This document shows, piece after piece, positions 1-64,000 of a stretch of 64,000 bases of DNA (its first letter is position 1; every line of letters begins with the position of its first letter). The position numbers and the translations under genes were made by a program. Source of the stretch: Candidatus Woesearchaeota archaeon (GTDB lineage Archaea; Nanobdellota; Nanobdellia; Woesearchaeales; ARS49); contig JACPID010000003.1 in assembly GCA_016188265.1 (NCBI GenBank), positions 17,070 through 81,069 of the forward strand, given 5' to 3'. The notes under the pieces are model-generated. The model worked only from the letters and a program-made list of their open reading frames with translations, ran no database searches and had not been told where the DNA came from.

Positions 1-1794
1 CAAATATTAATCCCACTCATACTCTTAGGCGGTGTTTTACTTTGGCATAGTCTTCATTCACGCTTTGGGCAAAAAAACAAGTACATACCTATAATTCTTG
101 CAGTTTTCACAACAATTTTTCTTTTAGGGCTTCTTGCCCCATTACTAGATTTTTTTCCAATATTAGAACCATTAATTTCATTAATATTTTTTATAGCTCA
201 TATTGCTTTGTTAGTGCTTGTTTTCTGGGCTGTTGGATCTTTAGTTCATGCTTTATGGACTGGAGGCAGATCAAAACATGTACAACAGCATTATGAAAAC
301 GATTTATCAACTCTTGAAAAAAGGCTTTCAGAAGGATTTGAACAAACAAAAGAGTATATTTCTCAACAATTAGAACCAATCAAACTAGCAATTAAAGATT
401 TGCATAATATTGTTAACAGCATACTTGATTTTGTAAAAGGAATTGTTGATCAATTAAAAAATGTAGAAGAACACCAAAACAATATTTTAGAACACCTGCA
501 GACTGTTGCTAAAGATGTTAATAAAACTGGAGAATTATCACTAAGTCTTGCATCAGATGTTGGTGCAATGAGAACAAATTATGATGAACTAAGTTCATGG
601 CTGAAAGATCATACAGGTTTAGTGATTGAAAAACTCGATAGTTTTCAAGAAAACATCCAGGAAATTAATACAAGATCAAAACAACTTCATGAAGAACAAA
701 TAGAATTATTATCTGAATTCAAGGGTTTAGATAAAAAATTAGCAAAAAAAGAAGAACAATTAACTGATTTTATTCAAAATGCATCAACAAAAGCACATCT
801 AGATACATTAAAAGAAGATATTAAATCACATTTTGAAACATTAAATGCAAATATTGATGCATTAAAAACAGCAGAAAAAGAAACACAAACAAAAATCGAA
901 GTATTGCAAAAAAGAAATATCAGCGTACGCAAAGATATGATTAAACGTGTTGTTGAAGAAACAATGCAAAAAATGAAAACAGCAAGCGAATCATTAGAAC
1001 ATGTTCAAAGAAGCGGAGGACAGGAAAAAGAACAGGCATTGATTGTTATTAGACAAGCACAAGGCAGTATTTTAAATCTTCAGCAAGGAATTACTAGTTT
1101 AGGAAGTACACTTCAAGAAGTTGGAACTGATCTTCAAACAACATACAGAACTAATGAAGATGTCAACCATGGTTTAAATAGCATGGCAAAAATAATGGAA
1201 GAAATTAAGATTTTGTTAGAAAAAATCAATAAAAAAACAGATCAGTACTACCAAGATTATAAAAAAGCAGATGAAATAGAAAAAGCAACAAGTGCAGAAG
1301 CAAGCAAAGCAGTTAAAAATGTTTTGCAGGATCTTAAGATTGAAAAAGAGCTTTTAACATCAGTTACTCCAGCGCACAAAATAATTGCAAGTTTATACAA
1401 TAATTTAAACAAAAGCAAAAATCAAAAAGAAGAAACATTAAAAGCAATTGATGACTTAAAATCATTAGTAAAACACATACAACCTGAAAGAACTTTAACA
1501 CTTCCTGTAATTAAAAATCCAAATGATAAAAAAATATTATCTAAAAATAAAAAAGCAGATTTAGTGATTAATAGTATTGAAGCATACAAAGCAGAAAAAA
1601 CAGAATATTTTAAACAATTAACAAATAAAATAAATGAGGTTATTGCAGGATTAGAAGCTTTCTTAAAGCAAAGCCCTGTAAAGTGGAAGCAAGAAGTAAT
1701 GCCTTACATTAGCCCATACATGCAAACATTTTATCAAATTAATAAATTTCAAGAAAATGTCCAAGATTTAATCAATATGCTTAGAGCCCTCTAA
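1..1794 (+). CDS. Membrane-anchored coiled-coil protein, 5'-partial
   Basis: The reading frame is open from base 1 (no stop in this frame), so the gene begins upstream of the window; an internal TTG near 208 is not the true start. About 597 residues are visible. The first ~85 hold three hydrophobic membrane segments. The remainder is almost entirely charged heptad-like helix rich in Lys, Glu and Gln, which I read as a long cytoplasmic or extracellular coiled coil of about 500 residues. The frame ends at TAA 1792-1794, 33 bp before gatC. No enzymatic motif is visible. The architecture resembles chemoreceptor-like or structural coiled-coil membrane proteins, but no signalling hairpin motif was recognised, so the function is unknown. 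Confidence 0.75.
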   Translation, partial: QILIPLILLGGVLLWHSLHSRFGQKNKYIPIILAVFTTIFLLGLLAPLLDFFPILEPLISLIFFIAHIALLVLVFWAVGSLVHALWTGGRSKHVQQHYENDLSTLEKRLSEGFEQTKEYISQQLEPIKLAIKDLHNIVNSILDFVKGIVDQLKNVEEHQNNILEHLQTVAKDVNKTGELSLSLASDVGAMRTNYDELSSWLKDHTGLVIEKLDSFQENIQEINTRSKQLHEEQIELLSEFKGLDKKLAKKEEQLTDFIQNASTKAHLDTLKEDIKSHFETLNANIDALKTAEKETQTKIEVLQKRNISVRKDMIKRVVEETMQKMKTASESLEHVQRSGGQEKEQALIVIRQAQGSILNLQQGITSLGSTLQEVGTDLQTTYRTNEDVNHGLNSMAKIMEEIKILLEKINKKTDQYYQDYKKADEIEKATSAEASKAVKNVLQDLKIEKELLTSVTPAHKIIASLYNNLNKSKNQKEETLKAIDDLKSLVKHIQPERTLTLPVIKNPNDKKILSKNKKADLVINSIEAYKAEKTEYFKQLTNKINEVIAGLEAFLKQSPVKWKQEVMPYISPYMQTFYQINKFQENVQDLINMLRAL

Positions 1795-1798
1795 AACT

Positions 1799-1806
1799 TT
1801 TTAAAC
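1799..1806 (+). promoter_or_regulatory. Archaeal TATA box for the gat operon
   Basis: A T5A3-type TATA element is centred about 25 nt upstream of the gatC ATG (1828). This spacing places the transcription start at or next to the ATG, the pattern of leaderless archaeal transcripts. No ribosome-binding site precedes gatC, which fits. Confidence 0.45.
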
Positions 1807-1827
1807 TAATTCTATTTAAGCTATAGC

Positions 1828-2112
1828 ATGACTGATAAAGAAACACTTTTAAGAGTGGCAAAAAATGCAAGAATAAACCTAACAGAAGAAGAACAAAAAG
1901 AATTACTGCCACAACTTCAGGAAATTTTGGAATTATTTACAAAACTAAAAGAAGCAGATACAAAAGATGTAAAACCAAGCTTCCACCCAGTTGAATTAAA
2001 AAATAAAACAAGAGAAGATAAGCCTAAAAAGTGTTTAGGCCAAGAAGAAGCATTAGCAAATGTAAAACATGAAAAAGACGGATTTATCAAAGGGCCGAGA
2101 ATTATAAAATGA
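1828..2112 (+). CDS. gatC: Asp/Glu-tRNA amidotransferase subunit C
   Basis: GatC wraps around GatA and stabilises the GatCAB amidotransferase, which turns Asp-tRNA(Asn) or Glu-tRNA(Gln) into the amide form in the cytoplasm. The 94-residue product has the family layout: an N-terminal two-helix region (LLRVAKNARINLTEEEQ), a linker, and a C-terminal tail ending in the DGFIKGPRII-type segment. Length is normal. The stop overlaps the gatA start (ATGA at 2109-2112), and gatA, gatB and aspS follow without gaps, so the four genes form one operon. Confidence 0.92.
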   Translation: MTDKETLLRVAKNARINLTEEEQKELLPQLQEILELFTKLKEADTKDVKPSFHPVELKNKTREDKPKKCLGQEEALANVKHEKDGFIKGPRIIK

Positions 2113-3503
2113 TATCACAACTAGTTTCTAATGTAAAAAAAGAAATAATAGACCCTGTTGAAAACACGTATAAAATAATTGAGAAAGCAAAAAAAATAAA
2201 CAAAGAATACAATTACATAACAACTTTCTCAGAAGAAAAAGCAATAGAACAAGCAAAACAAGTAAAAAAAAACAAAAAAGGATTGCTGGCTGGATTGCCA
2301 ATAACAGTTAAAGATTGTATTTGTGTTAAAGGAATTGAAACAAGCGCAGGCTCAAAAATTCTCAAGGGATACAAACCTGTTTTTAATGCAACAGCAATTA
2401 ATAATCTTGAAAAACAAGAAGCAATAATTATTGGAAAAACTGTTCAAGATGAATTTGGCTTTGGCAGTTTTAATATTAATACAGGATTAGGCTATAACAT
2501 ACCTAAAAATCCAGTAAATAAAGAACATGTTACAGGAGGCTCGAGCGGAGGAAGTGCTGGAATTACCAAGCTATTAGATAATCATGCAAGCATTGCAGAA
2601 AGCACTGGAGGAAGCATTGAAACTCCTGCTTCATTTTGTGGAGTTATAGGCTTTTGCCCAACATACAGCAGAGTAAGCAGGTATGGACTAATATCATATG
2701 CAAATTCTCTTGACAAAATCGGACCAATAACTAAAAGCATCAGCGACACTGCTCTTTTAATGAATGTTATCTCAGGACATGATGAAAATGACTGCACAAC
2801 ATCAAATGAAAAAGTAAGCAACTATACTAAAGCTCTTGGAAAATCTGTAAAAGGATTACGCATCGGAGTTATGAAAATACCAGAGCTTGACAAAGATATT
2901 GATAAAGCGCAATGGAGCGCTATTAAAGAGCTTGAAGAAAAAGGAGCAAGTTATGAAAAAATTGAGCTTCCAATAACAGAAAAGTATGGAGTTCCAGCAT
3001 ATTACATAATTGCAATGAGCGAAGCATCAACAAATCTTGCATGCCTTTCAGGAATGCGATATGGCGTACAAGAAAATCCAGCAATGCACTTTGATGAATA
3101 TTTTTCAATGATTCGCTCAAGTAATTTTGGCAAAGAAGCAAAAAGAAGAATTATCCTAGGAACATTTGCGAGAATGGCAGGATACAGAGAAGCATATTAT
3201 TTGAAAGCAACAAAAATACGCACACTTATTATTCAAGAGTACAAAAAACTTTTCAAAAAATATGACATCATTGTATCGCCAACAGTTCCGTTTGTTGCGC
3301 CTAAATTAAAAGATGTAGAAAAATTAAGCCCAGTAAAACAATATTTAGCTGACACGCTTACAGTAGGCCCAAATTTAGCAGGAATTCCTCATATGAGTTT
3401 TCCATTTAGAGAAAAAAAAGGGCTTCCAATAGGAATACAATTTATGAGCGATCATTTTAAAGAAGAAAAGCTAATAACAGTTGGCAGTGAATTAGAAAAA
3501 TGA
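2109..3503 (+). CDS. gatA: Asp/Glu-tRNA amidotransferase subunit A (amidase)
   Basis: GatA is the glutaminase of GatCAB, releasing ammonia from glutamine for GatB. The 464-residue protein carries the amidase signature: the catalytic Lys near residue 68 (TVKDC), the GGSSGGSAG loop with the cis-Ser near 145, and the nucleophile Ser near 169 in STGGSI. The 24-residue spacing between the two serines matches known GatA enzymes. It overlaps gatC by 4 bp upstream and gatB by 4 bp downstream, implying translational coupling. Length is near the usual 470-490. Confidence 0.95.
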   Translation: MISQLVSNVKKEIIDPVENTYKIIEKAKKINKEYNYITTFSEEKAIEQAKQVKKNKKGLLAGLPITVKDCICVKGIETSAGSKILKGYKPVFNATAINNLEKQEAIIIGKTVQDEFGFGSFNINTGLGYNIPKNPVNKEHVTGGSSGGSAGITKLLDNHASIAESTGGSIETPASFCGVIGFCPTYSRVSRYGLISYANSLDKIGPITKSISDTALLMNVISGHDENDCTTSNEKVSNYTKALGKSVKGLRIGVMKIPELDKDIDKAQWSAIKELEEKGASYEKIELPITEKYGVPAYYIIAMSEASTNLACLSGMRYGVQENPAMHFDEYFSMIRSSNFGKEAKRRIILGTFARMAGYREAYYLKATKIRTLIIQEYKKLFKKYDIIVSPTVPFVAPKLKDVEKLSPVKQYLADTLTVGPNLAGIPHMSFPFREKKGLPIGIQFMSDHFKEEKLITVGSELEK

Positions 3504-4912
3504 GCTTAAAAATAGGCTTAGAAATACATGCAAGTTTGTTAACAAAAACAAAACTATTTTGTTCTTGCCAAGCTTATGGAGCAAAAGAACCAAATACGCA
3601 AACTTGTCCAGTGTGCCTGGGGCATCCTGGAAGCAAGCCTGTATTAAATAAAAAAGCGCTTGATTATGCGCTTAAGCTATGTCTAGCACTCCATTGTGAA
3701 ATATCTCAAGAAGCAATATTTTCAAGAAAATCATATTTTTATCCAGATCTTGCAAAAAATTATCAAATCACGCAATATGAAATTCCCTTGGGAAAAAATG
3801 GAAATATACAAGTAAGTAAAAATAAAATAAAAATAAGAAGAGTACATTTAGAAGAAGATCCAGGAGCCTTAGTTCATGTTGGAGGTAAAAGCAAAGCAAG
3901 CATATCTCTTGTAGATTATAACAGGTCAGGACTGCCTTTATGTGAAATAGTAACAGAGCCGGTAATAACAAGTGCTTCTGAAGCAAGAGAAGTTGTAAAA
4001 CAATTAACATCAATTCTAGAATATCTTGAAATATTTGACATAAAAATATGCGAATTAAAAGCAGATGTTAATTGCAGCATTGAACAAAGCGGGTATACGC
4101 GTGTTGAAATAAAAAACATCACAGGCTTTAAAGAAATAGAACAAGCTGTAATATATGAGATAAAAAGACAGGAGAATCTAGTGAAAAAAGGCGGAAGAAT
4201 TATTCAGGAAACCAGAGGATGGGACTCAGAAAAAAAAGAAACATATACTTTACGTACAAAAGAAACAGAAGAAGACTACGGATACATAACTGACACTGAT
4301 CTTGTGCCTCAAGAAATTACCAAAGAAACAATTGAAACTTTAAGAAGAGAACTGCCTGAATTGCCGCAACAAAAAGCAGAAAAATATGCTAAAAAATACA
4401 GCATAGATAAAATTGATGCAGAAATAATTGCGCAAGACAAACATGTAGCAGAATTATTTGAAAAAATAATTAAAAAAATTGATCCAAAATTAACAGCAAA
4501 ATGGTTTAGGCATGAACTTTTACGCGTAATAAACTTAACAGAAAAAACAATCCATGAACTAAACTTAAAAGAAGAGCACATTCTTGAAATATTGAGTTTA
4601 ATAAAAGAAGAAACAATAACAGAAAAAACTGCAAAAGAAATTGTTGAAAATTTGGTTAAAAAACCATTCTCTCCTAAACAATACATAAAAGAAAAAGGCC
4701 TGGAAATGAAAAAAAATATTTATGAACTTGAAAATTTATGCAAAGAAGCAGTTAAAGAAAATCAAAATGCAGTAAAAGATTATTTAGCCGGAGAAGAAAA
4801 ATCAATAAACTTTATAATCGGCAAAGTTATGGGTAAAACTAAAGGAACAGCAAAACCGCAAGAATTGAAGGAAATAATTAAAAATATAATCCATGATGAG
4901 AACACACAATAA
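3500..4912 (+). CDS. gatB: Asp/Glu-tRNA amidotransferase subunit B
   Basis: GatB binds the misacylated tRNA, activates its side-chain carboxylate with ATP and accepts ammonia from GatA. The 470-residue protein has the N-terminal family start (LKIGLEIHASLLTKTKLF) and a four-Cys zinc site at C21, C23, C36 and C39 (CSC...CPVC). The C-terminal ~120 residues are the helical YqeY-like tail. The ATG overlaps the gatA stop; the gene end overlaps the aspS start by 20 bp. Confidence 0.95.
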   Translation: MSLKIGLEIHASLLTKTKLFCSCQAYGAKEPNTQTCPVCLGHPGSKPVLNKKALDYALKLCLALHCEISQEAIFSRKSYFYPDLAKNYQITQYEIPLGKNGNIQVSKNKIKIRRVHLEEDPGALVHVGGKSKASISLVDYNRSGLPLCEIVTEPVITSASEAREVVKQLTSILEYLEIFDIKICELKADVNCSIEQSGYTRVEIKNITGFKEIEQAVIYEIKRQENLVKKGGRIIQETRGWDSEKKETYTLRTKETEEDYGYITDTDLVPQEITKETIETLRRELPELPQQKAEKYAKKYSIDKIDAEIIAQDKHVAELFEKIIKKIDPKLTAKWFRHELLRVINLTEKTIHELNLKEEHILEILSLIKEETITEKTAKEIVENLVKKPFSPKQYIKEKGLEMKKNIYELENLCKEAVKENQNAVKDYLAGEEKSINFIIGKVMGKTKGTAKPQELKEIIKNIIHDENTQ

Positions 4913-6656
4913 CGGAGCATTAAGAAAAAAAGACATTAAAAAAGCAGTAACGCTCTGCGGATGGATTCATTCTATCAGAGACCATGGAGGAGTTATTTTT
5001 ATAGATTTAAGAGATAGGTATGGATTTACTCAAGTAGTTTTTAATCCTGAACATAATAAAAAAATTCATGAAGAATCAATAAAACTAAAAAGAGAAGATG
5101 TTATTCAAGTAACAGGAACAGTTGTTCTCAGAAGCAAAGATACAATTAATCTAAACATGCCTACTGGAGAAGTTGAAGTTGTTGTTAATCAATTAAATGT
5201 TCTTGCAAAAAGTAAAACTCCGCCTATTGAAATTGACGAGTTCAAGCCAGCAGGCGAAGAAGCAAGACTAAAGTACAGATATCTTGATCTTAGAAAAACA
5301 AGCATGAAGGAAAAAATTGAGTTCAGGCATAAAATTGCGCAATCAGTGCGTGAATACCTAAATAAACAGGATTTTTTAGAAATAGAAACACCATTTTTAA
5401 TAAAGTCAACACCAGAAGGAGCAAGAGACTATATAGTTCCATCACGCATCCATGCTGGAAAATTTTACGCACTTCCACAATCACCACAAATTTACAAACA
5501 ACTACTTATGATGTCTGGTTTAGACAAGTACTACCAACTGGCAAGATGCATGAGAGATGAAGACCTGCGAGCAGATAGGCAGCCAGAGTTTACACAAATT
5601 GATCTGGAAATGAGTTTTGTAACAGAAGAAGACATTTATTCCATAATAGAAGAATTAATCAAACACGTATTTAAAACAGTTGGGAAAAAAACCAGCACTC
5701 CTTTTCAAAGAATCTCGTATACAGATTCAATCAACAAATACGGCGTAGACAAGCCTGATATAAGATACGGACTTGAATTTATTGATGTAACTGATGCTGT
5801 AAAATATTCTGATTTTCAAGTTTTCAAAGATGTTATTAAAAAAAACGGAATAATAAAATGCATAAATCCTAACAAAGACTTTGGAAGAAAAGAACTTGAC
5901 TTGTACATAGAATATGCACAAAATATTGGAGCAAAAGGCATGGCTTGGATGAAAGTAACAAAAAAAGGACTGGAATCAAACATTGTAAAATACTTCACCA
6001 AAGAAATTCAAGATAAAATACTTAAAACAACCAAAGCAAAAACAAACAGCACATTAATGTTTATTGCAGGACATCAAAAAAGAGTGCATCATGTATTAGC
6101 TGAATTAAGAAAAAAAATCAGCGAAGACCTAAAATTATACAATCCTGAAGAATTTGCATTTTGCTGGATTAATAATTTTCCTTTATTTGAAAAAAATGAA
6201 GAAACAGGAAAACTTGAACCAGCACACCACATGTTCTGCAAACCAAAAGAAGGACATGAAAAACTGCTCAAAAACAATCCTGAAAAAGTAATCTGTACAC
6301 AATATGATCTAGTTTTAAATGGCATTGAATTAGGTTCTGGAAGTTTACGCATTAATGAGCCTAAATTACAAGAGCAAGTAATGGATGCTATTGGAATGAA
6401 TGAAAAAGAAAAACAACAATTCTCATTTTTTTTAGAAGCATTATCATACGGAGCTCCGCCACACGGAGGAATAGCCTTAGGATTTGACAGACTTGTTGCA
6501 TTGCTCATAGGACTTCACGACATTAGGGAAGTTATTGCATTTCCAAAAAATAAAGCAGCAGAATCACTTGTTGACGGAGCACCAACATTTATTGATGAAC
6601 AATTACTAAAGGATGCGCACATAAAGAACCAAGAGCGCCAACTAGATATGAATTAA
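4893..6656 (+). CDS. aspS: Aspartyl-tRNA synthetase, bacterial type, probably non-discriminating
   Basis: Charges tRNA(Asp), and probably tRNA(Asn), with aspartate. At 587 residues it is the long bacterial form with an anticodon-binding OB domain, class II core and GAD-type insert, not the ~430-residue archaeal AspRS. Motif 2 (RCMRDEDLRADRQPEFTQ) and motif 3 (GGIALGFDRLVALLIG) are intact. Residue 31 is His (RDHGG); from family knowledge, His at this site marks bacterial AspRSs that also charge tRNA(Asn), which fits the upstream gatCAB. The last ~9 residues (NQERQLDMN) are not native: their DNA is a copy of an internal piece of asnS read in another frame. Transfer from bacteria is likely. Confidence 0.93.
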   Translation: MMRTHNNGALRKKDIKKAVTLCGWIHSIRDHGGVIFIDLRDRYGFTQVVFNPEHNKKIHEESIKLKREDVIQVTGTVVLRSKDTINLNMPTGEVEVVVNQLNVLAKSKTPPIEIDEFKPAGEEARLKYRYLDLRKTSMKEKIEFRHKIAQSVREYLNKQDFLEIETPFLIKSTPEGARDYIVPSRIHAGKFYALPQSPQIYKQLLMMSGLDKYYQLARCMRDEDLRADRQPEFTQIDLEMSFVTEEDIYSIIEELIKHVFKTVGKKTSTPFQRISYTDSINKYGVDKPDIRYGLEFIDVTDAVKYSDFQVFKDVIKKNGIIKCINPNKDFGRKELDLYIEYAQNIGAKGMAWMKVTKKGLESNIVKYFTKEIQDKILKTTKAKTNSTLMFIAGHQKRVHHVLAELRKKISEDLKLYNPEEFAFCWINNFPLFEKNEETGKLEPAHHMFCKPKEGHEKLLKNNPEKVICTQYDLVLNGIELGSGSLRINEPKLQEQVMDAIGMNEKEKQQFSFFLEALSYGAPPHGGIALGFDRLVALLIGLHDIREVIAFPKNKAAESLVDGAPTFIDEQLLKDAHIKNQERQLDMN

Positions 6657-6670
6657 AAGCCAAAGAATTA
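6622..6670 (+). repeat. 49-bp fragment of asnS at the aspS 3' end
   Basis: Bases 6622-6670 match 7618-7666 inside asnS at 48 of 49 positions (the single difference is at 6644 versus 7640). In asnS the stretch encodes the end of the OB domain; here it is read in another frame and supplies the aspS C-terminus and stop codon, then runs 3 bp into the relE-like toxin. The two copies are direct repeats 996 bp apart that bracket the toxin-antitoxin pair and the 5' part of asnS. Confidence 0.9.
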
Positions 6671-6913
6671 ATCATAAACATCTTTGCGATGATCAAAACA
6701 GTTAATGATAATTTTGTCTTGTTCAATTCTGTAAATTATCCTAAATGGGGCAACTCTTACACTACGATGATTCTTCAAATCATATTTTAATGGCTTGCCT
6801 ATTTCTGGACTTTCAGAAAGTTTTTTTAATTGTTTGATAATCTTTAGTCTTGTTGTTTTATCTTTAAGTTTCTTAAAGTCTTTTCTGAACTCATCAGAAA
6901 ATACGATTTCCAT
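6668..6913 (-). CDS. RelE/ParE-family toxin
   Basis: An 81-residue protein of the RelE/ParE fold: N-terminal FSDEFRKDFKKLKDK helix pair, the GKPLKYDLKNHRSVRV strand segment, and the YRIEQDKIIINCFDHRKDVY C-terminus with the HRKDVY end typical of ribosome-dependent RelE mRNA endonucleases. The upstream AbrB-like gene ends one base before it, forming a toxin-antitoxin operon transcribed opposite to aspS and asnS. Family assignment is good; whether it cleaves mRNA or poisons gyrase cannot be told from sequence. Confidence 0.82.
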   Translation of the reverse strand: MEIVFSDEFRKDFKKLKDKTTRLKIIKQLKKLSESPEIGKPLKYDLKNHRSVRVAPFRIIYRIEQDKIIINCFDHRKDVYD

Positions 6914-6914
6914 T

Positions 6915-7190
6915 TTACGCCATCAATAGATCATCAATTTCTTCGTCACTCATAGAAGTGTCTGCTTTGACAGCTTTCCCTCTACTTATTTGTTCTTCAC
7001 TTCTTTCAATAGCTTCTATTAAGCGAAGGTCTCGTGCTAGAGTTTCTTTTCTAATCATTTTTAATAAAATATTTCCTCCCTCATTAAAGACAAGAAATTT
7101 TGTTGATGCCTTTATTCCTGCATCTTTCCTAATTTCAGCAGTGATTACCACTTGTCCATTTTCCGATAATTTTGTTATTGAAACTTCCAT
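6915..7190 (-). CDS. AbrB/MazE-like antitoxin
   Basis: The N-terminal ~45 residues (MEVSITKLSENGQVVITAEIR) form a swapped-hairpin AbrB/SpoVT DNA-binding domain; the acidic C-terminal half ends MSDEEIDDLLMA and probably wraps the toxin. I chose the ATG at 7190; a TTG five codons upstream (7205) is possible but adds residues outside the domain. As in other such pairs, it should neutralise the downstream RelE-like toxin and repress its own promoter in the 7206-7250 interval. Confidence 0.8.
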   Translation of the reverse strand: MEVSITKLSENGQVVITAEIRKDAGIKASTKFLVFNEGGNILLKMIRKETLARDLRLIEAIERSEEQISRGKAVKADTSMSDEEIDDLLMA

Positions 7191-7252
7191 TTTTTTCACA
7201 TACAATGTATTTTAATATTAAAACATCTTTTATATTTAAACTTTTCTGTTTT

Positions 7253-7342
7253 TTAGTTGAGGACATAAGTAAAGCATATATTATTCAACCTCAACTAAGT
7301 TGAAAAAGACAAACTATTTTATGTGTTACTTTTGTCTTTTTC
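7253..7342. repeat. Two-hairpin element with complementary loops, asnS leader
   Basis: Two adjacent perfect hairpins: stem 7253-7262 with 7289-7298 (10 bp, 26-nt loop) and stem 7302-7313 with 7331-7342 (12 bp, 17-nt loop). Loop 1 begins ACATAA (7263-7268); loop 2 contains its exact complement TTATGT (7319-7324), so a loop-loop contact is possible. It lies between the divergent antitoxin and asnS genes, so here it is not a simple terminator. Confidence 0.65.
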
Positions 7343-7387
7343 TATTTTTACTAAACACTTAAAAACACTGCACATTGAAGTACACCT

Positions 7388-8677
7388 ATGAAATACGTGT
7401 CTATCGCAGAAGCAATAGAAAAAGGCAAAGGAACAGTAGAATTAAGAGGATGGTGTTATAGAGAAAGAAAAAGCAATAAGTATGCATTTATTGTTTTAAG
7501 AGATAATACTGATATTATTCAATGCATTGTAGAAAAAGAAAATGTACTGCCAGAAGTATGGGCTCAAGTTGAAAACCTGCTAATAGAAAGCAGCCTTACA
7601 ATAAAAGGGGAAATTGTTAAAGAACCAAGAGCGCCAACTGGATATGAATTAAAAGCCAAAGAATTAAAAATTATTCAATTTGCAGACAGATTTCCAATTA
7701 CAAAGGACCAAAGCACTGAGTTTTTACTTGATAAAAGACATTTATGGATAAGAAGCAGGGAATTAACAAATGTTTGGAAAATAAAAGCGCAATTACTTAA
7801 AGCATGCAGAGAATTTTTTGATAAAAAAAAATATTATGAAGTCACACCGCCAATAATTACTGGAAGTTCTTGCGAAGGAGGATCTACACTTTTTGAATTA
7901 AAATATTTTGATGACAAAGCATATCTTTCACAATCAGCTCAGCTTTATTTAGAAGCAATGATTTTCAGCCTTGAAAAAGTATGGGCCTTAACACCGAGTT
8001 TTCGCGCAGAGCCTAGCAAAACAACAAGACATTTAACAGAATATTGGCATTTAGAAGCAGAAGCTGCATGGATGAATTTTGAAGATTTGCTTAAACTAGA
8101 AGAAGAATTAGTAAGCTACATTTGCCAATATGTTGCAAAAAATTGTAAAAAAGAACTTGCAGTTTTAGGAAGAGATCCTAAAGATTTAGAAAAAATAAAA
8201 CCTCCTTTTCCAAGAATAACATATGATGAAGCAATCAAAATACTAAAACAAGATGAAATTAGTATAGACTGGGGAAAAGATTTGCGCACAATCGAAGAAG
8301 ATCAACTAATGAAGCATTACGACAAACCTCTTATAGTTACAAAATATCCTAAAAAAATCAAAGCATTTTACATGAAAGAAGATCCTGAAAACAAAGATGT
8401 TGTTTTATGCTGCGATGTAATTGCTCCAGAAGGATATGGAGAAATAATAGGCAGCAGTGAAAGAGAAACAGATCTTGAAAATCTAAAACAAAGACTTAAA
8501 GAACAAGGAGAAAAAATCGAAGATTATGAATGGTATCTTGATTTAAGATGTTTTGGCAGTGTACCTCATTCTGGATTTGGATTAGGAGTTGAAAGAGTGC
8601 TTAGATGGATTTGCAAATTAGAAACAGTCAGAGACTGCATACCCTTTCCAAGAACAATTAAAAGAATGACTCCTTAA
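7388..8677 (+). CDS. asnS: Asparaginyl-tRNA synthetase
   Basis: Class IIb synthetase attaching asparagine to tRNA(Asn). Its 429 residues match AsnRS length: N-terminal OB anticodon domain (about 1-105), then the catalytic core. The AYLSQSAQLYLEAM motif has Glu after QLYL, which separates AsnRS from archaeal AspRS; motif 2 is SFRAEPSKTTRHLTEYW; motif 3 is GFGLGVERVLRW and the end is IPFPRT. Its presence makes the GatCAB route to Asn-tRNA(Asn) formally redundant for charging, although that route may be the cell's way of making asparagine. The gene stops immediately against the convergent gene at 8678. Confidence 0.93.
   Translation: MKYVSIAEAIEKGKGTVELRGWCYRERKSNKYAFIVLRDNTDIIQCIVEKENVLPEVWAQVENLLIESSLTIKGEIVKEPRAPTGYELKAKELKIIQFADRFPITKDQSTEFLLDKRHLWIRSRELTNVWKIKAQLLKACREFFDKKKYYEVTPPIITGSSCEGGSTLFELKYFDDKAYLSQSAQLYLEAMIFSLEKVWALTPSFRAEPSKTTRHLTEYWHLEAEAAWMNFEDLLKLEEELVSYICQYVAKNCKKELAVLGRDPKDLEKIKPPFPRITYDEAIKILKQDEISIDWGKDLRTIEEDQLMKHYDKPLIVTKYPKKIKAFYMKEDPENKDVVLCCDVIAPEGYGEIIGSSERETDLENLKQRLKEQGEKIEDYEWYLDLRCFGSVPHSGFGLGVERVLRWICKLETVRDCIPFPRTIKRMTP
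7618..7666 (+). repeat. Source copy of the 49-bp asnS/aspS direct repeat
   Basis: This in-frame part of asnS, encoding roughly KEPRAPTGYELKAKEL at the end of the OB domain, is the parent copy of the stretch found at 6622-6670. The motif is ordinary for AsnRS, so this copy is the original and the one on aspS the derivative. Confidence 0.9.
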
Positions 8678-8968
8678 TTAACTTAATAACATCTTAATTC
8701 TATCAAGAACTTCTTTTTTCTCAAAAGGTTTCTCAAGTAAAGGTATTAAATACATCAAAAGATTGTGTTTTTCTTCTGCTTTTACAAGCACAACATTATC
8801 AGAAGCAACTGCAGTCCTATAATCTTCAATAGCATTTGATAAATCAACAAGAATTACTTTTAAAGCAGTTATGCGTGATTTACCAATATCCTTATCATTT
8901 TGCACTGTACTTTTAAGCAATTGAACTTCTGCTTTTAATGTTTCTAAAACTGATTTTAATGCAGGCAT
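8678..8968 (-). CDS. Small helical protein of unknown function
   Basis: A 96-residue, fully helical, charged protein with no recognisable motif, no signal peptide and no membrane segment. The N-terminal 30 residues (VLETLKAEVQLLKSTV) show heptad spacing and may form a coiled coil. It is convergent with asnS with no intergenic base, which supports it as a real, tightly packed gene. No family was recognised. Confidence 0.6.
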   Translation of the reverse strand: MPALKSVLETLKAEVQLLKSTVQNDKDIGKSRITALKVILVDLSNAIEDYRTAVASDNVVLVKAEEKHNLLMYLIPLLEKPFEKKEVLDRIKMLLS

Positions 8969-9023
8969 GCAATAAGGTTAAACAAGCAAATTTAAATTGA
9001 TTTAGCTTTTCCAATATTATAAT

Positions 9024-9248
9024 ATGCGAATATACAAAATATCTGGCTGGAAAGTATGGCTAATATTACTTATAGCAATGATAATTTTTATAGCATTATT
9101 TATTATTGCAATCCACATATTTATTTTTCTTCTACCACTAATTCTAGCAATTGTTCTCATGAGTTTGCTATGGAATTTATTCTCTAAAAAAAGAAAGTAT
9201 AAAAGAAAAGAAAAAGATTTTATTGATGTTCAGTGTCAAGTGAAATGA
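9024..9248 (+). CDS. Small two-segment membrane protein
   Basis: The 74-residue product has about 50 hydrophobic residues (VWLILLIAMIIFIALF, then FIFLLPLILAIVLMSLLW) forming two closely spaced membrane helices, followed by a basic cytoplasmic tail (KKRKYKRKEK). The 3' end overlaps the end of the convergent Mre11 gene by 29 bp. No family was recognised. Confidence 0.5.
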   Translation: MRIYKISGWKVWLILLIAMIIFIALFIIAIHIFIFLLPLILAIVLMSLLWNLFSKKRKYKRKEKDFIDVQCQVK

Positions 9249-10446
9249 GTGAATTAATTGACTTCACTGAATCGTCAAGGATTCTTTTTTCAAAATCAGC
9301 AATTTTTTCACCTTCTTCTTTTTCAACAGATAAAACCTGTGCAAGTTTTTTAACTAATCCTATTTGTTTTTCAACAGATGTTAACTGGTGCTGTTTTGTA
9401 TTTTCCTGAATAATCTTTTCTTCTAAAACATCAACATTTTCTGAAGAAATCTTAATTTCTTCAAATTCTTTTGAGCTTAATTTAGAAGTATTTTTTAGCA
9501 TAGCATAAGCGCCTTGCTGTTCAAGATATTCAAAAATTTTCTGCATTAAAATATCAGAAGGCTTTCCTGAACACAAAACTCCTTTAAACCTTAATAAAAC
9601 AATTGCATTCTCTACATTTTTTATTTGAGAAAAACAATAATCCTCAACTTGGCCAGGCGTTTTGCTATTACAATCAATTGTTAAAGAAACAACCTGGTGA
9701 AGCGGCAATGAAACATGTTTTACTCTAAAATCTTCAACAATACAAAACGAGCCGTGTTTTAATTTTTCCAACTCTGAGAAATTATTTGGAAATGTAGGCC
9801 CTGGAAAAACAATATTTTGATAACCATCTAAATCTTGACGATCAACAACATGAACATGGCCCCCTGCATAATAATTAAAACCTTTTGGTAAAAAAGAAAC
9901 TTCCATTGCATCCATTTCCTCAAGATCTTTGGGCTTAAGTTCATTAATTGCAGAATGAAATAAAAAAATTTTATTTCCACGCTCATTTTCCAAAGATTCT
10001 CTGAGAAGATCCTCATAATAGTACTTATCTAAACCTCCTTTTTTTCCAATAATGCCTGTTATTTTAACTCCAGTTTTTGAGTCAACAGTAAAATGAAGCT
10101 TTAATTTGCCATCAACCACACTTCCTTTAGCTACATTAATGCCCAATCCAGCACGATCAATAATATCAAGCATTGTTTTTCCACTGGGGCTAAAATCATG
10201 GCTTCCTGCAATAAAATAAACAGGAATACTTGCATCATGGATTCTTTTCAATTGTTCAACAGCAAGTTTAATACTATCAATATCAGGAATTGCTGTATTA
10301 AAAAGATCGCCACATAAAAGAACAAAATCAACATTTTCCTGCAAAATAATATCAACTGCTTTTACAAATGATTTTATGTTTAAATCACGCAATTTAGGTT
10401 CTTTCCAACCACCAATGTGAATATCAGACATATGAGCAAACTTCAT
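9220..10446 (-). CDS. mre11: Mre11/SbcD-like DNA repair nuclease
   Basis: Metallophosphoesterase nuclease that works with Rad50 in processing double-strand breaks. Phosphoesterase motifs appear in order: DIHIGG (Asp8, His10), CGDLF, GSHD, FHSAI and GGHVH, covering about residues 1-230; a capping and C-terminal helical region follows, 408 residues in all. The GSHD form of motif III is, to my recollection, common in archaeal Mre11. Archaeal Mre11 usually sits with rad50, herA and nurA; here HerA lies about 2 kb upstream on the same strand, but no rad50 or nurA is in the window. Confidence 0.87.
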   Translation of the reverse strand: MKFAHMSDIHIGGWKEPKLRDLNIKSFVKAVDIILQENVDFVLLCGDLFNTAIPDIDSIKLAVEQLKRIHDASIPVYFIAGSHDFSPSGKTMLDIIDRAGLGINVAKGSVVDGKLKLHFTVDSKTGVKITGIIGKKGGLDKYYYEDLLRESLENERGNKIFLFHSAINELKPKDLEEMDAMEVSFLPKGFNYYAGGHVHVVDRQDLDGYQNIVFPGPTFPNNFSELEKLKHGSFCIVEDFRVKHVSLPLHQVVSLTIDCNSKTPGQVEDYCFSQIKNVENAIVLLRFKGVLCSGKPSDILMQKIFEYLEQQGAYAMLKNTSKLSSKEFEEIKISSENVDVLEEKIIQENTKQHQLTSVEKQIGLVKKLAQVLSVEKEEGEKIADFEKRILDDSVKSINSLISLDTEHQ

Positions 10447-10481
10447 TATATCTGGTAAAAAGCAGTAATTTATAAGAATTA

Positions 10482-10931
10482 TTATATTAATTTAGCTAAG
10501 TCTAAATTTTTTAATCCAGAAATATCATTGCGTATTAATTCTGCCAATGTTCTTTTGATATCATGAAGTTTTTCTATACAATGTAAAGTAGTTATGCTAC
10601 TTAAAGATTCAGCGATGCTACTTAAAGATTGTTCTGATTGTTCTGCTGAAGATTCGAATTTGTGCGTTAAAAAAAAATCGCTTAAATCAGTTATGTATTG
10701 ATCTTCAGATGTGAACTTAAGATCTCTAACATATTTCTGAAAATCAGAAATAATCCAGATGATACTAGCATGAATTCCCCTCATAGTATCATATTCATAA
10801 TATACACTTTTATGCGCAGGATGGTCAAGAAAATCATGTTGTTTTTCTTCGTAGGTTCTTGCATAATCAACAATTTTTTTCAGTACTGAAAGAACTATAT
10901 CAGGATATTCTTTTAAACACGATTCAGCCAT
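10482..10931 (-). CDS. Hypothetical helical protein
   Basis: 149 residues, predicted mostly helical, with a Ser/Glu-rich repetitive stretch (SSAEQSEQSLSSIAESLSSI) encoded by short imperfect DNA repeats near 10595-10640. No signal peptide or known motif. It is 35 bp upstream of mre11 on the same strand and could be co-transcribed with it. Function unknown. Confidence 0.55.
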   Translation of the reverse strand: MAESCLKEYPDIVLSVLKKIVDYARTYEEKQHDFLDHPAHKSVYYEYDTMRGIHASIIWIISDFQKYVRDLKFTSEDQYITDLSDFFLTHKFESSAEQSEQSLSSIAESLSSITTLHCIEKLHDIKRTLAELIRNDISGLKNLDLAKLI

Positions 10932-11033
10932 AAAAAACTAGAATAATTTATGATTTAAAACTATTATGATTATTAGATTCACAGCCTTAGTCTTCACAGT
11001 ACTTCTGCAGAGATTGATTTATTAGGCAGTAAT

Positions 11034-11093
11034 TAACTTTGCCACCTGCGAAATAAAATACAACTTAAACTACTCCTCTATCTATTCAAGTGG
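11034..11093. repeat. Long-arm intergenic hairpin
   Basis: A 13-bp perfect inverted repeat (TTAACTTTGCCAC against GTGGCAAAGTTAA) with a loop of about 45 nt lies just downstream of the GGDEF gene (minus strand) in a 167-bp gap. The 3' arm runs up to the TAA of that gene. It may act as a terminator or be a relative of the other palindromic elements in this window, but its large loop sets it apart. Confidence 0.5.
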
Positions 11094-11098
11094 CAAAG

Positions 11099-12595
11099 TT
11101 AATTAGTAAGGTATTCTTGAATAATTTGTATATGATTTTTACCTCTACGTTTAGCCTCATACAAAGCTGCATCAGCTATTTCAAATAATTTTTTTGACAA
11201 TTGGTCTGCATTTTCAATAGTTATTAATTTGCCTTTTCCATTAAAAAAAGCAAGACCTCCTGAAATAGTGAATTTATCATCAATGCCAATTCGCTTAAAA
11301 AAAATAGGACTTTCTTTTTCAATAAGCAAACGTAAACGATTTACTACGCCAACAATCTCATGAAAGTCAGCAGGAGAAAAAATAACGCAAAACTCTTCCC
11401 CACCATAACGAAAAACAAGATCTTTAGCTTTAAGGGCTTTTCTTGAAGTATTTCCCAAAAACCGAAGCACATTATCCCCAACTGCGTGGCCGTAAGTATC
11501 ATTTATTCTTTTAAAATTATCACCATCAAAAACAAGCAGGCATAACTGAGAACTATCTTTGCTTGCTCTCTGAATTAGTTCTGGAATTTTCTTCCAAAAA
11601 TATTTTTTTGTAAAACAATTAGTCAACTGATCAATCAATGCTTCAAGCGCTGCAGCAGCAAGTTCTTTTTTTTCACGCAAAGAAAGCCATAAAGAACGAA
11701 GAGAATATCTTGATAAGGTTTTTTTACAAGGATCATCAAGCATATCGCTATGCTCCATAAGCAAAGACTGATATTCTAAAACTTCTTCAGGTTTTGTAAA
11801 AGTTCTCAAGTCTTCTTTTACATCTGATAATGTTATAACAGTTTTTTTTGAAAATGAAAAAAACATCATCTTTCTAGTTATTAAATCATGAATTTGTGTT
11901 TTTACAGTTCTCTTTTTTTCAAAAATATTTTGCAAAGGTGCAAGACATTCATTTTTTTCTTTGTATAAAGATAAAATGATTGCATAAATAATTTCTTCAA
12001 GCTCTTCTTCTTTTGCTCTAATCTGATCTTTATTAATTTCACTTAAGTGTTCATACCATTGAAATACTTCATCTTCTTTTTGTAAAAAAAGTTTTTGATC
12101 ATTAATATAAATTTCAAATTTGTCAAGAATATGTAAAATCTGGTCTGCTAAAGAATCTTCTTCATGTTCTTTTTCAAGCGCTTGCGAGATTTTTTTAGCG
12201 CTTAATCCTATTTTTTTAACAGCCATAGAATTTAAAGCTTCATTCTCCTTTGCTTCTAAAAAATCACGCCACTCTTTTGATAAAATGCTCTCCTCTTTTG
12301 CAGTAAGAGTTTTTTCTTCAAGTAAAAGCGCATATTCTTTTTTTTCATAATCTAAAATTGATTGAAACTTTGAAAAAATCTGCCTCCGGATCTTTTCAAT
12401 TTCGGATTTTATATGAAATATATTTGATAAATCGCTCGCATCTCTAAGTTGCCTGCTCCACCAAACGAGATTTGCAATAAGTTTTTTATGCTCCTTAATA
12501 GTATTTAAACGATCAAAAAAACTTTTGAAAACTTCCTGTTCTTGTTCACCTATTTTTTTAAATGCAACATACAATCTCTCAATATCATTGTTCAT
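11099..12595 (-). CDS. GGDEF-domain protein (putative diguanylate cyclase)
   Basis: The C-terminal ~165 residues are a GGDEF domain, the cyclase that makes c-di-GMP from [23 protein letters not shown] metal/nucleotide segment and an intact GGEEF active loop near residue 396. The inhibitory-site RxxD is KAKD here, so product feedback may be weak. The N-terminal ~320 residues are long charged helices without membrane segments. It overlaps the upstream HerA gene by 4 bp, implying co-expression. GGDEF proteins are rare in archaea, and a second one occurs at 19497; no EAL or HD-GYP phosphodiesterase is seen in the window. Confidence 0.88.
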
Positions 12596-14109
12596 AATAG
12601 CTTCATTCCAGAAAAGGTAGACTGTTCTTTTATACTTTTCTGTTGTTTTGCTACATCATCAAAAAAAGGAATTGAAATTGGAATTGCAAATCTTGCAAAT
12701 GTTGATGTAAGAATAGCCTCCCCTTTATCTAAAGAAGATATTGCATGTTCATCTTTACTTAAATCCTGAGCTGCGCTTTCAATTATGGCCTGTCTTTCTT
12801 GTTTTAATTCGGTGCCTAAAATAATTTTTGTATTAAGATTTGCAAGAATATCGCGAGGAATTAAAGATGGTAATTGAGTAATTGCAATTAAGCCTATGTT
12901 AAACTTTCTGCCTTCTCTAGCGATTGTTGAAAATACATTATTTCCACGCTCAAGCGCATCTTTTGACAATACTCTTGGAGCTTCTTCGAGAACAATGGAA
13001 ATTACAGGCAAAGCTGACAATGTTGCCTGATCTGCTTTTTTAGCACTAGCTAATAATTCATGAGCTATAATACTTCCTAGAAAAACTTCAATTCTTTCAC
13101 TAGCTAAAGAAGTATCAATAACAACTATTGTACTTTCGTAAAGAGCTCTAATAACATCACTAACAAAAGAGTGGCCAGAAGTTGTACTAAAAATTCCTTT
13201 GCTAATAATAAAGCCATCTTGAATAGATAAATTAAGAAGGCTTAGCAATTGCCTTTTAATAACTGCAAGCGTTGATTCTCCAAAAGAAACAGAAATAGGC
13301 TTATTTAAAATAATTGCTTCAATCCAGGAATCAGCATATTCACGATAATATGATTGAAGCGCTTGATATTGAGGATCACTCCACTCAATAACTCCTTGAA
13401 AATGTTTTGGCTTGATTAAAGAAATATTAATTCGCAATGTACGCGAACCTGGCGGAGGATTTGCAAAAGTGTAATATATTAGTTTGCTTGAAAATGCATG
13501 ATCTTTTAAGCCGATTGAAGATCTTCCATAATATTCATCATGAGGATCTAAAATAAGAATTCCTGCATAATTTTGAGCTAATAAATTCCACATCAAGTGC
13601 TTCATTAAAACACTTTTTCCACGGCCAGTAGTTCCACTAATTAATACATGATGACTGAGAACATTTCTGCCATCAAGAATTATTTCAACAGGTATTGTTT
13701 TTTTTCCACTTCTTAAAAATCCAAGAAAAAAAGGGTTTATAGACGGCTGAAGAAAAGAAACATCTTGTTTTGTTATTGATCTTACTGGTGAAAAAATTTT
13801 TGGCAATGTTTTGCAAGCTGCTGCTTTATTTCCTTTAATAAAAAGAATATTTTTTACATTAGCTAACTGGTACGAACGAAGTTTTTCATCCATTATTTGC
13901 AAATCTGTATCTTCTTCTAATTTTAATCCTGAAACAAGTTCAAGTTGCTGTTGCGATAATTGAGAACCATATGCAAGATCAAATACTTGCAAAAGAATCT
14001 TATTTTCTTTATCTTCAGTTATTAATAATTCACCTAATTCAAAATATTCACTATTTTTTTGGCGAACACAAATATTTCCAAATTGACCTGAAATAACCAA
14101 CCCTCTCAT
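12592..14109 (-). CDS. herA: HerA-like hexameric DNA-translocating ATPase
   Basis: HerA drives DNA through the NurA nuclease in archaeal end resection. The 505-residue protein shows an N-terminal beta-rich HAS-barrel (about 1-110), Walker A GTTGRGKS at 159-166, the family LDPHDEY segment at 187-193, a Walker B-like VLEEAPRVL, and a C-terminal sensor region ([14 protein letters not shown]). It is first in a minus-strand unit, coupled to the GGDEF gene by a 4-bp overlap. The absence of nurA beside it is unusual. Related HerA/FtsK-type ATPases in other pathways cannot be excluded. Confidence 0.85.
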
Positions 14110-14179
14110 TTATAGAAATAAGTTAACAAAAGATTTATATAACTATCTTCCACAATATATCACAAAAGCAGGTGATAAT

Positions 14180-14758
14180 ATGTTAAGATTACTTTGGAGT
14201 CCTGGCAGCCTTATTGAAGATTTAAGAGGAAAACCAAGTTTTGGACTTGCATTTTTCACTTTAGTAATAAGCACACTCATCATATGCGGAAGTATTGTTT
14301 TATTTAGTTTTGTATCTCAGGATTCAAAAATTCTGCTTAAAACAACAGGCACAATATTTGTAGCTGTTATTGTTATAGTCTTTTACTTGGCAGCATTATT
14401 AACTGCTATTATGAAAACACTTTCTGGAAATGGTTCTTACACTGCAGGCCTTTCAAGCCTTTCATTACCAATGATGCCATTATCTGTTGCATTACTATTA
14501 ATTGTTTTAGCAAACATTGTTAATATTACAAGCCAAACAATAATTGCAATATACACTATGTGGATAATCACTGGCCTATCAACTCCTTTTTTATTAGTGT
14601 TAAGCATATCTACAATATTTCGCGCACTAAAAGAATTATTTGAAACAAATATGATCACAGCATTATTAGGCTTTTTTCTTTTAAAAATAACAGTCATTGC
14701 ACTATTGCTAGCAAGCACAACTCAATACTGGCTGCCACTATTAATTATAGCAGAGTAA
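14180..14758 (+). CDS. Yip1-like polytopic membrane protein
   Basis: The 192-residue protein starts LLWSPGSLIEDLRGKPSFG, like many archaeal and bacterial YIP1-family proteins, and contains five hydrophobic segments. It is divergent from HerA with a 70-bp shared promoter region. The role is unknown; the Yip1 label rests on the N-terminal motif and the membrane layout only. Confidence 0.6.
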   Translation: MLRLLWSPGSLIEDLRGKPSFGLAFFTLVISTLIICGSIVLFSFVSQDSKILLKTTGTIFVAVIVIVFYLAALLTAIMKTLSGNGSYTAGLSSLSLPMMPLSVALLLIVLANIVNITSQTIIAIYTMWIITGLSTPFLLVLSISTIFRALKELFETNMITALLGFFLLKITVIALLLASTTQYWLPLLIIAE

Positions 14759-14794
14759 TAATTATTATAAACTAGTTTAATAAACATAATAACA

Positions 14795-14998
14795 ATGGAA
14801 GACAATTTTCTAAAAAAAAAAGAAGTGCAAAAAGCTCTTAAAGAAGCAAAGAAACTTGAAAAACATATTATTCCTCAAGAAGAGATTGTAAAAACTTATG
14901 AAGAAGGCCTTGAACAATTAAATAAGTTAAAAGAATTTTTAAAACCAGCATGGTTTGTTAAAGATACTGACAGCAAGAAAAAAAAAGATAGCACCTAA
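14795..14998 (+). CDS. Small charged helical protein
   Basis: A 67-residue Lys/Glu-rich helix-forming protein (KKEVQKALKEAKKLEKHI) with a short basic tail (DSKKKKDST). It follows the Yip1-like gene by 36 bp on the same strand, with a normal start codon and AT-rich codon use like its neighbours. No family recognised. Confidence 0.5.
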   Translation: MEDNFLKKKEVQKALKEAKKLEKHIIPQEEIVKTYEEGLEQLNKLKEFLKPAWFVKDTDSKKKKDST

Positions 14999-15050
14999 TT
15001 AAACACTATGCACCACTCAACAGTTATTACCGTCGAGTCTTAGTAATAAT

Positions 15051-15069
15051 ACCGACGAAAAGTTTATAA
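15051..15069 (+). promoter_or_regulatory. Strong archaeal BRE/TATA promoter
   Basis: GACGAAAAGTTTATAAA contains a purine-rich BRE-like GAAA followed by a near-consensus TTTATAAA. It should start transcription near 15090-15095, giving a leader of about 50 nt with the GGAGGAG ribosome-binding site at about 15131 before the ATG at 15144. Confidence 0.5.
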
Positions 15070-15143
15070 AATAGAAGTCCTAACATTATTAGATTCGATG
15101 CGTTCTCGTCGAAATAATAAAAAAAAAATCGGAGGAGTGACTA

Positions 15144-15371
15144 ATGGCACAAAAAGTAACAAAAGTAGGTGTAAAAAAAGAAAAAGGATATCTCTACTTT
15201 GTAGATAAAAAAGGAAATGTAGCTCGTGCAAAAATGGCACGCGGTAAAAAAAGAGGCGGCAAAACAGAAGTTGTTGCAAAAGCAGGTGTAAAAAAAGAAA
15301 AAGGATATCTCTACTTTGTAGATAAACAAGGAGATGTTTCAAAAGCTAAAATGGCACGCGGCGGAAGATAA
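15144..15371 (+). CDS. Small basic protein with a duplicated motif
   Basis: The 75-residue protein consists of two copies of a ~30-residue unit (GVKKEKGYLYFVDK, then a variable linker and AKMARG) joined by a basic linker (KKRGGKTEVVAK). The DNA of the core, 42 bp starting at 15171 and 15285, is identical in both copies, pointing to recent duplication or gene conversion. A strong promoter and a Shine-Dalgarno site suggest high expression. The basic, aromatic composition would suit nucleic-acid or ribosome binding, but this is inference. I recall similar short proteins in DPANN genomes but cannot name a characterised family. Confidence 0.75.
   Translation: MAQKVTKVGVKKEKGYLYFVDKKGNVARAKMARGKKRGGKTEVVAKAGVKKEKGYLYFVDKQGDVSKAKMARGGR
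15171..15326 (+). repeat. Two identical 42-bp in-gene repeats
   Basis: Bases 15171-15212 (starting GGTGTAAAAAAAG) recur without change at 15285-15326, 114 bp apart and in the same frame, encoding GVKKEKGYLYFVDK both times. Synonymous positions are identical as well, so protein-level selection alone does not explain it. Confidence 0.8.
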
Positions 15372-15527
15372 ACCCGCCTTTGCTTATTAAATAAGGAGGT
15401 TATGCTTCATGGGAATTGCCATCTTTGGCGGATAATACAGTCACAAATAAATCTGATAGTACTATATATTTTTAGAAAACTATTTATACTTGGCATTGCC
15501 TGTTCAAGTTATAAGAGGGGTTTTTAG

Positions 15528-16166
15528 ATGGTAATGAAGTTTTTTAAAAGAATCTTTGGAAGATTATGGAAAGACCTATTTAAAGGCAAAAAAGAACTGA
15601 AATTAGGACTGTACGGCCCGCCAAATTCTGGTAAAACCACTTTAGCAAATAGAATATGCTTAGATTGGCTTGGCGAAGAAATGGGCAGTGTAAGTAGCAT
15701 TGCACATGAAACACGAGAAATACAAATAAAAGAACAAATTTCTATTCGTTCAAAAGATGGAAAAGAATTATTTTTTAATCTAGTAGACACTCCGGGAATT
15801 GCAACAAGAATTGATTATGAAGATTTTTTAAAAGCAGGATTAACTGAAAATAAAGCAAAAAAAAGAGCAAAAGAAGCAACAAAAGGAATAATTGATGCAA
15901 TTAAATGGCTTGATGACATGGATGCTGTTGTTGTTGTTTTAGATGCAACTCAAGACCCGTACTCGCAAGTTAACATAACAATAATAGGAAATCTAGCGGC
16001 AAGAAACATACCTGTTATTATAGCTGCAAATAAAGTTGATTTAAGAAAGTCAAATATGAAAAAAATAGAATCTGCATTCCCACAATATGAAGTTGTTGGA
16101 ATTTCAGCAAAATATGGAAAGCATGTTGAAAAATTATATGAAACCTTCTTTAATTTAGTAAAATAA
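15528..16166 (+). CDS. Era-like small GTPase
   Basis: 212 residues with a complete GTPase set: G1 GPPNSGKT at 30-37, G3 DTPG, G4 NKVD and G5 SAK. An N-terminal basic amphipathic helix (FFKRIFGRLWKDLFKGKK) could touch membrane or RNA. In archaea this GTPase is regularly followed by a DUF2073 protein and a Zn-ribbon protein, exactly as here, so the three probably work together, perhaps in ribosome or DNA-associated processes; the role is not established from sequence. A GAGGGG ribosome-binding site precedes the ATG. Confidence 0.82.
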   Translation: MVMKFFKRIFGRLWKDLFKGKKELKLGLYGPPNSGKTTLANRICLDWLGEEMGSVSSIAHETREIQIKEQISIRSKDGKELFFNLVDTPGIATRIDYEDFLKAGLTENKAKKRAKEATKGIIDAIKWLDDMDAVVVVLDATQDPYSQVNITIIGNLAARNIPVIIAANKVDLRKSNMKKIESAFPQYEVVGISAKYGKHVEKLYETFFNLVK

Positions 16167-16168
16167 AA

Positions 16169-16552
16169 ATGGTAACTATACAATTTGTTCCATATGGAGA
16201 AATTGAAGATGTTAGCAGTGTTGGAAGGATTAGAAAATTATTAAATATTGCAAAACAAAATAAAATTGTATTATTACAAGGAAGACTTAAAAAAGAAGAA
16301 GAAGCTGAACTTATAAAAGCAACAATGGAAGAAATAAACAAAGAATTCAAAGGCATTGAATTAGCTGTTATTAATCCTGCAGAACAAGCATCAACTAAAT
16401 TTCAAAAATTTCGAAACCAAGTATTTTCAAGTATTTTAGGAGATAGGCAAGGACTGACAATAATAGGCCCTGCAAATGTTGTAAAATCAATAAAAAAAGA
16501 CCCTCATAAAATTGAATTGTTAACTGCAGAAAACAGAAAAAGAAGGAAATAA
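16169..16552 (+). CDS. DUF2073-family protein
   Basis: 127 residues with the archaeal DUF2073 layout (VTIQFVPYGEIEDVSS at the start, LTIIGPANVVKSIKKDP near the end, basic tail RKRRK). It starts 2 bp after the GTPase stop and is followed 2 bp later by the Zn-ribbon gene. The family is known as a companion of the Era-like GTPase and is of unknown biochemical function. Confidence 0.78.
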   Translation: MVTIQFVPYGEIEDVSSVGRIRKLLNIAKQNKIVLLQGRLKKEEEAELIKATMEEINKEFKGIELAVINPAEQASTKFQKFRNQVFSSILGDRQGLTIIGPANVVKSIKKDPHKIELLTAENRKRRK

Positions 16553-16554
16553 CA

Positions 16555-16932
16555 ATGCCCCACCAATGCGTAAGGTGCAATGCCATTTATGAAGATGGAA
16601 GCAAAGAAATTCTAAAAGGCTGTTCCTGCGGAGCTCGACTATTTTTTTTCATTAAAAAAGAAAGGCTAGAACAGCTTAAAAAAGATTTAGATGTTAATCT
16701 TTCAAATGAAGATAAAAAACAAATAGAAGAAGATGTGTATGACCTTATAGGAACAAAAGATCCTGATGCGCCTGTAATTTTAGACTTTGAAACAATACGC
16801 ATACTTAAACCAGGAAAATATGAAGTAGATCTTGTTCAGTTATTTAAAAAAGAACCTCTTGTTTTTAAATTAGAAGAAGGAAAATACATCATTGATTTGC
16901 CTGAAACATTTGAAAGACTTAAAAACAAATAG
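16555..16932 (+). CDS. Zn-ribbon protein (OapC-like)
   Basis: The N-terminal ~30 residues hold a four-Cys zinc ribbon (CVRCNAIY and CSCGARLFFF), followed by a charged linker and a beta-rich C-terminal domain ending in LPETFERLKNK. This matches the archaeal Zn-ribbon family described as an origin-associated partner (OapC) in Thermococcales; the origin link is from literature memory, not from this sequence. Third gene of the GTPase trio. Confidence 0.72.
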   Translation: MPHQCVRCNAIYEDGSKEILKGCSCGARLFFFIKKERLEQLKKDLDVNLSNEDKKQIEEDVYDLIGTKDPDAPVILDFETIRILKPGKYEVDLVQLFKKEPLVFKLEEGKYIIDLPETFERLKNK

Positions 16933-16942
16933 TTTTAACAAA

Positions 16943-17030
16943 TAGAAAACGAAATAAATAATAGGACAATAGTTTCGTTTTCTAAATAGTACGCGCCATA
17001 AGAGTGTCCTACAAATTATGGCGCGTACTA
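16943..17030. repeat. Two-hairpin intergenic element, copy 1
   Basis: Hairpin 1: 12-bp stem 16943-16954 with 16973-16984 and an 18-nt loop. Hairpin 2: 15-bp perfect stem 16987-17001 with 17016-17030 and a 14-nt loop. Loop 1 carries TAGGACA (16962-16968) and loop 2 its exact complement TGTCCTA (17005-17011), so the two can form a kissing contact. It sits between two convergent genes, where it could also terminate both. A near-identical copy lies at 32070-32158 and a half copy at 63157-63201. Confidence 0.85.
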
Positions 17031-17033
17031 AAA

Positions 17034-17939
17034 TCATTCATCATCAATAATAATTCTGGCAATATTATTCAATAAAGTGATTACTTGTTTAAAATGCTCA
17101 TGTGTTTCATTAGGCAATTGATCAACTTCCTGCATAATTATTGTTCTTTGTTTAGCAAAATTATCTGCAAAATGTTTGTCTTTAGTATAAAATGATTTCA
17201 TAAGTGCTTCATAATGTTCTGAAATATTTTTTAGAAATAATTGAACTGAATTTTGTTTTTCTTTTATAAGAGGATAAATATTTTTACAACAATCTGCAAT
17301 ATTTTCCAAATTAACAGCCAAATACCATAAAGATAATATTCTTGCAGGAAGGATTTTAAATTGTTCTGCCAATGTATCATCTTTTAAAGATCCTTTAAGC
17401 ATACGAAATACTAAAAAGTATAATCTATTAACATCTTGATCACGAAATGACAAGCTTTCCTGAGCTGTATCTTTTGATATATCTTGAAACATTGAACGTA
17501 AAATCATATCAATGCGCCTGATAGTTTTTTCAATAGAAACATCATCTATATTAAGGAGATCTCTTGCTGTAAATGAATTAGAAGATTGTTCAATAAGCTC
17601 TAGTGCAACAAAATCCCTTAAAAGTTCTCTTAATTCCTGTTGATTTTTTTTAACCTGCTCCCCAACTATATTTATTGTGTGATAATTATTTATGTACGCA
17701 GAAGTTATTTCTCTTTGAAGTGTTTCAAATGCTTTTGATTTTTCAAATGAGAGAGTAATTTCTCTTGCAACTGGTTTTGATCTTTTAATATGCGGGGTAA
17801 TAATTATTTCTGTGGATGATTTCTCATATAAGTAAACAGCATCTCCTTTTTTGAGGTTATTTTTATCCAGCCACTCTTTTGGCAAAGATAAAGTATGACT
17901 TGTTTGTCCTGCTTTTACTAATTTTCTAACATAAACCAT
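17034..17939 (-). CDS. AbrB-PhoU fusion regulator
   Basis: The first ~50 residues form an AbrB/SpoVT-type DNA-binding domain (KAGQTSHTLSLPKEWLDK); the remaining ~250 are PhoU-like helices. Archaeal proteins of this build are annotated as phosphate-uptake regulators. A second, diverged member is at 60474-61352. No pst transporter is nearby, so the phosphate link is family inference. Its promoter probably lies in the AT-rich stretch just upstream (17940-17985, minus strand). Confidence 0.8.
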   Translation of the reverse strand: MVYVRKLVKAGQTSHTLSLPKEWLDKNNLKKGDAVYLYEKSSTEIIITPHIKRSKPVAREITLSFEKSKAFETLQREITSAYINNYHTINIVGEQVKKNQQELRELLRDFVALELIEQSSNSFTARDLLNIDDVSIEKTIRRIDMILRSMFQDISKDTAQESLSFRDQDVNRLYFLVFRMLKGSLKDDTLAEQFKILPARILSLWYLAVNLENIADCCKNIYPLIKEKQNSVQLFLKNISEHYEALMKSFYTKDKHFADNFAKQRTIIMQEVDQLPNETHEHFKQVITLLNNIARIIIDDE

Positions 17940-18002
17940 AACAACCTCTTTACAACCTAAAGTATATACTTACCGTACTTGCCGTATTATATGTGCATTA
18001 TT

Positions 18003-18014
18003 CATATATAAAAG
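18003..18014 (+). promoter_or_regulatory. TATA box upstream of the structured gap
   Basis: CATATATAAAAG is a good archaeal TATA element. The nearest protein start is more than 300 bp away, so transcription would begin near 18035-18040, at the front of the structured stretch described in the next entry. Confidence 0.45.
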
Positions 18015-18034
18015 CTTTTACATCCTATAAAATA

Positions 18035-18310
18035 CAATGGTTAAGAACTAAAAAGGACGGTGTTAGTCGAAGAGGACGCAAATCCTAACATTGAGGAGGT
18101 CAAGGCTGAGCGTCAACAAAAACCTAAATGCCTTGCACCATATCCTTTTCAATATTATTTTCCTAATCAATAGGTGATTTGTTAGGCGAACATAAGTCAC
18201 AACTCACAACAACTTACTGGGCGGGATTATAACATCCCACCCATTGCACTCATCCCTCAAACCCCTCTAATGGCGCGAACATGGATTTCTTAATCTCGCG
18301 CCAATTTTTT
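18035..18310 (+). ncRNA. Putative structured non-coding RNA
   Basis: This 380-bp gap holds a TATA box, several local complementarities (GTTAG 18062 with CTAAC 18085; CAAGGC near 18101 with GCCTTG near 18130; GGGAT with ATCCC near 18222-18238) and ends in a terminator-like hairpin with a T-run. GC content is above the local average. I looked for RNase P, SRP, 5S and tRNA signatures and found none. A competing reading is a small protein: a GTG at 18060 opens a 37-codon frame of plausible composition (VLVEEDANPNIEEVKAERQQ...). Neither reading is secure. Confidence 0.35.
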
Positions 18311-18312
18311 TA
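18271..18312 (+). terminator. Terminator-like hairpin plus T-run
   Basis: An 8-bp perfect stem (TGGCGCGA with TCGCGCCA) and 17-nt loop are followed by a T-rich run. It closes the structured gap and lies immediately upstream of the DHH gene. Confidence 0.5.
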
Positions 18313-18379
18313 ATTTTTTATGCTAAAAACTATATACAAATATAGAAATTATTATAAAACTAGCAGTATAACAAAACAT

Positions 18380-19489
18380 ATGCAATTAAAAAATAAAAAC
18401 TTAGAAGAAAAAACAATCTTGTTTCTTAAAAACCTTGAAAAAAAAGACAAAATTGCAATAATGCACCATTCAGACCCAGATGGTGTTTGTTCTGGAGTTC
18501 TTATTTCAAAAATTATTGAACGTTTAAGAGATAAACCAATTGATTTACGTTATAATCAACATAGCAATGAACATGCTATACAACCACAAACTGTTAAATT
18601 ACTAAAAAAATACAGTATTAACAAACTAATAACAACAGACATATGTTCTGAAGAAAATAAAAAAAAATTAGAAGAAGTAGAAGATTTTGCTAAAATACTG
18701 ATTATAGATCATCACAGATTTAAACATGATGCAAACTCAGAAAAAACCATTATGTTTAAGCCCCAACTTGTTTATGAAGGTATTGAACCTTCAAAGTATT
18801 GTTCAGCAAAACTAGTATATGATTTAGGAGAAAAATGCAGTATTTTTATGAAGGATCTTGATTGGATAGCATCGATAGGCATTGTTGCTGACATGGCTTT
18901 TCAAGAATGGGAAGAATTTCTTAAAAACACTGCTGAAAAATATGGAATTGAAAAAAATAATTGGTGGGAAGGAAAATTTGGAAAAGCTTCAAACCTAATT
19001 AATGATACTGAATGCTTTAATGATGAGCTTGCTAAAGAAAGTTTTTATTTTTTATCAAATGCGAGAAATATCCGAGATTTTTTATCATCTCCTTTAATAA
19101 AATATCAGAATATTATTCAAGAAGAAGTTGATAATTGTCTCTCCTCTGCTAATGAAAAAGCAGAACATTATTCAGAATTAGAGCTGGTATATTACGAGAT
19201 TAAACCTAAATATAAAGTAAAATCTTCAATAAGCACATTGATAAGCATGGAAAAGCCAAATACAACATTTATTATTGTTGACTTGTCAGAAGAGTATGCT
19301 ACTGTAAGCGGAAGAAGATTAGATGGAAAAATTGCAATGAATGAATTATTTGAATATGCAACAAAAGACATAACAGAAGCGCATGGGGGAGGACATGTTA
19401 ATTCAGGAGGAGCTACTGTTCCAAAAAAAAGTTATGCTCTATTTAAACAAAGAATTTTTGAATATCTCAAAAACTACCTACTTCAGTAG
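18380..19489 (+). CDS. DHH/DHHA1-family phosphoesterase (RecJ-like)
   Basis: Contains the DHH phosphoesterase motifs: HHSDPDGVCSG, TTDICS, IDHHRF, and the C-terminal DHHA1 signature GGGHVNSGGA. Such archaeal proteins are single-strand exonucleases or oligonucleotide/cyclic-nucleotide phosphodiesterases. I prefer the ATG at 18380, because the 20 residues from an upstream ATG (18320) are Tyr-rich and not domain-like, and a TATA-like ATTATTATAAAA sits about 25-30 nt before 18380. The next gene encodes a GGDEF cyclase; a link through dinucleotide turnover is possible but speculative. The stop lies inside a strong hairpin. Confidence 0.83.
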   Translation: MQLKNKNLEEKTILFLKNLEKKDKIAIMHHSDPDGVCSGVLISKIIERLRDKPIDLRYNQHSNEHAIQPQTVKLLKKYSINKLITTDICSEENKKKLEEVEDFAKILIIDHHRFKHDANSEKTIMFKPQLVYEGIEPSKYCSAKLVYDLGEKCSIFMKDLDWIASIGIVADMAFQEWEEFLKNTAEKYGIEKNNWWEGKFGKASNLINDTECFNDELAKESFYFLSNARNIRDFLSSPLIKYQNIIQEEVDNCLSSANEKAEHYSELELVYYEIKPKYKVKSSISTLISMEKPNTTFIIVDLSEEYATVSGRRLDGKIAMNELFEYATKDITEAHGGGHVNSGGATVPKKSYALFKQRIFEYLKNYLLQ

Positions 19490-19501
19490 GTAGTTTTTGA
19501 T
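19468..19501. terminator. Perfect 16-bp hairpin at the DHH stop codon
   Basis: TCAAAAACTACCTACT is followed after two bases by its exact inverted copy ending in TTTTTGA. The arm contains the DHH gene's stop and overlaps the possible TTG start of the next gene, so it could attenuate read-through or gate translation of the GGDEF gene. Confidence 0.55.
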
Positions 19502-20489
19502 CATACAAATAATGACATATACAAGCTTACTACTCGACTTTGTTGAAACGCTTTTCACAGCACAATCTACAGAAATTTTACTAGATAAAGCAACAGAATT
19601 TCTTACAAATACTTTCAAAATATCAAACACATGCATTTATCTTAAAGAAAATAAAAAAAGATTTTATTCAAATATACAAATTGAAAAAGAATACTCTTTA
19701 ATTGAACAAAAATTATTAGAACTATTATGCTCTCTTAAAACAATAACATCAATTGCTTCAATTAAAAAAGATGTACTTACAGAAAATATCAAGATAGAAA
19801 ACATTCCTAATTCAGTTCTGGCAATACCTTTAATAGATCAAAGAGAGTTCTTTGGTGCAATTTTTTTATACTCTGAAAAAGAACTTAAAGATTTTCAAGA
19901 TATTTCTGATCAATTACAAAAAAGATTCTTAAATGCATACAAGTACATAAATAAGTATGATGAACTTAAAAAAACATCAGTAACAGATCCTTTAACAGGA
20001 CTTTTCAATAGAATTTACATGATAGATTTCTTAAACCAAACACTCAAACATGCTGAAATTAGCAAAAAACCAACATCTATTATAATTTTAGACCTGGATA
20101 ATTTTAAAGGATATAATGATACAAAAGGGCACTTAGAAGGGGATAAACTTCTCAAAACAGTATCTGAAGGTATTTGCAACAAATTTCGTTTTCAAGATGT
20201 TGCTTGCAGATATGGCGGTGAAGAATTTGTTGTAATTCTCCCAAATACTGAAAGTAAAATCGCACTTCAGCGTGCAGAAGAAGTGAGAAGATTCATTGAA
20301 GCAGATTGCAATACAACCATAAGTGTAGGAGTAATGACTTGCCTAAACTCCTCGCTAAGTTCTCAAGAAATGTTAAAAAATGCAGATGATGCCCTATATA
20401 AAGCAAAAAGAACTGGAAAAAATAAAGTAATTCAGTATATTTCTGTAGATAAAAGCCTCGGGGTTATTGATACAACACATGCAATATGA
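19497..20489 (+). CDS. GAF-like/GGDEF protein (putative diguanylate cyclase)
   Basis: Residues ~1-155 look like a GAF-type sensor domain (SVLAIPLIDQREFFGAIFLY); ~160-320 form a GGDEF domain with LDLDNFKGYNDTKGHLEGD and an intact GGEEF near 239. An inhibitory-site RxxD (RFQD) lies at the standard distance upstream, suggesting product inhibition. The start may be TTG 19497 or ATG 19512. It overlaps the next gene by 4 bp. Together with 11099-12595 this gives two candidate c-di-GMP synthases in one archaeal window. Confidence 0.87.
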   Translation: MIIQIMTYTSLLLDFVETLFTAQSTEILLDKATEFLTNTFKISNTCIYLKENKKRFYSNIQIEKEYSLIEQKLLELLCSLKTITSIASIKKDVLTENIKIENIPNSVLAIPLIDQREFFGAIFLYSEKELKDFQDISDQLQKRFLNAYKYINKYDELKKTSVTDPLTGLFNRIYMIDFLNQTLKHAEISKKPTSIIILDLDNFKGYNDTKGHLEGDKLLKTVSEGICNKFRFQDVACRYGGEEFVVILPNTESKIALQRAEEVRRFIEADCNTTISVGVMTCLNSSLSSQEMLKNADDALYKAKRTGKNKVIQYISVDKSLGVIDTTHAI

Positions 20490-22762
20490 GAAAGACATTA
20501 TTAGAAACAGCATATATTTTTGCAATTAGTGCAGTATTAATATTATTTTTATTATATACTAATTGGCATATTTATCTTGTATTTTTTGTTTTTTTATTTG
20601 CAGGACTTCCTATTTTAAGCTTTTTTCAATACAAGAATTTTTCATGGATTGAAAGAATTTTAATGGCTTTTTTTCTTGCTGATAGCTTGTTTTTTATTTT
20701 TCACTTACTAGTATTATGGCGTATTCCGTTATTAAAGCAATTTACACTGTTTTGGTTTTTATTTCCTATGCTGCTTTATTTTTTACGCTGGAACCATGTA
20801 AAATCAATAATTAATAATTCTGACTTAAAATTTTCTGAAAAAAATGCAATACTAATATTATTGTTAACAAGTGCGTTTATACTTTCACCTGCTGCAAGAC
20901 CTCATGTTTTATCTGATACAGACTATCTTCCAGAAGCATGGCAAGGATTAAATATCAATCACCAAATTGAAAGATCAGGATCAATAGCCTTATGGACTAA
21001 AGAACTGCTGGTTGGTTATCCTAGATTTATTTATGATGGATTTATTTCTTATGAAAAATTCGGATTTTTATCAATGATTTTTGGAACAAAAAATTATTTT
21101 GGAAGTATTAATTCAGTCCTTATAATTTCATTTTTATTTATGCTTTTAGGAGTGTATAGATACTGCCGTTATCTAGGTGGAAAAGAGTACTGGTCACTTA
21201 TCCCACCTTGGTTTATTCTTGGAAGCTATTTGTTTATCCAATTATTAGGATTGGGTTATTTAAGGGCAATTATGAGCATTTCAATATATCCATTAATGCT
21301 TATTTGCTCTATTAATATTAAAGAAAATTGGAGATTATTACTGATGATTTCAATTTTAAGCTTTTTTCACCATCCAATGTATGGATTGATTACAATTATA
21401 TTCTGCTGTTTACTGAACTGTTTAAAGTATAAATCAATTGATGAAACTATAAAGCCAATTATGTATTTAAGCAGTTTGTTTTTCATAATTACATTATTCT
21501 GGTTAATTCCTGCCCTAACAACAAAAGAATATTCATTCATGGAAATATCAAAAGTTTCTTCTGCATCTGAAAAATTAATAGATTATTTTAACTTTTTATT
21601 TAACTTAATTGTAAATGAAGATGAATATTTTTGGATCTTTTTTATAACCGGCTTAATTGCAACAATAATATACAATCCATCATACTTGTATGTTTTATTA
21701 ACCATTATTTTATATGGACTGATTTATGTTATTCCAATAATAGGAAAGGTACTAAACTCAATAGATTTAGGCAGATTACGCTGGCTTTGGTTCATGTTAT
21801 TTAGCATATTTATAATATCACTCCAAAATATTAAAAATAAAAAATTAGCAAAATTATTATTTGCAATTATTGTTATTTTTTTAGTTCTAAAATTAATAAC
21901 ACCACATCAACAAATAAAAAAATTTTATTTTGATGAAAGAAGCGCTGATGAAATATACAATTTTAGCATTCTAAGCAAATTAAAAACTCTGCCTGAAGGA
22001 AGAATAGTAACCTATGGAGCTTTTGCAGCTGTTTTTGATAACTTTTTGCAAATTATTTCACAAAAAGATATTATTCATTATGGAATGTATCACGGCCAAC
22101 ATATGAATTTATTTGAAAAAACAAGATCAAAAGATGGAAATTATACTCTGCCTGATTCTACTCAACAAACATTAAATTATTTACGCGCATCATTCACCCC
22201 TTTCATAGTAGTAAGTGAGTGCAGTAAAGAAAGACCGGGAGCAAAAACAACTTTAAGACTTTATAAAGAAGCAAATAATGAATTAGAAGAAACCTACAGT
22301 GAAGACTGCATCAGGGTTTTTAAAATAAAAAACATATCATTTATTGAAAAGATCACTCTTGCAAGTGTTCCTGAAAATGAAAGTTTGTATATGTCATGGA
22401 ATAATTCTTGGAAAGCATACAACGCAGAAGGAGCTGAAGCAAACATGATAATACAAAAAGAAGAAGAATTAACAAAAATACTTGATCCAGAACCATTACA
22501 ATATCAAAGACAAAATAATGAACACATAATAATATATGAACCAACTGAAAACTCATGGATAGTTATTAAAGAACAGTATCATCCTTACTGGAAAGCGCAT
22601 CAATCAGAAAAAGAATTAACAGTATACAAATCTAATATTGGAACAATGCTTGTGAAAGCAGAAACAAATGAAAAAATCGATTTAAAATTTCAAAACCCAG
22701 GATATGTTAAATGGCTAGCATTATTAAGCATGTTAACTTTATTTTTACTAATGCTACTTTAA
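20486..22762 (+). CDS. Large polytopic membrane protein, possible GT-C glycosyltransferase
   Basis: 758 residues: about 12-13 hydrophobic segments over the first ~480 residues, a ~230-residue soluble domain, and a final C-terminal membrane helix (YVKWLALLSMLTLFLLMLL). An extracytoplasmic loop after the fourth or fifth helix carries an acidic DTDYLPEAW motif, the kind of position where GT-C enzymes keep catalytic Asp. The layout suggests lipid-linked sugar transfer or a YfhO-like enzyme, but no family was firmly recognised. Translationally coupled (ATGA) to the GGDEF gene, so possibly an effector of that signal. Confidence 0.65.
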   Translation: MRKTLLETAYIFAISAVLILFLLYTNWHIYLVFFVFLFAGLPILSFFQYKNFSWIERILMAFFLADSLFFIFHLLVLWRIPLLKQFTLFWFLFPMLLYFLRWNHVKSIINNSDLKFSEKNAILILLLTSAFILSPAARPHVLSDTDYLPEAWQGLNINHQIERSGSIALWTKELLVGYPRFIYDGFISYEKFGFLSMIFGTKNYFGSINSVLIISFLFMLLGVYRYCRYLGGKEYWSLIPPWFILGSYLFIQLLGLGYLRAIMSISIYPLMLICSINIKENWRLLLMISILSFFHHPMYGLITIIFCCLLNCLKYKSIDETIKPIMYLSSLFFIITLFWLIPALTTKEYSFMEISKVSSASEKLIDYFNFLFNLIVNEDEYFWIFFITGLIATIIYNPSYLYVLLTIILYGLIYVIPIIGKVLNSIDLGRLRWLWFMLFSIFIISLQNIKNKKLAKLLFAIIVIFLVLKLITPHQQIKKFYFDERSADEIYNFSILSKLKTLPEGRIVTYGAFAAVFDNFLQIISQKDIIHYGMYHGQHMNLFEKTRSKDGNYTLPDSTQQTLNYLRASFTPFIVVSECSKERPGAKTTLRLYKEANNELEETYSEDCIRVFKIKNISFIEKITLASVPENESLYMSWNNSWKAYNAEGAEANMIIQKEEELTKILDPEPLQYQRQNNEHIIIYEPTENSWIVIKEQYHPYWKAHQSEKELTVYKSNIGTMLVKAETNEKIDLKFQNPGYVKWLALLSMLTLFLLMLL

Positions 22763-22773
22763 TAATTCAAGCA

Positions 22774-23967
22774 TCATTTTCTTGTAATTATCTCAACCAC
22801 ATCCCTATGTTTTAACATGTGATCTTTTCCAACACTCATCTTAGTTTTAACATTAATAGCTCGAATAAAATTTTTTCCAAGATCAGTATGAAGATGGTAT
22901 GCAAAATCAATAGCAGTTGAATTTTTAGGCAATAAAAAACAGTCTGGTAAAACATTGCCATCTTTATCTGCAAGCTTGTTTACTCCGCCAGGAAAAATTG
23001 CTATTGCACCTAAAAGATCAAATACAGCAGTATTTAGTATTTGTTGAATGCCAGTGCTTCCAAAAACATCTAAAATTTTTTTCTGTATAAACTCGAGAGC
23101 TAATCTTTGTTTAGGAGATAAGCCACCAATAATTTCAAATTTACTATCTCCTGGAAGGTATTTAATAAAATTCTTTTTAGCTGCTTCTCTTAAAGCCAAT
23201 TCTGCATCTGCAGCGCAAGGAATAATAATATGATTAGGAAATGCTTTTTTCAAACGCTCAATATTTTCTTTAGCTGAATGAACATCAATCTTATTAGCAG
23301 CAATAACCATAGGCTTTGTTAATAAGCGCAGTTGAACTGCTAATTTGTGCAGATCTTCTTCAGCCCAAGATATTAATTGTTCTTTAGAAAAAGAAAGATT
23401 AGACAATGCTTTTTTAATATGTTCTTCTTTGATATTCAATCCTGATAATTGTTTTGCTAAAGCAAGAACAACATCACTTTGTTCTTGTTGAACTTGGCGG
23501 GCAAACTTATCCCAACCTTTTTTAATAATACTTAAAACCCACATATCCAACTCAAACTCTAAAAATTTTACATCAAAAACAGGATCATACTTTCCTGGTT
23601 CAACAGGTTCTCCTTTTTCATTTGAGCTTCCGCTTGCATCAACAACATGAATAAAAACATCTGCCTGCCTTAAATCATCCAAAAATCTATTACCCATACC
23701 TTTACCTTCATGAGCCCCTGGAACAAGCCCTGCAACATCAATAAGCTCAAAAGGAACAAAACGCTGATTATTAATACAATAACCATACCTAGGATTACAT
23801 TGCGTATTAAATTCTTTATCAACACAATCAATCCTCACATGAGCAAAACCTTTATTAGGATCAATAGTTGCAAAAGGATAATTTGCAATCAACACATCAG
23901 CAAGTGTAGAAGCTTTAAAGAATGTTGATTTGCCAGTATTAGCCTTACCTACAAGACCTATGATCAT
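22774..23967 (-). CDS. YchF/Obg-family GTPase with TGS domain
   Basis: 397 residues: G1 GKANTGKS, G3 DVAGLVPGAHEGKG, G4 NKID, a helical insertion, and a C-terminal TGS domain (FAYHLHTDLGKNFIRA to VVEIITRK). It matches the archaeal branch of the YchF/OLA1-Obg group, ribosome-associated nucleotidases. The Obg-type glycine-rich switch II motif is intact. Divergent from the PHP gene with a 50-bp shared promoter region. Confidence 0.88.
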   Translation of the reverse strand: MIIGLVGKANTGKSTFFKASTLADVLIANYPFATIDPNKGFAHVRIDCVDKEFNTQCNPRYGYCINNQRFVPFELIDVAGLVPGAHEGKGMGNRFLDDLRQADVFIHVVDASGSSNEKGEPVEPGKYDPVFDVKFLEFELDMWVLSIIKKGWDKFARQVQQEQSDVVLALAKQLSGLNIKEEHIKKALSNLSFSKEQLISWAEEDLHKLAVQLRLLTKPMVIAANKIDVHSAKENIERLKKAFPNHIIIPCAADAELALREAAKKNFIKYLPGDSKFEIIGGLSPKQRLALEFIQKKILDVFGSTGIQQILNTAVFDLLGAIAIFPGGVNKLADKDGNVLPDCFLLPKNSTAIDFAYHLHTDLGKNFIRAINVKTKMSVGKDHMLKHRDVVEIITRK

Positions 23968-23988
23968 ACAATAATAGATTTCACAATC

Positions 23989-23999
23989 TTTTTAAAAAA
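23989..23999 (+). promoter_or_regulatory. TATA box for the PHP gene
   Basis: T5A6-type element centred about 24 nt before the ATG at 24018, predicting a leaderless transcript. No Shine-Dalgarno site is present. Confidence 0.4.
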
Positions 24000-24017
24000 C
24001 TTTAGTATTACAATAAC

Positions 24018-24704
24018 ATGCTTAAAGCAGATTTTCACGCACACTGTAAAGGAGACCCTCTTGATATATTTATTAAACACACACCTGAACAATTAATTGA
24101 TCATGCAGCTTCACTAGGATACAAAGTTCTTGCAATAACATTACACACTAAAAACATTTACACAAAAGATCTTGCAGACTATGCTAAAAAAAAAGAAATT
24201 ATTTTAATTCCTGGCTGTGAAGCAAACATAGAAAAAAAACACACATTATTGCTTAATTTTACACAAAAAGAAATAGATCAAATTAAAACATTTGAAGATT
24301 TAAGAATAATAAAAAAAGATCATCATGCAGTTATTGCAGCCCATCCTTTTTTTCCGCAAAGAAGCTGCTTATTTGGAAAATTAGAAAAAAATATCGACTT
24401 ATTTGATGGCATAGAGCATTGCCATTTTTATACAAAATTAATTAATTTTAATAAATTTGCAAATAAAATTGTTATTAAGCATGAAAAGCCTTGGATTGGG
24501 ACTTCAGATACGCACTTTTTATGGCAGATGACTGGAAGCAATTACACACTAATTGATGCTGAACAAAACATAGAAAGCATTATTAAAGCAATAAAGAAAG
24601 GAAATGTAAAACTTGCAACTAAACCAGTTCCTTGGAAACAAGTAATAAAAACATTAGCAGCCATGTTTAATCCACTCCAGCATATTCCAGCAAAAAAGAT
24701 ATAA
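24018..24704 (+). CDS. PHP-domain metal-dependent phosphoesterase
   Basis: 228 residues with PHP motifs: DFHAHCKGD at the N-terminus, ITLHTKN, an AAHPFFP His, and a C-terminal GTSDTHF. These supply the usual three-metal site of PHP phosphatases and nucleases. The substrate is unknown; stand-alone PHP proteins include nucleotide phosphatases and histidinol-phosphatase-like enzymes. The downstream membrane gene follows by 27 bp. Confidence 0.8.
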   Translation: MLKADFHAHCKGDPLDIFIKHTPEQLIDHAASLGYKVLAITLHTKNIYTKDLADYAKKKEIILIPGCEANIEKKHTLLLNFTQKEIDQIKTFEDLRIIKKDHHAVIAAHPFFPQRSCLFGKLEKNIDLFDGIEHCHFYTKLINFNKFANKIVIKHEKPWIGTSDTHFLWQMTGSNYTLIDAEQNIESIIKAIKKGNVKLATKPVPWKQVIKTLAAMFNPLQHIPAKKI

Positions 24705-24731
24705 ACAGTTTTAGTATATTGTAAAAAAAAA

Positions 24732-26111
24732 ATGATTGTATCAATGCTTCTATTTATTACTGCTTTAATACTAAATTTGTATTACTTAAATGCAGGAGTA
24801 TTTCACTATGATGGATTAATTGTTTTAGAATCAATTCAACAAAATTCATTTCCAGTATTTCTACATTTACGAACAACTTATTTTTTTCTTGCCTTTATTC
24901 TGTCAAAAATATTGCCTTTTTCCATAGAAACAACAATAAATCTAGTATCTGCTTTTTCAGGAGCTGCATGCATCAGTGTGCTTTATTTATTACTTAAAAA
25001 ATATTTTAACAAAAACATATCTGCATTAGCAAGCACATTATTAATGCTTAATCCATTATTTTTATCAATTTCAACATATGGAAAAGAACACACTTTTGAA
25101 ACACTGCTTTTTTTATTAACACTGCTTTTTATATCAAAAAAACAAATCTGGAAAGCAACAACAACAATTATTCTTTACATATTTACCAGAGAAACAAGCA
25201 TTTTTTTACTGCCTGCAATTTTTATTTTTGCATACAAAAATCTTGATTGGACAAATCCTAAAACAAAAAAATGCATTGCAATAATATTTTTTGCATTTAG
25301 CGTGTATACATATTTTGCACTTTACCCTGCTTATTTTAAACAAGTTATTGAAGCCAACCACCCAGTTCAAAATTTTCATGCATGGAATTCAAACACTATA
25401 ATACAAGCACTAAAAGACATTCAGCAAACATTACACTGGCCAATGCTTCTACTTATTACCTTAGGAATAATAACTTTACTTATGCTTAAACAATATTTTT
25501 GGATTATATTTACAGGGTCTTGGTTGCTTCCCACATACATACTAATAAATCACAGCTTATACTCTTTCAGATGGCTTACAATAATAATGCCAGCAATGTC
25601 GCTGTTATCTGCATTTGGAATTAACGCCTTATGGAAAAAAGCATACAAAATACTTCCAATTGCATTAGTTATACTATTTTCTACTTCAACTCTTGCAATG
25701 ATGCACCCAATCCTATCATACAGACAAGAAGCTGGAGGAATGAAAGTATTAGAAGAGGCATTTAGAGATTCTGATAAAAATAGCTATGTAGGAATTTATG
25801 GAGACCATTGTATTTTTGTAAAACAGTATACAAAAGCAAAATGCTTCCCAAATGATCCTACAAATCAAACAATTCAATTCATAAAAGAAAAATTAAAAGA
25901 AAACTCTACAGTTTACTTGTTTTTAAATTTTGATCAAAATCAAAAAAAACAAGTGCCAATGTTTCAAAAACAGCTTCAAGAAAACTTCAAAGGAGAAAGA
26001 CTGCCAGATATAATTGGAGAAGACTTCCATGATGCTGAAATTAGTTTAAAGAAAAAAAACTGGGTATTGTATAAAATAGTCTGCAGTTTAGAATACAAGA
26101 ATTGCATATAG
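24732..26111 (+). CDS. GT-C-like membrane glycosyltransferase (GT39/ArnT type)
   Basis: 459 residues with about 10 hydrophobic segments and a soluble C-terminus. The first extracytoplasmic loop has an acidic HYDGLIV motif and is followed by LNPLFLSISTYGKEHTFETLLF, a pattern seen in the GT39/ArnT-PMT superfamily that transfers sugars from polyprenyl phosphates. It probably decorates surface glycans or proteins at the membrane. Exact donor and acceptor are unknown. Confidence 0.68.
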   Translation: MIVSMLLFITALILNLYYLNAGVFHYDGLIVLESIQQNSFPVFLHLRTTYFFLAFILSKILPFSIETTINLVSAFSGAACISVLYLLLKKYFNKNISALASTLLMLNPLFLSISTYGKEHTFETLLFLLTLLFISKKQIWKATTTIILYIFTRETSIFLLPAIFIFAYKNLDWTNPKTKKCIAIIFFAFSVYTYFALYPAYFKQVIEANHPVQNFHAWNSNTIIQALKDIQQTLHWPMLLLITLGIITLLMLKQYFWIIFTGSWLLPTYILINHSLYSFRWLTIIMPAMSLLSAFGINALWKKAYKILPIALVILFSTSTLAMMHPILSYRQEAGGMKVLEEAFRDSDKNSYVGIYGDHCIFVKQYTKAKCFPNDPTNQTIQFIKEKLKENSTVYLFLNFDQNQKKQVPMFQKQLQENFKGERLPDIIGEDFHDAEISLKKKNWVLYKIVCSLEYKNCI

Positions 26112-26153
26112 AAAGTGAGAATTTATATATTCTAAATATGAAGAATATAATGC

Positions 26154-26765
26154 ATGCCAGAACAAGATATAAAGCACAGATACACTGATGTTGAATACAT
26201 ACAAGTTCATAAATTCACAATCAGTTACAAAGATGTTTTTTCTATGAAATACTTATACAATCTTTTAAGAGAATGGCTTGTTGACAATAATTATGCTTCA
26301 GATGACACTTCAAAATTTGGAGAAGTCTTTTACTTACAAAGAGATAATCCAAAAGATGGAAGAGAAATATGGGCAAGATGGAGGCTTAAAAAAGAACCTG
26401 AAAAAGCAAGCAAGTTATGGAGATATGATCTTGATATTGATATCCACGTAACAGGCTTAAGAGAAGTAGAAATTCCAATAGGCAATAAAAAAATAAGAGC
26501 AGATCAAGGGGAAGTTGAAATCAATGTTGCGGCAAACCTTATTATTGATTATGAAAAAGCTTGGGAAAAACATCCTTGGCTTAAAAATTTCAAAAACTGG
26601 ATTATTTACAAATACTTAAAATCAAAACTAGATTCAAAAACAGCAGAATTATTTGAAGATGCAAGCAGGCTTCAAGAAGCAATAAAAACATATTTACAAA
26701 TACAAACATACTTGCCAAAGAAAGAATTCGGAGAATTCTATGAAAAAAGATTACCTGAGGAATAG
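26154..26765 (+). CDS. Tandem paralogue family, member 1
   Basis: 203 residues, no signal peptide or membrane segment. It shares an outline with the two genes that follow: an N-terminal strand-helix module (KYLYNLLREWLVDNNY), a central region of strands ending in a GEVEINVAANLIIDYEKAWEK block, and a C-terminal helix with WxxFKNWIIYKYL. This member has an extra basic/tryptophan-rich segment (EIWARWRLKKEPEKASKLWR). Family not recognised; conserved order in three consecutive genes suggests subunits of one assembly. Confidence 0.65.
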   Translation: MPEQDIKHRYTDVEYIQVHKFTISYKDVFSMKYLYNLLREWLVDNNYASDDTSKFGEVFYLQRDNPKDGREIWARWRLKKEPEKASKLWRYDLDIDIHVTGLREVEIPIGNKKIRADQGEVEINVAANLIIDYEKAWEKHPWLKNFKNWIIYKYLKSKLDSKTAELFEDASRLQEAIKTYLQIQTYLPKKEFGEFYEKRLPEE

Positions 26766-26767
26766 CA

Positions 26768-27259
26768 ATGGTAAAGGCAGAAACTGAACACTCTACAAGC
26801 ACCTATAAAATTAAATATAGAGGATATTTTGATCCTAATGAATTAATTGTTTTTATAAGAAAATGGGTTTTAGAAAATCATTATAGTTTTTCAGAAACAA
26901 AACACAAAGCAAGCAGCTCATCAATATCAATAGAAGTTGAAGGAAGCAGAAAATTAAATGAATATGTAAAATACAAAATCAACATAAGCACAGATGCTGA
27001 CGATATAAAACAAATAGAATTAATAAAAGAAGGCAAAAAAATAAAAACCTATGAAGGAAAACTAATTATGACAATCTGCGGAACTATGAATCTTGACTGG
27101 CAAAAACGCTTTAATAAAAGCCAAATACTGCAATTTCTGCAAGATTTTTTCCACAAATACATCATAAAAGAAAAAGTAGAAGATGAATGGATCAGCCCAT
27201 TAGAAAACAATGCAATATCTTTAAGAAATGACCTAAGAAAACTATTAAACATCAACTAA
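26768..27259 (+). CDS. Tandem paralogue family, member 2
   Basis: 163 residues. Shares with its neighbours the opening YRGYFDPNELIVFIRKWV, the KKIKTYEGKLIMTICGTMNLDW core and a C-terminal FLQDFFHKYI helix. It starts 2 bp after member 1 and ends 2 bp before member 3, so all three are co-translated. No catalytic motif seen. Confidence 0.65.
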   Translation: MVKAETEHSTSTYKIKYRGYFDPNELIVFIRKWVLENHYSFSETKHKASSSSISIEVEGSRKLNEYVKYKINISTDADDIKQIELIKEGKKIKTYEGKLIMTICGTMNLDWQKRFNKSQILQFLQDFFHKYIIKEKVEDEWISPLENNAISLRNDLRKLLNIN

Positions 27260-27261
27260 AA

Positions 27262-27759
27262 ATGGCAGAAAAAGAAAGCTTAGGAAAAAAAGAAATCCAA
27301 TACGATGGAATTTTCAGCGCAAAAGAACTAATTGAAACAATAAAAGACACTGCATCAGATAAAAAATTTAGCGTAAGTGAAGGAGAACATATTGAAAGTG
27401 TTAAAAAAACAGGAAGATACATCCAAAGAACATTAACCTTAGGAAAAACATTAAGCGATTATGCAAAATTAAAAGCCATTATATCACTGCAATTTTCAGA
27501 ACTAAAAGATACAATAGTTCAAAAAGCAGGAAAGAAAAAAAAATATCAAACAGGAAAATTATACTTAACAATAGAACCATTACTAGTAACAGACTATGAA
27601 GAACGATGGGAAAGCAAACCAGTATTTTTTCTTCTAAGAATGTTCTTTGAAAAAAACATATACAGCCCGCAACTAAAAAAATTCAGAGCAGAAGGGGAAG
27701 AATTAATGGAATTATTATATGAAAACCTCAAAGCTTATCTTAATTTGCAAAAATACTAA
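27262..27759 (+). CDS. Tandem paralogue family, member 3
   Basis: 165 residues with the same three blocks: YDGIFSAKELIETIKD, KKYQTGKLYLTIEPLLVTDY and FLLRMFFEKNIYSPQ, then a helical tail. Divergence between the three members is far beyond recent duplication. Last gene before tRNA-Thr. Confidence 0.65.
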   Translation: MAEKESLGKKEIQYDGIFSAKELIETIKDTASDKKFSVSEGEHIESVKKTGRYIQRTLTLGKTLSDYAKLKAIISLQFSELKDTIVQKAGKKKKYQTGKLYLTIEPLLVTDYEERWESKPVFFLLRMFFEKNIYSPQLKKFRAEGEELMELLYENLKAYLNLQKY

Positions 27760-27796
27760 ATTTTATAAATGATTATTTTATTCTATCTTATTACTT

Positions 27797-27883
27797 GCCT
27801 CCGTAGCATAGTAGCTATTGCGGCTGACTTGTAATATAAATCAAGTTATCAGCAGGTCGGGAGTGCAATTCTCCCCGGAGGCT
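27797..27883 (+). tRNA. tRNA-Thr (TGT) with a 14-nt intron
   Basis: Acceptor stem 7/7 (GCCTCCG with CGGAGGC), discriminator T73 as in archaeal threonine tRNAs, anticodon stem GCTGA with TCAGC, T stem GGGAG with CTCCC. The anticodon loop is interrupted after position 37 by 14 nt (27834-27847); CTTG/CAAG forms the central helix and a 3-nt TTA bulge marks the 3' splice site, a relaxed bulge-helix-bulge. Excision restores a 7-nt loop CT-TGT-AA with the anticodon at 27830-27832. Unusual: the D-loop lacks the GG pair and T-loop position 55 is G instead of T. CCA is not encoded. Confidence 0.88.
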
Positions 27884-27885
27884 CT

Positions 27886-27933
27886 CAAAATTAACAGAAT
27901 TTTGGATCCTCGAAGTGCAAGACACATTCGAGG
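27886..27933. terminator. Back-to-back hairpins after tRNA-Thr
   Basis: Two 7-bp perfect stems, CAAAATT with AATTTTG (27886-27904) and CCTCGAA with TTCGAGG (27908-27933), fill the gap between the tRNA 3' end and the convergent toxin gene. They could stop transcription from both sides. Confidence 0.45.
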
Positions 27934-27935
27934 CT

Positions 27936-28193
27936 TTACTCGTATGCGCGTTCTCGCTTATCAATATCTGAAATGAAAAGAATATTTTTCTCATAGAGCA
28001 CGCAGTACTGTATCCTGTAATCCCCCACACTGACCCGAAATATTTTCTCTTTTCTGTTGACAACTCTTTTGATATCTGCTGGAAACGGATCTTCTGCGAG
28101 TTTCTCAATTCTTTGAATAATTCTTTGGGCTAATTGTTTATCTGCCTTTTTAAGAAAGTGGTGTGCGAGTGAAGACAACTCAACATTAAACAT
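27936..28193 (-). CDS. RelE/ParE-family toxin
   Basis: 85 residues with the RelE fold pattern: HHFLKKADKQLAQRIIQRIEKL helices, EDPFPADIKRV, FRVSVGDYRIQYCV strands and a C-terminal DIDKRERAY. The upstream gene at 28196 is its antitoxin, ending 2 bp away. GC content here is visibly above that of surrounding genes, in line with horizontal acquisition next to a tRNA gene. Confidence 0.83.
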   Translation of the reverse strand: MFNVELSSLAHHFLKKADKQLAQRIIQRIEKLAEDPFPADIKRVVNRKEKIFRVSVGDYRIQYCVLYEKNILFISDIDKRERAYE

Positions 28194-28195
28194 AT

Positions 28196-28396
28196 TTACA
28201 AACCAAGTTCTCTTTTAAGTAGTGAAAGAGAAGTTGTTTTACCTTGCTTGAGTTCTTTAAGACTCTGATCAAAACGCTTACCTTCTTCAATGGTCATAAT
28301 GGTATCTGGATCAAACATGTGCTTCTTTATGAATTCTACTTCCTTCTTAATGTGTTTAAGTTCGGTATAAACTTTCTCAAGTATCGCTTCTGCCAT
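28196..28396 (-). CDS. RelB-like antitoxin
   Basis: 66 residues: an N-terminal helix (LEKVYTELKHIKKEVEFIKK) and a C-terminal wrapping region (MTIEEGKRFDQSLKELKQGK) typical of small archaeal antitoxins paired with RelE. Located directly upstream of the toxin in the same operon. Confidence 0.75.
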   Translation of the reverse strand: MAEAILEKVYTELKHIKKEVEFIKKHMFDPDTIMTIEEGKRFDQSLKELKQGKTTSLSLLKRELGL

Positions 28397-28492
28397 ACTT
28401 GATTACTAAATATCTGAGTTTTTAAACCTTACGCCCATCTTTGTTTGTTCTTAAAGAAAAAGGCCGGATAGAATTCTTGATGTGCCAATGTT

Positions 28493-29149
28493 TTAGTGTT
28501 TCATTTTTGCATCTGCCTGTTCTTTAACAAGATTGAATAGAGTGTCCAAAATTTGTACAGGCACTGTAACACCCATATCTCGTTTCAATTGTTCAAGGAA
28601 ATCTCCTAAATCAAATAGCGCGCGTTCTCGGCCTAATTTAACTTGATTTTTTGCCTCGTCAATGAGAATTTGCCAATTAATTGATCGGGATTCAATTATT
28701 TTTCTTGCATCATCCTTGTCTTTCAACCTGTCAGTTGCGCATTTCATCAAGATGATATCGTGAGAATCTGCTATTCTCAATGATAAAGTATCTCCGAATT
28801 GATGTGTTGCGCTTGCACGTTCCTGCATAGTTTTAGAGAAAACAAAATCAATCACGTCCACAACAAATAAATCAAATCTTTCGTTCCCTAATGTAAACAT
28901 TTCAGGCTGGTCTTTTTTCCCGCCATAAACGCGAAATGCGTCCATTCCTTTATACCCAAGTGCAGTAAGTGCTTTCTTAAAAATTTCGCGATCCTTCATA
29001 TTCTCAAAAACAATATCAACATCAAGTGTTGCATCTTTAATACCTTGGAACATCATTGCAGTTCCACCAATTGCATACACTGTTACGTGCTTAGACAATT
29101 TCTGTGCAATCGCTAAAAGCAGGCGCTGTTGTGCTTCAATGGTAATCAT
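28493..29149 (-). CDS. AbiEii-like nucleotidyltransferase (putative type IV toxin)
   Basis: 218 residues with a minimal nucleotidyltransferase core: IGGTAMMFQG, then LDVDIVF as the DxD metal motif near residues 43-45, and a later FDLFVVDVIDF strand carrying another Asp. Helical C-terminus. Overlaps the upstream winged-helix gene by 4 bp (ATGA), the order of abiEi-abiEii modules. Such enzymes add nucleotides to tRNA or other targets. DUF6036-type non-toxin relatives are the main alternative. Confidence 0.72.
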   Translation of the reverse strand: MITIEAQQRLLLAIAQKLSKHVTVYAIGGTAMMFQGIKDATLDVDIVFENMKDREIFKKALTALGYKGMDAFRVYGGKKDQPEMFTLGNERFDLFVVDVIDFVFSKTMQERASATHQFGDTLSLRIADSHDIILMKCATDRLKDKDDARKIIESRSINWQILIDEAKNQVKLGRERALFDLGDFLEQLKRDMGVTVPVQILDTLFNLVKEQADAKMKH

Positions 29150-29766
29150 GCATATGCCTCCAAATCTGATTTGTTAAATGGCAGATATACTCTCCAACGA
29201 TTCTCTATCTCTTTAAAATCCTTTGATTTAAGCCCAGGAATCAAATATCTAAATGCGTATTCCTTTTTTGGCAAAGAAAGATTACGAAACCTGCCACTCA
29301 TTCTTCGAGTGCGCATAATTGTACGTGCAAGATCATAAAGTGCACCAATCTGTCGTTCACAATAATTTCCTTTTGAAATCCGATATAAAACATCCCAATC
29401 TATTACTTTCTTAAATAATACAAGTGCTGATAGAATTGTTCTAAGACTATCTCTTTTAACTGCATAAACTAATATCTCTTCTGGCGTTGGAGTCTTTCCA
29501 TAAAATCTATGAATTACTCCCACTGCAAGCTTGATTGGGGAAATCTTATTGAGCAGCTCCTCATAACTTGTTCCACCTAACTTATTTTCAAAAGATATGG
29601 AGTATATACGATTGCCACTTGGAAAGCGCGCAGTTTTGACGTATCCTGCCTTTCGTAGACGGTGAATGTAATAGACGGCCTGCGGTCTACTAATGCCTAA
29701 AACCGACATCACAGATTGCAGTGTATGTACGCCTTCAAGTCGTTTAAACAATTCTTCTTTATGCAT
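29146..29766 (-). CDS. AbiEi-like winged-helix protein (putative antitoxin)
   Basis: 206 residues. The first ~60 form a winged helix (TLQSVMSVLGISRPQAVYYI, recognition helix, then wing YVKTARFPSGNRIYSI). The rest is helical with a basic stretch (TRRMSGRFRNLSLPKK). It starts the two-gene unit with the nucleotidyltransferase and should both repress the operon and oppose the partner. Codon use (more CGC/GCG) differs from the host's AT-rich style. Confidence 0.68.
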   Translation of the reverse strand: MHKEELFKRLEGVHTLQSVMSVLGISRPQAVYYIHRLRKAGYVKTARFPSGNRIYSISFENKLGGTSYEELLNKISPIKLAVGVIHRFYGKTPTPEEILVYAVKRDSLRTILSALVLFKKVIDWDVLYRISKGNYCERQIGALYDLARTIMRTRRMSGRFRNLSLPKKEYAFRYLIPGLKSKDFKEIENRWRVYLPFNKSDLEAYA

Positions 29767-29908
29767 AAATTAAATGTAGCTAGATTAATATATAAAGGTT
29801 GCTATTTTTATCAAAAATAAGTTAAATATAGAGGTAATGATATTTAAATACAGAGCTTATAAATAAAACTGCTGAAATTGATTTGTGACAATAACTTCAA
29901 ATAACAAT

Positions 29909-29917
29909 CTTTATAAA
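29909..29917 (+). promoter_or_regulatory. TATA box for the oxidative-stress genes
   Basis: CTTTATAAAA is a strong archaeal TATA box; initiation near 29935-29940 would give a short leader containing the GGAGGG ribosome-binding site at 29960-29965. Confidence 0.5.
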
Positions 29918-29972
29918 ATAATTGAGTTAACTATCGTTATTATCTTGTTAAAATATCATGGAGGGATTAAGT

Positions 29973-30497
29973 ATGAGTGTAAAAATAGGACAAAAAGTTC
30001 AAGATTTTAAAGCAAAAGCATATCAAGCAGGGAATTTTGCAGATATTAAATTATCACAATTCAAAGGCAAATGGGTAGTATTATTTTTTTATCCTCTGGA
30101 TTTCACATTTATTTGCCCAACTGAAATTAAAGGTTTCGGAGAAAAAGAAAAAGAATTTAAAAAACTAAATGCAGTAGTTATAGGAGCAAGCACTGACAGC
30201 GAATTTTCCCATAAAAACTGGTTTGAAAGAGACTTGCCTGAAGTAAAATTTCCAGTTATTGCAGATACAACACGTGCAGTAAGTGAATTGTTCGGTGTTT
30301 TAAAAGAAGATCAAGGCATTGCATTCAGAGGAACATTTATAATTGATCCAGAAGGAATGCTTAGATACATGGTTGTTTCAGATTTAAGCGTAGGCAGAAG
30401 TGTTCAAGAAACATTAAGAATACTGCAAGCATTACAATCAGGAGAACTTTGTCCTGTTGAATGGAAGCCTGGAGAACAAACACTAGGCAAAGCATAA
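29973..30497 (+). CDS. 2-Cys peroxiredoxin (AhpC/Prx)
   Basis: Reduces hydrogen and alkyl peroxides using thioredoxin-type reductant. Peroxidatic Cys is in DFTFICPTE (about C48 from this start), resolving Cys in GELCPVEW near C160. I chose ATG 29973: the GGAGGG at 29960-29965 stands 7 nt before it, whereas the upstream ATG 29958 overlaps that site. The 174-residue length suits the short AhpC class. Followed by superoxide dismutase and thioredoxin reductase on the same strand, which form a coherent peroxide and superoxide defence set. Confidence 0.93.
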   Translation: MSVKIGQKVQDFKAKAYQAGNFADIKLSQFKGKWVVLFFYPLDFTFICPTEIKGFGEKEKEFKKLNAVVIGASTDSEFSHKNWFERDLPEVKFPVIADTTRAVSELFGVLKEDQGIAFRGTFIIDPEGMLRYMVVSDLSVGRSVQETLRILQALQSGELCPVEWKPGEQTLGKA

Positions 30498-30512
30498 GGA
30501 GGTATTACTAAA

Positions 30513-31100
30513 ATGGTTGAAGCAAAAAATTTTGATCATTTAATTGGAAGATTAAAAGGAATAAGCGACAAGCAATTACAAGCTCATTTTGGATTATATC
30601 AAGGTTATGTTAAAAAACTAAATGAAATAAGAGAAAAACTTGCAAAAACAGACACTTCATTAAGCAATTACTCATTCGGAGATTTTAGCGAACTTAAAAG
30701 AAGAGAAGCAGTTGCATTTAATGGAACTTATTTGCATGAATTATACTTTGAAAACTTAGAGTTAAAAAAAATACCATCTCAAGAATTAAAAAAAGCAGTT
30801 GAAAATGCCTGGGGAAGTTGGGAAAAATTTGAAGCAGACCTAAAAGGAAGCGCCGCCTCAACACCAGGATGGGTTGTTGTAACGTGGGATTATACTGACA
30901 AAAAACTACACACTTACATTTTATTTGAACACCACATAGGGCTTCCAGCACACCAATATATTGTACTAGCACTTGACTGCTGGGAACATGCATTTATGAT
31001 AGATTATGGAACAAACAAAGCTGACTATCTCAAAGCATTCTTAGAGAATGTAAATTGGGAAGTTGTTAATAAAAGGTTTAAGAACGCATCAAATTGCTAA
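30513..31100 (+). CDS. sod: Fe/Mn superoxide dismutase
   Basis: Converts superoxide to peroxide, feeding the upstream peroxiredoxin. 195 residues with metal ligands in expected places: His25 (LQAHFGLYQGYV), His75 (YLHELYF), Asp155 and His159 (ALDCWEHAF). The second ligand context is YLHELYF rather than the usual NHSLFW-like form, so it belongs to a diverged branch. A GGAGGT site precedes the ATG, 16 bp after the peroxiredoxin stop. Iron versus manganese cannot be decided. Confidence 0.9.
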   Translation: MVEAKNFDHLIGRLKGISDKQLQAHFGLYQGYVKKLNEIREKLAKTDTSLSNYSFGDFSELKRREAVAFNGTYLHELYFENLELKKIPSQELKKAVENAWGSWEKFEADLKGSAASTPGWVVVTWDYTDKKLHTYILFEHHIGLPAHQYIVLALDCWEHAFMIDYGTNKADYLKAFLENVNWEVVNKRFKNASNC

Positions 31101-31133
31101 AATTTTAAAAATAACTAAAAACTTTTTAGAAGA

Positions 31134-32066
31134 ATGTATGATGTTTTAATTGTTGGAGCAGGAGCAGCAGGACTAACTGCGGCAATTTATACTTGTAGAA
31201 AAAATTTGAAAACAGCAGTTATCAGCTTGGATATTGGTGGACAAACAAATCTTACTAATCATATTGAAAATTACCCCGGAGTTAATGCAATGCCAGGACC
31301 TCAATTAATGCAGAAATTTCAAGAAAATGCCTTAAATTTTGGTGCTGAGATTATTCCTGGAAAAGTAATTCATATAGATAAAAAAGATGATTTATTTGAA
31401 GTACAGTTAGCAAATGGTGAGAAAAATCAAACAAAAGTTGTAATACTTGCATTTGGAAAAGTTGCAAGAAGCCTAAATATCCCTGGAGAAGAAAAATTCT
31501 TTGGCAGAGGAGTAAGCACTTGCGCTACATGCGATTCTCCGCTTTATAAAAATAAGATTGCTGCAGTTGTTGGCGGGGGAAATTCAGGTGTTGAAGCTGC
31601 ATTGGAACTAGCAAGTATAGCAAAAAAAGTATACTTAATACACAGGCATCAAAAACTAAAAGCAGATGAAATAACTGTGAAAAAAGTTGAGAAACAACCA
31701 AATGTAGAAATAATATTAAACAGCCAACCAACAGAAATAATTGGAGATAAATTTGTAACAAGCATTATTGTCGAAGATGTTAAAACAAAAGAAAAAAAAG
31801 GCTTACACATTGATGGGGTATTTGTAGAAATAGGTTATGTAGTTGATACAAGCATGGTTAAACACTTAGCAAAGTTAAATAAAAGAAATGAAATAATTAT
31901 AACCGACAAATGTGAAACAAGCTGTCCTGGATTATTTGCTGCTGGAGATGTTACAACAATGCCATTTAAACAAACAGTTATTTCAGCAGGAGAAGGAGCA
32001 AAAGCAGCATTACAGGCATATTATTATTTAACAGGAGGAAAAGGTTCTACAATAGACTGGACATAA
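31134..32066 (+). CDS. trxB: Thioredoxin reductase
   Basis: FAD/NADPH flavoenzyme reducing thioredoxin-like proteins. FAD motif GAGAAGL at residues 8-14, redox pair CATCD (C130, C133), NADPH motif GGGNSGVEAA, and C-terminal CPGLFAAGDVTTMPFKQTV. Full-length at 310 residues. Sits 33 bp after sod and should recycle the peroxiredoxin. The two-hairpin element follows the stop by 3 bp. Confidence 0.94.
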   Translation: MYDVLIVGAGAAGLTAAIYTCRKNLKTAVISLDIGGQTNLTNHIENYPGVNAMPGPQLMQKFQENALNFGAEIIPGKVIHIDKKDDLFEVQLANGEKNQTKVVILAFGKVARSLNIPGEEKFFGRGVSTCATCDSPLYKNKIAAVVGGGNSGVEAALELASIAKKVYLIHRHQKLKADEITVKKVEKQPNVEIILNSQPTEIIGDKFVTSIIVEDVKTKEKKGLHIDGVFVEIGYVVDTSMVKHLAKLNKRNEIIITDKCETSCPGLFAAGDVTTMPFKQTVISAGEGAKAALQAYYYLTGGKGSTIDWT

Positions 32067-32069
32067 TAA

Positions 32070-32158
32070 TAGAAAACGAAATAAATAATAGGGCAATAGT
32101 TTCGTTTTCTAAATAGTACGCGCCATAAAGAGTGTCCTACAAATTATGGCGCGTACTA
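32070..32158. repeat. Two-hairpin intergenic element, copy 2
   Basis: Nearly identical to 16943-17030. Stem 1: 32070-32081 with 32100-32111 (12 bp); stem 2: 32114-32128 with 32144-32158 (15 bp). Loop 1 reads TAGGGCA (32089-32095), one base changed from copy 1; loop 2 keeps TGTCCTA (32133-32139). The changed base still pairs as G-U in plus-strand RNA. It begins 3 bp after trxB. Confidence 0.85.
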
Positions 32159-32199
32159 TAAGCAAAAATATAAAAATACTTGAAGATTATTAACACATA

Positions 32200-32661
32200 A
32201 TGAATAAAAAGATTTATCAGGCGTATAAGAAAAAATACACTTCACTGCCTAATTTTGAAGTGCTTGATCATGAATTTGAAATAAGCAGTATTGAGAGTGA
32301 ATTGTTTGTATTAAGGCAGATTAGAAAAAAAGCCGGAGAACGCATTGAAGGCTTTATAAAATTCATTGAAGAAATTCTTCAGCCAGAAGGAGCTTCATTT
32401 TCTTCTATGTATGAATGTTTGTGTTTTGATGACACTGAAAAAAAAGCAATGCTAGATATTTATAAAAAAATGATGATTCTTCACAGAAGCCTAGTATCAG
32501 CAGATATTGCACTTGACAATAAGCAAGATGTTGAAGTAATTAAACTTGTAACTAAAGAATGGCCAGTTCTAAGCAAAAAATTGCTTCCTTATGTGGAAAA
32601 GATTAAAAAACACTGGCATGAATTAAGAGAGACAAAAGAAATACTAGATTATCTACAATGA
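32200..32661 (+). CDS. Hypothetical helical protein upstream of adk
   Basis: 153 residues, all-helical and charged (FEISSIESELFVLRQIRKKA start), no signal peptide. Its stop overlaps the adk start by 4 bp, so the two are co-translated. No family recognised. Confidence 0.6.
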   Translation: MNKKIYQAYKKKYTSLPNFEVLDHEFEISSIESELFVLRQIRKKAGERIEGFIKFIEEILQPEGASFSSMYECLCFDDTEKKAMLDIYKKMMILHRSLVSADIALDNKQDVEVIKLVTKEWPVLSKKLLPYVEKIKKHWHELRETKEILDYLQ

Positions 32662-33278
32662 AAATAATACTAATGGGCCTGCAAGGTAGTGGCAAAGGCA
32701 CTCAAGCAAAAAAAATAAGCAAAAAATATAATATTCCACATATTTCCACAGGAGATATGCTTCGAGCAGAAATTGCAAAGAAAACTGCTTTAGGTGAAAG
32801 AATTAAATCAATACAACAAGGAGAACTTGTTCCTGATCCAGTTATTATTGATGTAATAAAAGATCGCATCAATCAATTTGATTGCAAAAATGGGTTTATA
32901 CTTGACGGCTTTCCAAGAACAATACAGCAAGCAAAATCACTTGATAAAATTGTAAGTGTTGATTACGTAATTGCTTTAGAAATACAGGATAGTGTTGCTA
33001 TTGAACGATTAAGTAAAAGAAGCCAGTGTAGAAAATGCAATTATATTTATGGAGCAAATCAAAGACTAAAAAATAATATTTGTAAGTTCTGCAGTGGAGA
33101 AGTTTACACAAGAAAAGACGATTACCCTGAAGCTATTAAAAGAAGACTTGAAATTTACCACAAAGAAACTGAGATAATACTACGCTATTATGAAAATAAA
33201 AATTTACTTTACAGAATTAATGGAGAAAGAAGTGTAGAAGAAGTATTTGATGATATTACAAGTATATTAAAAAAATAA
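32658..33278 (+). CDS. adk: Adenylate kinase, zinc-LID bacterial type
   Basis: Interconverts ATP+AMP and 2 ADP. P-loop GLQGSGKG at 7-14, NMP-binding STGDMLR, DGFPRT, and a LID domain with a four-Cys zinc site (C124, C127, C142, C145). This is the bacterial/eukaryotic long form, unlike the trimeric AdkA of most euryarchaea, and probably came by transfer. 206 residues. Confidence 0.93.
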   Translation: MKIILMGLQGSGKGTQAKKISKKYNIPHISTGDMLRAEIAKKTALGERIKSIQQGELVPDPVIIDVIKDRINQFDCKNGFILDGFPRTIQQAKSLDKIVSVDYVIALEIQDSVAIERLSKRSQCRKCNYIYGANQRLKNNICKFCSGEVYTRKDDYPEAIKRRLEIYHKETEIILRYYENKNLLYRINGERSVEEVFDDITSILKK

Positions 33279-33284
33279 TAGTAA

Positions 33285-34265
33285 CTAAAATAACTGTCTC
33301 ATATATTCTGTTGCATAACATCCAGGCTCAAGGATAAATTCAATTGTAAATTTATTTTTTCCCTGAAATTCTTCATCAGGCTCTAGTTTGCTGAGTTTTA
33401 TTTTTGAAGCATAGGCAAGAATTTTCCTCTCACCGCCAATTAAACTAATGACAGGAATTTCTCTTATTACAAAACTTTGAATATTAATATTATCTTTATC
33501 AAAAATTAACTGAACTATGCTATTTTGTTGAGAAGAAAGCTCAGTGCCAAATCCAACTAAAGGAAAAGTTGATTCTATTGTTGGTTTATTTTTTTTTATC
33601 CAATCATTAACACATTGATTCCAAACATAAGATTGATATGCATTTACTAAAATTAACAATTCATTTTTAGGAATTTTTTGCAAAGTATTAACAAACTGGC
33701 CAGGATATTTTTCTAAAAAATCAGTTAATTTTTGCGAAGTAATGCTATTTTTTTGCTGAATAAGCCTAACTGCTTCCGAAAAGTTCTTCTGAATTAATGC
33801 CCTGCCTATCAAATGATTATAGTTTCCAAATCTTTGCTCTCCATAATAATTAATAAAACTATCTCTTTTTTCAGGAAGATGAAGAATGTTTCTTACTATT
33901 ATCTTAAAATAATTACCTTTTAGTTGACCTAAAAAAACAGGCTCTTCAGATCCGCCTAAAATAAAAATTTTAATATCTTTATGAGAAAATAATTTTAATT
34001 TTGAAGCAAATCCAACAGGAACAGAACACAATTGTTTTGTTATTGCATGACGGTCTTTTAATCCTGCATAACCAATTAGTTTTATAGGAATTTTAATATT
34101 TCGAGAAATAATTTTAATTGCATTAAAGGTTGTCTGATCTTTTTTTTCAAGCCAAAAAACACAATATTTACCTTCAATTTTAGGAGTTATAACAGGAATT
34201 TCTTCAACATAAAAATCAGTTAATTTATGTTTAATAACATATTTTTCCAATATTGTTTTTAACAT
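33285..34265 (-). CDS. truD: tRNA pseudouridine(13) synthase TruD
   Basis: Makes pseudouridine 13 in tRNA. Motif I is AGLKDRHAITKQ with catalytic Asp71; the TruD-specific NAYQSYVWNQCVNDW motif follows. 326 residues, a little shorter than most archaeal TruD (350-450), so the insertion domain is reduced. Convergent with adk. Confidence 0.87.
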   Translation of the reverse strand: MLKTILEKYVIKHKLTDFYVEEIPVITPKIEGKYCVFWLEKKDQTTFNAIKIISRNIKIPIKLIGYAGLKDRHAITKQLCSVPVGFASKLKLFSHKDIKIFILGGSEEPVFLGQLKGNYFKIIVRNILHLPEKRDSFINYYGEQRFGNYNHLIGRALIQKNFSEAVRLIQQKNSITSQKLTDFLEKYPGQFVNTLQKIPKNELLILVNAYQSYVWNQCVNDWIKKNKPTIESTFPLVGFGTELSSQQNSIVQLIFDKDNINIQSFVIREIPVISLIGGERKILAYASKIKLSKLEPDEEFQGKNKFTIEFILEPGCYATEYMRQLF

Positions 34266-34329
34266 AAAAAGCTAAACATATATTCTTATTTATAAATGTC
34301 TAGAAAGATATTAAAAAGAGTTTAAATTA

Positions 34330-34527
34330 ATGCTTTTCATGCAATCATCAATTGACCCATATGATTCACAGTATTACTTCAACATAAAAATACCTATAAA
34401 TGAACACTTGATACCTGCTATAAAAAAAATAACAAATTTAGAAGACAAAAAACAACGTAAGGAAAGAAAAAAAGAAATAGAAAAAGAAGCAACAGGTTTA
34501 GGAAAAATTCTCGACTTATACATCTAA
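34330..34527 (+). CDS. Small hypothetical protein
   Basis: 65 residues: a beta-like start (YYFNIKIPI) and a strongly charged helix (KKQRKERKKEIEKEA). Host-like codon use; it fills the gap between two minus-strand genes. No family. Confidence 0.45.
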   Translation: MLFMQSSIDPYDSQYYFNIKIPINEHLIPAIKKITNLEDKKQRKERKKEIEKEATGLGKILDLYI

Positions 34528-34554
34528 CTTTGCGTGGTAAAGATAAGTATATGC

Positions 34555-35202
34555 TTAAATTCCCAGCCAAGCAACTAAAATATGGCCTATAAAACCTGCA
34601 AAAAGAGGAATTAACAAATTATCATCTATTTTTGTAACAACAGTCTCTACAAAAGTTGCTGTAAGAGCCATTAAAACAATAGGTATCCAAAGAATATCTC
34701 CGTGAGGTAAAATTGAATCAAGCCACCAAATATCAGAACGTAAGAAAATAATTCCTACAACAATATCAATAAAAAATTCAGCTAAAATCCCCTCCAGCGC
34801 TTTTCTTTTTCTGTACAACCAAATACTGCCAAAATATTTTCCAACTATTGCAGCTGACAAATCACCAAAAGTAGTCATAAGAATTGCACTTACAGCAACT
34901 CTTAAATCAAAAACAGCTAAACAAATAATTGCACCTAAAAGAAAAAAAATCTCACCACCCAAACGTTGCTGTTCGCTTTTTCTTTTAAAACGTTTCCAAA
35001 AATAAGAAACAACCGGAAGCTTTGCTTTTAACTCAATACGAACATATTCAAACTCTATCAATATGATTAACAAAAATGCTAAAGCAAGAAGCGCTATACC
35101 ACGATTAAATACTTGAGCAAAAAAACCATAAATAACTAAAAAAAGTATTGAAAGTAGATGAATTACTTTTCTTCCAACTTCTTGCTGAAAATCCCAAGGC
35201 AT
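34555..35202 (-). CDS. Dolichol/phytol kinase-like CTP-dependent lipid kinase
   Basis: 215 residues, about 6-7 membrane segments. Family marks: GRKVIHLLSILF at the N-terminus, GDLSAAIVGKYFG in the middle and RKRKALEGILAEF. These fit the SEC59/VTE5/CdsA-like group that phosphorylates polyprenols or phytol with CTP. It may supply lipid phosphate for the membrane glycosyltransferases in this window. Confidence 0.75.
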   Translation of the reverse strand: MPWDFQQEVGRKVIHLLSILFLVIYGFFAQVFNRGIALLALAFLLIILIEFEYVRIELKAKLPVVSYFWKRFKRKSEQQRLGGEIFFLLGAIICLAVFDLRVAVSAILMTTFGDLSAAIVGKYFGSIWLYRKRKALEGILAEFFIDIVVGIIFLRSDIWWLDSILPHGDILWIPIVLMALTATFVETVVTKIDDNLLIPLFAGFIGHILVAWLGI

Positions 35203-35257
35203 TAAATTAAAAACAAAACAATATTATATAAAAGTATCTCTATACACTAAAATTCAT

Positions 35258-35406
35258 GCGCCTGTAGCTCAGTATGGATAGAGCGGCGGGTTCCTAACCC
35301 GAAGATCGGGGGTTCAAAATGGTTTGTGGTTGATGGTTAGTGGTTTGAGGATTGCAAACTACCCACTACAAACTATAAACCATTGAAAGTCCTCCCAGGC
35401 GCGCCA
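35258..35406 (+). tRNA. tRNA-Arg (CCT) with 71-nt T-loop insertion, CCA encoded
   Basis: Acceptor stem GCGCCTG with CAGGCGC (7/7), discriminator G, encoded CCA 35404-35406. D arm GCTC...GAGC with TGGA loop; anticodon CCT at 35293-35295; T stem GGGGG (35308-35312) with CCTCC (35391-35395). Between them the loop is 78 nt rather than 7, so about 71 nt (roughly 35319-35389) must be an intron at position 59/60 or adjacent. The insert folds on itself as one long hairpin. Removal restores a normal loop TTCAA(A/G)T. The anticodon stem has a G27-A43 mismatch. Confidence 0.87.
35319..35389 (+). other. Self-complementary T-loop intron/insert
   Basis: The arms 35319-35347 and 35355-35383 pair at about 25 of 29 positions around a 7-nt loop (AGGATTG), counting G-U pairs. 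GT-rich repeats (TGGTT, TGTGGTT, TAGTGGTTTG) on one arm face AC-rich repeats on the other. The outermost AATGGTTT and AAACCATT pair perfectly, and TTC/GAA of the flanking exon can extend the helix with a small bulge, which could be a relaxed splicing motif. The exact junction is ambiguous by one or two bases. Confidence 0.7.
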
Positions 35407-35433
35407 TTTTGAACAAAATTGAAGAGGTTTTAA

Positions 35434-36492
35434 ATGAAATACTTATACGCAATATGCAGTTGGGGCTTAGGACATGCAACAAGATCTTTACCAATCATAA
35501 ACGCATTAATTCAGAAAGGCCATGAAGTAACAATTGCAGCAAGCGATCGATCGCTTCAGTTTTTACAACAAGAACTCCCTAACTGTGAATTTATTAACTT
35601 TCCAGATTATCCTAAACCATATACAACAACCCATTTTTTTAGAGCAAAATTTGCAGTTTACCTGCCTGCTATAATAAATTCAATTAATAATGAAAAAAAA
35701 AGAGTAGATAAACTAGTTGAAAATAAAAAATTTGACAGAATAATAAGCGATCATAGATATGGTTTTTTCCATAAGAATATTCCTTCTTATTTTTTTGGGC
35801 ATCAATTGAGATTTATAATGCCTAGCAGATCAAAACTGCTTGAAAAAATAGGTGAAAAATTTAATGCAAACTACCAAAAAAAATTCGAGTATTTCATAAT
35901 ACCTGATTATGAAAAAAAAAATCTAGCCGGCGACCTATGCCACAATTTAAATTTGTTTGAAAAAGAAAAACTAAAATATGTAGGAATTATCTGCATGGCT
36001 GAAAAACAAAAAAAAAGAGAAAAAATAGATTACTTTATTTCACTTTCAGGTGTTGAAGGCCAGCGTAAAAGCTTTGAAAACTTAATCATGCCTCAAATAA
36101 AAAAATTAGAAGGAAAAATAGTTGTTTCTTTAGGAAAACCTGAAGAAAAAGGAATAACAAGTAAAGACAATATAACAATTTATCAACACTTATCATCAGA
36201 AGAACAAATAAGTATTATGGCAGAAAGTAAACTCATTATTGCACGTTCAGGATACACCACAATGATGGAAGTAGCGTCATTAGGCAAAAATGCACTATAC
36301 ATACCGTACAAAGGCCAAACAGAACAAGAATATTTAGCTGAACATCATGAAAAATTAGGCAATTATTATTCAGTAAACCAAAGAGAATTAAATCTTGAAA
36401 GGGATATTGGGCTTACAAGTTCTTTTAAAAGTTTCAGAAGAGATTGTGATATTAAAAAAAATATAAAGAATGTATTAAAAATCGTGACATGA
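35434..36492 (+). CDS. MurG/MGT-type glycosyltransferase (GT-B)
   Basis: 352 residues. N-terminal domain begins YLYAICSWGLGHATRSLPI, the GHxTR motif of MurG/MGT enzymes; the C-terminal domain has ISLSGVEGQRKSFEN and the donor-site region ARSGYTTMMEVASLGKNALYIPY. It transfers a nucleotide-activated sugar to an unknown lipid or glycan at the inner membrane face. Overlaps the next membrane gene by 4 bp. Confidence 0.83.
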   Translation: MKYLYAICSWGLGHATRSLPIINALIQKGHEVTIAASDRSLQFLQQELPNCEFINFPDYPKPYTTTHFFRAKFAVYLPAIINSINNEKKRVDKLVENKKFDRIISDHRYGFFHKNIPSYFFGHQLRFIMPSRSKLLEKIGEKFNANYQKKFEYFIIPDYEKKNLAGDLCHNLNLFEKEKLKYVGIICMAEKQKKREKIDYFISLSGVEGQRKSFENLIMPQIKKLEGKIVVSLGKPEEKGITSKDNITIYQHLSSEEQISIMAESKLIIARSGYTTMMEVASLGKNALYIPYKGQTEQEYLAEHHEKLGNYYSVNQRELNLERDIGLTSSFKSFRRDCDIKKNIKNVLKIVT

Positions 36493-37091
36493 ACAATATA
36501 ACCCGTTACTCACTTACACTATTTTTTCTTTTTTTAAGTATTTTCATACCTGTTATTTATTACAAGTATAACTCACTTCCCTGGATATTTTGGTTTTGTA
36601 ATAATGTAAGCATTTTATTGGCGCTAGGTATTTTTTTAAAAAATAGAACAATAATAACCGGCGAATTATTGCTTGGAGGAATAGGGCAGTTATTTTGGAT
36701 TATTGATTTTATTACAAAATACTTTTTTGGCATTTACACAACAGGTGTAACTGAATACATGTTTATTCCAAATTATCCGAAAATACTTTTTACAACAGGA
36801 CTTACGCATTTTGCAATTTTTTTTTTAATGATTTGGAGCCTTCACTTATTAGGGGGCCCAGCAAAAGACGGATGGAAAGTAGCTGCAATTCATGGAATAC
36901 TGATATGGGCTGTTGCATTCTTTGTTTTTACAGAACAATATAATTTAAATTGTGCATACAAGAGTTGTGTTTCATTCTTGCCTGAGTATGGCTATAAAAT
37001 ATACTGGCCAATTCTTTACCTATTTGGAGTTATAATGCCATTAAATTATTTGCTTAATAAATATTGGAAGCAGAAAAAACATGTTAACTAA
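36489..37091 (+). CDS. Six-segment membrane protein
   Basis: 200 residues with six predicted membrane helices and few charges; conserved-looking WFCNNVSILLALG and HGILIWAVAF segments. Co-translated with the GT-B enzyme, so it may handle the lipid acceptor. Ends 8 bp inside the convergent gatE gene. Family not recognised. Confidence 0.6.
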   Translation: MNNITRYSLTLFFLFLSIFIPVIYYKYNSLPWIFWFCNNVSILLALGIFLKNRTIITGELLLGGIGQLFWIIDFITKYFFGIYTTGVTEYMFIPNYPKILFTTGLTHFAIFFLMIWSLHLLGGPAKDGWKVAAIHGILIWAVAFFVFTEQYNLNCAYKSCVSFLPEYGYKIYWPILYLFGVIMPLNYLLNKYWKQKKHVN

Positions 37092-38943
37092 TGAATTTTT
37101 TTAATAGCTCAATAATTTTCTGGCCCTGAGCTTTACCTCTGAGAGATTTCATTGCAATGCCAATTAATGCATTAAATGGCTTGTCTTTGTTTTCTTCAAT
37201 AATCTTTTTAAGAGTTGCTTTAATTTCTTCATCACTTAACATCTTATATCTTGATAAATCAAATGCTTTACCTTGAGCTGTATCAACAATAATTTGAAGT
37301 ACAGATTCCTTGGTAATTTCAGAGTTATTAAGCGCTTTAAAAATTTCCTTAAAATAATCTTCAGTAATTAGATCAATATCGCTTCCAGGATAGTTTCTTG
37401 CCAATTCAGGTGCAAATGAAACAAGCATCTCAGCTATAAAAGCTTGTTTAACATTTTTATTTTCTTTGATTAATTCTTCAAATAAGAATACATACTCTGA
37501 GCGAGAAATTTTTTCTGCTAAATCCTTGCTTAAATTAAATTCTTTTTCATATCTTGCTGCTTTTTCTGTTAATAATTCTGGAACTTTAATCTTTTTTGTA
37601 AAATCATCAGTTAATTCAGTATCAGGAATATCTGTTTCAGGATACATTCTTGCCGCGCCAGGCATTGGCCTTAAATATGAAGTTGTTCCATCTGGATTTG
37701 CTTTTCTAACTTCAGAAGGAACTCCCTTCAGTGCTTCATTTGTTCTTTCAATAACTGCAATTATTGCTTTTTCTGACCTACTTTTTTCATCTGCTACAAT
37801 AACAAAAGCATCTTTAGCCCCACAATTTAATTGTTTTTTTATAAGTTCTACATCTTCAGAAGAAATACCATACTTTGGCAGTTCATCTGAATGAAATAAA
37901 CCTCCAACACCAGCAATTACTTTTGCTCTATCGCTTAATTCAGTGCCAAAACGCCTATTTGGCTGCACTTCTTTTCCAAGAATGCCTGCAAATAAAGGCA
38001 GGCAAATCCCTAAAACAACACCTTTTTTTTCTAAAACAGATTTTATAACTTTAGAATCTGATTTGTCAAATATCTTTGTAAGATCTTCTGCATTTTCTTT
38101 GATGTGACGAATACCTGTTTTATGAAGATAATTTTTAATTTCGACTAAATTTTGCTGTCTTTGCACTTCAAACTCAACAATTGTTGGAATAAGCTTTAGA
38201 TCCTGAGCGCCTTTTATTTCTATTCTTGTTCCTTCTTTTATTGAAACATTAACATCTTGACGAATTGTTCCTAAACCTCGCTTTGCTTTTCCAGTAGAAC
38301 GAAGAAGCAAGCCAATTGTTTCTGCAACTTCTCTGGCTTGTTCAGGAGTTATAATATCAGGAGTTGTACTTATCTCAATAAGAGAAATACCTAAACGGTC
38401 TAAACGAAAAACAGTAGATTCTTTTGACTCACTTATTATTCTAGCAGCATCTTCTTCCAAAATAACAGTTGGAATGCCAACATTGCCTGATTTTGTTTTA
38501 AGAACTCCATTTGTTGCAATTAGTGCAGTTCTTTGAAAACCAGAAGTATTACTTCCATCGACTATTATTTTTCTCATAACTCGAATAACATCAACAAAAA
38601 CAGCTTTGAGAAGCAGTGCGGTTTGAATCGCTGTTTTTAATGAATCCTGATTAATAATATAAGGAGGCTGTTCATCAAGCTCAACAAGACAAGTTGTATC
38701 ATTATAACATTGATAAGAATAAATTTTACCTTTTTGCATTTCTTGAAGAGCAGCAATATCAATTTCTCCAGTTTCACCAACAGAAGCTCTTAATTTTCTT
38801 TGGACTTCAAAATCAGGCTCATCATCACGAATCAAGGCAGGACAATTACAAAAAAGTTTAGTATTTTCTATTTGCTGATGAATTTCTAATCCACACTTAA
38901 GGCCGAGTTTTTTATAATCCAACTGCATATTAATCTGTTTCAT
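37084..38943 (-). CDS. gatE: Glutamyl-tRNA(Gln) amidotransferase subunit E
   Basis: GatE is the archaea-specific GatB relative that binds Glu-tRNA(Gln) and performs the ATP-dependent amidation with GatD. 619 residues: GatB-like N-terminal domain (LKCGLEIHQQI, TKLFCNCPAL), the family VDGSNTSGFQRTALIA block, an AspRS-like insertion (~300-400), and a C-terminal YqeY-like tail. The start lies within the gatD 3' end by a 14-bp overlap. Confidence 0.95.
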   Translation of the reverse strand: MKQINMQLDYKKLGLKCGLEIHQQIENTKLFCNCPALIRDDEPDFEVQRKLRASVGETGEIDIAALQEMQKGKIYSYQCYNDTTCLVELDEQPPYIINQDSLKTAIQTALLLKAVFVDVIRVMRKIIVDGSNTSGFQRTALIATNGVLKTKSGNVGIPTVILEEDAARIISESKESTVFRLDRLGISLIEISTTPDIITPEQAREVAETIGLLLRSTGKAKRGLGTIRQDVNVSIKEGTRIEIKGAQDLKLIPTIVEFEVQRQQNLVEIKNYLHKTGIRHIKENAEDLTKIFDKSDSKVIKSVLEKKGVVLGICLPLFAGILGKEVQPNRRFGTELSDRAKVIAGVGGLFHSDELPKYGISSEDVELIKKQLNCGAKDAFVIVADEKSRSEKAIIAVIERTNEALKGVPSEVRKANPDGTTSYLRPMPGAARMYPETDIPDTELTDDFTKKIKVPELLTEKAARYEKEFNLSKDLAEKISRSEYVFLFEELIKENKNVKQAFIAEMLVSFAPELARNYPGSDIDLITEDYFKEIFKALNNSEITKESVLQIIVDTAQGKAFDLSRYKMLSDEEIKATLKKIIEENKDKPFNALIGIAMKSLRGKAQGQKIIELLKKFIS

Positions 38944-40207
38944 AACTTAAACTTTTACTGATTTCCCCTCTGAAATTCTGATTAAATAATCTGCTGGCTT
39001 CTTCTTTTTTATAATTGCTTAATAACCATGCTAGTTTAATAAATGCTGTTTCAGGAATTGTATCAGTATAATTACCTAAAACACCAATCTCAACTAATCT
39101 TCTTCCAGGCGTATAAACATTCATGTCAATTGACCCAAATATTGTTTGAGAACTCATAACAATTAATGTTCCTTCTTTTATCAGATCTTTAATTGTTGAA
39201 AATATCTTAGCATGCTCTTTAGTATACTCATCAATTTCATTTATCGGTGCATGGCCTAAACCAGTGCCCTCAATAACCAGTCCATCAAATCCTTTGTAAG
39301 CTTGAAATTCTGATGCATACATATTAGTATGAACTTTTACTAAGCCAACTTTTAATTTTTCATTAAATAATCTTAAACTAAAAGAACCTTCAAATTTATC
39401 ATGCTCTTTATACCATGAAACCTTTTTAGTTTTATAATCAACATGCGCTATAGGAGATCCATTTATAACTTTAAACGCACTTCTTTTGCTGGTATGCATT
39501 TTTCTAGATTTTGCAGCTGGTAAAACAAGTGCAGTTGTATCGCTTGATTCTTCATGCATGCAAATAGCAACACCCGAATAATTTGTTTGTGTAATAAAAA
39601 CAACAGCACATAAAAGATTCATAGCTGCATCAGTACTTGGACGATCGCTACTTCGCTGAGAACCAACTAATATTACTGGAACAGAAATATTTTCTAAAAC
39701 AAAAGACAGTGCAGCTGCAGTATAATGTAAAGTATCAGTGCCATGAGTTATAATAATGCCTTTTACACCTTTTTTTATTTCTTCAGCAATTGCTTTTGCT
39801 ATAATATTGTAATGAGAAAAACGCATATCATCTGAAGACATATTTCTAATAAGGCGTGAAGAAATATTTGCCATTGAAAATAGCTCTGGAAACATAACCA
39901 GCATATCTTCTGGAGTAAATTTATTATAAACCGCGCCAGTTGAGTAATCAACTTTTGAAGCAATTGTTCCGCCAGTGTGCAAAATAGAAATTGTAGGCAT
40001 ATTTTTAAGTTGTTTTAAAACAACTTTTTTTCTTTCTTTTTCAACATGTTTGGCAAGAACACTTGACTTTTTAATATTTTTTTTATCAAAACCAGCATTA
40101 TACCCTGTATTTAGCTTAAGAAATACTTTATCTTTTTCATCTTGAACAAGAACACCATCATAAGATCCTTTAATTGTTTCTATTATTACATGATCACCAA
40201 CTTGCAT
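38930..40207 (-). CDS. gatD: Glutamyl-tRNA(Gln) amidotransferase subunit D
   Basis: L-asparaginase-like subunit freeing ammonia from Gln or Asn for GatE. 425 residues: ~70-residue beta-barrel N-terminus, then HTGGTIAS (Thr78 nucleophile region) and THGTDTL (Thr157, Asp158). Starts upstream of gatE in the same unit. With GatDE present for Gln-tRNA, the GatCAB set must have another main job, most likely Asn. Confidence 0.95.
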   Translation of the reverse strand: MQVGDHVIIETIKGSYDGVLVQDEKDKVFLKLNTGYNAGFDKKNIKKSSVLAKHVEKERKKVVLKQLKNMPTISILHTGGTIASKVDYSTGAVYNKFTPEDMLVMFPELFSMANISSRLIRNMSSDDMRFSHYNIIAKAIAEEIKKGVKGIIITHGTDTLHYTAAALSFVLENISVPVILVGSQRSSDRPSTDAAMNLLCAVVFITQTNYSGVAICMHEESSDTTALVLPAAKSRKMHTSKRSAFKVINGSPIAHVDYKTKKVSWYKEHDKFEGSFSLRLFNEKLKVGLVKVHTNMYASEFQAYKGFDGLVIEGTGLGHAPINEIDEYTKEHAKIFSTIKDLIKEGTLIVMSSQTIFGSIDMNVYTPGRRLVEIGVLGNYTDTIPETAFIKLAWLLSNYKKEEASRLFNQNFRGEISKSLSYETD

Positions 40208-40249
40208 ACAAGCAATAAAAGAATTATGTTTTAAAAATGTTTCCTGCCA

Positions 40250-43200
40250 CTAACCAAAATATGCTGGTTTTTCTTCACTCATTTGTTTTCCTTTGGCAGC
40301 ACTAAAGTGTTCACCTAATTCTTCATAAGCCTTTTCAACATCTTTATTTGCACTCGGGCGTACTTTCTTTAATGCATCATCAAAATGCTTTTGAGAAATA
40401 ACCTTTGAATTAATGTCTTCACGTAAAGCAAAAATAGCAGCTTCACGGCATACTGCTTCAATATCTGCACCTGCATAACCTTGTGTACGTTCTGCAAGAT
40501 CAGTAATTTTAACTTCTTTAAGAGGCATATTTTTTGTATGGACCTTAAATATTTCTTCTCGGGTTTTTTTATCAGGAACAGGAGTAAGTATTATACGGTC
40601 AAACCTTCCAGGACGCAATAACGCTGTATCAAGCATATCTGGCCTATTAGTTGCGCCTACAACAACAACATCATGCAATGATTCTATACCATCAATTTCA
40701 GTTAATAATTGATTTACAACACGCTCAACAACATGATTATCACCATCAGCACCTCTTCTAGGAGCAAGACTATCAATTTCATCAAAGAAAATTATTGTTG
40801 GAGCTGTTTGGCGCGCTTTCTTAAAAACCTCGCGAACAGCCTTCTCGCTTTCGCCCAACCATTTACTCAAAAGTTCCGGCCCTTTAACACTTATAAAATT
40901 AGCCTCACTTTCCTTGGCAATTGCTTTTGCTAATAATGTTTTTCCAGTGCCTGGCGCTCCATACACTAAAACTCCTTTTGGCGGTTTTACTCCAAGACGC
41001 TGAAATGCTTCAGGATGTTTTAAAGGCCATTCAATAGCTTCTTTAAGTTCTTGTTTAGCTGCGTCTAATCCGCCAATATCAGACCAGCTGACATTCGGTG
41101 TTTCAACAAAAACCTCACGCAATGCAGACGGCCGAACAACTTTAAGCGCTTCTTTAAAATCATCACGAGTAACAAGCAATTTTTCAAGAATTTCTTTAGG
41201 TATTGCTTCAGTCTGATCATATTTTAAATCAGGAAAAACTTTTCTAAGAACAATCATAGCAGCTTCTTTTGCAAGAGCTGAAAGATCAGCCCCAACAAAA
41301 CCGTGAGTAATTGCTGCAAGCTCCTTAAGATCAACATCTTTTGCAAGAGGCATATTTCTTGTATGAATTTTAAGAATTGTTAAACGACCTTCTTTATTAG
41401 GAACACCTATTTCAAGTTCTCTATCAAAACGACCTGGACGGCGAAGAGCTGGATCTAAAATATTTGGAACATTAGTAGCAGCAATAACAATAATTTTACC
41501 TCTACTTTTTAAGCCATCCATTAAAGCAAGCAATTGCGCAACAACACGGCGTTCAACCTCTCCTCTTGTTTCTTCACGCTTACTTGCAATAGCATCAATT
41601 TCATCAATAAAAATAATAGACGGCGCATTTTTTTCAGCTTCTTCAAATTTTTTACGAATGTTTTCTTCACTTGCTCCGTAGTATTTGCTGTTATGTAATA
41701 ATAATAGGTTGCCAGCAACAAAATTATTTTTATCTACTGTAAAATCATATAACTCTTGGTCAGGGAGGATTTGTTTATTTTTGATGTATTCCCATGCAAT
41801 ATCTTTTCGCATTAAAGTATTGTATTCTGCCTTAATATCAGAACTTAATTTATTTTCTCTACTAATAATGTTGTATAACTTTTGTAAAGTGTATTTAGTA
41901 AATCTGCCTTTTCCATAAACATAGTAATCATTATTTCTATATTTGTTATAAGCAACTGTTTTTCTTAGTTTATCCAAAAGAAGATGCGGCGTTGGTATGT
42001 TTGCGTGTTCTTTTTCTTTGATAGCTTCTGTTATTAAATTTAGTTTGTCTTGTTTTATTCTGCTTCCTACTTGTTTCGCAAAACTAATGCGCCCTTCATG
42101 ACCGCGAATAACTAATGCAAACATAATTCCTTTTGGTGTTGGATGTTTTTTAAGAAATGTTTGAATTAGTAATTTAGAATTTAATAATGCTTGTAATTCT
42201 ATCAAAAATTCTTTTGATTTTGAATATATTTTTGGCGTAGGATAATGGATGATTTTTTGTTTTGTTTTGATTGTTTGAATAGAAACTGTTCCATCACCAT
42301 CAAAATATCCTCTAATGAACGCTGCTACTTCTTCTTTTGGAAGACTATAGAAGTATGGTGGAAGCGTGTCTGTCTTTTTGCCAGGATGCAATCCTAATAA
42401 GCCTAAGTACTTAACTAAAATAGCAGAATATGTTGCTACTCTTCCATCATGCATTTCAGTTATTTTTTCTGCAGGGATATCAAAGAGCTTGTTGAGAAGC
42501 AATTTGAATTGATTCCTTAGAAGGGGATTATTATTTGCAAAAACTACAGCATCGCCTTTTTTACTTATGTGTCCGTCAGACCAAATTAATCCTAATAATT
42601 CAAGAAGATCTGAACTGGTTTTTTTAGGCAGTTGTATAAAATTGCTGCGATTAATATTTTTTGATATAAGACTGTATTTTTTATTTTTGCAGACTAATTT
42701 AGGAATATTTTTTATCGGTATAATACGTGATTTTTTAGGTAAATTTATTTCTCCAATACGTGCAACAAAATCTCCCTCTTTTAATTCTTCTAATCTTCTC
42801 CAAACAAGTTTGCCGCAACTGTACGTTAAAAAAGGTTGATTAAATGACCCTTTGACTTCATTCCCGTCGCTTAATATGATTTTAATTGCAGGCCCTTTTA
42901 ATTTTACTACATGTGTTATTTTTGCTTTTGTAATCTTGTTATTTTTTTCATCAAGTGCATATGTTGTTAAAGGTTTTTTAAATTCAACAACATCAATTGA
43001 TCCTAATTTTTTCTCTACACCTTTTGCATTGTCAAATATTTTTTTTGCAGTAACATGTCCTTTTGGGTTTAAGAATATTTTTGTATCTCCATCAACACAC
43101 ATAATCTCAGGACCATTAATAGAAATAAAGTGTGAATTTGTTTCATTTGCAACTGCTTTTGCTAATAATGTTTTCCCAGTGCCTGGAGGCCCGTGCAATA

Positions 43201-43936
43201 AAACACCTTTTGGCGGTTCTATGCCTAAACGCTCAAAAATTTCAGGATGTTTTAATGGCAATTCAACCATTTCACGTATTTTTTTAATTTCATCTTCCAA
43301 ACCACCTATATCTTCATAAGCAACTTCAGGTAAAGTTTCTTCTTTTACTGCAACTGCTTCAGGATTTAAAGTAACATCTGTTGCTTCAGTAATGATAACA
43401 GGCCCTTTTGGATTTGTTTCTGCAACAATAAACTTAAGATCCCCAAAACCAAAACCACCCATCATACTTTCTTCCATCATAGAAAACACATCCTCAAAAA
43501 AAGGACTTCCACTCATAGCAGCACGCCTTCTTTTTGTTCCACCTAAAGAAATAACATCACCTTTTACAACAGCTCTTCCTAACAAACCTTGCTTGAACAA
43601 ATTAGAAGAAGCGCGAACAACAATACCTTCACGCGCGGGTGCAATAATAACCTTTTTAGCATGGTCAATTTTTACAGCACGCACTTTAATCATTTCACCA
43701 ATAGAAGTTTTAGCATTTTTACGAATTAAATTATCCATACGGATCATATTTAATCCAATATCACCAGGATAAGCGCGATCCACAAGTGCAACAGTTTTTC
43801 TTCCGCCTTCTATCTCAACAATGTCCCCAGGATGAACCCCTATATCTCTCATGAGATTACTATCTATACGAATAATGCCTTTACTAACATCATCCTGTAT
43901 AGCTTCAGCAACTTTCAATCTCAGATCATTTACCAT
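40250..43936 (-). CDS. CDC48/VAT AAA+ ATPase with intein
   Basis: Protein-unfolding ATPase with double-psi barrel N-domain (~1-185) and two AAA modules. D1 Walker A GPPGTGKT at 249-256, D1 Walker [10 protein letters not shown]2 Walker [10 protein letters not shown]2 Walker B IIFFDEID, arginine-finger region [11 protein letters not shown]. The 1228-residue reading frame includes a 470-residue intein in D1 between GPEIM and SKYYG; removal leaves 758 residues, the normal CDC48 length. It would act with the proteasome or in general protein extraction. Confidence 0.95.
41690..43099 (-). other. Intein in CDC48 D1 domain, with LAGLIDADG endonuclease
   Basis: 470 residues, from Cys280 ([12 protein letters not shown]) to a terminal His-Asn, with Ser as the +1 residue. 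It has paired LAGLIDADG motifs ([12 protein letters not shown] and [13 protein letters not shown]) with both acidic residues kept, so the homing endonuclease may be active. Block F/G reads [13 protein letters not shown]. Oddity: the block B TxxH position reads SFNQ, lacking the usual His that assists N-terminal acyl shift. The site lies just after Walker A in the substrate-facing D1 loop, a typical conserved target. Confidence 0.92.
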
Positions 43937-43957
43937 TCACAAACCCTCAGAATAAAT

Positions 43958-44386
43958 TTAAGTTGATTTGCCAGAATCAATTTGTTTTGCTTCAACACGT
44001 GGTAATTGAATTGGCGGTGGAAGGTTAAGCTCTCGTGTAAGTATTAATGCTTCAATATGAGCTCTTGATAATACTGCATTTAAAACAGGAACCATAATTT
44101 CTGGTGAAACTTTTTTATCCTTTTTCCAATTCTTCAATACCTTTTCAGTTTCATCAAGTGAATCAAGCCATAAAACATCACCTTCTAAACGAAGTGTAGC
44201 AACATCAGGATCATATTGTGAAACAAAATCAAAAGTAAACTTAAGCGCTCCTTGTTTAGATGTAACACGAAGATCTGCTTTCTCTACATTAAGGATATTT
44301 GCATTACTTTGAATGTTAACTTTTCCGTCTACAGCTTTCTTTTTCTCCAGATTAATTTTTGTAAAGCCTAAACCAAGTACAGTCAT
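43958..44386 (-). CDS. Conserved beta-rich protein, SecB-like
   Basis: 142 residues: alternating strands (GLGFTKINLEKKK, LKFTFDFVSQYDPDVATLRL) and a C-terminal helix followed by LNLPPPIQLPRVEAK. The layout resembles archaeal proteins related to the SecB chaperone fold, but this is a weak assignment. Lies 22 bp upstream of CDC48 on the same strand, which would fit a protein-quality role. Confidence 0.55.
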   Translation of the reverse strand: MTVLGLGFTKINLEKKKAVDGKVNIQSNANILNVEKADLRVTSKQGALKFTFDFVSQYDPDVATLRLEGDVLWLDSLDETEKVLKNWKKDKKVSPEIMVPVLNAVLSRAHIEALILTRELNLPPPIQLPRVEAKQIDSGKST

Positions 44387-44408
44387 GGTATTTTCAAGAT
44401 GCCACTAA

Positions 44409-44416
44409 TTTATAAA
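44409..44416 (+). promoter_or_regulatory. TATA box for the thiolation gene
   Basis: Consensus TTTATAAA lies 26-33 nt before the ATG at 44442, the leaderless spacing. Confidence 0.45.
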
Positions 44417-44441
44417 TTTTATGTTCTTGTCTTAGCTTGAC

Positions 44442-45392
44442 ATGTTGAAAACTGCATTGCAAATTCAAATAAGCAATAACTGCACTACAAATTCAGTTCA
44501 AACATTGCCTAAAAACCTGCTTTTTATAGAGCAATTTGAGCAAAAAGTTAAGCAAACAATTAAAAGATTTTCCATGTTTAAACCAGATGATAAAATTCTT
44601 GTTGCAGTAAGCGGAGGCAAAGACAGTACTGCAGTTTTGTATACCCTGAAAAAATTCGGATACAAATTTGAAGCAGTAACTGTTGATGCACATATTGGTT
44701 GTTATACAGAACAAAATCTTAAAAACATTAGAAAACATTGCCAAAATTTAGGAATTATCCTTCATGAAATTCCTTTTAGAAAGGTTTTTGGAGCTAGTTT
44801 ATGTTTTATAAAAGACACATTAAGCCAAAAAGGATTTAATTTAAAGTCATGCACTGTGTGCGGTGTTCTTAGAAGGTATATTTTAAATAAAAAAGCAAGA
44901 GAAATTGGAGCTACAAAACTAGTTACAGGCCATAATTTAGATGATGAATCTCAGGCTTTTTTTATGAATTTAATGAAGAACAAACTTGATTTATGCGCAC
45001 GCTCAGGCCCTGTTAATGGAATGTCAAAGCACAAAAATCTTGTCCAGCGAGTAAAGCCATTATACTTAACACGTGAAGAGGATATTGTTAAATACAGCAA
45101 AATGATGCAGTTTCCTGTTTATTACGGAAAATGCCCTTGTTCTGTTGAGGGTTTTAGAAATTCTATAAAAGACGGACTAAATAATGTTGAGGAAAAATTT
45201 CCAAAAGCTAAAGAAAATATTATAAATTACTTTTTAAATATCCGTGACAAACTCCAAAAAAATTACGCATTAAATAAAGCACCTGATGAATGCATTCATT
45301 GCGGTGAACCATGTTCTAGTGAGATTTGCCGCGCTTGTAAAATACTTGTTGACTTTAAAATAATGGCAGAGGCTCCTGAAATTTTAGCATGA
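44442..45392 (+). CDS. TtcA/TtuA-family tRNA 2-thiolation enzyme
   Basis: ATP-pyrophosphatase that activates uridine or cytidine in tRNA for sulfur insertion. PP-loop SGGKDS at 57-62, CxxC C137/C140 plus the later KCPC (candidate 4Fe-4S ligands), and a C-terminal zinc ribbon CIHCGEPCSSEICRAC. The N-terminal zinc finger found in TtuA relatives is missing; only one Cys remains there. Closest type is Ncs6/TtuA, but TtcA cannot be excluded. Overlaps the RNase P gene by 4 bp. Confidence 0.83.
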   Translation: MLKTALQIQISNNCTTNSVQTLPKNLLFIEQFEQKVKQTIKRFSMFKPDDKILVAVSGGKDSTAVLYTLKKFGYKFEAVTVDAHIGCYTEQNLKNIRKHCQNLGIILHEIPFRKVFGASLCFIKDTLSQKGFNLKSCTVCGVLRRYILNKKAREIGATKLVTGHNLDDESQAFFMNLMKNKLDLCARSGPVNGMSKHKNLVQRVKPLYLTREEDIVKYSKMMQFPVYYGKCPCSVEGFRNSIKDGLNNVEEKFPKAKENIINYFLNIRDKLQKNYALNKAPDECIHCGEPCSSEICRACKILVDFKIMAEAPEILA

Positions 45393-45955
45393 TGGATATT
45401 GTTTTTCCTAATAATAATGAAAATGAGTTTTTAGACATGGCTGAAAAACTCAGCATTAAAAAATTAATTTTTGCATATACAGAAAAATCTCAGATAAAAA
45501 AAATCAAAGACGTAAAAACTGCTTTTTTGTGCGATGCTGAAAATGTTGATTTATCAAGAAAATATGCTGATTTTACCATAGTGAAAAGCGCTGGAAATGA
45601 TAGGTTTTCTTTAGAACGTGCAAAACCAGATTTCATGTTTGGCTTTGAAGAAATTGCTCAAAAAGACTCATTACACCAGCGCGCTTCAGGCTTAAATCAA
45701 GTGCTTTGCTCTATTGCATCAAGAAATAAAATCAATATTTTATTTAATTTTAACATAATTCTAAAAGCTTCAGAAATTAAACGTGCACTTTTTATTGGCA
45801 GAATGATGCAAAACTCAATTCTTTGCAAGAAGTATAAAGTTCCTCATGCTTTTGTTTCTTTTGCACACTCGCCAAAAGAACTTCGTTCTCCAAAAGATCT
45901 GGAAAGTTTTTTCTCTTTACTAGGAATCACACAGAAATTAGACGTATATTCTTAA
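45389..45955 (+). CDS. rnp3: RNase P protein component 3 (Rpp30-like)
   Basis: Archaeal RNase P p30 subunit, a TIM-barrel-like protein that assists the catalytic RNA in 5' tRNA maturation. 188 residues with the family HQRASGLNQVLCSIASRNKI core and IKRALFIGRMMQNSILCKKY. It is co-translated with the tRNA thiolation gene, a sensible tRNA-maturation pair. Shorter than the 210-240 typical of euryarchaea. Confidence 0.82.
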   Translation: MMDIVFPNNNENEFLDMAEKLSIKKLIFAYTEKSQIKKIKDVKTAFLCDAENVDLSRKYADFTIVKSAGNDRFSLERAKPDFMFGFEEIAQKDSLHQRASGLNQVLCSIASRNKINILFNFNIILKASEIKRALFIGRMMQNSILCKKYKVPHAFVSFAHSPKELRSPKDLESFFSLLGITQKLDVYS

Positions 45956-46460
45956 TACATTCTTCTAAAATTTGTTTATTCTTTATTTTTTTACAAATTT
46001 TTTCATCAAGTTTTTTAAATGCAATTTTTGCTTTTACAATATCTTGACACTGAACTTTTTTTGCTTCAAAATATTCTTCATCATACAATACCATGCTTAA
46101 ACATTCTTCTTTCAAAACATTATCACTTAATTCTTCACAACCCTCCTTATTGTGCAAAGCTCGTGCCTTACACCAAATATCTTTTTCAGGACAAAGATCA
46201 GGCCTTTTTTCTACAACAGCTTTACAATAATCATCTTCACAAGGCACTGAATAATGCCTTATTTCTAGCTTACAAAATTCATTTGGACAAATATTTTCAT
46301 CTTTTGTTTCTAGCGCTAATGAGTATAACTTATCATTTTCTACTTCTTGTTCACATAAACTTAATTCTTCCCTGTATTCTTTTGCGCTAAAATAATGCCA
46401 AAAAAATAATCCAATTATTAATATAAGCAATACAAAAACAATTGCCACTCCTTTTTTCAT
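45927..46460 (-). CDS. Cys-rich membrane-anchored protein
   Basis: 177 residues: N-terminal membrane anchor (KKGVAIVFVLLILIIGLFFW) and an exported domain with 13 Cys in short CxxxxC-like spacings (CPNEFCKLE, CEDDYCKAV, CPEKDIWCKA). Even-numbered clusters suggest disulfides outside the cell. It overlaps the end of rnp3 by 29 bp. Similar Cys-rich style to the large surface proteins downstream. Confidence 0.65.
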   Translation of the reverse strand: MKKGVAIVFVLLILIIGLFFWHYFSAKEYREELSLCEQEVENDKLYSLALETKDENICPNEFCKLEIRHYSVPCEDDYCKAVVEKRPDLCPEKDIWCKARALHNKEGCEELSDNVLKEECLSMVLYDEEYFEAKKVQCQDIVKAKIAFKKLDEKICKKIKNKQILEECIKNIRLISV

Positions 46461-46543
46461 GTTATACTATAATTTCTTTTAGTTTATATTTGTTACTGAT
46501 ACTATAGCAAAATTTATTAATAAAGTAGTATATTTAGTATAGG

Positions 46544-46632
46544 CGCCGAACTTAATAATTGTATAAATAATAGTTAAGTTCGGCGAATATAACAAACGCA
46601 AAAATTATGAAAATATAGTGCGTTTGCTATAT
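46544..46632. repeat. Two-hairpin intergenic element, variant stems
   Basis: Hairpin 1: perfect 12-bp stem 46544-46555 with 46574-46585. Hairpin 2: 13 of 14 bp, 46587-46600 with 46619-46632. Both loops are exactly 18 nt and end ATAG, like loop 1 of the 16943 copy, while the stems are unrelated in sequence. Loop 1 TAATT and loop 2 AATTA give only a weak complement. It fills the divergent gap before the surface operon, ending 19 bp before its first ATG. Confidence 0.7.
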
Positions 46633-46651
46633 AATAAAAGAGGAATAAGTA

Positions 46652-49357
46652 ATGCGATGGATCATTGCAATAAGCGTCATACTAATTGTACTTCCATTAA
46701 CTAATGCAGTTGTATTTGATTATTATATTGGTGAAGCTAATTCTATACACCTTTTACCAGGCCAGAAGCAAGAATTGCCTACAAAACAGTTTATGATTTA
46801 CTTAAATTCTTGCGGCAGTGTTGCAAGAAATAGATGTTCTTCCCTGTCAAGTTTTAATGCTGTTATTGATAGTGTTTCTCTTCCAGGCCATAATCCAGGA
46901 GTTGATGTTTTTGCTTGTTATACTGCTGTTTCAGAAAAATTTGTTCAAACTATTTCATTTTCCGGCACAGCTCCTAATAAAGTTGATGACCATAAATGCA
47001 ATTTTAATGCTTATGCAGATGCATTTTTGTTTGAAAATTTCACTAAAAAACAAGCAAGCGCTTCCTTTAGTGATAAAGAAGCAAAACCTCTTGGCAGTGT
47101 AGAAGAGCTTTTAGGCCCTGTAAATGTTAATGAAGCAACTGTTTTTTCTGCATCAAATGATGTTATTGTTTGGATTGGAACAGACATGGATTTTGGAATT
47201 AAAAAAACCAGAGATTTTACAAAAAATGCATGGGCTTGTCTTGATTCAAATCATAATCAGCAATGTGATTATATTGATGGAAAAGAATGCATTGCAAAAA
47301 AAGGCTCTTGGTATAATGGTTTTTGCTGCGGTGTTGATTATAACCCAGGATATTATTCTACATTAAAAAAAACAGTTCCTGTGTGGGGCTTAAAAACACA
47401 GCAAATTGATGTTCCTGTTAATTCAATTTGCGGAACTAATGTTGAGGGCAAATACCAATGGCTACCTTTAGAAGAAGTTGGAGAACCTAGATCATCACTT
47501 GAACCTGAAGGCTTATTTGTATCTGATGGAACTAAATTTTTTAATTGCGGCGGCGATAAAGATTTTATGAACCTTCACGGAATTCCAAAACTTGACAAAT
47601 CTATATTTACGTACAAAGGAAAATCAAATGAATACCTTTGCCAGAATGAAGAAATAATTTCTTGCGGAGGAAATACCCCTTTTTCTGAATTATCAAAAAA
47701 TCCCGGGGAAAAGATTAATTACAAAAGTAAAGAATATTATTGCAGCAGTTCAGGCTTATTTGTTGATGACCTCGATAAAACTGATGAATCAACCTGCAAT
47801 AATGCAGGATTTATTTGGACTGGAACAAAATGTTGCGGAGATCCTGAAGAAAAACCAGAATATTATAACGATCCTTACAATTCTTCAAAAGTTAAACAAG
47901 GGCTTGGCGGAGGCTGTTGGAATAGTAATTTTGTTGCTAGAGGCAGAACAATTCCAGATGATCAGGGAATTATCAACCATCAAGGAGAGTTTTATAGTTG
48001 TAAATTTCCAACTAATCAAGCGCTTCTATTGCAAGTTAAAAATGAACAAGAATGCACAGTTCTTCCAGAATCTGTTCCAGAACCTGAAAATTACAAGCAT
48101 GCAGTATGCCAGCCTAATGGAAAATGGGTTATTGATAATGACTCTTCTGCTAAATCAAAAAAAAGCATTTCATGGAATCCCAATTCTAACCAGATAGTTC
48201 AAGGATGCTGTTCTTCTTCACAATGCTGGGATGGCAATCAATGTAAAAACTTAAATGAATATATAGCAATTTCTGACGATGAAGGATTTCAGTGCACTGC
48301 ACAAGGATGGCAGGCAGCAAAAGTAAAACATCGTTGGGATAGAAAAACAGATGCAGGATTTTGTGAATTAGCATCACAATGTCTTGTCGATCCTTCAGGA
48401 GATTTTTTATTAAATGGAAAACCTGAAGCTTGGTTTGAAAATAAAAAACCTCAATGCATTAATGATTCACAATACATTTTAGATCCAATCTGCGATGATG
48501 GTTCTTGGACTTCTAGAACAAGAAATATTGCTCTTTCATTAATTACTGTTGCAGAACAAGATTCGCCTAATGATTATACTTTATTTTGCGGAAATTACGA
48601 TGAGGTTTTACCATATCTGGACTACTCGGTTTCAAGAGGCGATGTAAAACAATATTTTGAATCTTTTTGCAAGCCATTTAATAGCCAAGATCAATATCCT
48701 TGTGTAAATAATGTTTGCGCTTTAAAATTTTCAAAAGGTGTTGCATTTGGCGCTTCTCTTAATATTCCAATTAATGATGATGAAAAATCATTTTTATATG
48801 CTCTTGACTTAGATAAAAACTTTTGTTCAAATATTGATATAACTGCTAATTTCTATGAAGAATGCAGCCCAGGGCAACTTTCAAAATCAAGCTTATTTTA
48901 CAATCCTAAACAACAATCAATACTTTACTTGCCTAAAGGAAGCATACCTTTTCCTTTAACTTACAAAACTGCATTTGACCGCTTTATAAAACAGCCTTTA
49001 GATACATTAATAACTTATGCTAAAACAATAAGCACTTTAAAAATGCCTCTTGCACAATTTTTTACAAAATTAGGCATTCTTAATAATCTTTATGCAAGCT
49101 CAAAAAATGGAGTTAGAGTATTTGCATTTCTTGAAAAACATCAAACAAAACAAGATGCATCTTATTTAGGAATAAAATATAGCAGCACTGAGTTTTCTGA
49201 ACAGTTATGTTCTGAATTTTTTAAACTTAAGGATGTTAATGCGCAATGCTTAAAACAACCATTGCCTTTTGATTTCTTGCTTATTTCAAAAAGCTATCCT
49301 GGCGAGAAATCACTTGTTGACTTCTGGAATGAACTTACTGGAGGTTTGAGGCTGTGA
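46652..49357 (+). CDS. Large secreted Cys-rich surface protein
   Basis: 901 residues. Signal peptide of ~19 residues (WIIAISVILIVLPLTNA). The exported part repeats a motif of Cys, Gly, aromatic and CCG: CIAKKGSWYNGFCCG, CNNAGFIWTGTKCCG, GCCSSSQCWDGNQC, with further Cys pairs throughout. No C-terminal anchor, so it is released or held by partners. First of seven genes in line; the next starts 4 bp before its stop. Likely an extracellular structural or adhesion protein stabilised by disulfides. No known family. Confidence 0.75.
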   Translation: MRWIIAISVILIVLPLTNAVVFDYYIGEANSIHLLPGQKQELPTKQFMIYLNSCGSVARNRCSSLSSFNAVIDSVSLPGHNPGVDVFACYTAVSEKFVQTISFSGTAPNKVDDHKCNFNAYADAFLFENFTKKQASASFSDKEAKPLGSVEELLGPVNVNEATVFSASNDVIVWIGTDMDFGIKKTRDFTKNAWACLDSNHNQQCDYIDGKECIAKKGSWYNGFCCGVDYNPGYYSTLKKTVPVWGLKTQQIDVPVNSICGTNVEGKYQWLPLEEVGEPRSSLEPEGLFVSDGTKFFNCGGDKDFMNLHGIPKLDKSIFTYKGKSNEYLCQNEEIISCGGNTPFSELSKNPGEKINYKSKEYYCSSSGLFVDDLDKTDESTCNNAGFIWTGTKCCGDPEEKPEYYNDPYNSSKVKQGLGGGCWNSNFVARGRTIPDDQGIINHQGEFYSCKFPTNQALLLQVKNEQECTVLPESVPEPENYKHAVCQPNGKWVIDNDSSAKSKKSISWNPNSNQIVQGCCSSSQCWDGNQCKNLNEYIAISDDEGFQCTAQGWQAAKVKHRWDRKTDAGFCELASQCLVDPSGDFLLNGKPEAWFENKKPQCINDSQYILDPICDDGSWTSRTRNIALSLITVAEQDSPNDYTLFCGNYDEVLPYLDYSVSRGDVKQYFESFCKPFNSQDQYPCVNNVCALKFSKGVAFGASLNIPINDDEKSFLYALDLDKNFCSNIDITANFYEECSPGQLSKSSLFYNPKQQSILYLPKGSIPFPLTYKTAFDRFIKQPLDTLITYAKTISTLKMPLAQFFTKLGILNNLYASSKNGVRVFAFLEKHQTKQDASYLGIKYSSTEFSEQLCSEFFKLKDVNAQCLKQPLPFDFLLISKSYPGEKSLVDFWNELTGGLRL

Positions 49358-50571
49358 AAGGCCAAATAACTATTTTTATTATCCTTGGACTGCTGATAAT
49401 CTTTTTAATATTACTAAGCATTTATTTTTTTGTAAAAGAACAGGTTAAACAGCCTGTTGACCAATCAGAAATAATGTCAATTAAGTCAACACTTCAATCT
49501 TGCATTGAACAAGCAACATTAAGCGCTTTTATTCAGTTTTTAAAACAAGGAGGAAAATATCAAGTTGATTCAACAAAAATGCCGTTGCTTGTTACTCGTG
49601 AACCTGTTCTTATTTCAAATTATGATAATGTTCCTTTTTTATCAAATCAACCGCCAGTTTATCCATGGAAAACATTTCCCTATAATCCAGAAACAAAACA
49701 AAAAGAATTTGTTCAAACATCAATTTTTGGCTGGAATAAAATATCTTCACTTCAACAAATGGAAGCTGATCTTTCAAAAATAATTAAAGAACAATTAAAA
49801 AAACAATGTGAAAACTTGCAAATTCCAGCATCTATAAATTTAGAAGATGTAAATATAAATTCTGTTTTTGGAAACATTGACACTATTATTTCTGTTTCAG
49901 GAATACGTGTTAAATTTCAACAAAATGTTGCTTCAAATATTCCTGAAATAAAAGTTCGCATTCCTATTGCAATGAAAGTATTATATAATTTTATAAGAAA
50001 TTTTATAGATGATGAAGTAAATGATGCACAGCACAAATTCCAACAAGAAAACCAAATATTTTCTGTTATTACTGAAAAAATTGAAGGGCACACTTTAGTG
50101 TCTATAACAGATCCATCGCTTAATATACAAGGAGTGCCCTTCTTTTTTCAATTTATTATTGAAAACAGGCCCCCGGCATTATTTTACATAGATCAAGATA
50201 TGCTTGGCCAAAATCTTGTCTGCTCTGAAACAAAAATATCTTTAGAAAAACCTAACAAATTAATTATTAGTGGAGGAATTTCCCCTTTAATCTCTGTGAA
50301 TGAAAATGAGCTTCCAGCAAAAGCTTTTGTTCAGCAAGGAAAAATAATTGCACATCCTTGTTTTGAACAAACTATCTTATTAGAAGCCATAGACCCGGAC
50401 CAGGACTTATTTGCATTTTCAATTGATGAAGGCGATCATGTTATTAATGAAAAAGAATACCAAAACTTATGTTTTATTCCTATGACTATTAGAGTTAGTG
50501 ACGGTTTTGAAAGTGATTTTCAAAAACTAAAATTTCGTGTTAAGCCAAGAGGTAAAGCATGCCCAGAATAA
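49354..50571 (+). CDS. Pilin-like anchored protein with C-terminal Ig-like domain
   Basis: 405 residues. N-terminus KGQITIFIILGLLIIFLILL resembles archaeal class III/pilin-type leaders. The middle is mixed alpha/beta; the C-terminal ~90 residues look like an Ig-like sheet (LEAIDPDQDLFAFSIDEG, MTIRVSDGFESDFQKLKFRV). The start codon appears to be GTG at 49354, overlapping the upstream stop. Confidence 0.72.
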   Translation: MKGQITIFIILGLLIIFLILLSIYFFVKEQVKQPVDQSEIMSIKSTLQSCIEQATLSAFIQFLKQGGKYQVDSTKMPLLVTREPVLISNYDNVPFLSNQPPVYPWKTFPYNPETKQKEFVQTSIFGWNKISSLQQMEADLSKIIKEQLKKQCENLQIPASINLEDVNINSVFGNIDTIISVSGIRVKFQQNVASNIPEIKVRIPIAMKVLYNFIRNFIDDEVNDAQHKFQQENQIFSVITEKIEGHTLVSITDPSLNIQGVPFFFQFIIENRPPALFYIDQDMLGQNLVCSETKISLEKPNKLIISGGISPLISVNENELPAKAFVQQGKIIAHPCFEQTILLEAIDPDQDLFAFSIDEGDHVINEKEYQNLCFIPMTIRVSDGFESDFQKLKFRVKPRGKACPE

Positions 50572-53500
50572 GCTGGCAACAAATAGTTGGAAGTTTATGG
50601 TTTATAGTTTTATTGCTAATTATTGTTCCTTTTGCTTCTGCAGAAGGCTGTTGCTGTAATACTCAAACAGGACTTGCCGAGCCAGATTCAGCTCAACCAG
50701 ATGCAAATACATGTGCGCAAGAACTTACATTTTTAGAAATAACTAGCGAAGAAAGATTTGCAAAAGTTACTTGCAGTGAAAAATGCATTGAAGAATTTGG
50801 CGAAAGAGCTTATGTATGTGGTGATGGTTACTGTAATGAACCAGAAGAAACACCAGATTCATGTCCTGTAGATTGTAAAAGAGTTATTGCATTGTGTGGA
50901 GACCCTTTATATAATCCTCCGCCAAGACTCTTCAGGGTATTGCCAGTTAAATCACAGCCAATTCTTGAGCTTTTTTTTACACTTGAATGCCCTCAATCAA
51001 TTCAGTTTTTAGATATTTATCGCTGTACTGGAAAAGATTGTACTGATTTCAAAAAAATTGATACAATTGCACCAACAACATCATATAAAGATTTTAGTGA
51101 ATTAAGTTTTAATCAAGATTATTCATACAAAATTGAAGCTCAATATAGCAGTGGAAAAAGCTCTGCTGTTAAAGCAACAGGTAATTTAGGGAATATAGAA
51201 TGTTTAAGCCAAAACTCTCCTGTTTTTTGTATTTCTGATGGTTATTATAATAAGTATAAAAACCTTCTTCAAAAACAAGGACATGGTATTTTAAGCGCTC
51301 AATCTTTTCAAAATGAATTTATAAATTCAGTAAGCGCAGAATTTAATACAAGATTTAATCAAGCCTGGAAATGCAATGATTTAAATAAGCTTTATCAAGA
51401 CTTGCCAAAAGTCCAGTGCGATGCTTCAAAAAATGAAGTTTGTGTTATTCGTGGAAGTTCTGCTCAATGCATTACTCCATCAGTTTGTGAAAATAACAGG
51501 CCTTTTGGTCTTTTTAACGCTGTAGAATCTTGCGAAGGACTAGAACAAAATCCAAATTATTGCTATTTTGATCGTAAAACAGGAATAATTAACACATGCA
51601 ATAATTGCCCAACAGATTATTCTTTGCAATGTTATGATTATAAAACAAAAGGCGCTTGTGAAAACGATAATTGTAATGTTGGAAATTGCGCTTGGAGGAA
51701 TATTTTTCCTTCTTTGGGCATAGGAGTATGTATTGACACTGCTCAAAATAATTGTCATCTTTGCACTGAAAAAAACAGTTTATTTGATTCATGTTATGCT
51801 GAAAAAGCAAAAGCGCTTTCAACAAATACTGCATCTTGTTATTACTCTCCAACCTTTAAACAAGCTCTTGACTGTTCAAGAATAACTTGTCAAGATTATG
51901 AGCTAGAGCAAGATTGCGGGACCCCCTTGGGAGGTGTAAAACTTAATCAAGATAATTCTATACAACAAAAAAGCATTGATCCTTGTGGAATTGGTGCCTG
52001 CCAGTTCCAACCACAGGGTTGTATGAAAAATGCTGATGGAAATACAGGCCCTGGTTCTGAAGACTGCTCAAAAGGAGACCGCAATTGTGAGCTAGATTAT
52101 TTTCCTCCAGAAACACAAATTTCTTTGACAGGCAACAAAAATGAATTTCTCCATATCAGGATTAAAGATAAAAAAACAAAAGAAGACCCTTTAAGAGATT
52201 TGTCAGAAAAACCAGGATACTTTACTTATTTATGTTTGGTTACTGCAACAAAACAGTGCAATGATGCAAGTAGTTTTGATATTAAAATAAACGCTTCACG
52301 TTTAGTGCTTAATAATCTAGTATTATTTGAAAAAAAACAAAGACTTGCAACGCTTCAAGAAGGCAAAAACATATTGAAGTTTTTTAGCAAAGATAATTCA
52401 AGCAATTTAGAGCAAATAAAATCAATTGAAATTTCAGCATGTGATAATTGTCAAGGGCCTGTTGTAGATTTTATAAAAGTAGAAGGAGCAAAAAGATTTG
52501 ATGACTTCTTTTACACAAATAATATACAACCAGCAATAAGTGTTGAATTTATAACTCCAACACAAATTACAACAGCAGAACTGATAAGAGAAGGAAAAAC
52601 AGTTCAACTTAAACAAACAAATTCAGGCTTTAATATTGGTTTTACTTTCATTCCAACTTCACCATTAACAGAAGGAGCATACACATTTAGATTAAGCGCT
52701 TTAAATCAAAAAAATATAGAATTAATTCAACAAGCTGCCATTGGTTTGGTTATTGATACAACTCCGCCTACAGTAGAAGCAAGTCCTGATGATGGAACTG
52801 CCTTTGAAACTCAACAAGTTAGTGTTAAACTATTATTCAGCGAACCAGTGATGCCAGATAATCTTATTTTAGAAGAAGATACTTTTGTTAATAAATTTGC
52901 AAGTGTTCCTGAAGAATCAAAAGTTATTGATATACTTCAAACAAAAGACAATAAAGTATTTGAAGGAAAATTAACACATAAACAAGATGGAGTAATAACT
53001 TTTGTTATTGATGTTACAGATTTTGCAGGAAATATTCTTCAAACAACATCATCATACTCAGTTAATACAGGGATTGGAAAAATACGCTTAAAACAACCAA
53101 GTTGGGGCATTACTTCACAAACTCAGTTTGATATCATTATTCAAACAACAACAAAATCAGAATGTTCTTATGCATATGATCTTCCTACAATTCCTCCTGC
53201 AAATGAGCAGAACTTCCTTGCAAGCAAACGTTTTGATAAAACAAGCGGAAACTTTCATGTTGTTCAAGGATTCAACAGATTGCAAGATAGACAAGAACAT
53301 CATATTGATATTTTTTGTAAAGATAAAAATGGAATAATGTATGAGCGTTTTACATTATCAATTGATACAACGCCTTTATTTATTATTGAAGCATTTGCAT
53401 CTCCAGAAAAAATTTCTGAAACTTCAGACCAAATTCAAGATTTATATGAAACAACACTTAATATTGTACTGAACGAAGAAGGATTCTGCAGGTATGCAGA

Positions 53501-55493
53501 TGAATCAACTTCATTTGATAAAATGAAAAATTTTCAGAACTATGATAGAGTGCCAAAAATAGTCCTTCAAACACCTATTAAAGTAATGCAGCAAAAAGAT
53601 TATGAATACTTTGTTCAATGTAAAGATAAAGCAGAATTGCTTTCAAATACTAAAATAGTTAGTTTTAGTGTTGATTTAAGCCAAAATTTTAGTATAGAAA
53701 GCAAAACAAAAAAAGGATTTAATAGCCCTGATATTGAATTGAGAATTTTTACTAATAAAAAATCAGTATGCTTTTATGGAGAAGATGAAAGATCAATAAC
53801 AAATCCTTTAGGAGAAAGTGAGATTAGTTTTTTTCATAAACAATTAGTTTCTGCATCTGGAAATGCTTCAGGTATTTTAAATTATTATGTTAGGTGCACT
53901 TCAACACAAGGAGAAATAGCAGAAGCAAAAGTTGAAATATTTGTAGATTTAACACCTCCAACCCTTAATATTGATGTTTCTACAGACTATTATTTAGATA
54001 GAAAAATTTCATGGGATTTAGACATGTTTAAGATAAGATTAGAAGGACAAGATGAAGAAACTGGCATTGCAGGATTTTATTATTTAATTGAAAATATTGA
54101 TGGCCAAGTTGTTGCTGATTGGGCTTTCACAGACAGAACAGATGGCAAATCATTTTATGTTAAACAAAAAAGCGACAACACCCCAATTATGTTAATTGAT
54201 AAAACATCTTATAGAGTGCGTGCACGCGCAGTAAATAAAGCAGGACTTCATAGTGAAGAGATTGTAAGTGATTTTGTCCTGATAGATTCAAGCGTTGAAC
54301 CTGAACACTGCATAAATGAACGCCATGATCCTGATCAAGGAGAGATTGGAGCAGATTGCGGAGGAACTTGCAGTGGTGCCTGTAAATCTGGTGATTTTTG
54401 CCAAACAAATGAGAATTGTGAAAGCAACATATGTAAAGAAGGAATATGCCAAGCGCCTTCCTGCAATGATAAAATCAAAACTTTTGATTTTGAAACAGAT
54501 ATAGATTGTGGCGGGCAATGCCCAACAAAATGCAGTATAAGCAGTTCTTGCAAGATTAATAGTGACTGTGAACTTGATTTTTGCCAAAATTTTGTTTGCG
54601 AACAACCAGGACCTTGTGAAGATAAGCATTTAAGCTCAGAAACTGGAGAAACAGATATAGATTGCGGAGGATTATGCGGTTCTTGCAGTGCAGGCAAAAA
54701 CTGCAATTCAAACAAAGATTGCTCTTCAGGATTATCTTGCAATGAAAATGTATGTACAATTTTAGCAGAAGCTGACAGTGATGCTGATAGCATAAAAGAT
54801 GATCAAGATATTTGCTTAGAAACACCATCTGGAGAGCAGGTTGAAAGAATAGGGCCTTATGCGGGATGCTCTGAAGAGCAAAGATATACAAAATGGATTA
54901 TTGACAATTTTGGCAGTGCAGAAGCAGAAGGTGCAGGAAAGTATGATGATCCTGACAATGACGGCTTAAATAATTGGGAAGAATTTATTTTATACAAAAA
55001 TTACAAACAAAGTACAGATCCATTAAATGCAGATACTGATGGTGATGGCTGGAATGACAACGAAGAAGTAAAAAAAGGGTACAATCCTTTAAATGAAAAA
55101 GAACATCCCCCATCACTAATATGGACTTTATTTAAATGGATGATTATTCTCGCAATTTTAGGAATAATTGGTTATGGCGGGCATTATTCGTATAAGCGTT
55201 GGGTTAAAGATTGGCTTGAAGAAAAAGGCTGGCTAAAAAAGAAAGAAATGCCATTTCCAATACTGCCTAAACCGCTAATCAGGCCTCCTATCAGCATAAA
55301 ACCTCCTGTAAAAGTTCCTCCAATTTCTTTTAAAAAACCTCCTGAAAAAATATTAAAAGAATTAAAAAAATTAGCAAAACCAAAAAAAGAAGAGTACTTA
55401 ACTCTTAAAGAATTAGCCGGCAAAATAAAGAAAAAAGATGTTTCAAAAGAAGTATTTGAAAAACTTAAAAAATTTAGAGAAAAAAGAAGATGA
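50559..55493 (+). CDS. Giant Cys-rich surface protein with C-terminal anchor
   Basis: 1644 residues. Signal peptide ~29 residues (WFIVLLLIIVPFASA); Cys-rich N-terminal part with CGDGYCNEPEETPDSCP; a long series of Ig-like domains (GLVIDTTPPTVEASP, FVDLTPPTLNIDVS); then three tandem Cys modules around residues 1247-1400 with ETDIDCGG; calcium-binding thrombospondin-3-like Asp repeats (DPDNDGLNNWEEF, DTDGDGWNDNEE); a membrane helix near 1520-1545; and a Pro/Lys-rich cytoplasmic tail. Probably a stalk-like adhesin projecting from the cell. Starts 12 bp inside the upstream gene. Confidence 0.8.
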   Translation: MPRISWQQIVGSLWFIVLLLIIVPFASAEGCCCNTQTGLAEPDSAQPDANTCAQELTFLEITSEERFAKVTCSEKCIEEFGERAYVCGDGYCNEPEETPDSCPVDCKRVIALCGDPLYNPPPRLFRVLPVKSQPILELFFTLECPQSIQFLDIYRCTGKDCTDFKKIDTIAPTTSYKDFSELSFNQDYSYKIEAQYSSGKSSAVKATGNLGNIECLSQNSPVFCISDGYYNKYKNLLQKQGHGILSAQSFQNEFINSVSAEFNTRFNQAWKCNDLNKLYQDLPKVQCDASKNEVCVIRGSSAQCITPSVCENNRPFGLFNAVESCEGLEQNPNYCYFDRKTGIINTCNNCPTDYSLQCYDYKTKGACENDNCNVGNCAWRNIFPSLGIGVCIDTAQNNCHLCTEKNSLFDSCYAEKAKALSTNTASCYYSPTFKQALDCSRITCQDYELEQDCGTPLGGVKLNQDNSIQQKSIDPCGIGACQFQPQGCMKNADGNTGPGSEDCSKGDRNCELDYFPPETQISLTGNKNEFLHIRIKDKKTKEDPLRDLSEKPGYFTYLCLVTATKQCNDASSFDIKINASRLVLNNLVLFEKKQRLATLQEGKNILKFFSKDNSSNLEQIKSIEISACDNCQGPVVDFIKVEGAKRFDDFFYTNNIQPAISVEFITPTQITTAELIREGKTVQLKQTNSGFNIGFTFIPTSPLTEGAYTFRLSALNQKNIELIQQAAIGLVIDTTPPTVEASPDDGTAFETQQVSVKLLFSEPVMPDNLILEEDTFVNKFASVPEESKVIDILQTKDNKVFEGKLTHKQDGVITFVIDVTDFAGNILQTTSSYSVNTGIGKIRLKQPSWGITSQTQFDIIIQTTTKSECSYAYDLPTIPPANEQNFLASKRFDKTSGNFHVVQGFNRLQDRQEHHIDIFCKDKNGIMYERFTLSIDTTPLFIIEAFASPEKISETSDQIQDLYETTLNIVLNEEGFCRYADESTSFDKMKNFQNYDRVPKIVLQTPIKVMQQKDYEYFVQCKDKAELLSNTKIVSFSVDLSQNFSIESKTKKGFNSPDIELRIFTNKKSVCFYGEDERSITNPLGESEISFFHKQLVSASGNASGILNYYVRCTSTQGEIAEAKVEIFVDLTPPTLNIDVSTDYYLDRKISWDLDMFKIRLEGQDEETGIAGFYYLIENIDGQVVADWAFTDRTDGKSFYVKQKSDNTPIMLIDKTSYRVRARAVNKAGLHSEEIVSDFVLIDSSVEPEHCINERHDPDQGEIGADCGGTCSGACKSGDFCQTNENCESNICKEGICQAPSCNDKIKTFDFETDIDCGGQCPTKCSISSSCKINSDCELDFCQNFVCEQPGPCEDKHLSSETGETDIDCGGLCGSCSAGKNCNSNKDCSSGLSCNENVCTILAEADSDADSIKDDQDICLETPSGEQVERIGPYAGCSEEQRYTKWIIDNFGSAEAEGAGKYDDPDNDGLNNWEEFILYKNYKQSTDPLNADTDGDGWNDNEEVKKGYNPLNEKEHPPSLIWTLFKWMIILAILGIIGYGGHYSYKRWVKDWLEEKGWLKKKEMPFPILPKPLIRPPISIKPPVKVPPISFKKPPEKILKELKKLAKPKKEEYLTLKELAGKIKKKDVSKEVFEKLKKFREKRR
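54295..54763 (+). repeat. Three tandem Cys modules in the giant surface protein
   Basis: Three ~50-residue units each have a lead Cys, an acidic stretch, GADCGG or DIDCGG, a short Cys pair and SNxDCxSxxC spacing. They are encoded by diverged DNA, so it is an old internal duplication. The Cys spacing is regular enough for a conserved disulfide knot. Confidence 0.7.
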
Positions 55494-55972
55494 AGAATAA
55501 ATCCCAGCTCATAGGCCAAATTTTTATTTTTATTTTTGCCCTTGCAGTTTTTGCAATGCTTGTAAGCTTCGGCTATAAATATGTTAAACAAATTCAAGAA
55601 TCACACTACACACTTTCTATTGTTGACTTTCGCGATAAATTATCTGAAGCAGTAGAACGTATTAGGTATAGAACTGGCAGCGTTGAAAAATTAGCTCTTA
55701 AATTTCCTCAAAGACATTTAGAAATATGTTTTGTTGATTCTGAATCAGCAGAATCACTGGCAGAAAATAGGCCTTTACTGCACTCTTTATGGTCTGGGAG
55801 CAAACAAAATGTTTTTCTCCAACCTTTATCTTTAATTCCAATCATATTACCTTCAATAAAAATAGATTCAGGTTATTGCTGCTTAACTCCTGACGGAACA
55901 CTAAATCTTCGTTTAGAAGCCCTTCCAGATAAAGTTAAAATAAGCCCGTGGGAATTAGAGTGTGAAAAATGA
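55490..55972 (+). CDS. Pilin-like membrane-anchored protein
   Basis: 160 residues: KNKSQLIGQIFIFIFALAVF leader/anchor, then an exported domain with two Cys near the C-terminus (YCCLTPDG). Overlaps its neighbours by 4 bp on both sides. The short polar start before a long hydrophobic helix is the layout of type IV pilin-like subunits, but no processing site is certain. Confidence 0.68.
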   Translation: MKNKSQLIGQIFIFIFALAVFAMLVSFGYKYVKQIQESHYTLSIVDFRDKLSEAVERIRYRTGSVEKLALKFPQRHLEICFVDSESAESLAENRPLLHSLWSGSKQNVFLQPLSLIPIILPSIKIDSGYCCLTPDGTLNLRLEALPDKVKISPWELECEK

Positions 55973-56979
55973 GCAAAGCAATTGAATTACAATTTCACTG
56001 GGTGTTTCTCTTGATAGCTGGTGCAATAATTCTTGGCTTTTTTAGCATTATTGCTTTAAAACAGTACCAAATCAGCACTGCAAAAAAAGAAATCTTTCTT
56101 TTAAGGGATTTTGAAACAACATTTGAAAGCTCTCTTAAATCAGAAAATACAGTTATGCCTCCTTTAGATACAATTCAAGATGTTTCATTTTATTGTTCAA
56201 ATGTTTGCGATTGTAATTATATTATTGGAAAAACACAAAGGCCTTATAGAGAAAAAATAATAATCTCACCTCCAAATCTTAAAGGAGGGAAACAGATAAT
56301 GTGGGCTCTTCCAGTAAACCTGCCTTTTAAAGTAAGCTCGATTTTATTGCTTTTTAATCAAAATGTAAAATTTTATTTTATATACGATGAAACTAGTGAG
56401 TCAGTAAAATTAAAAGAAATAATACAAAGAAATATTCCTGAAACACTTATTTCACAATTTATTCAAAAACCTGATTTATACAATTTACAATTTGAGGGAT
56501 ATGATTATTCAAGATTTGTATTTATTGAAACCTCAATACAGGATATTGATAATAGTTTCAGCAATGAAGATGTTAGCGCCGTTTTAATAAACGACAATCT
56601 TGCTGAGTTCTATGAAAAACAAGAAGGACAAGCTGTATTTATCAGGCAAAAATCATTTTTCTTTTATCCAGAAGATAAAGGATCATTATTTGCTGCAATT
56701 TTTTCATCTGATGCAAATATGTTTTCCTGTTCTATGCAAAAAATATATTCACGCCTTGAAGCTATTGCAAACATTCATAAATCTCGTATTCAAGAATTGC
56801 AAGGTTTTGAAGAGCGCTGTTATTATCCACTAGATAACATAGCAAGATTGGAGGAAATTTCACCAGAATTAATGCAAAATAATGTAAATTCATTTTCACA
56901 ACTGCCTTTAATAATAGAATCATTAAAAAAAGAGAATTACAATATTGCAGATATACAAGGATGCCCTTCAATGTACTAA
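55969..56979 (+). CDS. Membrane-anchored surface-operon protein
   Basis: 336 residues: IELQFHWVFLLIAGAIILGF anchor, then an exported mixed domain with four or five Cys (CSNVCDCNYIIG near residue 75). Same anchor-first layout as its neighbours. No known family; operon position suggests a subunit of the same surface structure. Confidence 0.68.
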   Translation: MSKAIELQFHWVFLLIAGAIILGFFSIIALKQYQISTAKKEIFLLRDFETTFESSLKSENTVMPPLDTIQDVSFYCSNVCDCNYIIGKTQRPYREKIIISPPNLKGGKQIMWALPVNLPFKVSSILLLFNQNVKFYFIYDETSESVKLKEIIQRNIPETLISQFIQKPDLYNLQFEGYDYSRFVFIETSIQDIDNSFSNEDVSAVLINDNLAEFYEKQEGQAVFIRQKSFFFYPEDKGSLFAAIFSSDANMFSCSMQKIYSRLEAIANIHKSRIQELQGFEERCYYPLDNIARLEEISPELMQNNVNSFSQLPLIIESLKKENYNIADIQGCPSMY

Positions 56980-56980
56980 A

Positions 56981-57478
56981 ATGAAATCTAAAGCTCAGAT
57001 TAAAATGTTTGAAAATGTTGCTGTTATGATAGTTTTCTTTTTTTTACTTGTTTTAGGTTTTAGAGTGTATTATTCTTATCAAGAACAGGCATTAAGTGAA
57101 GAATTAAGAGACATTCTTGAAACAAGAACTTTTCAACTTGTTGAACGCTTGACTGCTCTCCCAGAACTAGAATGCAGTGTTGGAAGTGTTGAAATTCCTT
57201 CCTGCATTGATTTATTAAAATCAAAATCACTTCAAAATTATATAAAAAAAAATCCAGAAAAATATTTTACTTTTTTTGGCTTTTCAACAATTGAGATTAA
57301 ACCAGTATATGGGGAGCCTATTATAGTCTATAACAACACACCTAAAAGTTATACTTCAATGCAAATCAGGCATCTGCCAGTATTATTGTATGATGCAAAA
57401 GGAAATGCAAAATGTGTCGGTGTATCTGGTAATTGTTTTTTAGCAAATTTAAAAGTGAGTGTTTATGAAGAGGAATAA
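56981..57478 (+). CDS. Pilin-like membrane-anchored protein
   Basis: 165 residues from ATG 56981, directly after the preceding stop; an in-frame start at 56945 would overlap that gene needlessly. Anchor KAQIKMFENVAVMIVFFFLL, then a small exported domain with four Cys (ECSVGSVEIPSC, KCVGVSGNC), probably two disulfides. Confidence 0.68.
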   Translation: MKSKAQIKMFENVAVMIVFFFLLVLGFRVYYSYQEQALSEELRDILETRTFQLVERLTALPELECSVGSVEIPSCIDLLKSKSLQNYIKKNPEKYFTFFGFSTIEIKPVYGEPIIVYNNTPKSYTSMQIRHLPVLLYDAKGNAKCVGVSGNCFLANLKVSVYEEE

Positions 57479-57938
57479 AAAGTCACAAACAGAGCTAATT
57501 GGCATTGCAATTATTGTTTTACTAGCAATAATGCTTTTTTTATTTGCGATAGCTTTTTTTTCAGAAATTAAAAAATCACCATACAAGCCAATTGAAGACC
57601 GTAAAATTATAAATTCATTTCTTGCTTCAAGTGTTCAGTCAACAACAATGTGCCAACAATACCCGCTTAAGCAATTAATAGAAGATTGCACTCTGGGAGC
57701 AATACTTTCCTGTCCTGAAAACTCGTGCGATTATATTAAAAGCTATTTTGATGCTTCACTGCAACATTTCTTTGAAGGAAGACAATACTATTTCAGCATT
57801 ACTGAAATGAAAGATGTGCCTATTGAAATTTCAAATACACCTCAAAACAAACCATGCACTGGAGAAAAAGAAGCTAAAAATTACCCAATCTACATACGAG
57901 GATTTCCTATAACAATTTATTTAGAACTTTGCAGATAG
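57465..57938 (+). CDS. Pilin-like membrane-anchored protein, last of operon
   Basis: 157 residues from ATG 57465 (MKRNKKSQTELIGIAIIVLL), overlapping the upstream gene by 14 bp. The KKSQTELIG motif before the hydrophobic helix is the closest in this operon to a class III pilin leader. The exported part has six Cys (CQQYPLKQLIEDC, CPENSC). Closes the 11.3-kb operon. Confidence 0.68.
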   Translation: MKRNKKSQTELIGIAIIVLLAIMLFLFAIAFFSEIKKSPYKPIEDRKIINSFLASSVQSTTMCQQYPLKQLIEDCTLGAILSCPENSCDYIKSYFDASLQHFFEGRQYYFSITEMKDVPIEISNTPQNKPCTGEKEAKNYPIYIRGFPITIYLELCR

Positions 57939-57981
57939 ATCTATTTACAAACTAAAATTAGCAATATTAGGCGAAATTATG

Positions 57982-58368
57982 CTAATAGGTTTCAACTTGA
58001 ATTCCATTGATTCTTTTAAAATGTTCAATATTTCTAGTTACTATTGTATTAATATTATTGCTTAAGGTAATTCCCGCAGTCATGCAGTCGCAATCAGATA
58101 TTATTGCACCTTTTTTAACAAGTTGCGCAGATATATCAGCAGACTTTATTATTGCACGATTGTCTAAAGAAAGAAGCCTCATATCATCAAATGTGTGAAT
58201 TACTTCTCTAAATCTTTCATCAGAAATTTTTCTTATAAAGAGCCCTCTTATAACTTCATACATGTTTATTTGTGTAGTTAATAATAAGTCTTTTGAATTA
58301 AGTATCTTAAGAGTTTCTTTTTCACCTCGCAATACATCAATTAGAAAAGTTGTATCTAATACTTTCAT
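57982..58368 (-). CDS. vapC: VapC-like PIN-domain toxin
   Basis: 128-residue PIN-domain ribonuclease: Asp5 (VLDTTFLIDVL), Glu38 (INMYEVIRG), Asp92/Asp94 (SDCDCMTAGI) and a C-terminal TRNIEHFKRI. VapC toxins cut tRNA or rRNA. Follows the antitoxin gene with a 4-bp overlap. Confidence 0.87.
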   Translation of the reverse strand: MKVLDTTFLIDVLRGEKETLKILNSKDLLLTTQINMYEVIRGLFIRKISDERFREVIHTFDDMRLLSLDNRAIIKSADISAQLVKKGAIISDCDCMTAGITLSNNINTIVTRNIEHFKRINGIQVETY

Positions 58369-58604
58369 AACATCCTCTTTTTAATCGCCTTTATGTTTTC
58401 TTGTCTTATCTTTTTAAGATCTTTTAACATATCATCTCCCTCTTTATGAGTTAATATTCCGAATAAATCTTTTATATTTCTAGAAGATTTCTTAGAAAAC
58501 ACTCTTATTATTTCTTTAGAAAAACTTTCGCTTTTTAATTTATTTTCTAAAAGCAAATTATATGCATTTTCAACAATAGTTAATGTTTTGGTTGTCATAA
58601 ACAT
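58365..58604 (-). CDS. vapB: VapB-like antitoxin
   Basis: 79 residues: ribbon or helix DNA-binding N-terminus (TTKTLTIVENAYNLLLENK) and helical toxin-binding C-terminus (DMLKDLKKIRQENIKAIKK). Start at 58604 or at the next ATG (58598). Palindromes overlapping the start region are its likely operator. Confidence 0.78.
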   Translation of the reverse strand: MFMTTKTLTIVENAYNLLLENKLKSESFSKEIIRVFSKKSSRNIKDLFGILTHKEGDDMLKDLKKIRQENIKAIKKRML

Positions 58605-58622
58605 ACGTGTACACGTACGTGT
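58604..58622. promoter_or_regulatory. Palindromic operator of vapBC
   Basis: Overlapping perfect palindromes, the 14-bp TACGTGTACACGTA (58604-58617) and the 12-bp ACACGTACGTGT (58611-58622), at the vapB start. They fit autorepression by a VapBC complex. Confidence 0.6.
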
Positions 58623-58695
58623 ATATAAAATTTACGCTTTAAAAAGCTAATAATATACAATTAGACCTTTAAAACTTTCTTTATTATACTGTTTA

Positions 58696-60492
58696 ATGAC
58701 AAAACAAAAATTGATTAACTCTTTAGTCTTATCAAGCTGCATCTCGTTTACAGCATTTGCAGGTCATGCCTTATACTATAAAAAAATGCCAATGCAAAGA
58801 TTTTTTATAGATCCATTACAATGCGCATATGCTTGTTTGCTGGCATCAACTGCAATTCCAGCATTAATCCTTTCCAAAATCTCAAAAAAACATTCTTCCA
58901 AAAGCGTTGTTGAAAATCCTGAGCTTTCAGCTGGAATCTTTTATAATACTGCAATTGCAACCTCTTTAATGTTTTATTCTCAATTTCCACGTGAATTAAT
59001 GCATATAAAACACGCAATTATTCCTTTCACAGCAGGCTCAGGCATTTATACTTATTTTTTTCTTAAAAACTTATCAAAATTTAATCAGCCTTATATTAAA
59101 AATTTTATAAACGGACTTTCTTTTGCTTTGAAAATCAATAAAGCCTCAAAACAAAAAAATACATCTACGCTTGAAAAACTTATTCAAGAAGAAGCCAATA
59201 GAATATATAGAGATCCTTCGCATTATTATTCTCAAATTGCTTCTACTGAAATGCAAAAAAATAATCCTGATATTGAAAAAGTTATTGCATATGAAAAAAA
59301 ATCATTGAATCAAAAAAAATGCAGTTTGCTTGATAAAATTGTAAACTATCCTCTGACATTATTTATTGAATCAAAATTATTCCCAAAATACAGAGGGCAT
59401 CATCTTGGCAAAGCGCTTTATGCATACAAGTATAATGATGAAAAAACCTTTATACAAGAATATCACTCTTTTATTAATCAAGAACAATCCATTGCTTCCA
59501 AAGCAGCTTATGTTTTTGCTATTGAAGCATTTCTTGAAAAAAAAACATCTAATAATTTAGAGCAAGAAAAAAACATTGCTTGGAAATCACTTATTGGCTC
59601 AATAGTAAAAGAAAAACAATTTTTTGAATCAATTGACAATAGAAAAGTTTACACAGTTTCAATTCATAATTTTCTACGCACAATGCTTATTTTACGTGAA
59701 GGCCCTAAAGAATTTTTGGAGCAGGAGATGAAAAACATATCCAGCATAAAAAATGCCCTAACAGCTAACTGCAGTGTTGTTGAGCCAATTCACATTAGTG
59801 AACATAATGGTTCTTATTATCTTGTTGAAAAATTTGCTCCTGGCAATAGATTAACAGAAAATCTTTCAAGAAGCGCACTTCAAAAATCAATTACTTGCAC
59901 AAAATTAATTCATAATGCCTTTGAAAGAAAAACTGAAAAAGAATGCATGAAACGCGCTACAGAAAAACTCAGAAAAATAGAACTGCCAGATGATATCAAA
60001 AACTTGTTTGCTTCTTCTATGAGTATTCTTTTTGATTATGCAAGCAATTATGCTGTTTTTGACTGCGATGCTCATGCAGATAACTTTTTTGTTCAAAAAA
60101 CTAAGCAAGGCCTACGTATTATAGCTCTTGACAAGCCGTCAAGAGGATATGTTTTGCCTGAAGAAGACATCACAAAGCTTGTGAATGGCCACTCATTTTA
60201 TAAACAATTAGAACAAGGATGGAATCAAAAAAAAGAAGACATATGCAATAATTATGATGCAGATAAAAAGTTCTTTTATTCCTGCGCATCACTTACACCT
60301 TACAAAGCTTTATCCTACGCAGCTTACAGCATTAAATTTCCTATAAAATTAAACAATGCACTATCTTTTCTAAAAAACGCTATTTTTGATATTAATATGC
60401 TAATTGAAGAAACAAAACCTAATAAAAAAAATTATTCTTTATACAAAATTATTCTCAAAGCTCTCAGCCAAACTCAAAGTATCATCGCATAA
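58696..60492 (+). CDS. Membrane protein with APH-like phosphotransferase domain
   Basis: 598 residues. Four membrane helices in the first ~150; a helical linker; then a kinase-fold domain in the last ~230 residues with a diverged catalytic loop FDCDAHADNFFV and a metal position written ALDKPSRG instead of IDFE. This resembles aminoglycoside/choline phosphotransferase-type kinases with an altered DFG-equivalent, so activity is uncertain. Possible TATA 24 nt upstream. Substrate unknown. Confidence 0.6.
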   Translation: MTKQKLINSLVLSSCISFTAFAGHALYYKKMPMQRFFIDPLQCAYACLLASTAIPALILSKISKKHSSKSVVENPELSAGIFYNTAIATSLMFYSQFPRELMHIKHAIIPFTAGSGIYTYFFLKNLSKFNQPYIKNFINGLSFALKINKASKQKNTSTLEKLIQEEANRIYRDPSHYYSQIASTEMQKNNPDIEKVIAYEKKSLNQKKCSLLDKIVNYPLTLFIESKLFPKYRGHHLGKALYAYKYNDEKTFIQEYHSFINQEQSIASKAAYVFAIEAFLEKKTSNNLEQEKNIAWKSLIGSIVKEKQFFESIDNRKVYTVSIHNFLRTMLILREGPKEFLEQEMKNISSIKNALTANCSVVEPIHISEHNGSYYLVEKFAPGNRLTENLSRSALQKSITCTKLIHNAFERKTEKECMKRATEKLRKIELPDDIKNLFASSMSILFDYASNYAVFDCDAHADNFFVQKTKQGLRIIALDKPSRGYVLPEEDITKLVNGHSFYKQLEQGWNQKKEDICNNYDADKKFFYSCASLTPYKALSYAAYSIKFPIKLNNALSFLKNAIFDINMLIEETKPNKKNYSLYKIILKALSQTQSIIA

Positions 60493-61352
60493 TAAGGGCC
60501 AAGTATGTCATGAGTTCTTTGTATTATATTTAGAATATAATGCGCGAATTTTGGATTTTTTTCAAGCAATTCTTTTGCTTGTTTTTCCAAATTTCTTTTT
60601 TTCTTAGTAAACATTACGCCTTTTTCTTCACTAAATGAAGCAAATATTTCATGAAAAAGCTTGAACAAAGCATTAGTTTCTTCAATAATTACTTGTACTT
60701 TTTTACTATTATTTGCCAAAGCACTGCCTAAACAAACATATTCATCAGCTATTTTCTCAGCTTCCCAAATAATACAGTATAATAACTGCTGATTTGAATC
60801 CTTTGAAAACTGATTATTAATAGTTCTTTTACACACATTTGTAAGCTTATCTGTTAATTCTTCAAGTGATTTGAGCTCATTTAATAATTTTTCATCAAAT
60901 TTCCTGCTTAATAATGCAACAATAACTCCCATTTCTTGAATAATAAAAAAAACTCTTCTCAAAATAATATCAACTGTTTCTTCTAAAGGCTGCGCAATAT
61001 TTTTTATAGTGCAAGTAGTAAGCCCTCTATTGAGAATCTCAAAACCTAAAAGCGTTTTTGTCTTTTCTTGAATAGCTTGAATAAGCTCTGGCTTAGAAAC
61101 TGAAGCCTCAATAAGATCAATTCCTTTTTTGTATGCAGCGCTTATTCTTCTTTTAACAAATTCTTCATTACCCTCTAGATGAAGCTTCAGTATTTTATTT
61201 ACATCGCTGCTTTCTGAGGTTATAACTACTTTTTTGCCTGATATTTCAAGATTTAATTCATCACCTTTTTTTATGCCTTGCTTTTTAATCCAAAAACTTG
61301 GCAGGCTTACAACATGCGTTTTCCCAGCTAACTGAATAACCTTCCTCCTCAT
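60474..61352 (-). CDS. AbrB-PhoU fusion regulator
   Basis: 292 residues: N-terminal AbrB-like domain (KVIQLAGKTHVVSLPSFWIKK) with EVIISG-type strands, then PhoU-like helices (AYKKGIDLIEASVSKPELIQAI, ETVDIILRRVFFIIQE). Diverged relative of the 17034 protein. Shares a divergent promoter region with an Lrp-type regulator. The 3' end overlaps the preceding gene by 19 bp. Confidence 0.78.
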   Translation of the reverse strand: MRRKVIQLAGKTHVVSLPSFWIKKQGIKKGDELNLEISGKKVVITSESSDVNKILKLHLEGNEEFVKRRISAAYKKGIDLIEASVSKPELIQAIQEKTKTLLGFEILNRGLTTCTIKNIAQPLEETVDIILRRVFFIIQEMGVIVALLSRKFDEKLLNELKSLEELTDKLTNVCKRTINNQFSKDSNQQLLYCIIWEAEKIADEYVCLGSALANNSKKVQVIIEETNALFKLFHEIFASFSEEKGVMFTKKKRNLEKQAKELLEKNPKFAHYILNIIQRTHDILGPYYAMIL

Positions 61353-61393
61353 AAGCTTAAGCTCAAAAAAAAGCTATTTTAAATTTTATGAAG

Positions 61394-61419
61394 TTATATA
61401 ATTATAAGCAATTATATAA
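61394..61419. promoter_or_regulatory. Inverted repeat between divergent regulators
   Basis: TTATATAATT, six bases, then AATTATATAA: a perfect 10-bp inverted repeat midway between the PhoU-type and Lrp-type starts. It may be an operator for one of them, or two back-to-back TATA boxes; both readings fit the AT-only sequence. Confidence 0.45.
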
Positions 61420-61489
61420 TGTTTAAGCACAAAATATATACCTTCAAAGCTTCAACTATTCCTTTATCATTTGTTGGAGGTCAAGATAT

Positions 61490-61963
61490 ATGGATAAAAA
61501 GGATATGACAATTTTATCTTGTTTAAGACAGGATGGAAGAATGTCTTTAACAGAGCTTTCAAAAAGTACTGGAATTCCAGTATCAACAGCACACGATAGG
61601 CTTAAACACACACAAGGTTTTTTATTTCAAAAATACACTATTGTACTAAACTATAGCAATATTGGTTTTTCAACAAGAGCAATTATTTTTGTTAAATCAA
61701 CAAGCATCAAACGAGATGATCTTAAAGATTTTCTTTCTAAACACCCGCATATAAATTCACTTTATAGTGTTAATAATGACTTTGATTACTGTTTTGAATG
61801 CATTTTCAAAGATATTGGTGAAATGGAATTTTTTATTCAAGCAATCAGCGATAAATTTCAAATTAAAAAAAAAGAAATCCATTACATCTTAAAAGAACAT
61901 TCAAGAGAAAAATTCTTTTCTGACTTTGAAACAGCAAAAATGATGGCAGAAGGGAATTTATGA
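61490..61963 (+). CDS. Lrp/AsnC-family transcription regulator
   Basis: 157 residues: helix-turn-helix at ~5-45 (MTILSCLRQDGRMSLTELSKSTGIPVSTAHDRLKH in pieces) and a degenerate RAM/ligand domain (IIFVKSTSIKRDDLKDFL, YSVNNDFDYCFECIFKD). GGAGGT site 6 nt before the ATG. Effector not predictable. Confidence 0.82.
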   Translation: MDKKDMTILSCLRQDGRMSLTELSKSTGIPVSTAHDRLKHTQGFLFQKYTIVLNYSNIGFSTRAIIFVKSTSIKRDDLKDFLSKHPHINSLYSVNNDFDYCFECIFKDIGEMEFFIQAISDKFQIKKKEIHYILKEHSREKFFSDFETAKMMAEGNL

Positions 61964-62051
61964 TGATAGAAGTGCAAAAACAATCTTGTACATAACCGAA
62001 AGATTTAAATATTTCCACTATTTTGGAATGATTATTCCTTTTTAATGGAAA

Positions 62052-62669
62052 ATGCTGACGAAAGAATACACATTATTAGAACTGTTTGTAAAAGAGCCTT
62101 GGAAAAAACTAACTTTCAAACAAGTTAAAACACTGTCTAAGCAAAAATCAGACAATTATGTACACACTAGACTAAAGAAATTGGTTAAAGAAGAAATTCT
62201 CAAGGAAGAAAGAGTAGGAAACAACATACTCTACAAAGTGAATAATAACGTAAATTCATTAAATATGCTCGGTTTCGTAGCAGAATTTATAGCTTTAAAA
62301 GATAAACACATTCCTAGAAAAAATATTGAAAAAATCGCCAATAAAATCAAAACACCATACTTTACATTAATAATCACTGGAAGTTATGCTAAGAAACAGC
62401 ATAAACAAACATCTGACTTAGATATAGTAATCATTTGTGACTATAAACAAAATCCTGACCAAATACTATCACAAATTAAAACTGAAGCAGAAATGATGAT
62501 TCCTGAAATTCATCCACATGTATTCACACAAGCACAATTTTATGAAATGCTAACAAACAAAGAAGAAAATTATGGCAAAGAGACAGCAAGACACAACCTA
62601 ATAATAACCGGAGCAAAACAATATCTCTCAATCATGATGGAGGCGATAAATCATGGATTCGATGGCTAA
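62052..62669 (+). CDS. MNT-type nucleotidyltransferase with winged helix (antitoxin)
   Basis: 205 residues. N-terminal winged helix (~5-60), then a minimal nucleotidyltransferase with GS-x10-DxD (GSYAKKQHKQTSDLD) and a later EIHPHVFT strand. Paired with a HEPN gene overlapping its 3' end by 17 bp. In characterised pairs, MNT AMPylates the HEPN RNase toxin to silence it. Confidence 0.82.
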   Translation: MLTKEYTLLELFVKEPWKKLTFKQVKTLSKQKSDNYVHTRLKKLVKEEILKEERVGNNILYKVNNNVNSLNMLGFVAEFIALKDKHIPRKNIEKIANKIKTPYFTLIITGSYAKKQHKQTSDLDIVIICDYKQNPDQILSQIKTEAEMMIPEIHPHVFTQAQFYEMLTNKEENYGKETARHNLIITGAKQYLSIMMEAINHGFDG

Positions 62670-63129
62670 AATATATCTACAAAGAGCCTTGAATGAAATA
62701 AGTGCTGCAAAAATATTATTTGAAGTGTCAAATGATTTGAAGAAAAAACAATTATTTCAACTTGAAGAAGAAACAACCTTCTACAGCTCAGTAATTTCAC
62801 ACGCATACTATTCAATATTCTATTCAGCAAAAGCAATATTATTAACTAAAGGAATTAAAACAAGCACCCCTGAGATCCACAAACAAACATTTGAAGCATT
62901 CAAAAAAGAATTTATTGATAATGGATTTCTAGACGTAGAACTACTAAACATTTACAAGAAAATGATAATAAGAGCAGATGAATTATTGCAAATCTTTAGA
63001 GATGAAAAATGGAAAAGAGGACACTACACATATCAAACTATTCCGCAAGCTAATCAAAAACCTTCTGAAGACTCTATACAAAATGCCATATTCTTTGTAA
63101 AACACATAAAGGCAATTGTTGAAAAATAA
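62653..63129 (+). CDS. HEPN-domain protein (toxin partner of MNT)
   Basis: 158 residues, all helical; HEPN core with SHAYYSIFYSAKAILLTKG and a C-terminal WKRGHYTYQ segment. The strict RxxxxH RNase motif is not clear; RGHYTY is the nearest, so RNase activity is uncertain. The start may be 62653 or the ATG at 62662. Confidence 0.8.
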   Translation: MDSMAKIYLQRALNEISAAKILFEVSNDLKKKQLFQLEEETTFYSSVISHAYYSIFYSAKAILLTKGIKTSTPEIHKQTFEAFKKEFIDNGFLDVELLNIYKKMIIRADELLQIFRDEKWKRGHYTYQTIPQANQKPSEDSIQNAIFFVKHIKAIVEK

Positions 63130-63156
63130 AATAACATTTAGTAATTCTTTCTTTTT

Positions 63157-63201
63157 TAGTACGCACCATAAAAAGTGTCCTACAAATTATGGCGCGCACT
63201 A
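63157..63201. repeat. Second-hairpin half copy of the intergenic element
   Basis: Matches hairpin 2 of the 16943 and 32070 elements, including the loop TGTCCTA (63176-63182), but hairpin 1 is absent. Two stem positions are changed so that the plus strand has A-C mismatches; in minus-strand RNA they would be G-U pairs. Lies 27 bp after the HEPN stop. Confidence 0.8.
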
Positions 63202-63233
63202 AAATAACATCTGTGAGTTTTCTCTTAGAGTAA

Positions 63234-63321
63234 TGCCAGACATAAATAATTATACAAAATAGTTATGTCTGGCAGACTTAGTAACTGACAAGAATTGTAC
63301 AAATAATATGTCAGTTACTAA
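63234..63321. repeat. Two-hairpin element, variant stems
   Basis: Hairpin 1: 12-bp perfect stem 63234-63245 with 63263-63274, 17-nt loop ending ATAG. Hairpin 2: 13-bp perfect stem 63278-63290 with 63309-63321, 18-nt loop. The loops (ATAATTATACAAAATAG; AGAATTGTACAAATAATA) resemble loop 1 of the 46544 element (TAATTGTATAAATAATAG) while the stems differ. Precedes the promoter of the 63379 gene. Confidence 0.7.
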
Positions 63322-63332
63322 ACATAGAAATA

Positions 63333-63340
63333 TTTATATA
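63333..63340 (+). promoter_or_regulatory. TATA box for the pilin-like gene
   Basis: TTTATATA lies 39-46 nt before the ATG; a purine-rich GAGAGGTG at about 63365 serves as ribosome-binding site, so this transcript has a short leader. Confidence 0.45.
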
Positions 63341-63378
63341 ACAAAACCAGTTATTAGTATTGAAAGAGAGGTGTTATT

Positions 63379-63681
63379 ATGATGAAGAAAGGACAGCTCA
63401 CAGTTAATACAATAATAGTAGCTGCACTAGCAGTAACTGTTTTAATAGTACTTTTTGCAATATTTACTGGAAGAATAAGAGTGCTTCCTGAAGAAACAGC
63501 AAAAACAGAAGCTAAAGTAAGAGCAGCTACTTGCAGTGCACAAAATGGATATTGTGTTTCATCTGAAGAAGAATGTCCTGAAGAAGGTTATGAACGAAAA
63601 AGTGCTCCACTGCAAGGCTGGTTGGATTGTCCTAATGCTAAAACAGACTTGTGTTGCAGACCTACACCTGTTGAGGAATAA
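63379..63681 (+). CDS. Class III signal-peptide/pilin-like small protein
   Basis: 100 residues: MKKGQLTVNTIIVAALAVTVLI-type leader and anchor, a short linker, then a six-Cys domain (CSAQNGYCVSSEEECPEEGY, DLCCRP). The CC pair and spacing suggest a small disulfide knot. The next gene has the same design, so they are paralogues. Confidence 0.75.
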   Translation: MMKKGQLTVNTIIVAALAVTVLIVLFAIFTGRIRVLPEETAKTEAKVRAATCSAQNGYCVSSEEECPEEGYERKSAPLQGWLDCPNAKTDLCCRPTPVEE

Positions 63682-63703
63682 TTTTTAATTATTTTTTTTT
63701 AAC

Positions 63704-64000
63704 ATGAGAAAAGGAGTTATTTCAATTGAAGTACTTATTGTTGTTGTTTTAGCTATTATTGTGCTTATTGTACTTGGAGGTTATTTTGTTCAAAAGTTCA
63801 GAGCAACAACTGAACAAGCAGAAAAACCTATTGAAAGCATTGAAAAACAAACATGTGCTTATTATAATGGTGGTTGCTATAATTCTTGTGATCCTTCACA
63901 ACAGCTTAAAGTTCCAAGACCATCTTCTGGCAGGTGGATAGATTGTGGTTTAAAAGAATGTTGCGTTTCACTTGAAAAATTAAAAATTCCCAAAACTGAA
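63704..64000 (+). CDS. Pilin-like Cys-rich protein, 3'-partial
   Basis: Reading frame from ATG 63704 is open to the end of the window (99 codons). Leader RKGVISIEVLIVVVLAIIVL matches the class III pilin pattern with Ser and Glu before the hydrophobic run. Exported part has CAYYNGGCYNSC and GLKECC, parallel to the preceding protein. The C-terminus is missing. Confidence 0.75.
   Translation, partial: MRKGVISIEVLIVVVLAIIVLIVLGGYFVQKFRATTEQAEKPIESIEKQTCAYYNGGCYNSCDPSQQLKVPRPSSGRWIDCGLKECCVSLEKLKIPKTE

Follow-up and report, generated by a model that had tools for sequence, protein, structure and literature searches.

In DDE transposition, the terminal repeats are normally recognised as linear sequence in double-stranded DNA. 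The mariner-mobilised Stowaway MITEs of plants form a class comparable to the elements described here. In fungal and algal mitochondria, double-hairpin elements likewise consist of two tandem hairpins and are mobile and lineage-specific; their loops and lengths are unlike those of the archaeal elements, and we know of no transposase link or terminal repeats for them. Among prokaryotes, IS630 elements duplicate a 2-bp TA target (ISY100, PMC2170065), MITEs with stable folds have been described (PMC10969869), and compensatory stem changes are known from REPINs (PMC3116915, PMC3733652).

The locus studied here lies in a 64-kb window of Woesearchaeota DNA. An earlier note had described its hairpins singly; they are as it gave them, but each is half of a tandem pair that makes up one element of 87–92 bp. 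The locus has the following parts.

46540 to 46629, forward strand: complete double-hairpin MITE of type B, 90 bp, with ends TAG...CTA; the locus of the earlier note
46544 to 46585, forward strand: hairpin 1 of this MITE, 12-bp perfect stem and 18-nt loop
46587 to 46632, forward strand: hairpin 2, 14-bp stem with one mismatch and 18-nt loop; the right terminal inverted repeat
46538 to 46539, no strand: left TA flank, a possible 2-bp target duplication with 46630–46631
46630 to 46631, no strand: right TA flank, pairing with the left TA of the element at 46540–46629

Hairpin 1 comprises the stem CGCCGAACTTAA, the 18-nt loop taattgtataaataatag and the stem TTAAGTTCGGCG; hairpin 2 comprises ATATAACAAACGCA, the 18-nt loop aaaattatgaaaatatag and TGCGTTTGCTATAT, with one mismatch. 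The core of the left terminal repeat, TTAATAATTGTATAAAT, is similar to the left end of an IS630 element in relative G003, and the nearest match of the right repeat is the right end of the same element. The flanking TA may instead belong to the element end. The position of the locus before the gene at 46652, which the earlier note had placed just ahead of a surface operon, is unremarkable: whether the flanking genes are codirectional, divergent or convergent, the number of elements in a class of gaps roughly follows the length of those gaps. Elsewhere in the window, 40250–43936 on the reverse strand holds the gene for a CDC48-type AAA+ ATPase, split by an intein that carries a LAGLIDADG domain.

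Further MITEs were found in the window.

16943 to 17030, forward strand: complete type A MITE, 88 bp, 3-bp duplication AAA; its hairpin at 16943–16984 has an 18-nt loop ending CAATAG
32070 to 32158, forward strand: complete type A MITE, 89 bp, 3-bp duplication TAA
63159 to 63205, forward strand: type A MITE remnant, hairpin 2 only
63231 to 63320, forward strand: double-hairpin MITE of type B3, 90 bp, without a clear target duplication; left end best matched by this genome's own IS630 end; hairpins at 63234–63274 (17-nt loop ending AATAG) and 63278–63321 (18-nt loop ending AATAATA)
7254 to 7344, reverse strand: type C MITE of 91 bp with a 3-bp AAA duplication; relative G100 has IS630 ends that match both of its ends

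Each element is a tandem pair of hairpins in inverted orientation with sharp ends at TAG...CTA. At either end, the outer arm and the loop together form the terminal inverted repeat, which is followed by the complement of the outer arm. The repeat itself consists of TAG, about nine variable bases and a conserved A/T-rich core, the core being what had been called the loop. The two hairpins are inverted counterparts of each other: a covariance model made from the first matched the second on the opposite strand, and loop 1 was nearer to the inverted loop 2 (0.60) than to the direct one (0.44). Loops measure 14–22 nt, and the foot is a TAG that follows W. The folding energies of the single-stranded elements lie far below those of shuffled sequence (z of -4.3 to -10.7). 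The type A loops TAGGACA and TGTCCTA are complementary and could kiss; we set this aside as a separate feature, since it follows automatically from the inverted-repeat relation. The first four families in this genome were named A, B, C and D. Family A (TAGAAAACGAAA with TAGTACGCGCCATAA) has about 13 full or partial copies; family B includes the copies at 46544, 63234 and C25:85.8k, family C that at 7254–7344 and others, and a further family, E, occurs at C4:63511.

The hairpin pattern is not compositional. Palindrome statistics were compiled over 361 kb (the window and 16 further stretches) of the 924-kb genome, which is in 25 contigs; the rest was searched by model. Among stems scoring at least 10, 18-nt loops numbered 21 and 15-nt loops 14, with 0–7 occurrences at other lengths. 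By palindromy alone, loops of 17–18 nt sat on 11 distinct stems, seven of them with TAG at the loop end on either strand, while 15 third-order Markov shuffles gave 0–5 such stems (mean about 1.5), none with a TAG end. The earlier note had reported loops of equal length (17–18 nt) that usually end in ATAG, with random inverted repeats of this genome as the check; the shuffles do not resemble the real hairpins, and its observation stands.

Copy number, exact target duplications and nesting show that the double-hairpin elements are mobile. Identical 3-mers flank 58 of 64 complete elements across all loci (17.6 expected), and identity extends to 4 bp in just one of the 64. For type A in this genome alone, the 3-bp duplication was seen in 10 of 10 copies, with 4.2 expected. 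The duplicated triplets are nearly all A/T (TAA, TTA, AAA, TTT, ATA, TAT, AAT and ATT), with one TTC. At two places of this genome, C22:42234 and C11:21620, a type B element is nested in a type C element, and L046:4809 is a type C copy that lacks the type B insert. The elements are short, lack a transposase ORF, occur in many copies at unrelated sites and have terminal inverted repeats and a target duplication, as MITEs do. The duplication differs from the 2-bp TA typical of IS630, being 3 bp in types A and C and in most relatives, although the TA flanks of type B would be compatible with an IS630-like TA duplication. The earlier note had regarded conserved loops on changing stems as the reverse of most mobile palindromes, which is apt for the arms, but the elements are themselves mobile palindromes. 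We found no autonomous copy that has hairpins at its ends, and the unpaired hits that we traced led only to nested or truncated elements. Hairpins in G100 considered as the ends of a long element proved to be another double-hairpin family, and the IS66-like ORF that adjoins a copy in G007 is probably a coincidence. In another Woesearchaeota genome (JACPCC010000015), about 60 bp of a different palindromic sequence is inserted in the loop of one element (L256:1076-1190), the intact form of which is present in the same genome (L258).

The R1/R2 models matched 17 of 57 relatives. Across the order, matches were patchy and fell in 58 of 335 genomes, 45 hits being the most for any genome; the named hits are Woesearchaeota. 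When GTDB genomes were searched with a half-repeat pattern that did not require a hairpin, nearly all hits in Woesearchaeota MAGs had the complementary arm, mostly at 12/12 positions. Bacterial hits had no complementary arm (3–8/12), and these A/T-rich half-repeats, like those in IMG/VR contigs, were taken as chance. Similar ends with degenerate hairpins occur in Diapherotrites, namely in GW2011_AR10 (L274) and a LacPavin MAG, the other loci being L257, L252 and L260. Related stems, for example TAGCAAATCTCA, are common to different genera. Many hits lie at contig ends, and many of the assemblies seem to break at these repeats.

Other palindromic repeats also came to light. In a second dispersed family of this genome (window 19467–19500, L035:15385-15454, L038:6185-6247, L043:17150-17211, L045:12011-12072 and L046:3187-3249), stems of the form TCAAAAACTGCT/AGCAGTTTTTGA enclose a loop of some 36 nt with a palindrome of its own, of the CTATCGACTTAAGTCTATAG type; in the window copy the loop is 4 nt. 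Another repeated hairpin, TAATTAACTTTGCCACCTG ... CAAGTGGCAAAGTTAATTA with a loop of 36–38 nt, occurs at window 11030–11105 and at L041:14031-14104. The order also has tandem hairpins of a different class (L207:1675-1772, L199:3708-3796, L205:4520-4611, L099:366-449 and L038:3271-3360), with (G)AACTTTGAA/TTTTGC-like stems and loops of 15–24 nt.

An IS630-type locus (PF13358) is present in this genome at C19:21908-22330. A weight matrix (PWM) was built from 90 distinct MITE ends and applied blind to transposase loci, and in six IS630 loci its best site fell exactly at the element end. Both ends of L241 ranked first and second (21.7 and 18.1), L243 scored 23.0 and this genome's L242 16.4, compared with maxima of 10.9 over 20 control loci and 14.4 over 60 random sequences; L240 (13.8), L244 (10.9) and L238 (6.2) were weaker, none exceeding both maxima. 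The transposase ORFs of the IS630 loci score above the cut-off of NCBIfam NF033545 (IS630). The flanks are TTT on either side of the L241 element and TA in L240, which parallels the 3-bp and TA groups of the MITEs. By family, ends of A matched those of the G014 element (L241) at 24 of 30 positions, C those of G100 at 24 of 30 and E this genome's own IS630, which has a single recognisable end, at 25 of 30. The type B element of the locus studied here corresponds to one IS630, that of G003, left end to left end and right end to right end, in a weak match: the B1 left and right ends each agree at 18 of 30 positions, and shuffled maxima were 16 and 19.

Because their ends match those of IS630, we read the elements as IS630-related MITEs of Woesearchaeota, which IS630-family (Tc1/mariner-like) transposases very probably mobilise in trans. 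This link to a parent, drawn from end similarity over 18–25 of 30 positions, is weak for the reported type B element. A DDE_3 domain was detected in just 6 of 18 element-bearing genomes tested and in none of seven genomes without strong hits. In the parents, the core overlaps the last transposase codons and stop (..YLC-stop or ..DISDY-stop), so that it is constrained twice. The complementary inner arm is absent from the IS630 parent ends, where 5–8 of 12 matches correspond to the chance level; the hairpin thus belongs to the MITE. IS5-type transposases (PF01609) were rejected as parents, as their loci had no flanking hairpins and element-end scores inside the control range. The earlier note had suggested a loop-binding protein, which came close: the loop is the conserved inner part of a terminal repeat common to IS630, and its likely reader is the IS630 transposase.

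One rival origin is as REP/REPIN- or IS200/IS605-like (PATE) palindromes, which a Y1 HUH transposase would move by reading single-stranded hairpins. Such palindromes look similar in being short intergenic palindromes that form inverted doublets with compensatory stem changes (REPINs: PMC3116915), and REPs have a conserved foot, GTAG, where TAG is found here (PMC3733652). Yet the Y1 transposase (Y1_Tnp, PF01797) is absent from this genome and from most copy-rich relatives, some copy-free relatives do have it, and its presence does not track copy number, on which grounds mobilisation by IS200/IS605 or RAYT was rejected. Neither a linked RAYT nor a GTAG foot with a short loop was found, loops of 17–22 nt comparing with mostly 2–5 nt in such palindromes; and the exact 3-bp duplications and IS630-like ends differ from PATEs, which have a Y1 transposase and no target duplication. 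We consider this origin highly improbable and retain the IS630-related reading.

The stems, which had been said to differ entirely, do vary freely in sequence, but they are linked by paired substitutions once relatives are added, for example CGCCGAACTTAA, CGACAAACTTTA, CGACAGACATAA, CGCCGGACATAA and TGCCAGACATAA. Among 77 distinct hairpins, two-sided changes occurred at all 12 stem pairs and 97.7% of cells were paired; stem covariation was 0.915, compared with 0.224 after shuffling and no more than 0.141 in controls that were slid. Because loops of this kind seeded the model that gathered the set, the unbiased test is the palindromy-alone count in 361 kb. The four inner stem positions carry 0.04–0.44 bits and loop positions up to 1.2–1.9 bits (the AAT.AT core and the terminal ATAG); constancy of the closing A-T pair is 97%. 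Conserved loops on strongly covarying stems are typically seen in RNAs, and some copies lie 3–10 bp past stop codons, as might be expected of a family of structured RNAs or of elements for RNA-protein binding, 3′-UTR and terminator hairpins included, that was spread by duplication and whose loops were conserved for an RNA-binding protein. We find this scarcely credible: G-T mismatches, at about 1% of cells, are no commoner than A-C (9 and 10), so there is no sign of RNA-level constraint on one strand; Rfam yielded no family at the gathering threshold in the 64-kb window; gene ends are not preferred; and target duplications and IS630 ends account for the rest. Terminator or promoter roles were likewise dropped, there being no orientation bias.

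Near-perfect stems with paired changes would also arise if template switching during replication (quasipalindrome correction) rewrote the stems, with no need of selection on folding; the earlier note had raised such a mechanism. One case fits it, an exact inversion of the loop between arms in relative G054, where the hairpin 2 loop of copy L137 is the reverse complement of its sister loops (L134, L136 and L138). Frequent correction would pair the changes in close copies, however, and these show mainly uncorrected one-sided changes (68, compared with 13 two-sided), which argues that stems are not rewritten in place and makes this explanation unlikely. Between distant families, two-sided changes outnumber one-sided ones (16,513 and 1,300). 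The contrast probably reflects decay after insertion together with selection for foldable source elements.

A structural role for the hairpin is suggested by the covariation only. We propose that the IS630 transposase would recognise TAG and the loop core, a predicted binding, and that the arm between them, not being read, would drift. The inner arm, peculiar to the MITEs, would have to complement the outer arm, such that transposition-competent elements must fold into a cruciform or a single-strand hairpin. From the self-complementarity kept in the MITE, we infer that the extruded fold helps transposition, end pairing or transposase loading, and source elements are probably selected for their ability to fold. 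After insertion a copy would decay freely, and perfect paired stems would be visible at the level of the source lineage; one way in which the inner arm could have arisen is by snap-back synthesis at a repeat. Structure-dependent DDE transposition, in which MITE ends must fold, unlike the parent's, a short foot and loop core are recognised on an arbitrary self-complementary stem and 3 bp are duplicated, is a tentative suggestion and on balance doubtful.

Our literature searches, which covered open-licence full texts, yielded no earlier description of these elements; IS630-related MITEs with covarying-hairpin ends and mostly 3-bp duplications are apparently a mobile repeat so far undescribed. 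Dozens of families across a whole archaeal order keep arbitrary yet perfectly self-complementary arms at each end, and the parent lacks them. The system allows a direct test of whether end folding helps miniature elements to out-compete their parent, and the covariance model now annotates this mobile repeat in ultra-small archaea.

Like the IS630-derived MITEs of prokaryotes and Stowaway, the elements are short and intergenic, have no ORF, share terminal inverted repeats with IS630/Tc1-mariner and use an A/T target; unlike them, each end is a perfect hairpin with covarying arms that are absent from the parent ends, and most families have 3-bp W-rich duplications in place of TA. With REPINs and BIMEs, the doublets of REPs, they share the inverted pair of short hairpins, a conserved foot, compensatory stem changes and a wide distribution of genome-specific families, but they differ in having no Y1/RAYT gene, TAG rather than GTAG, a long conserved A/T-rich loop and a target duplication.
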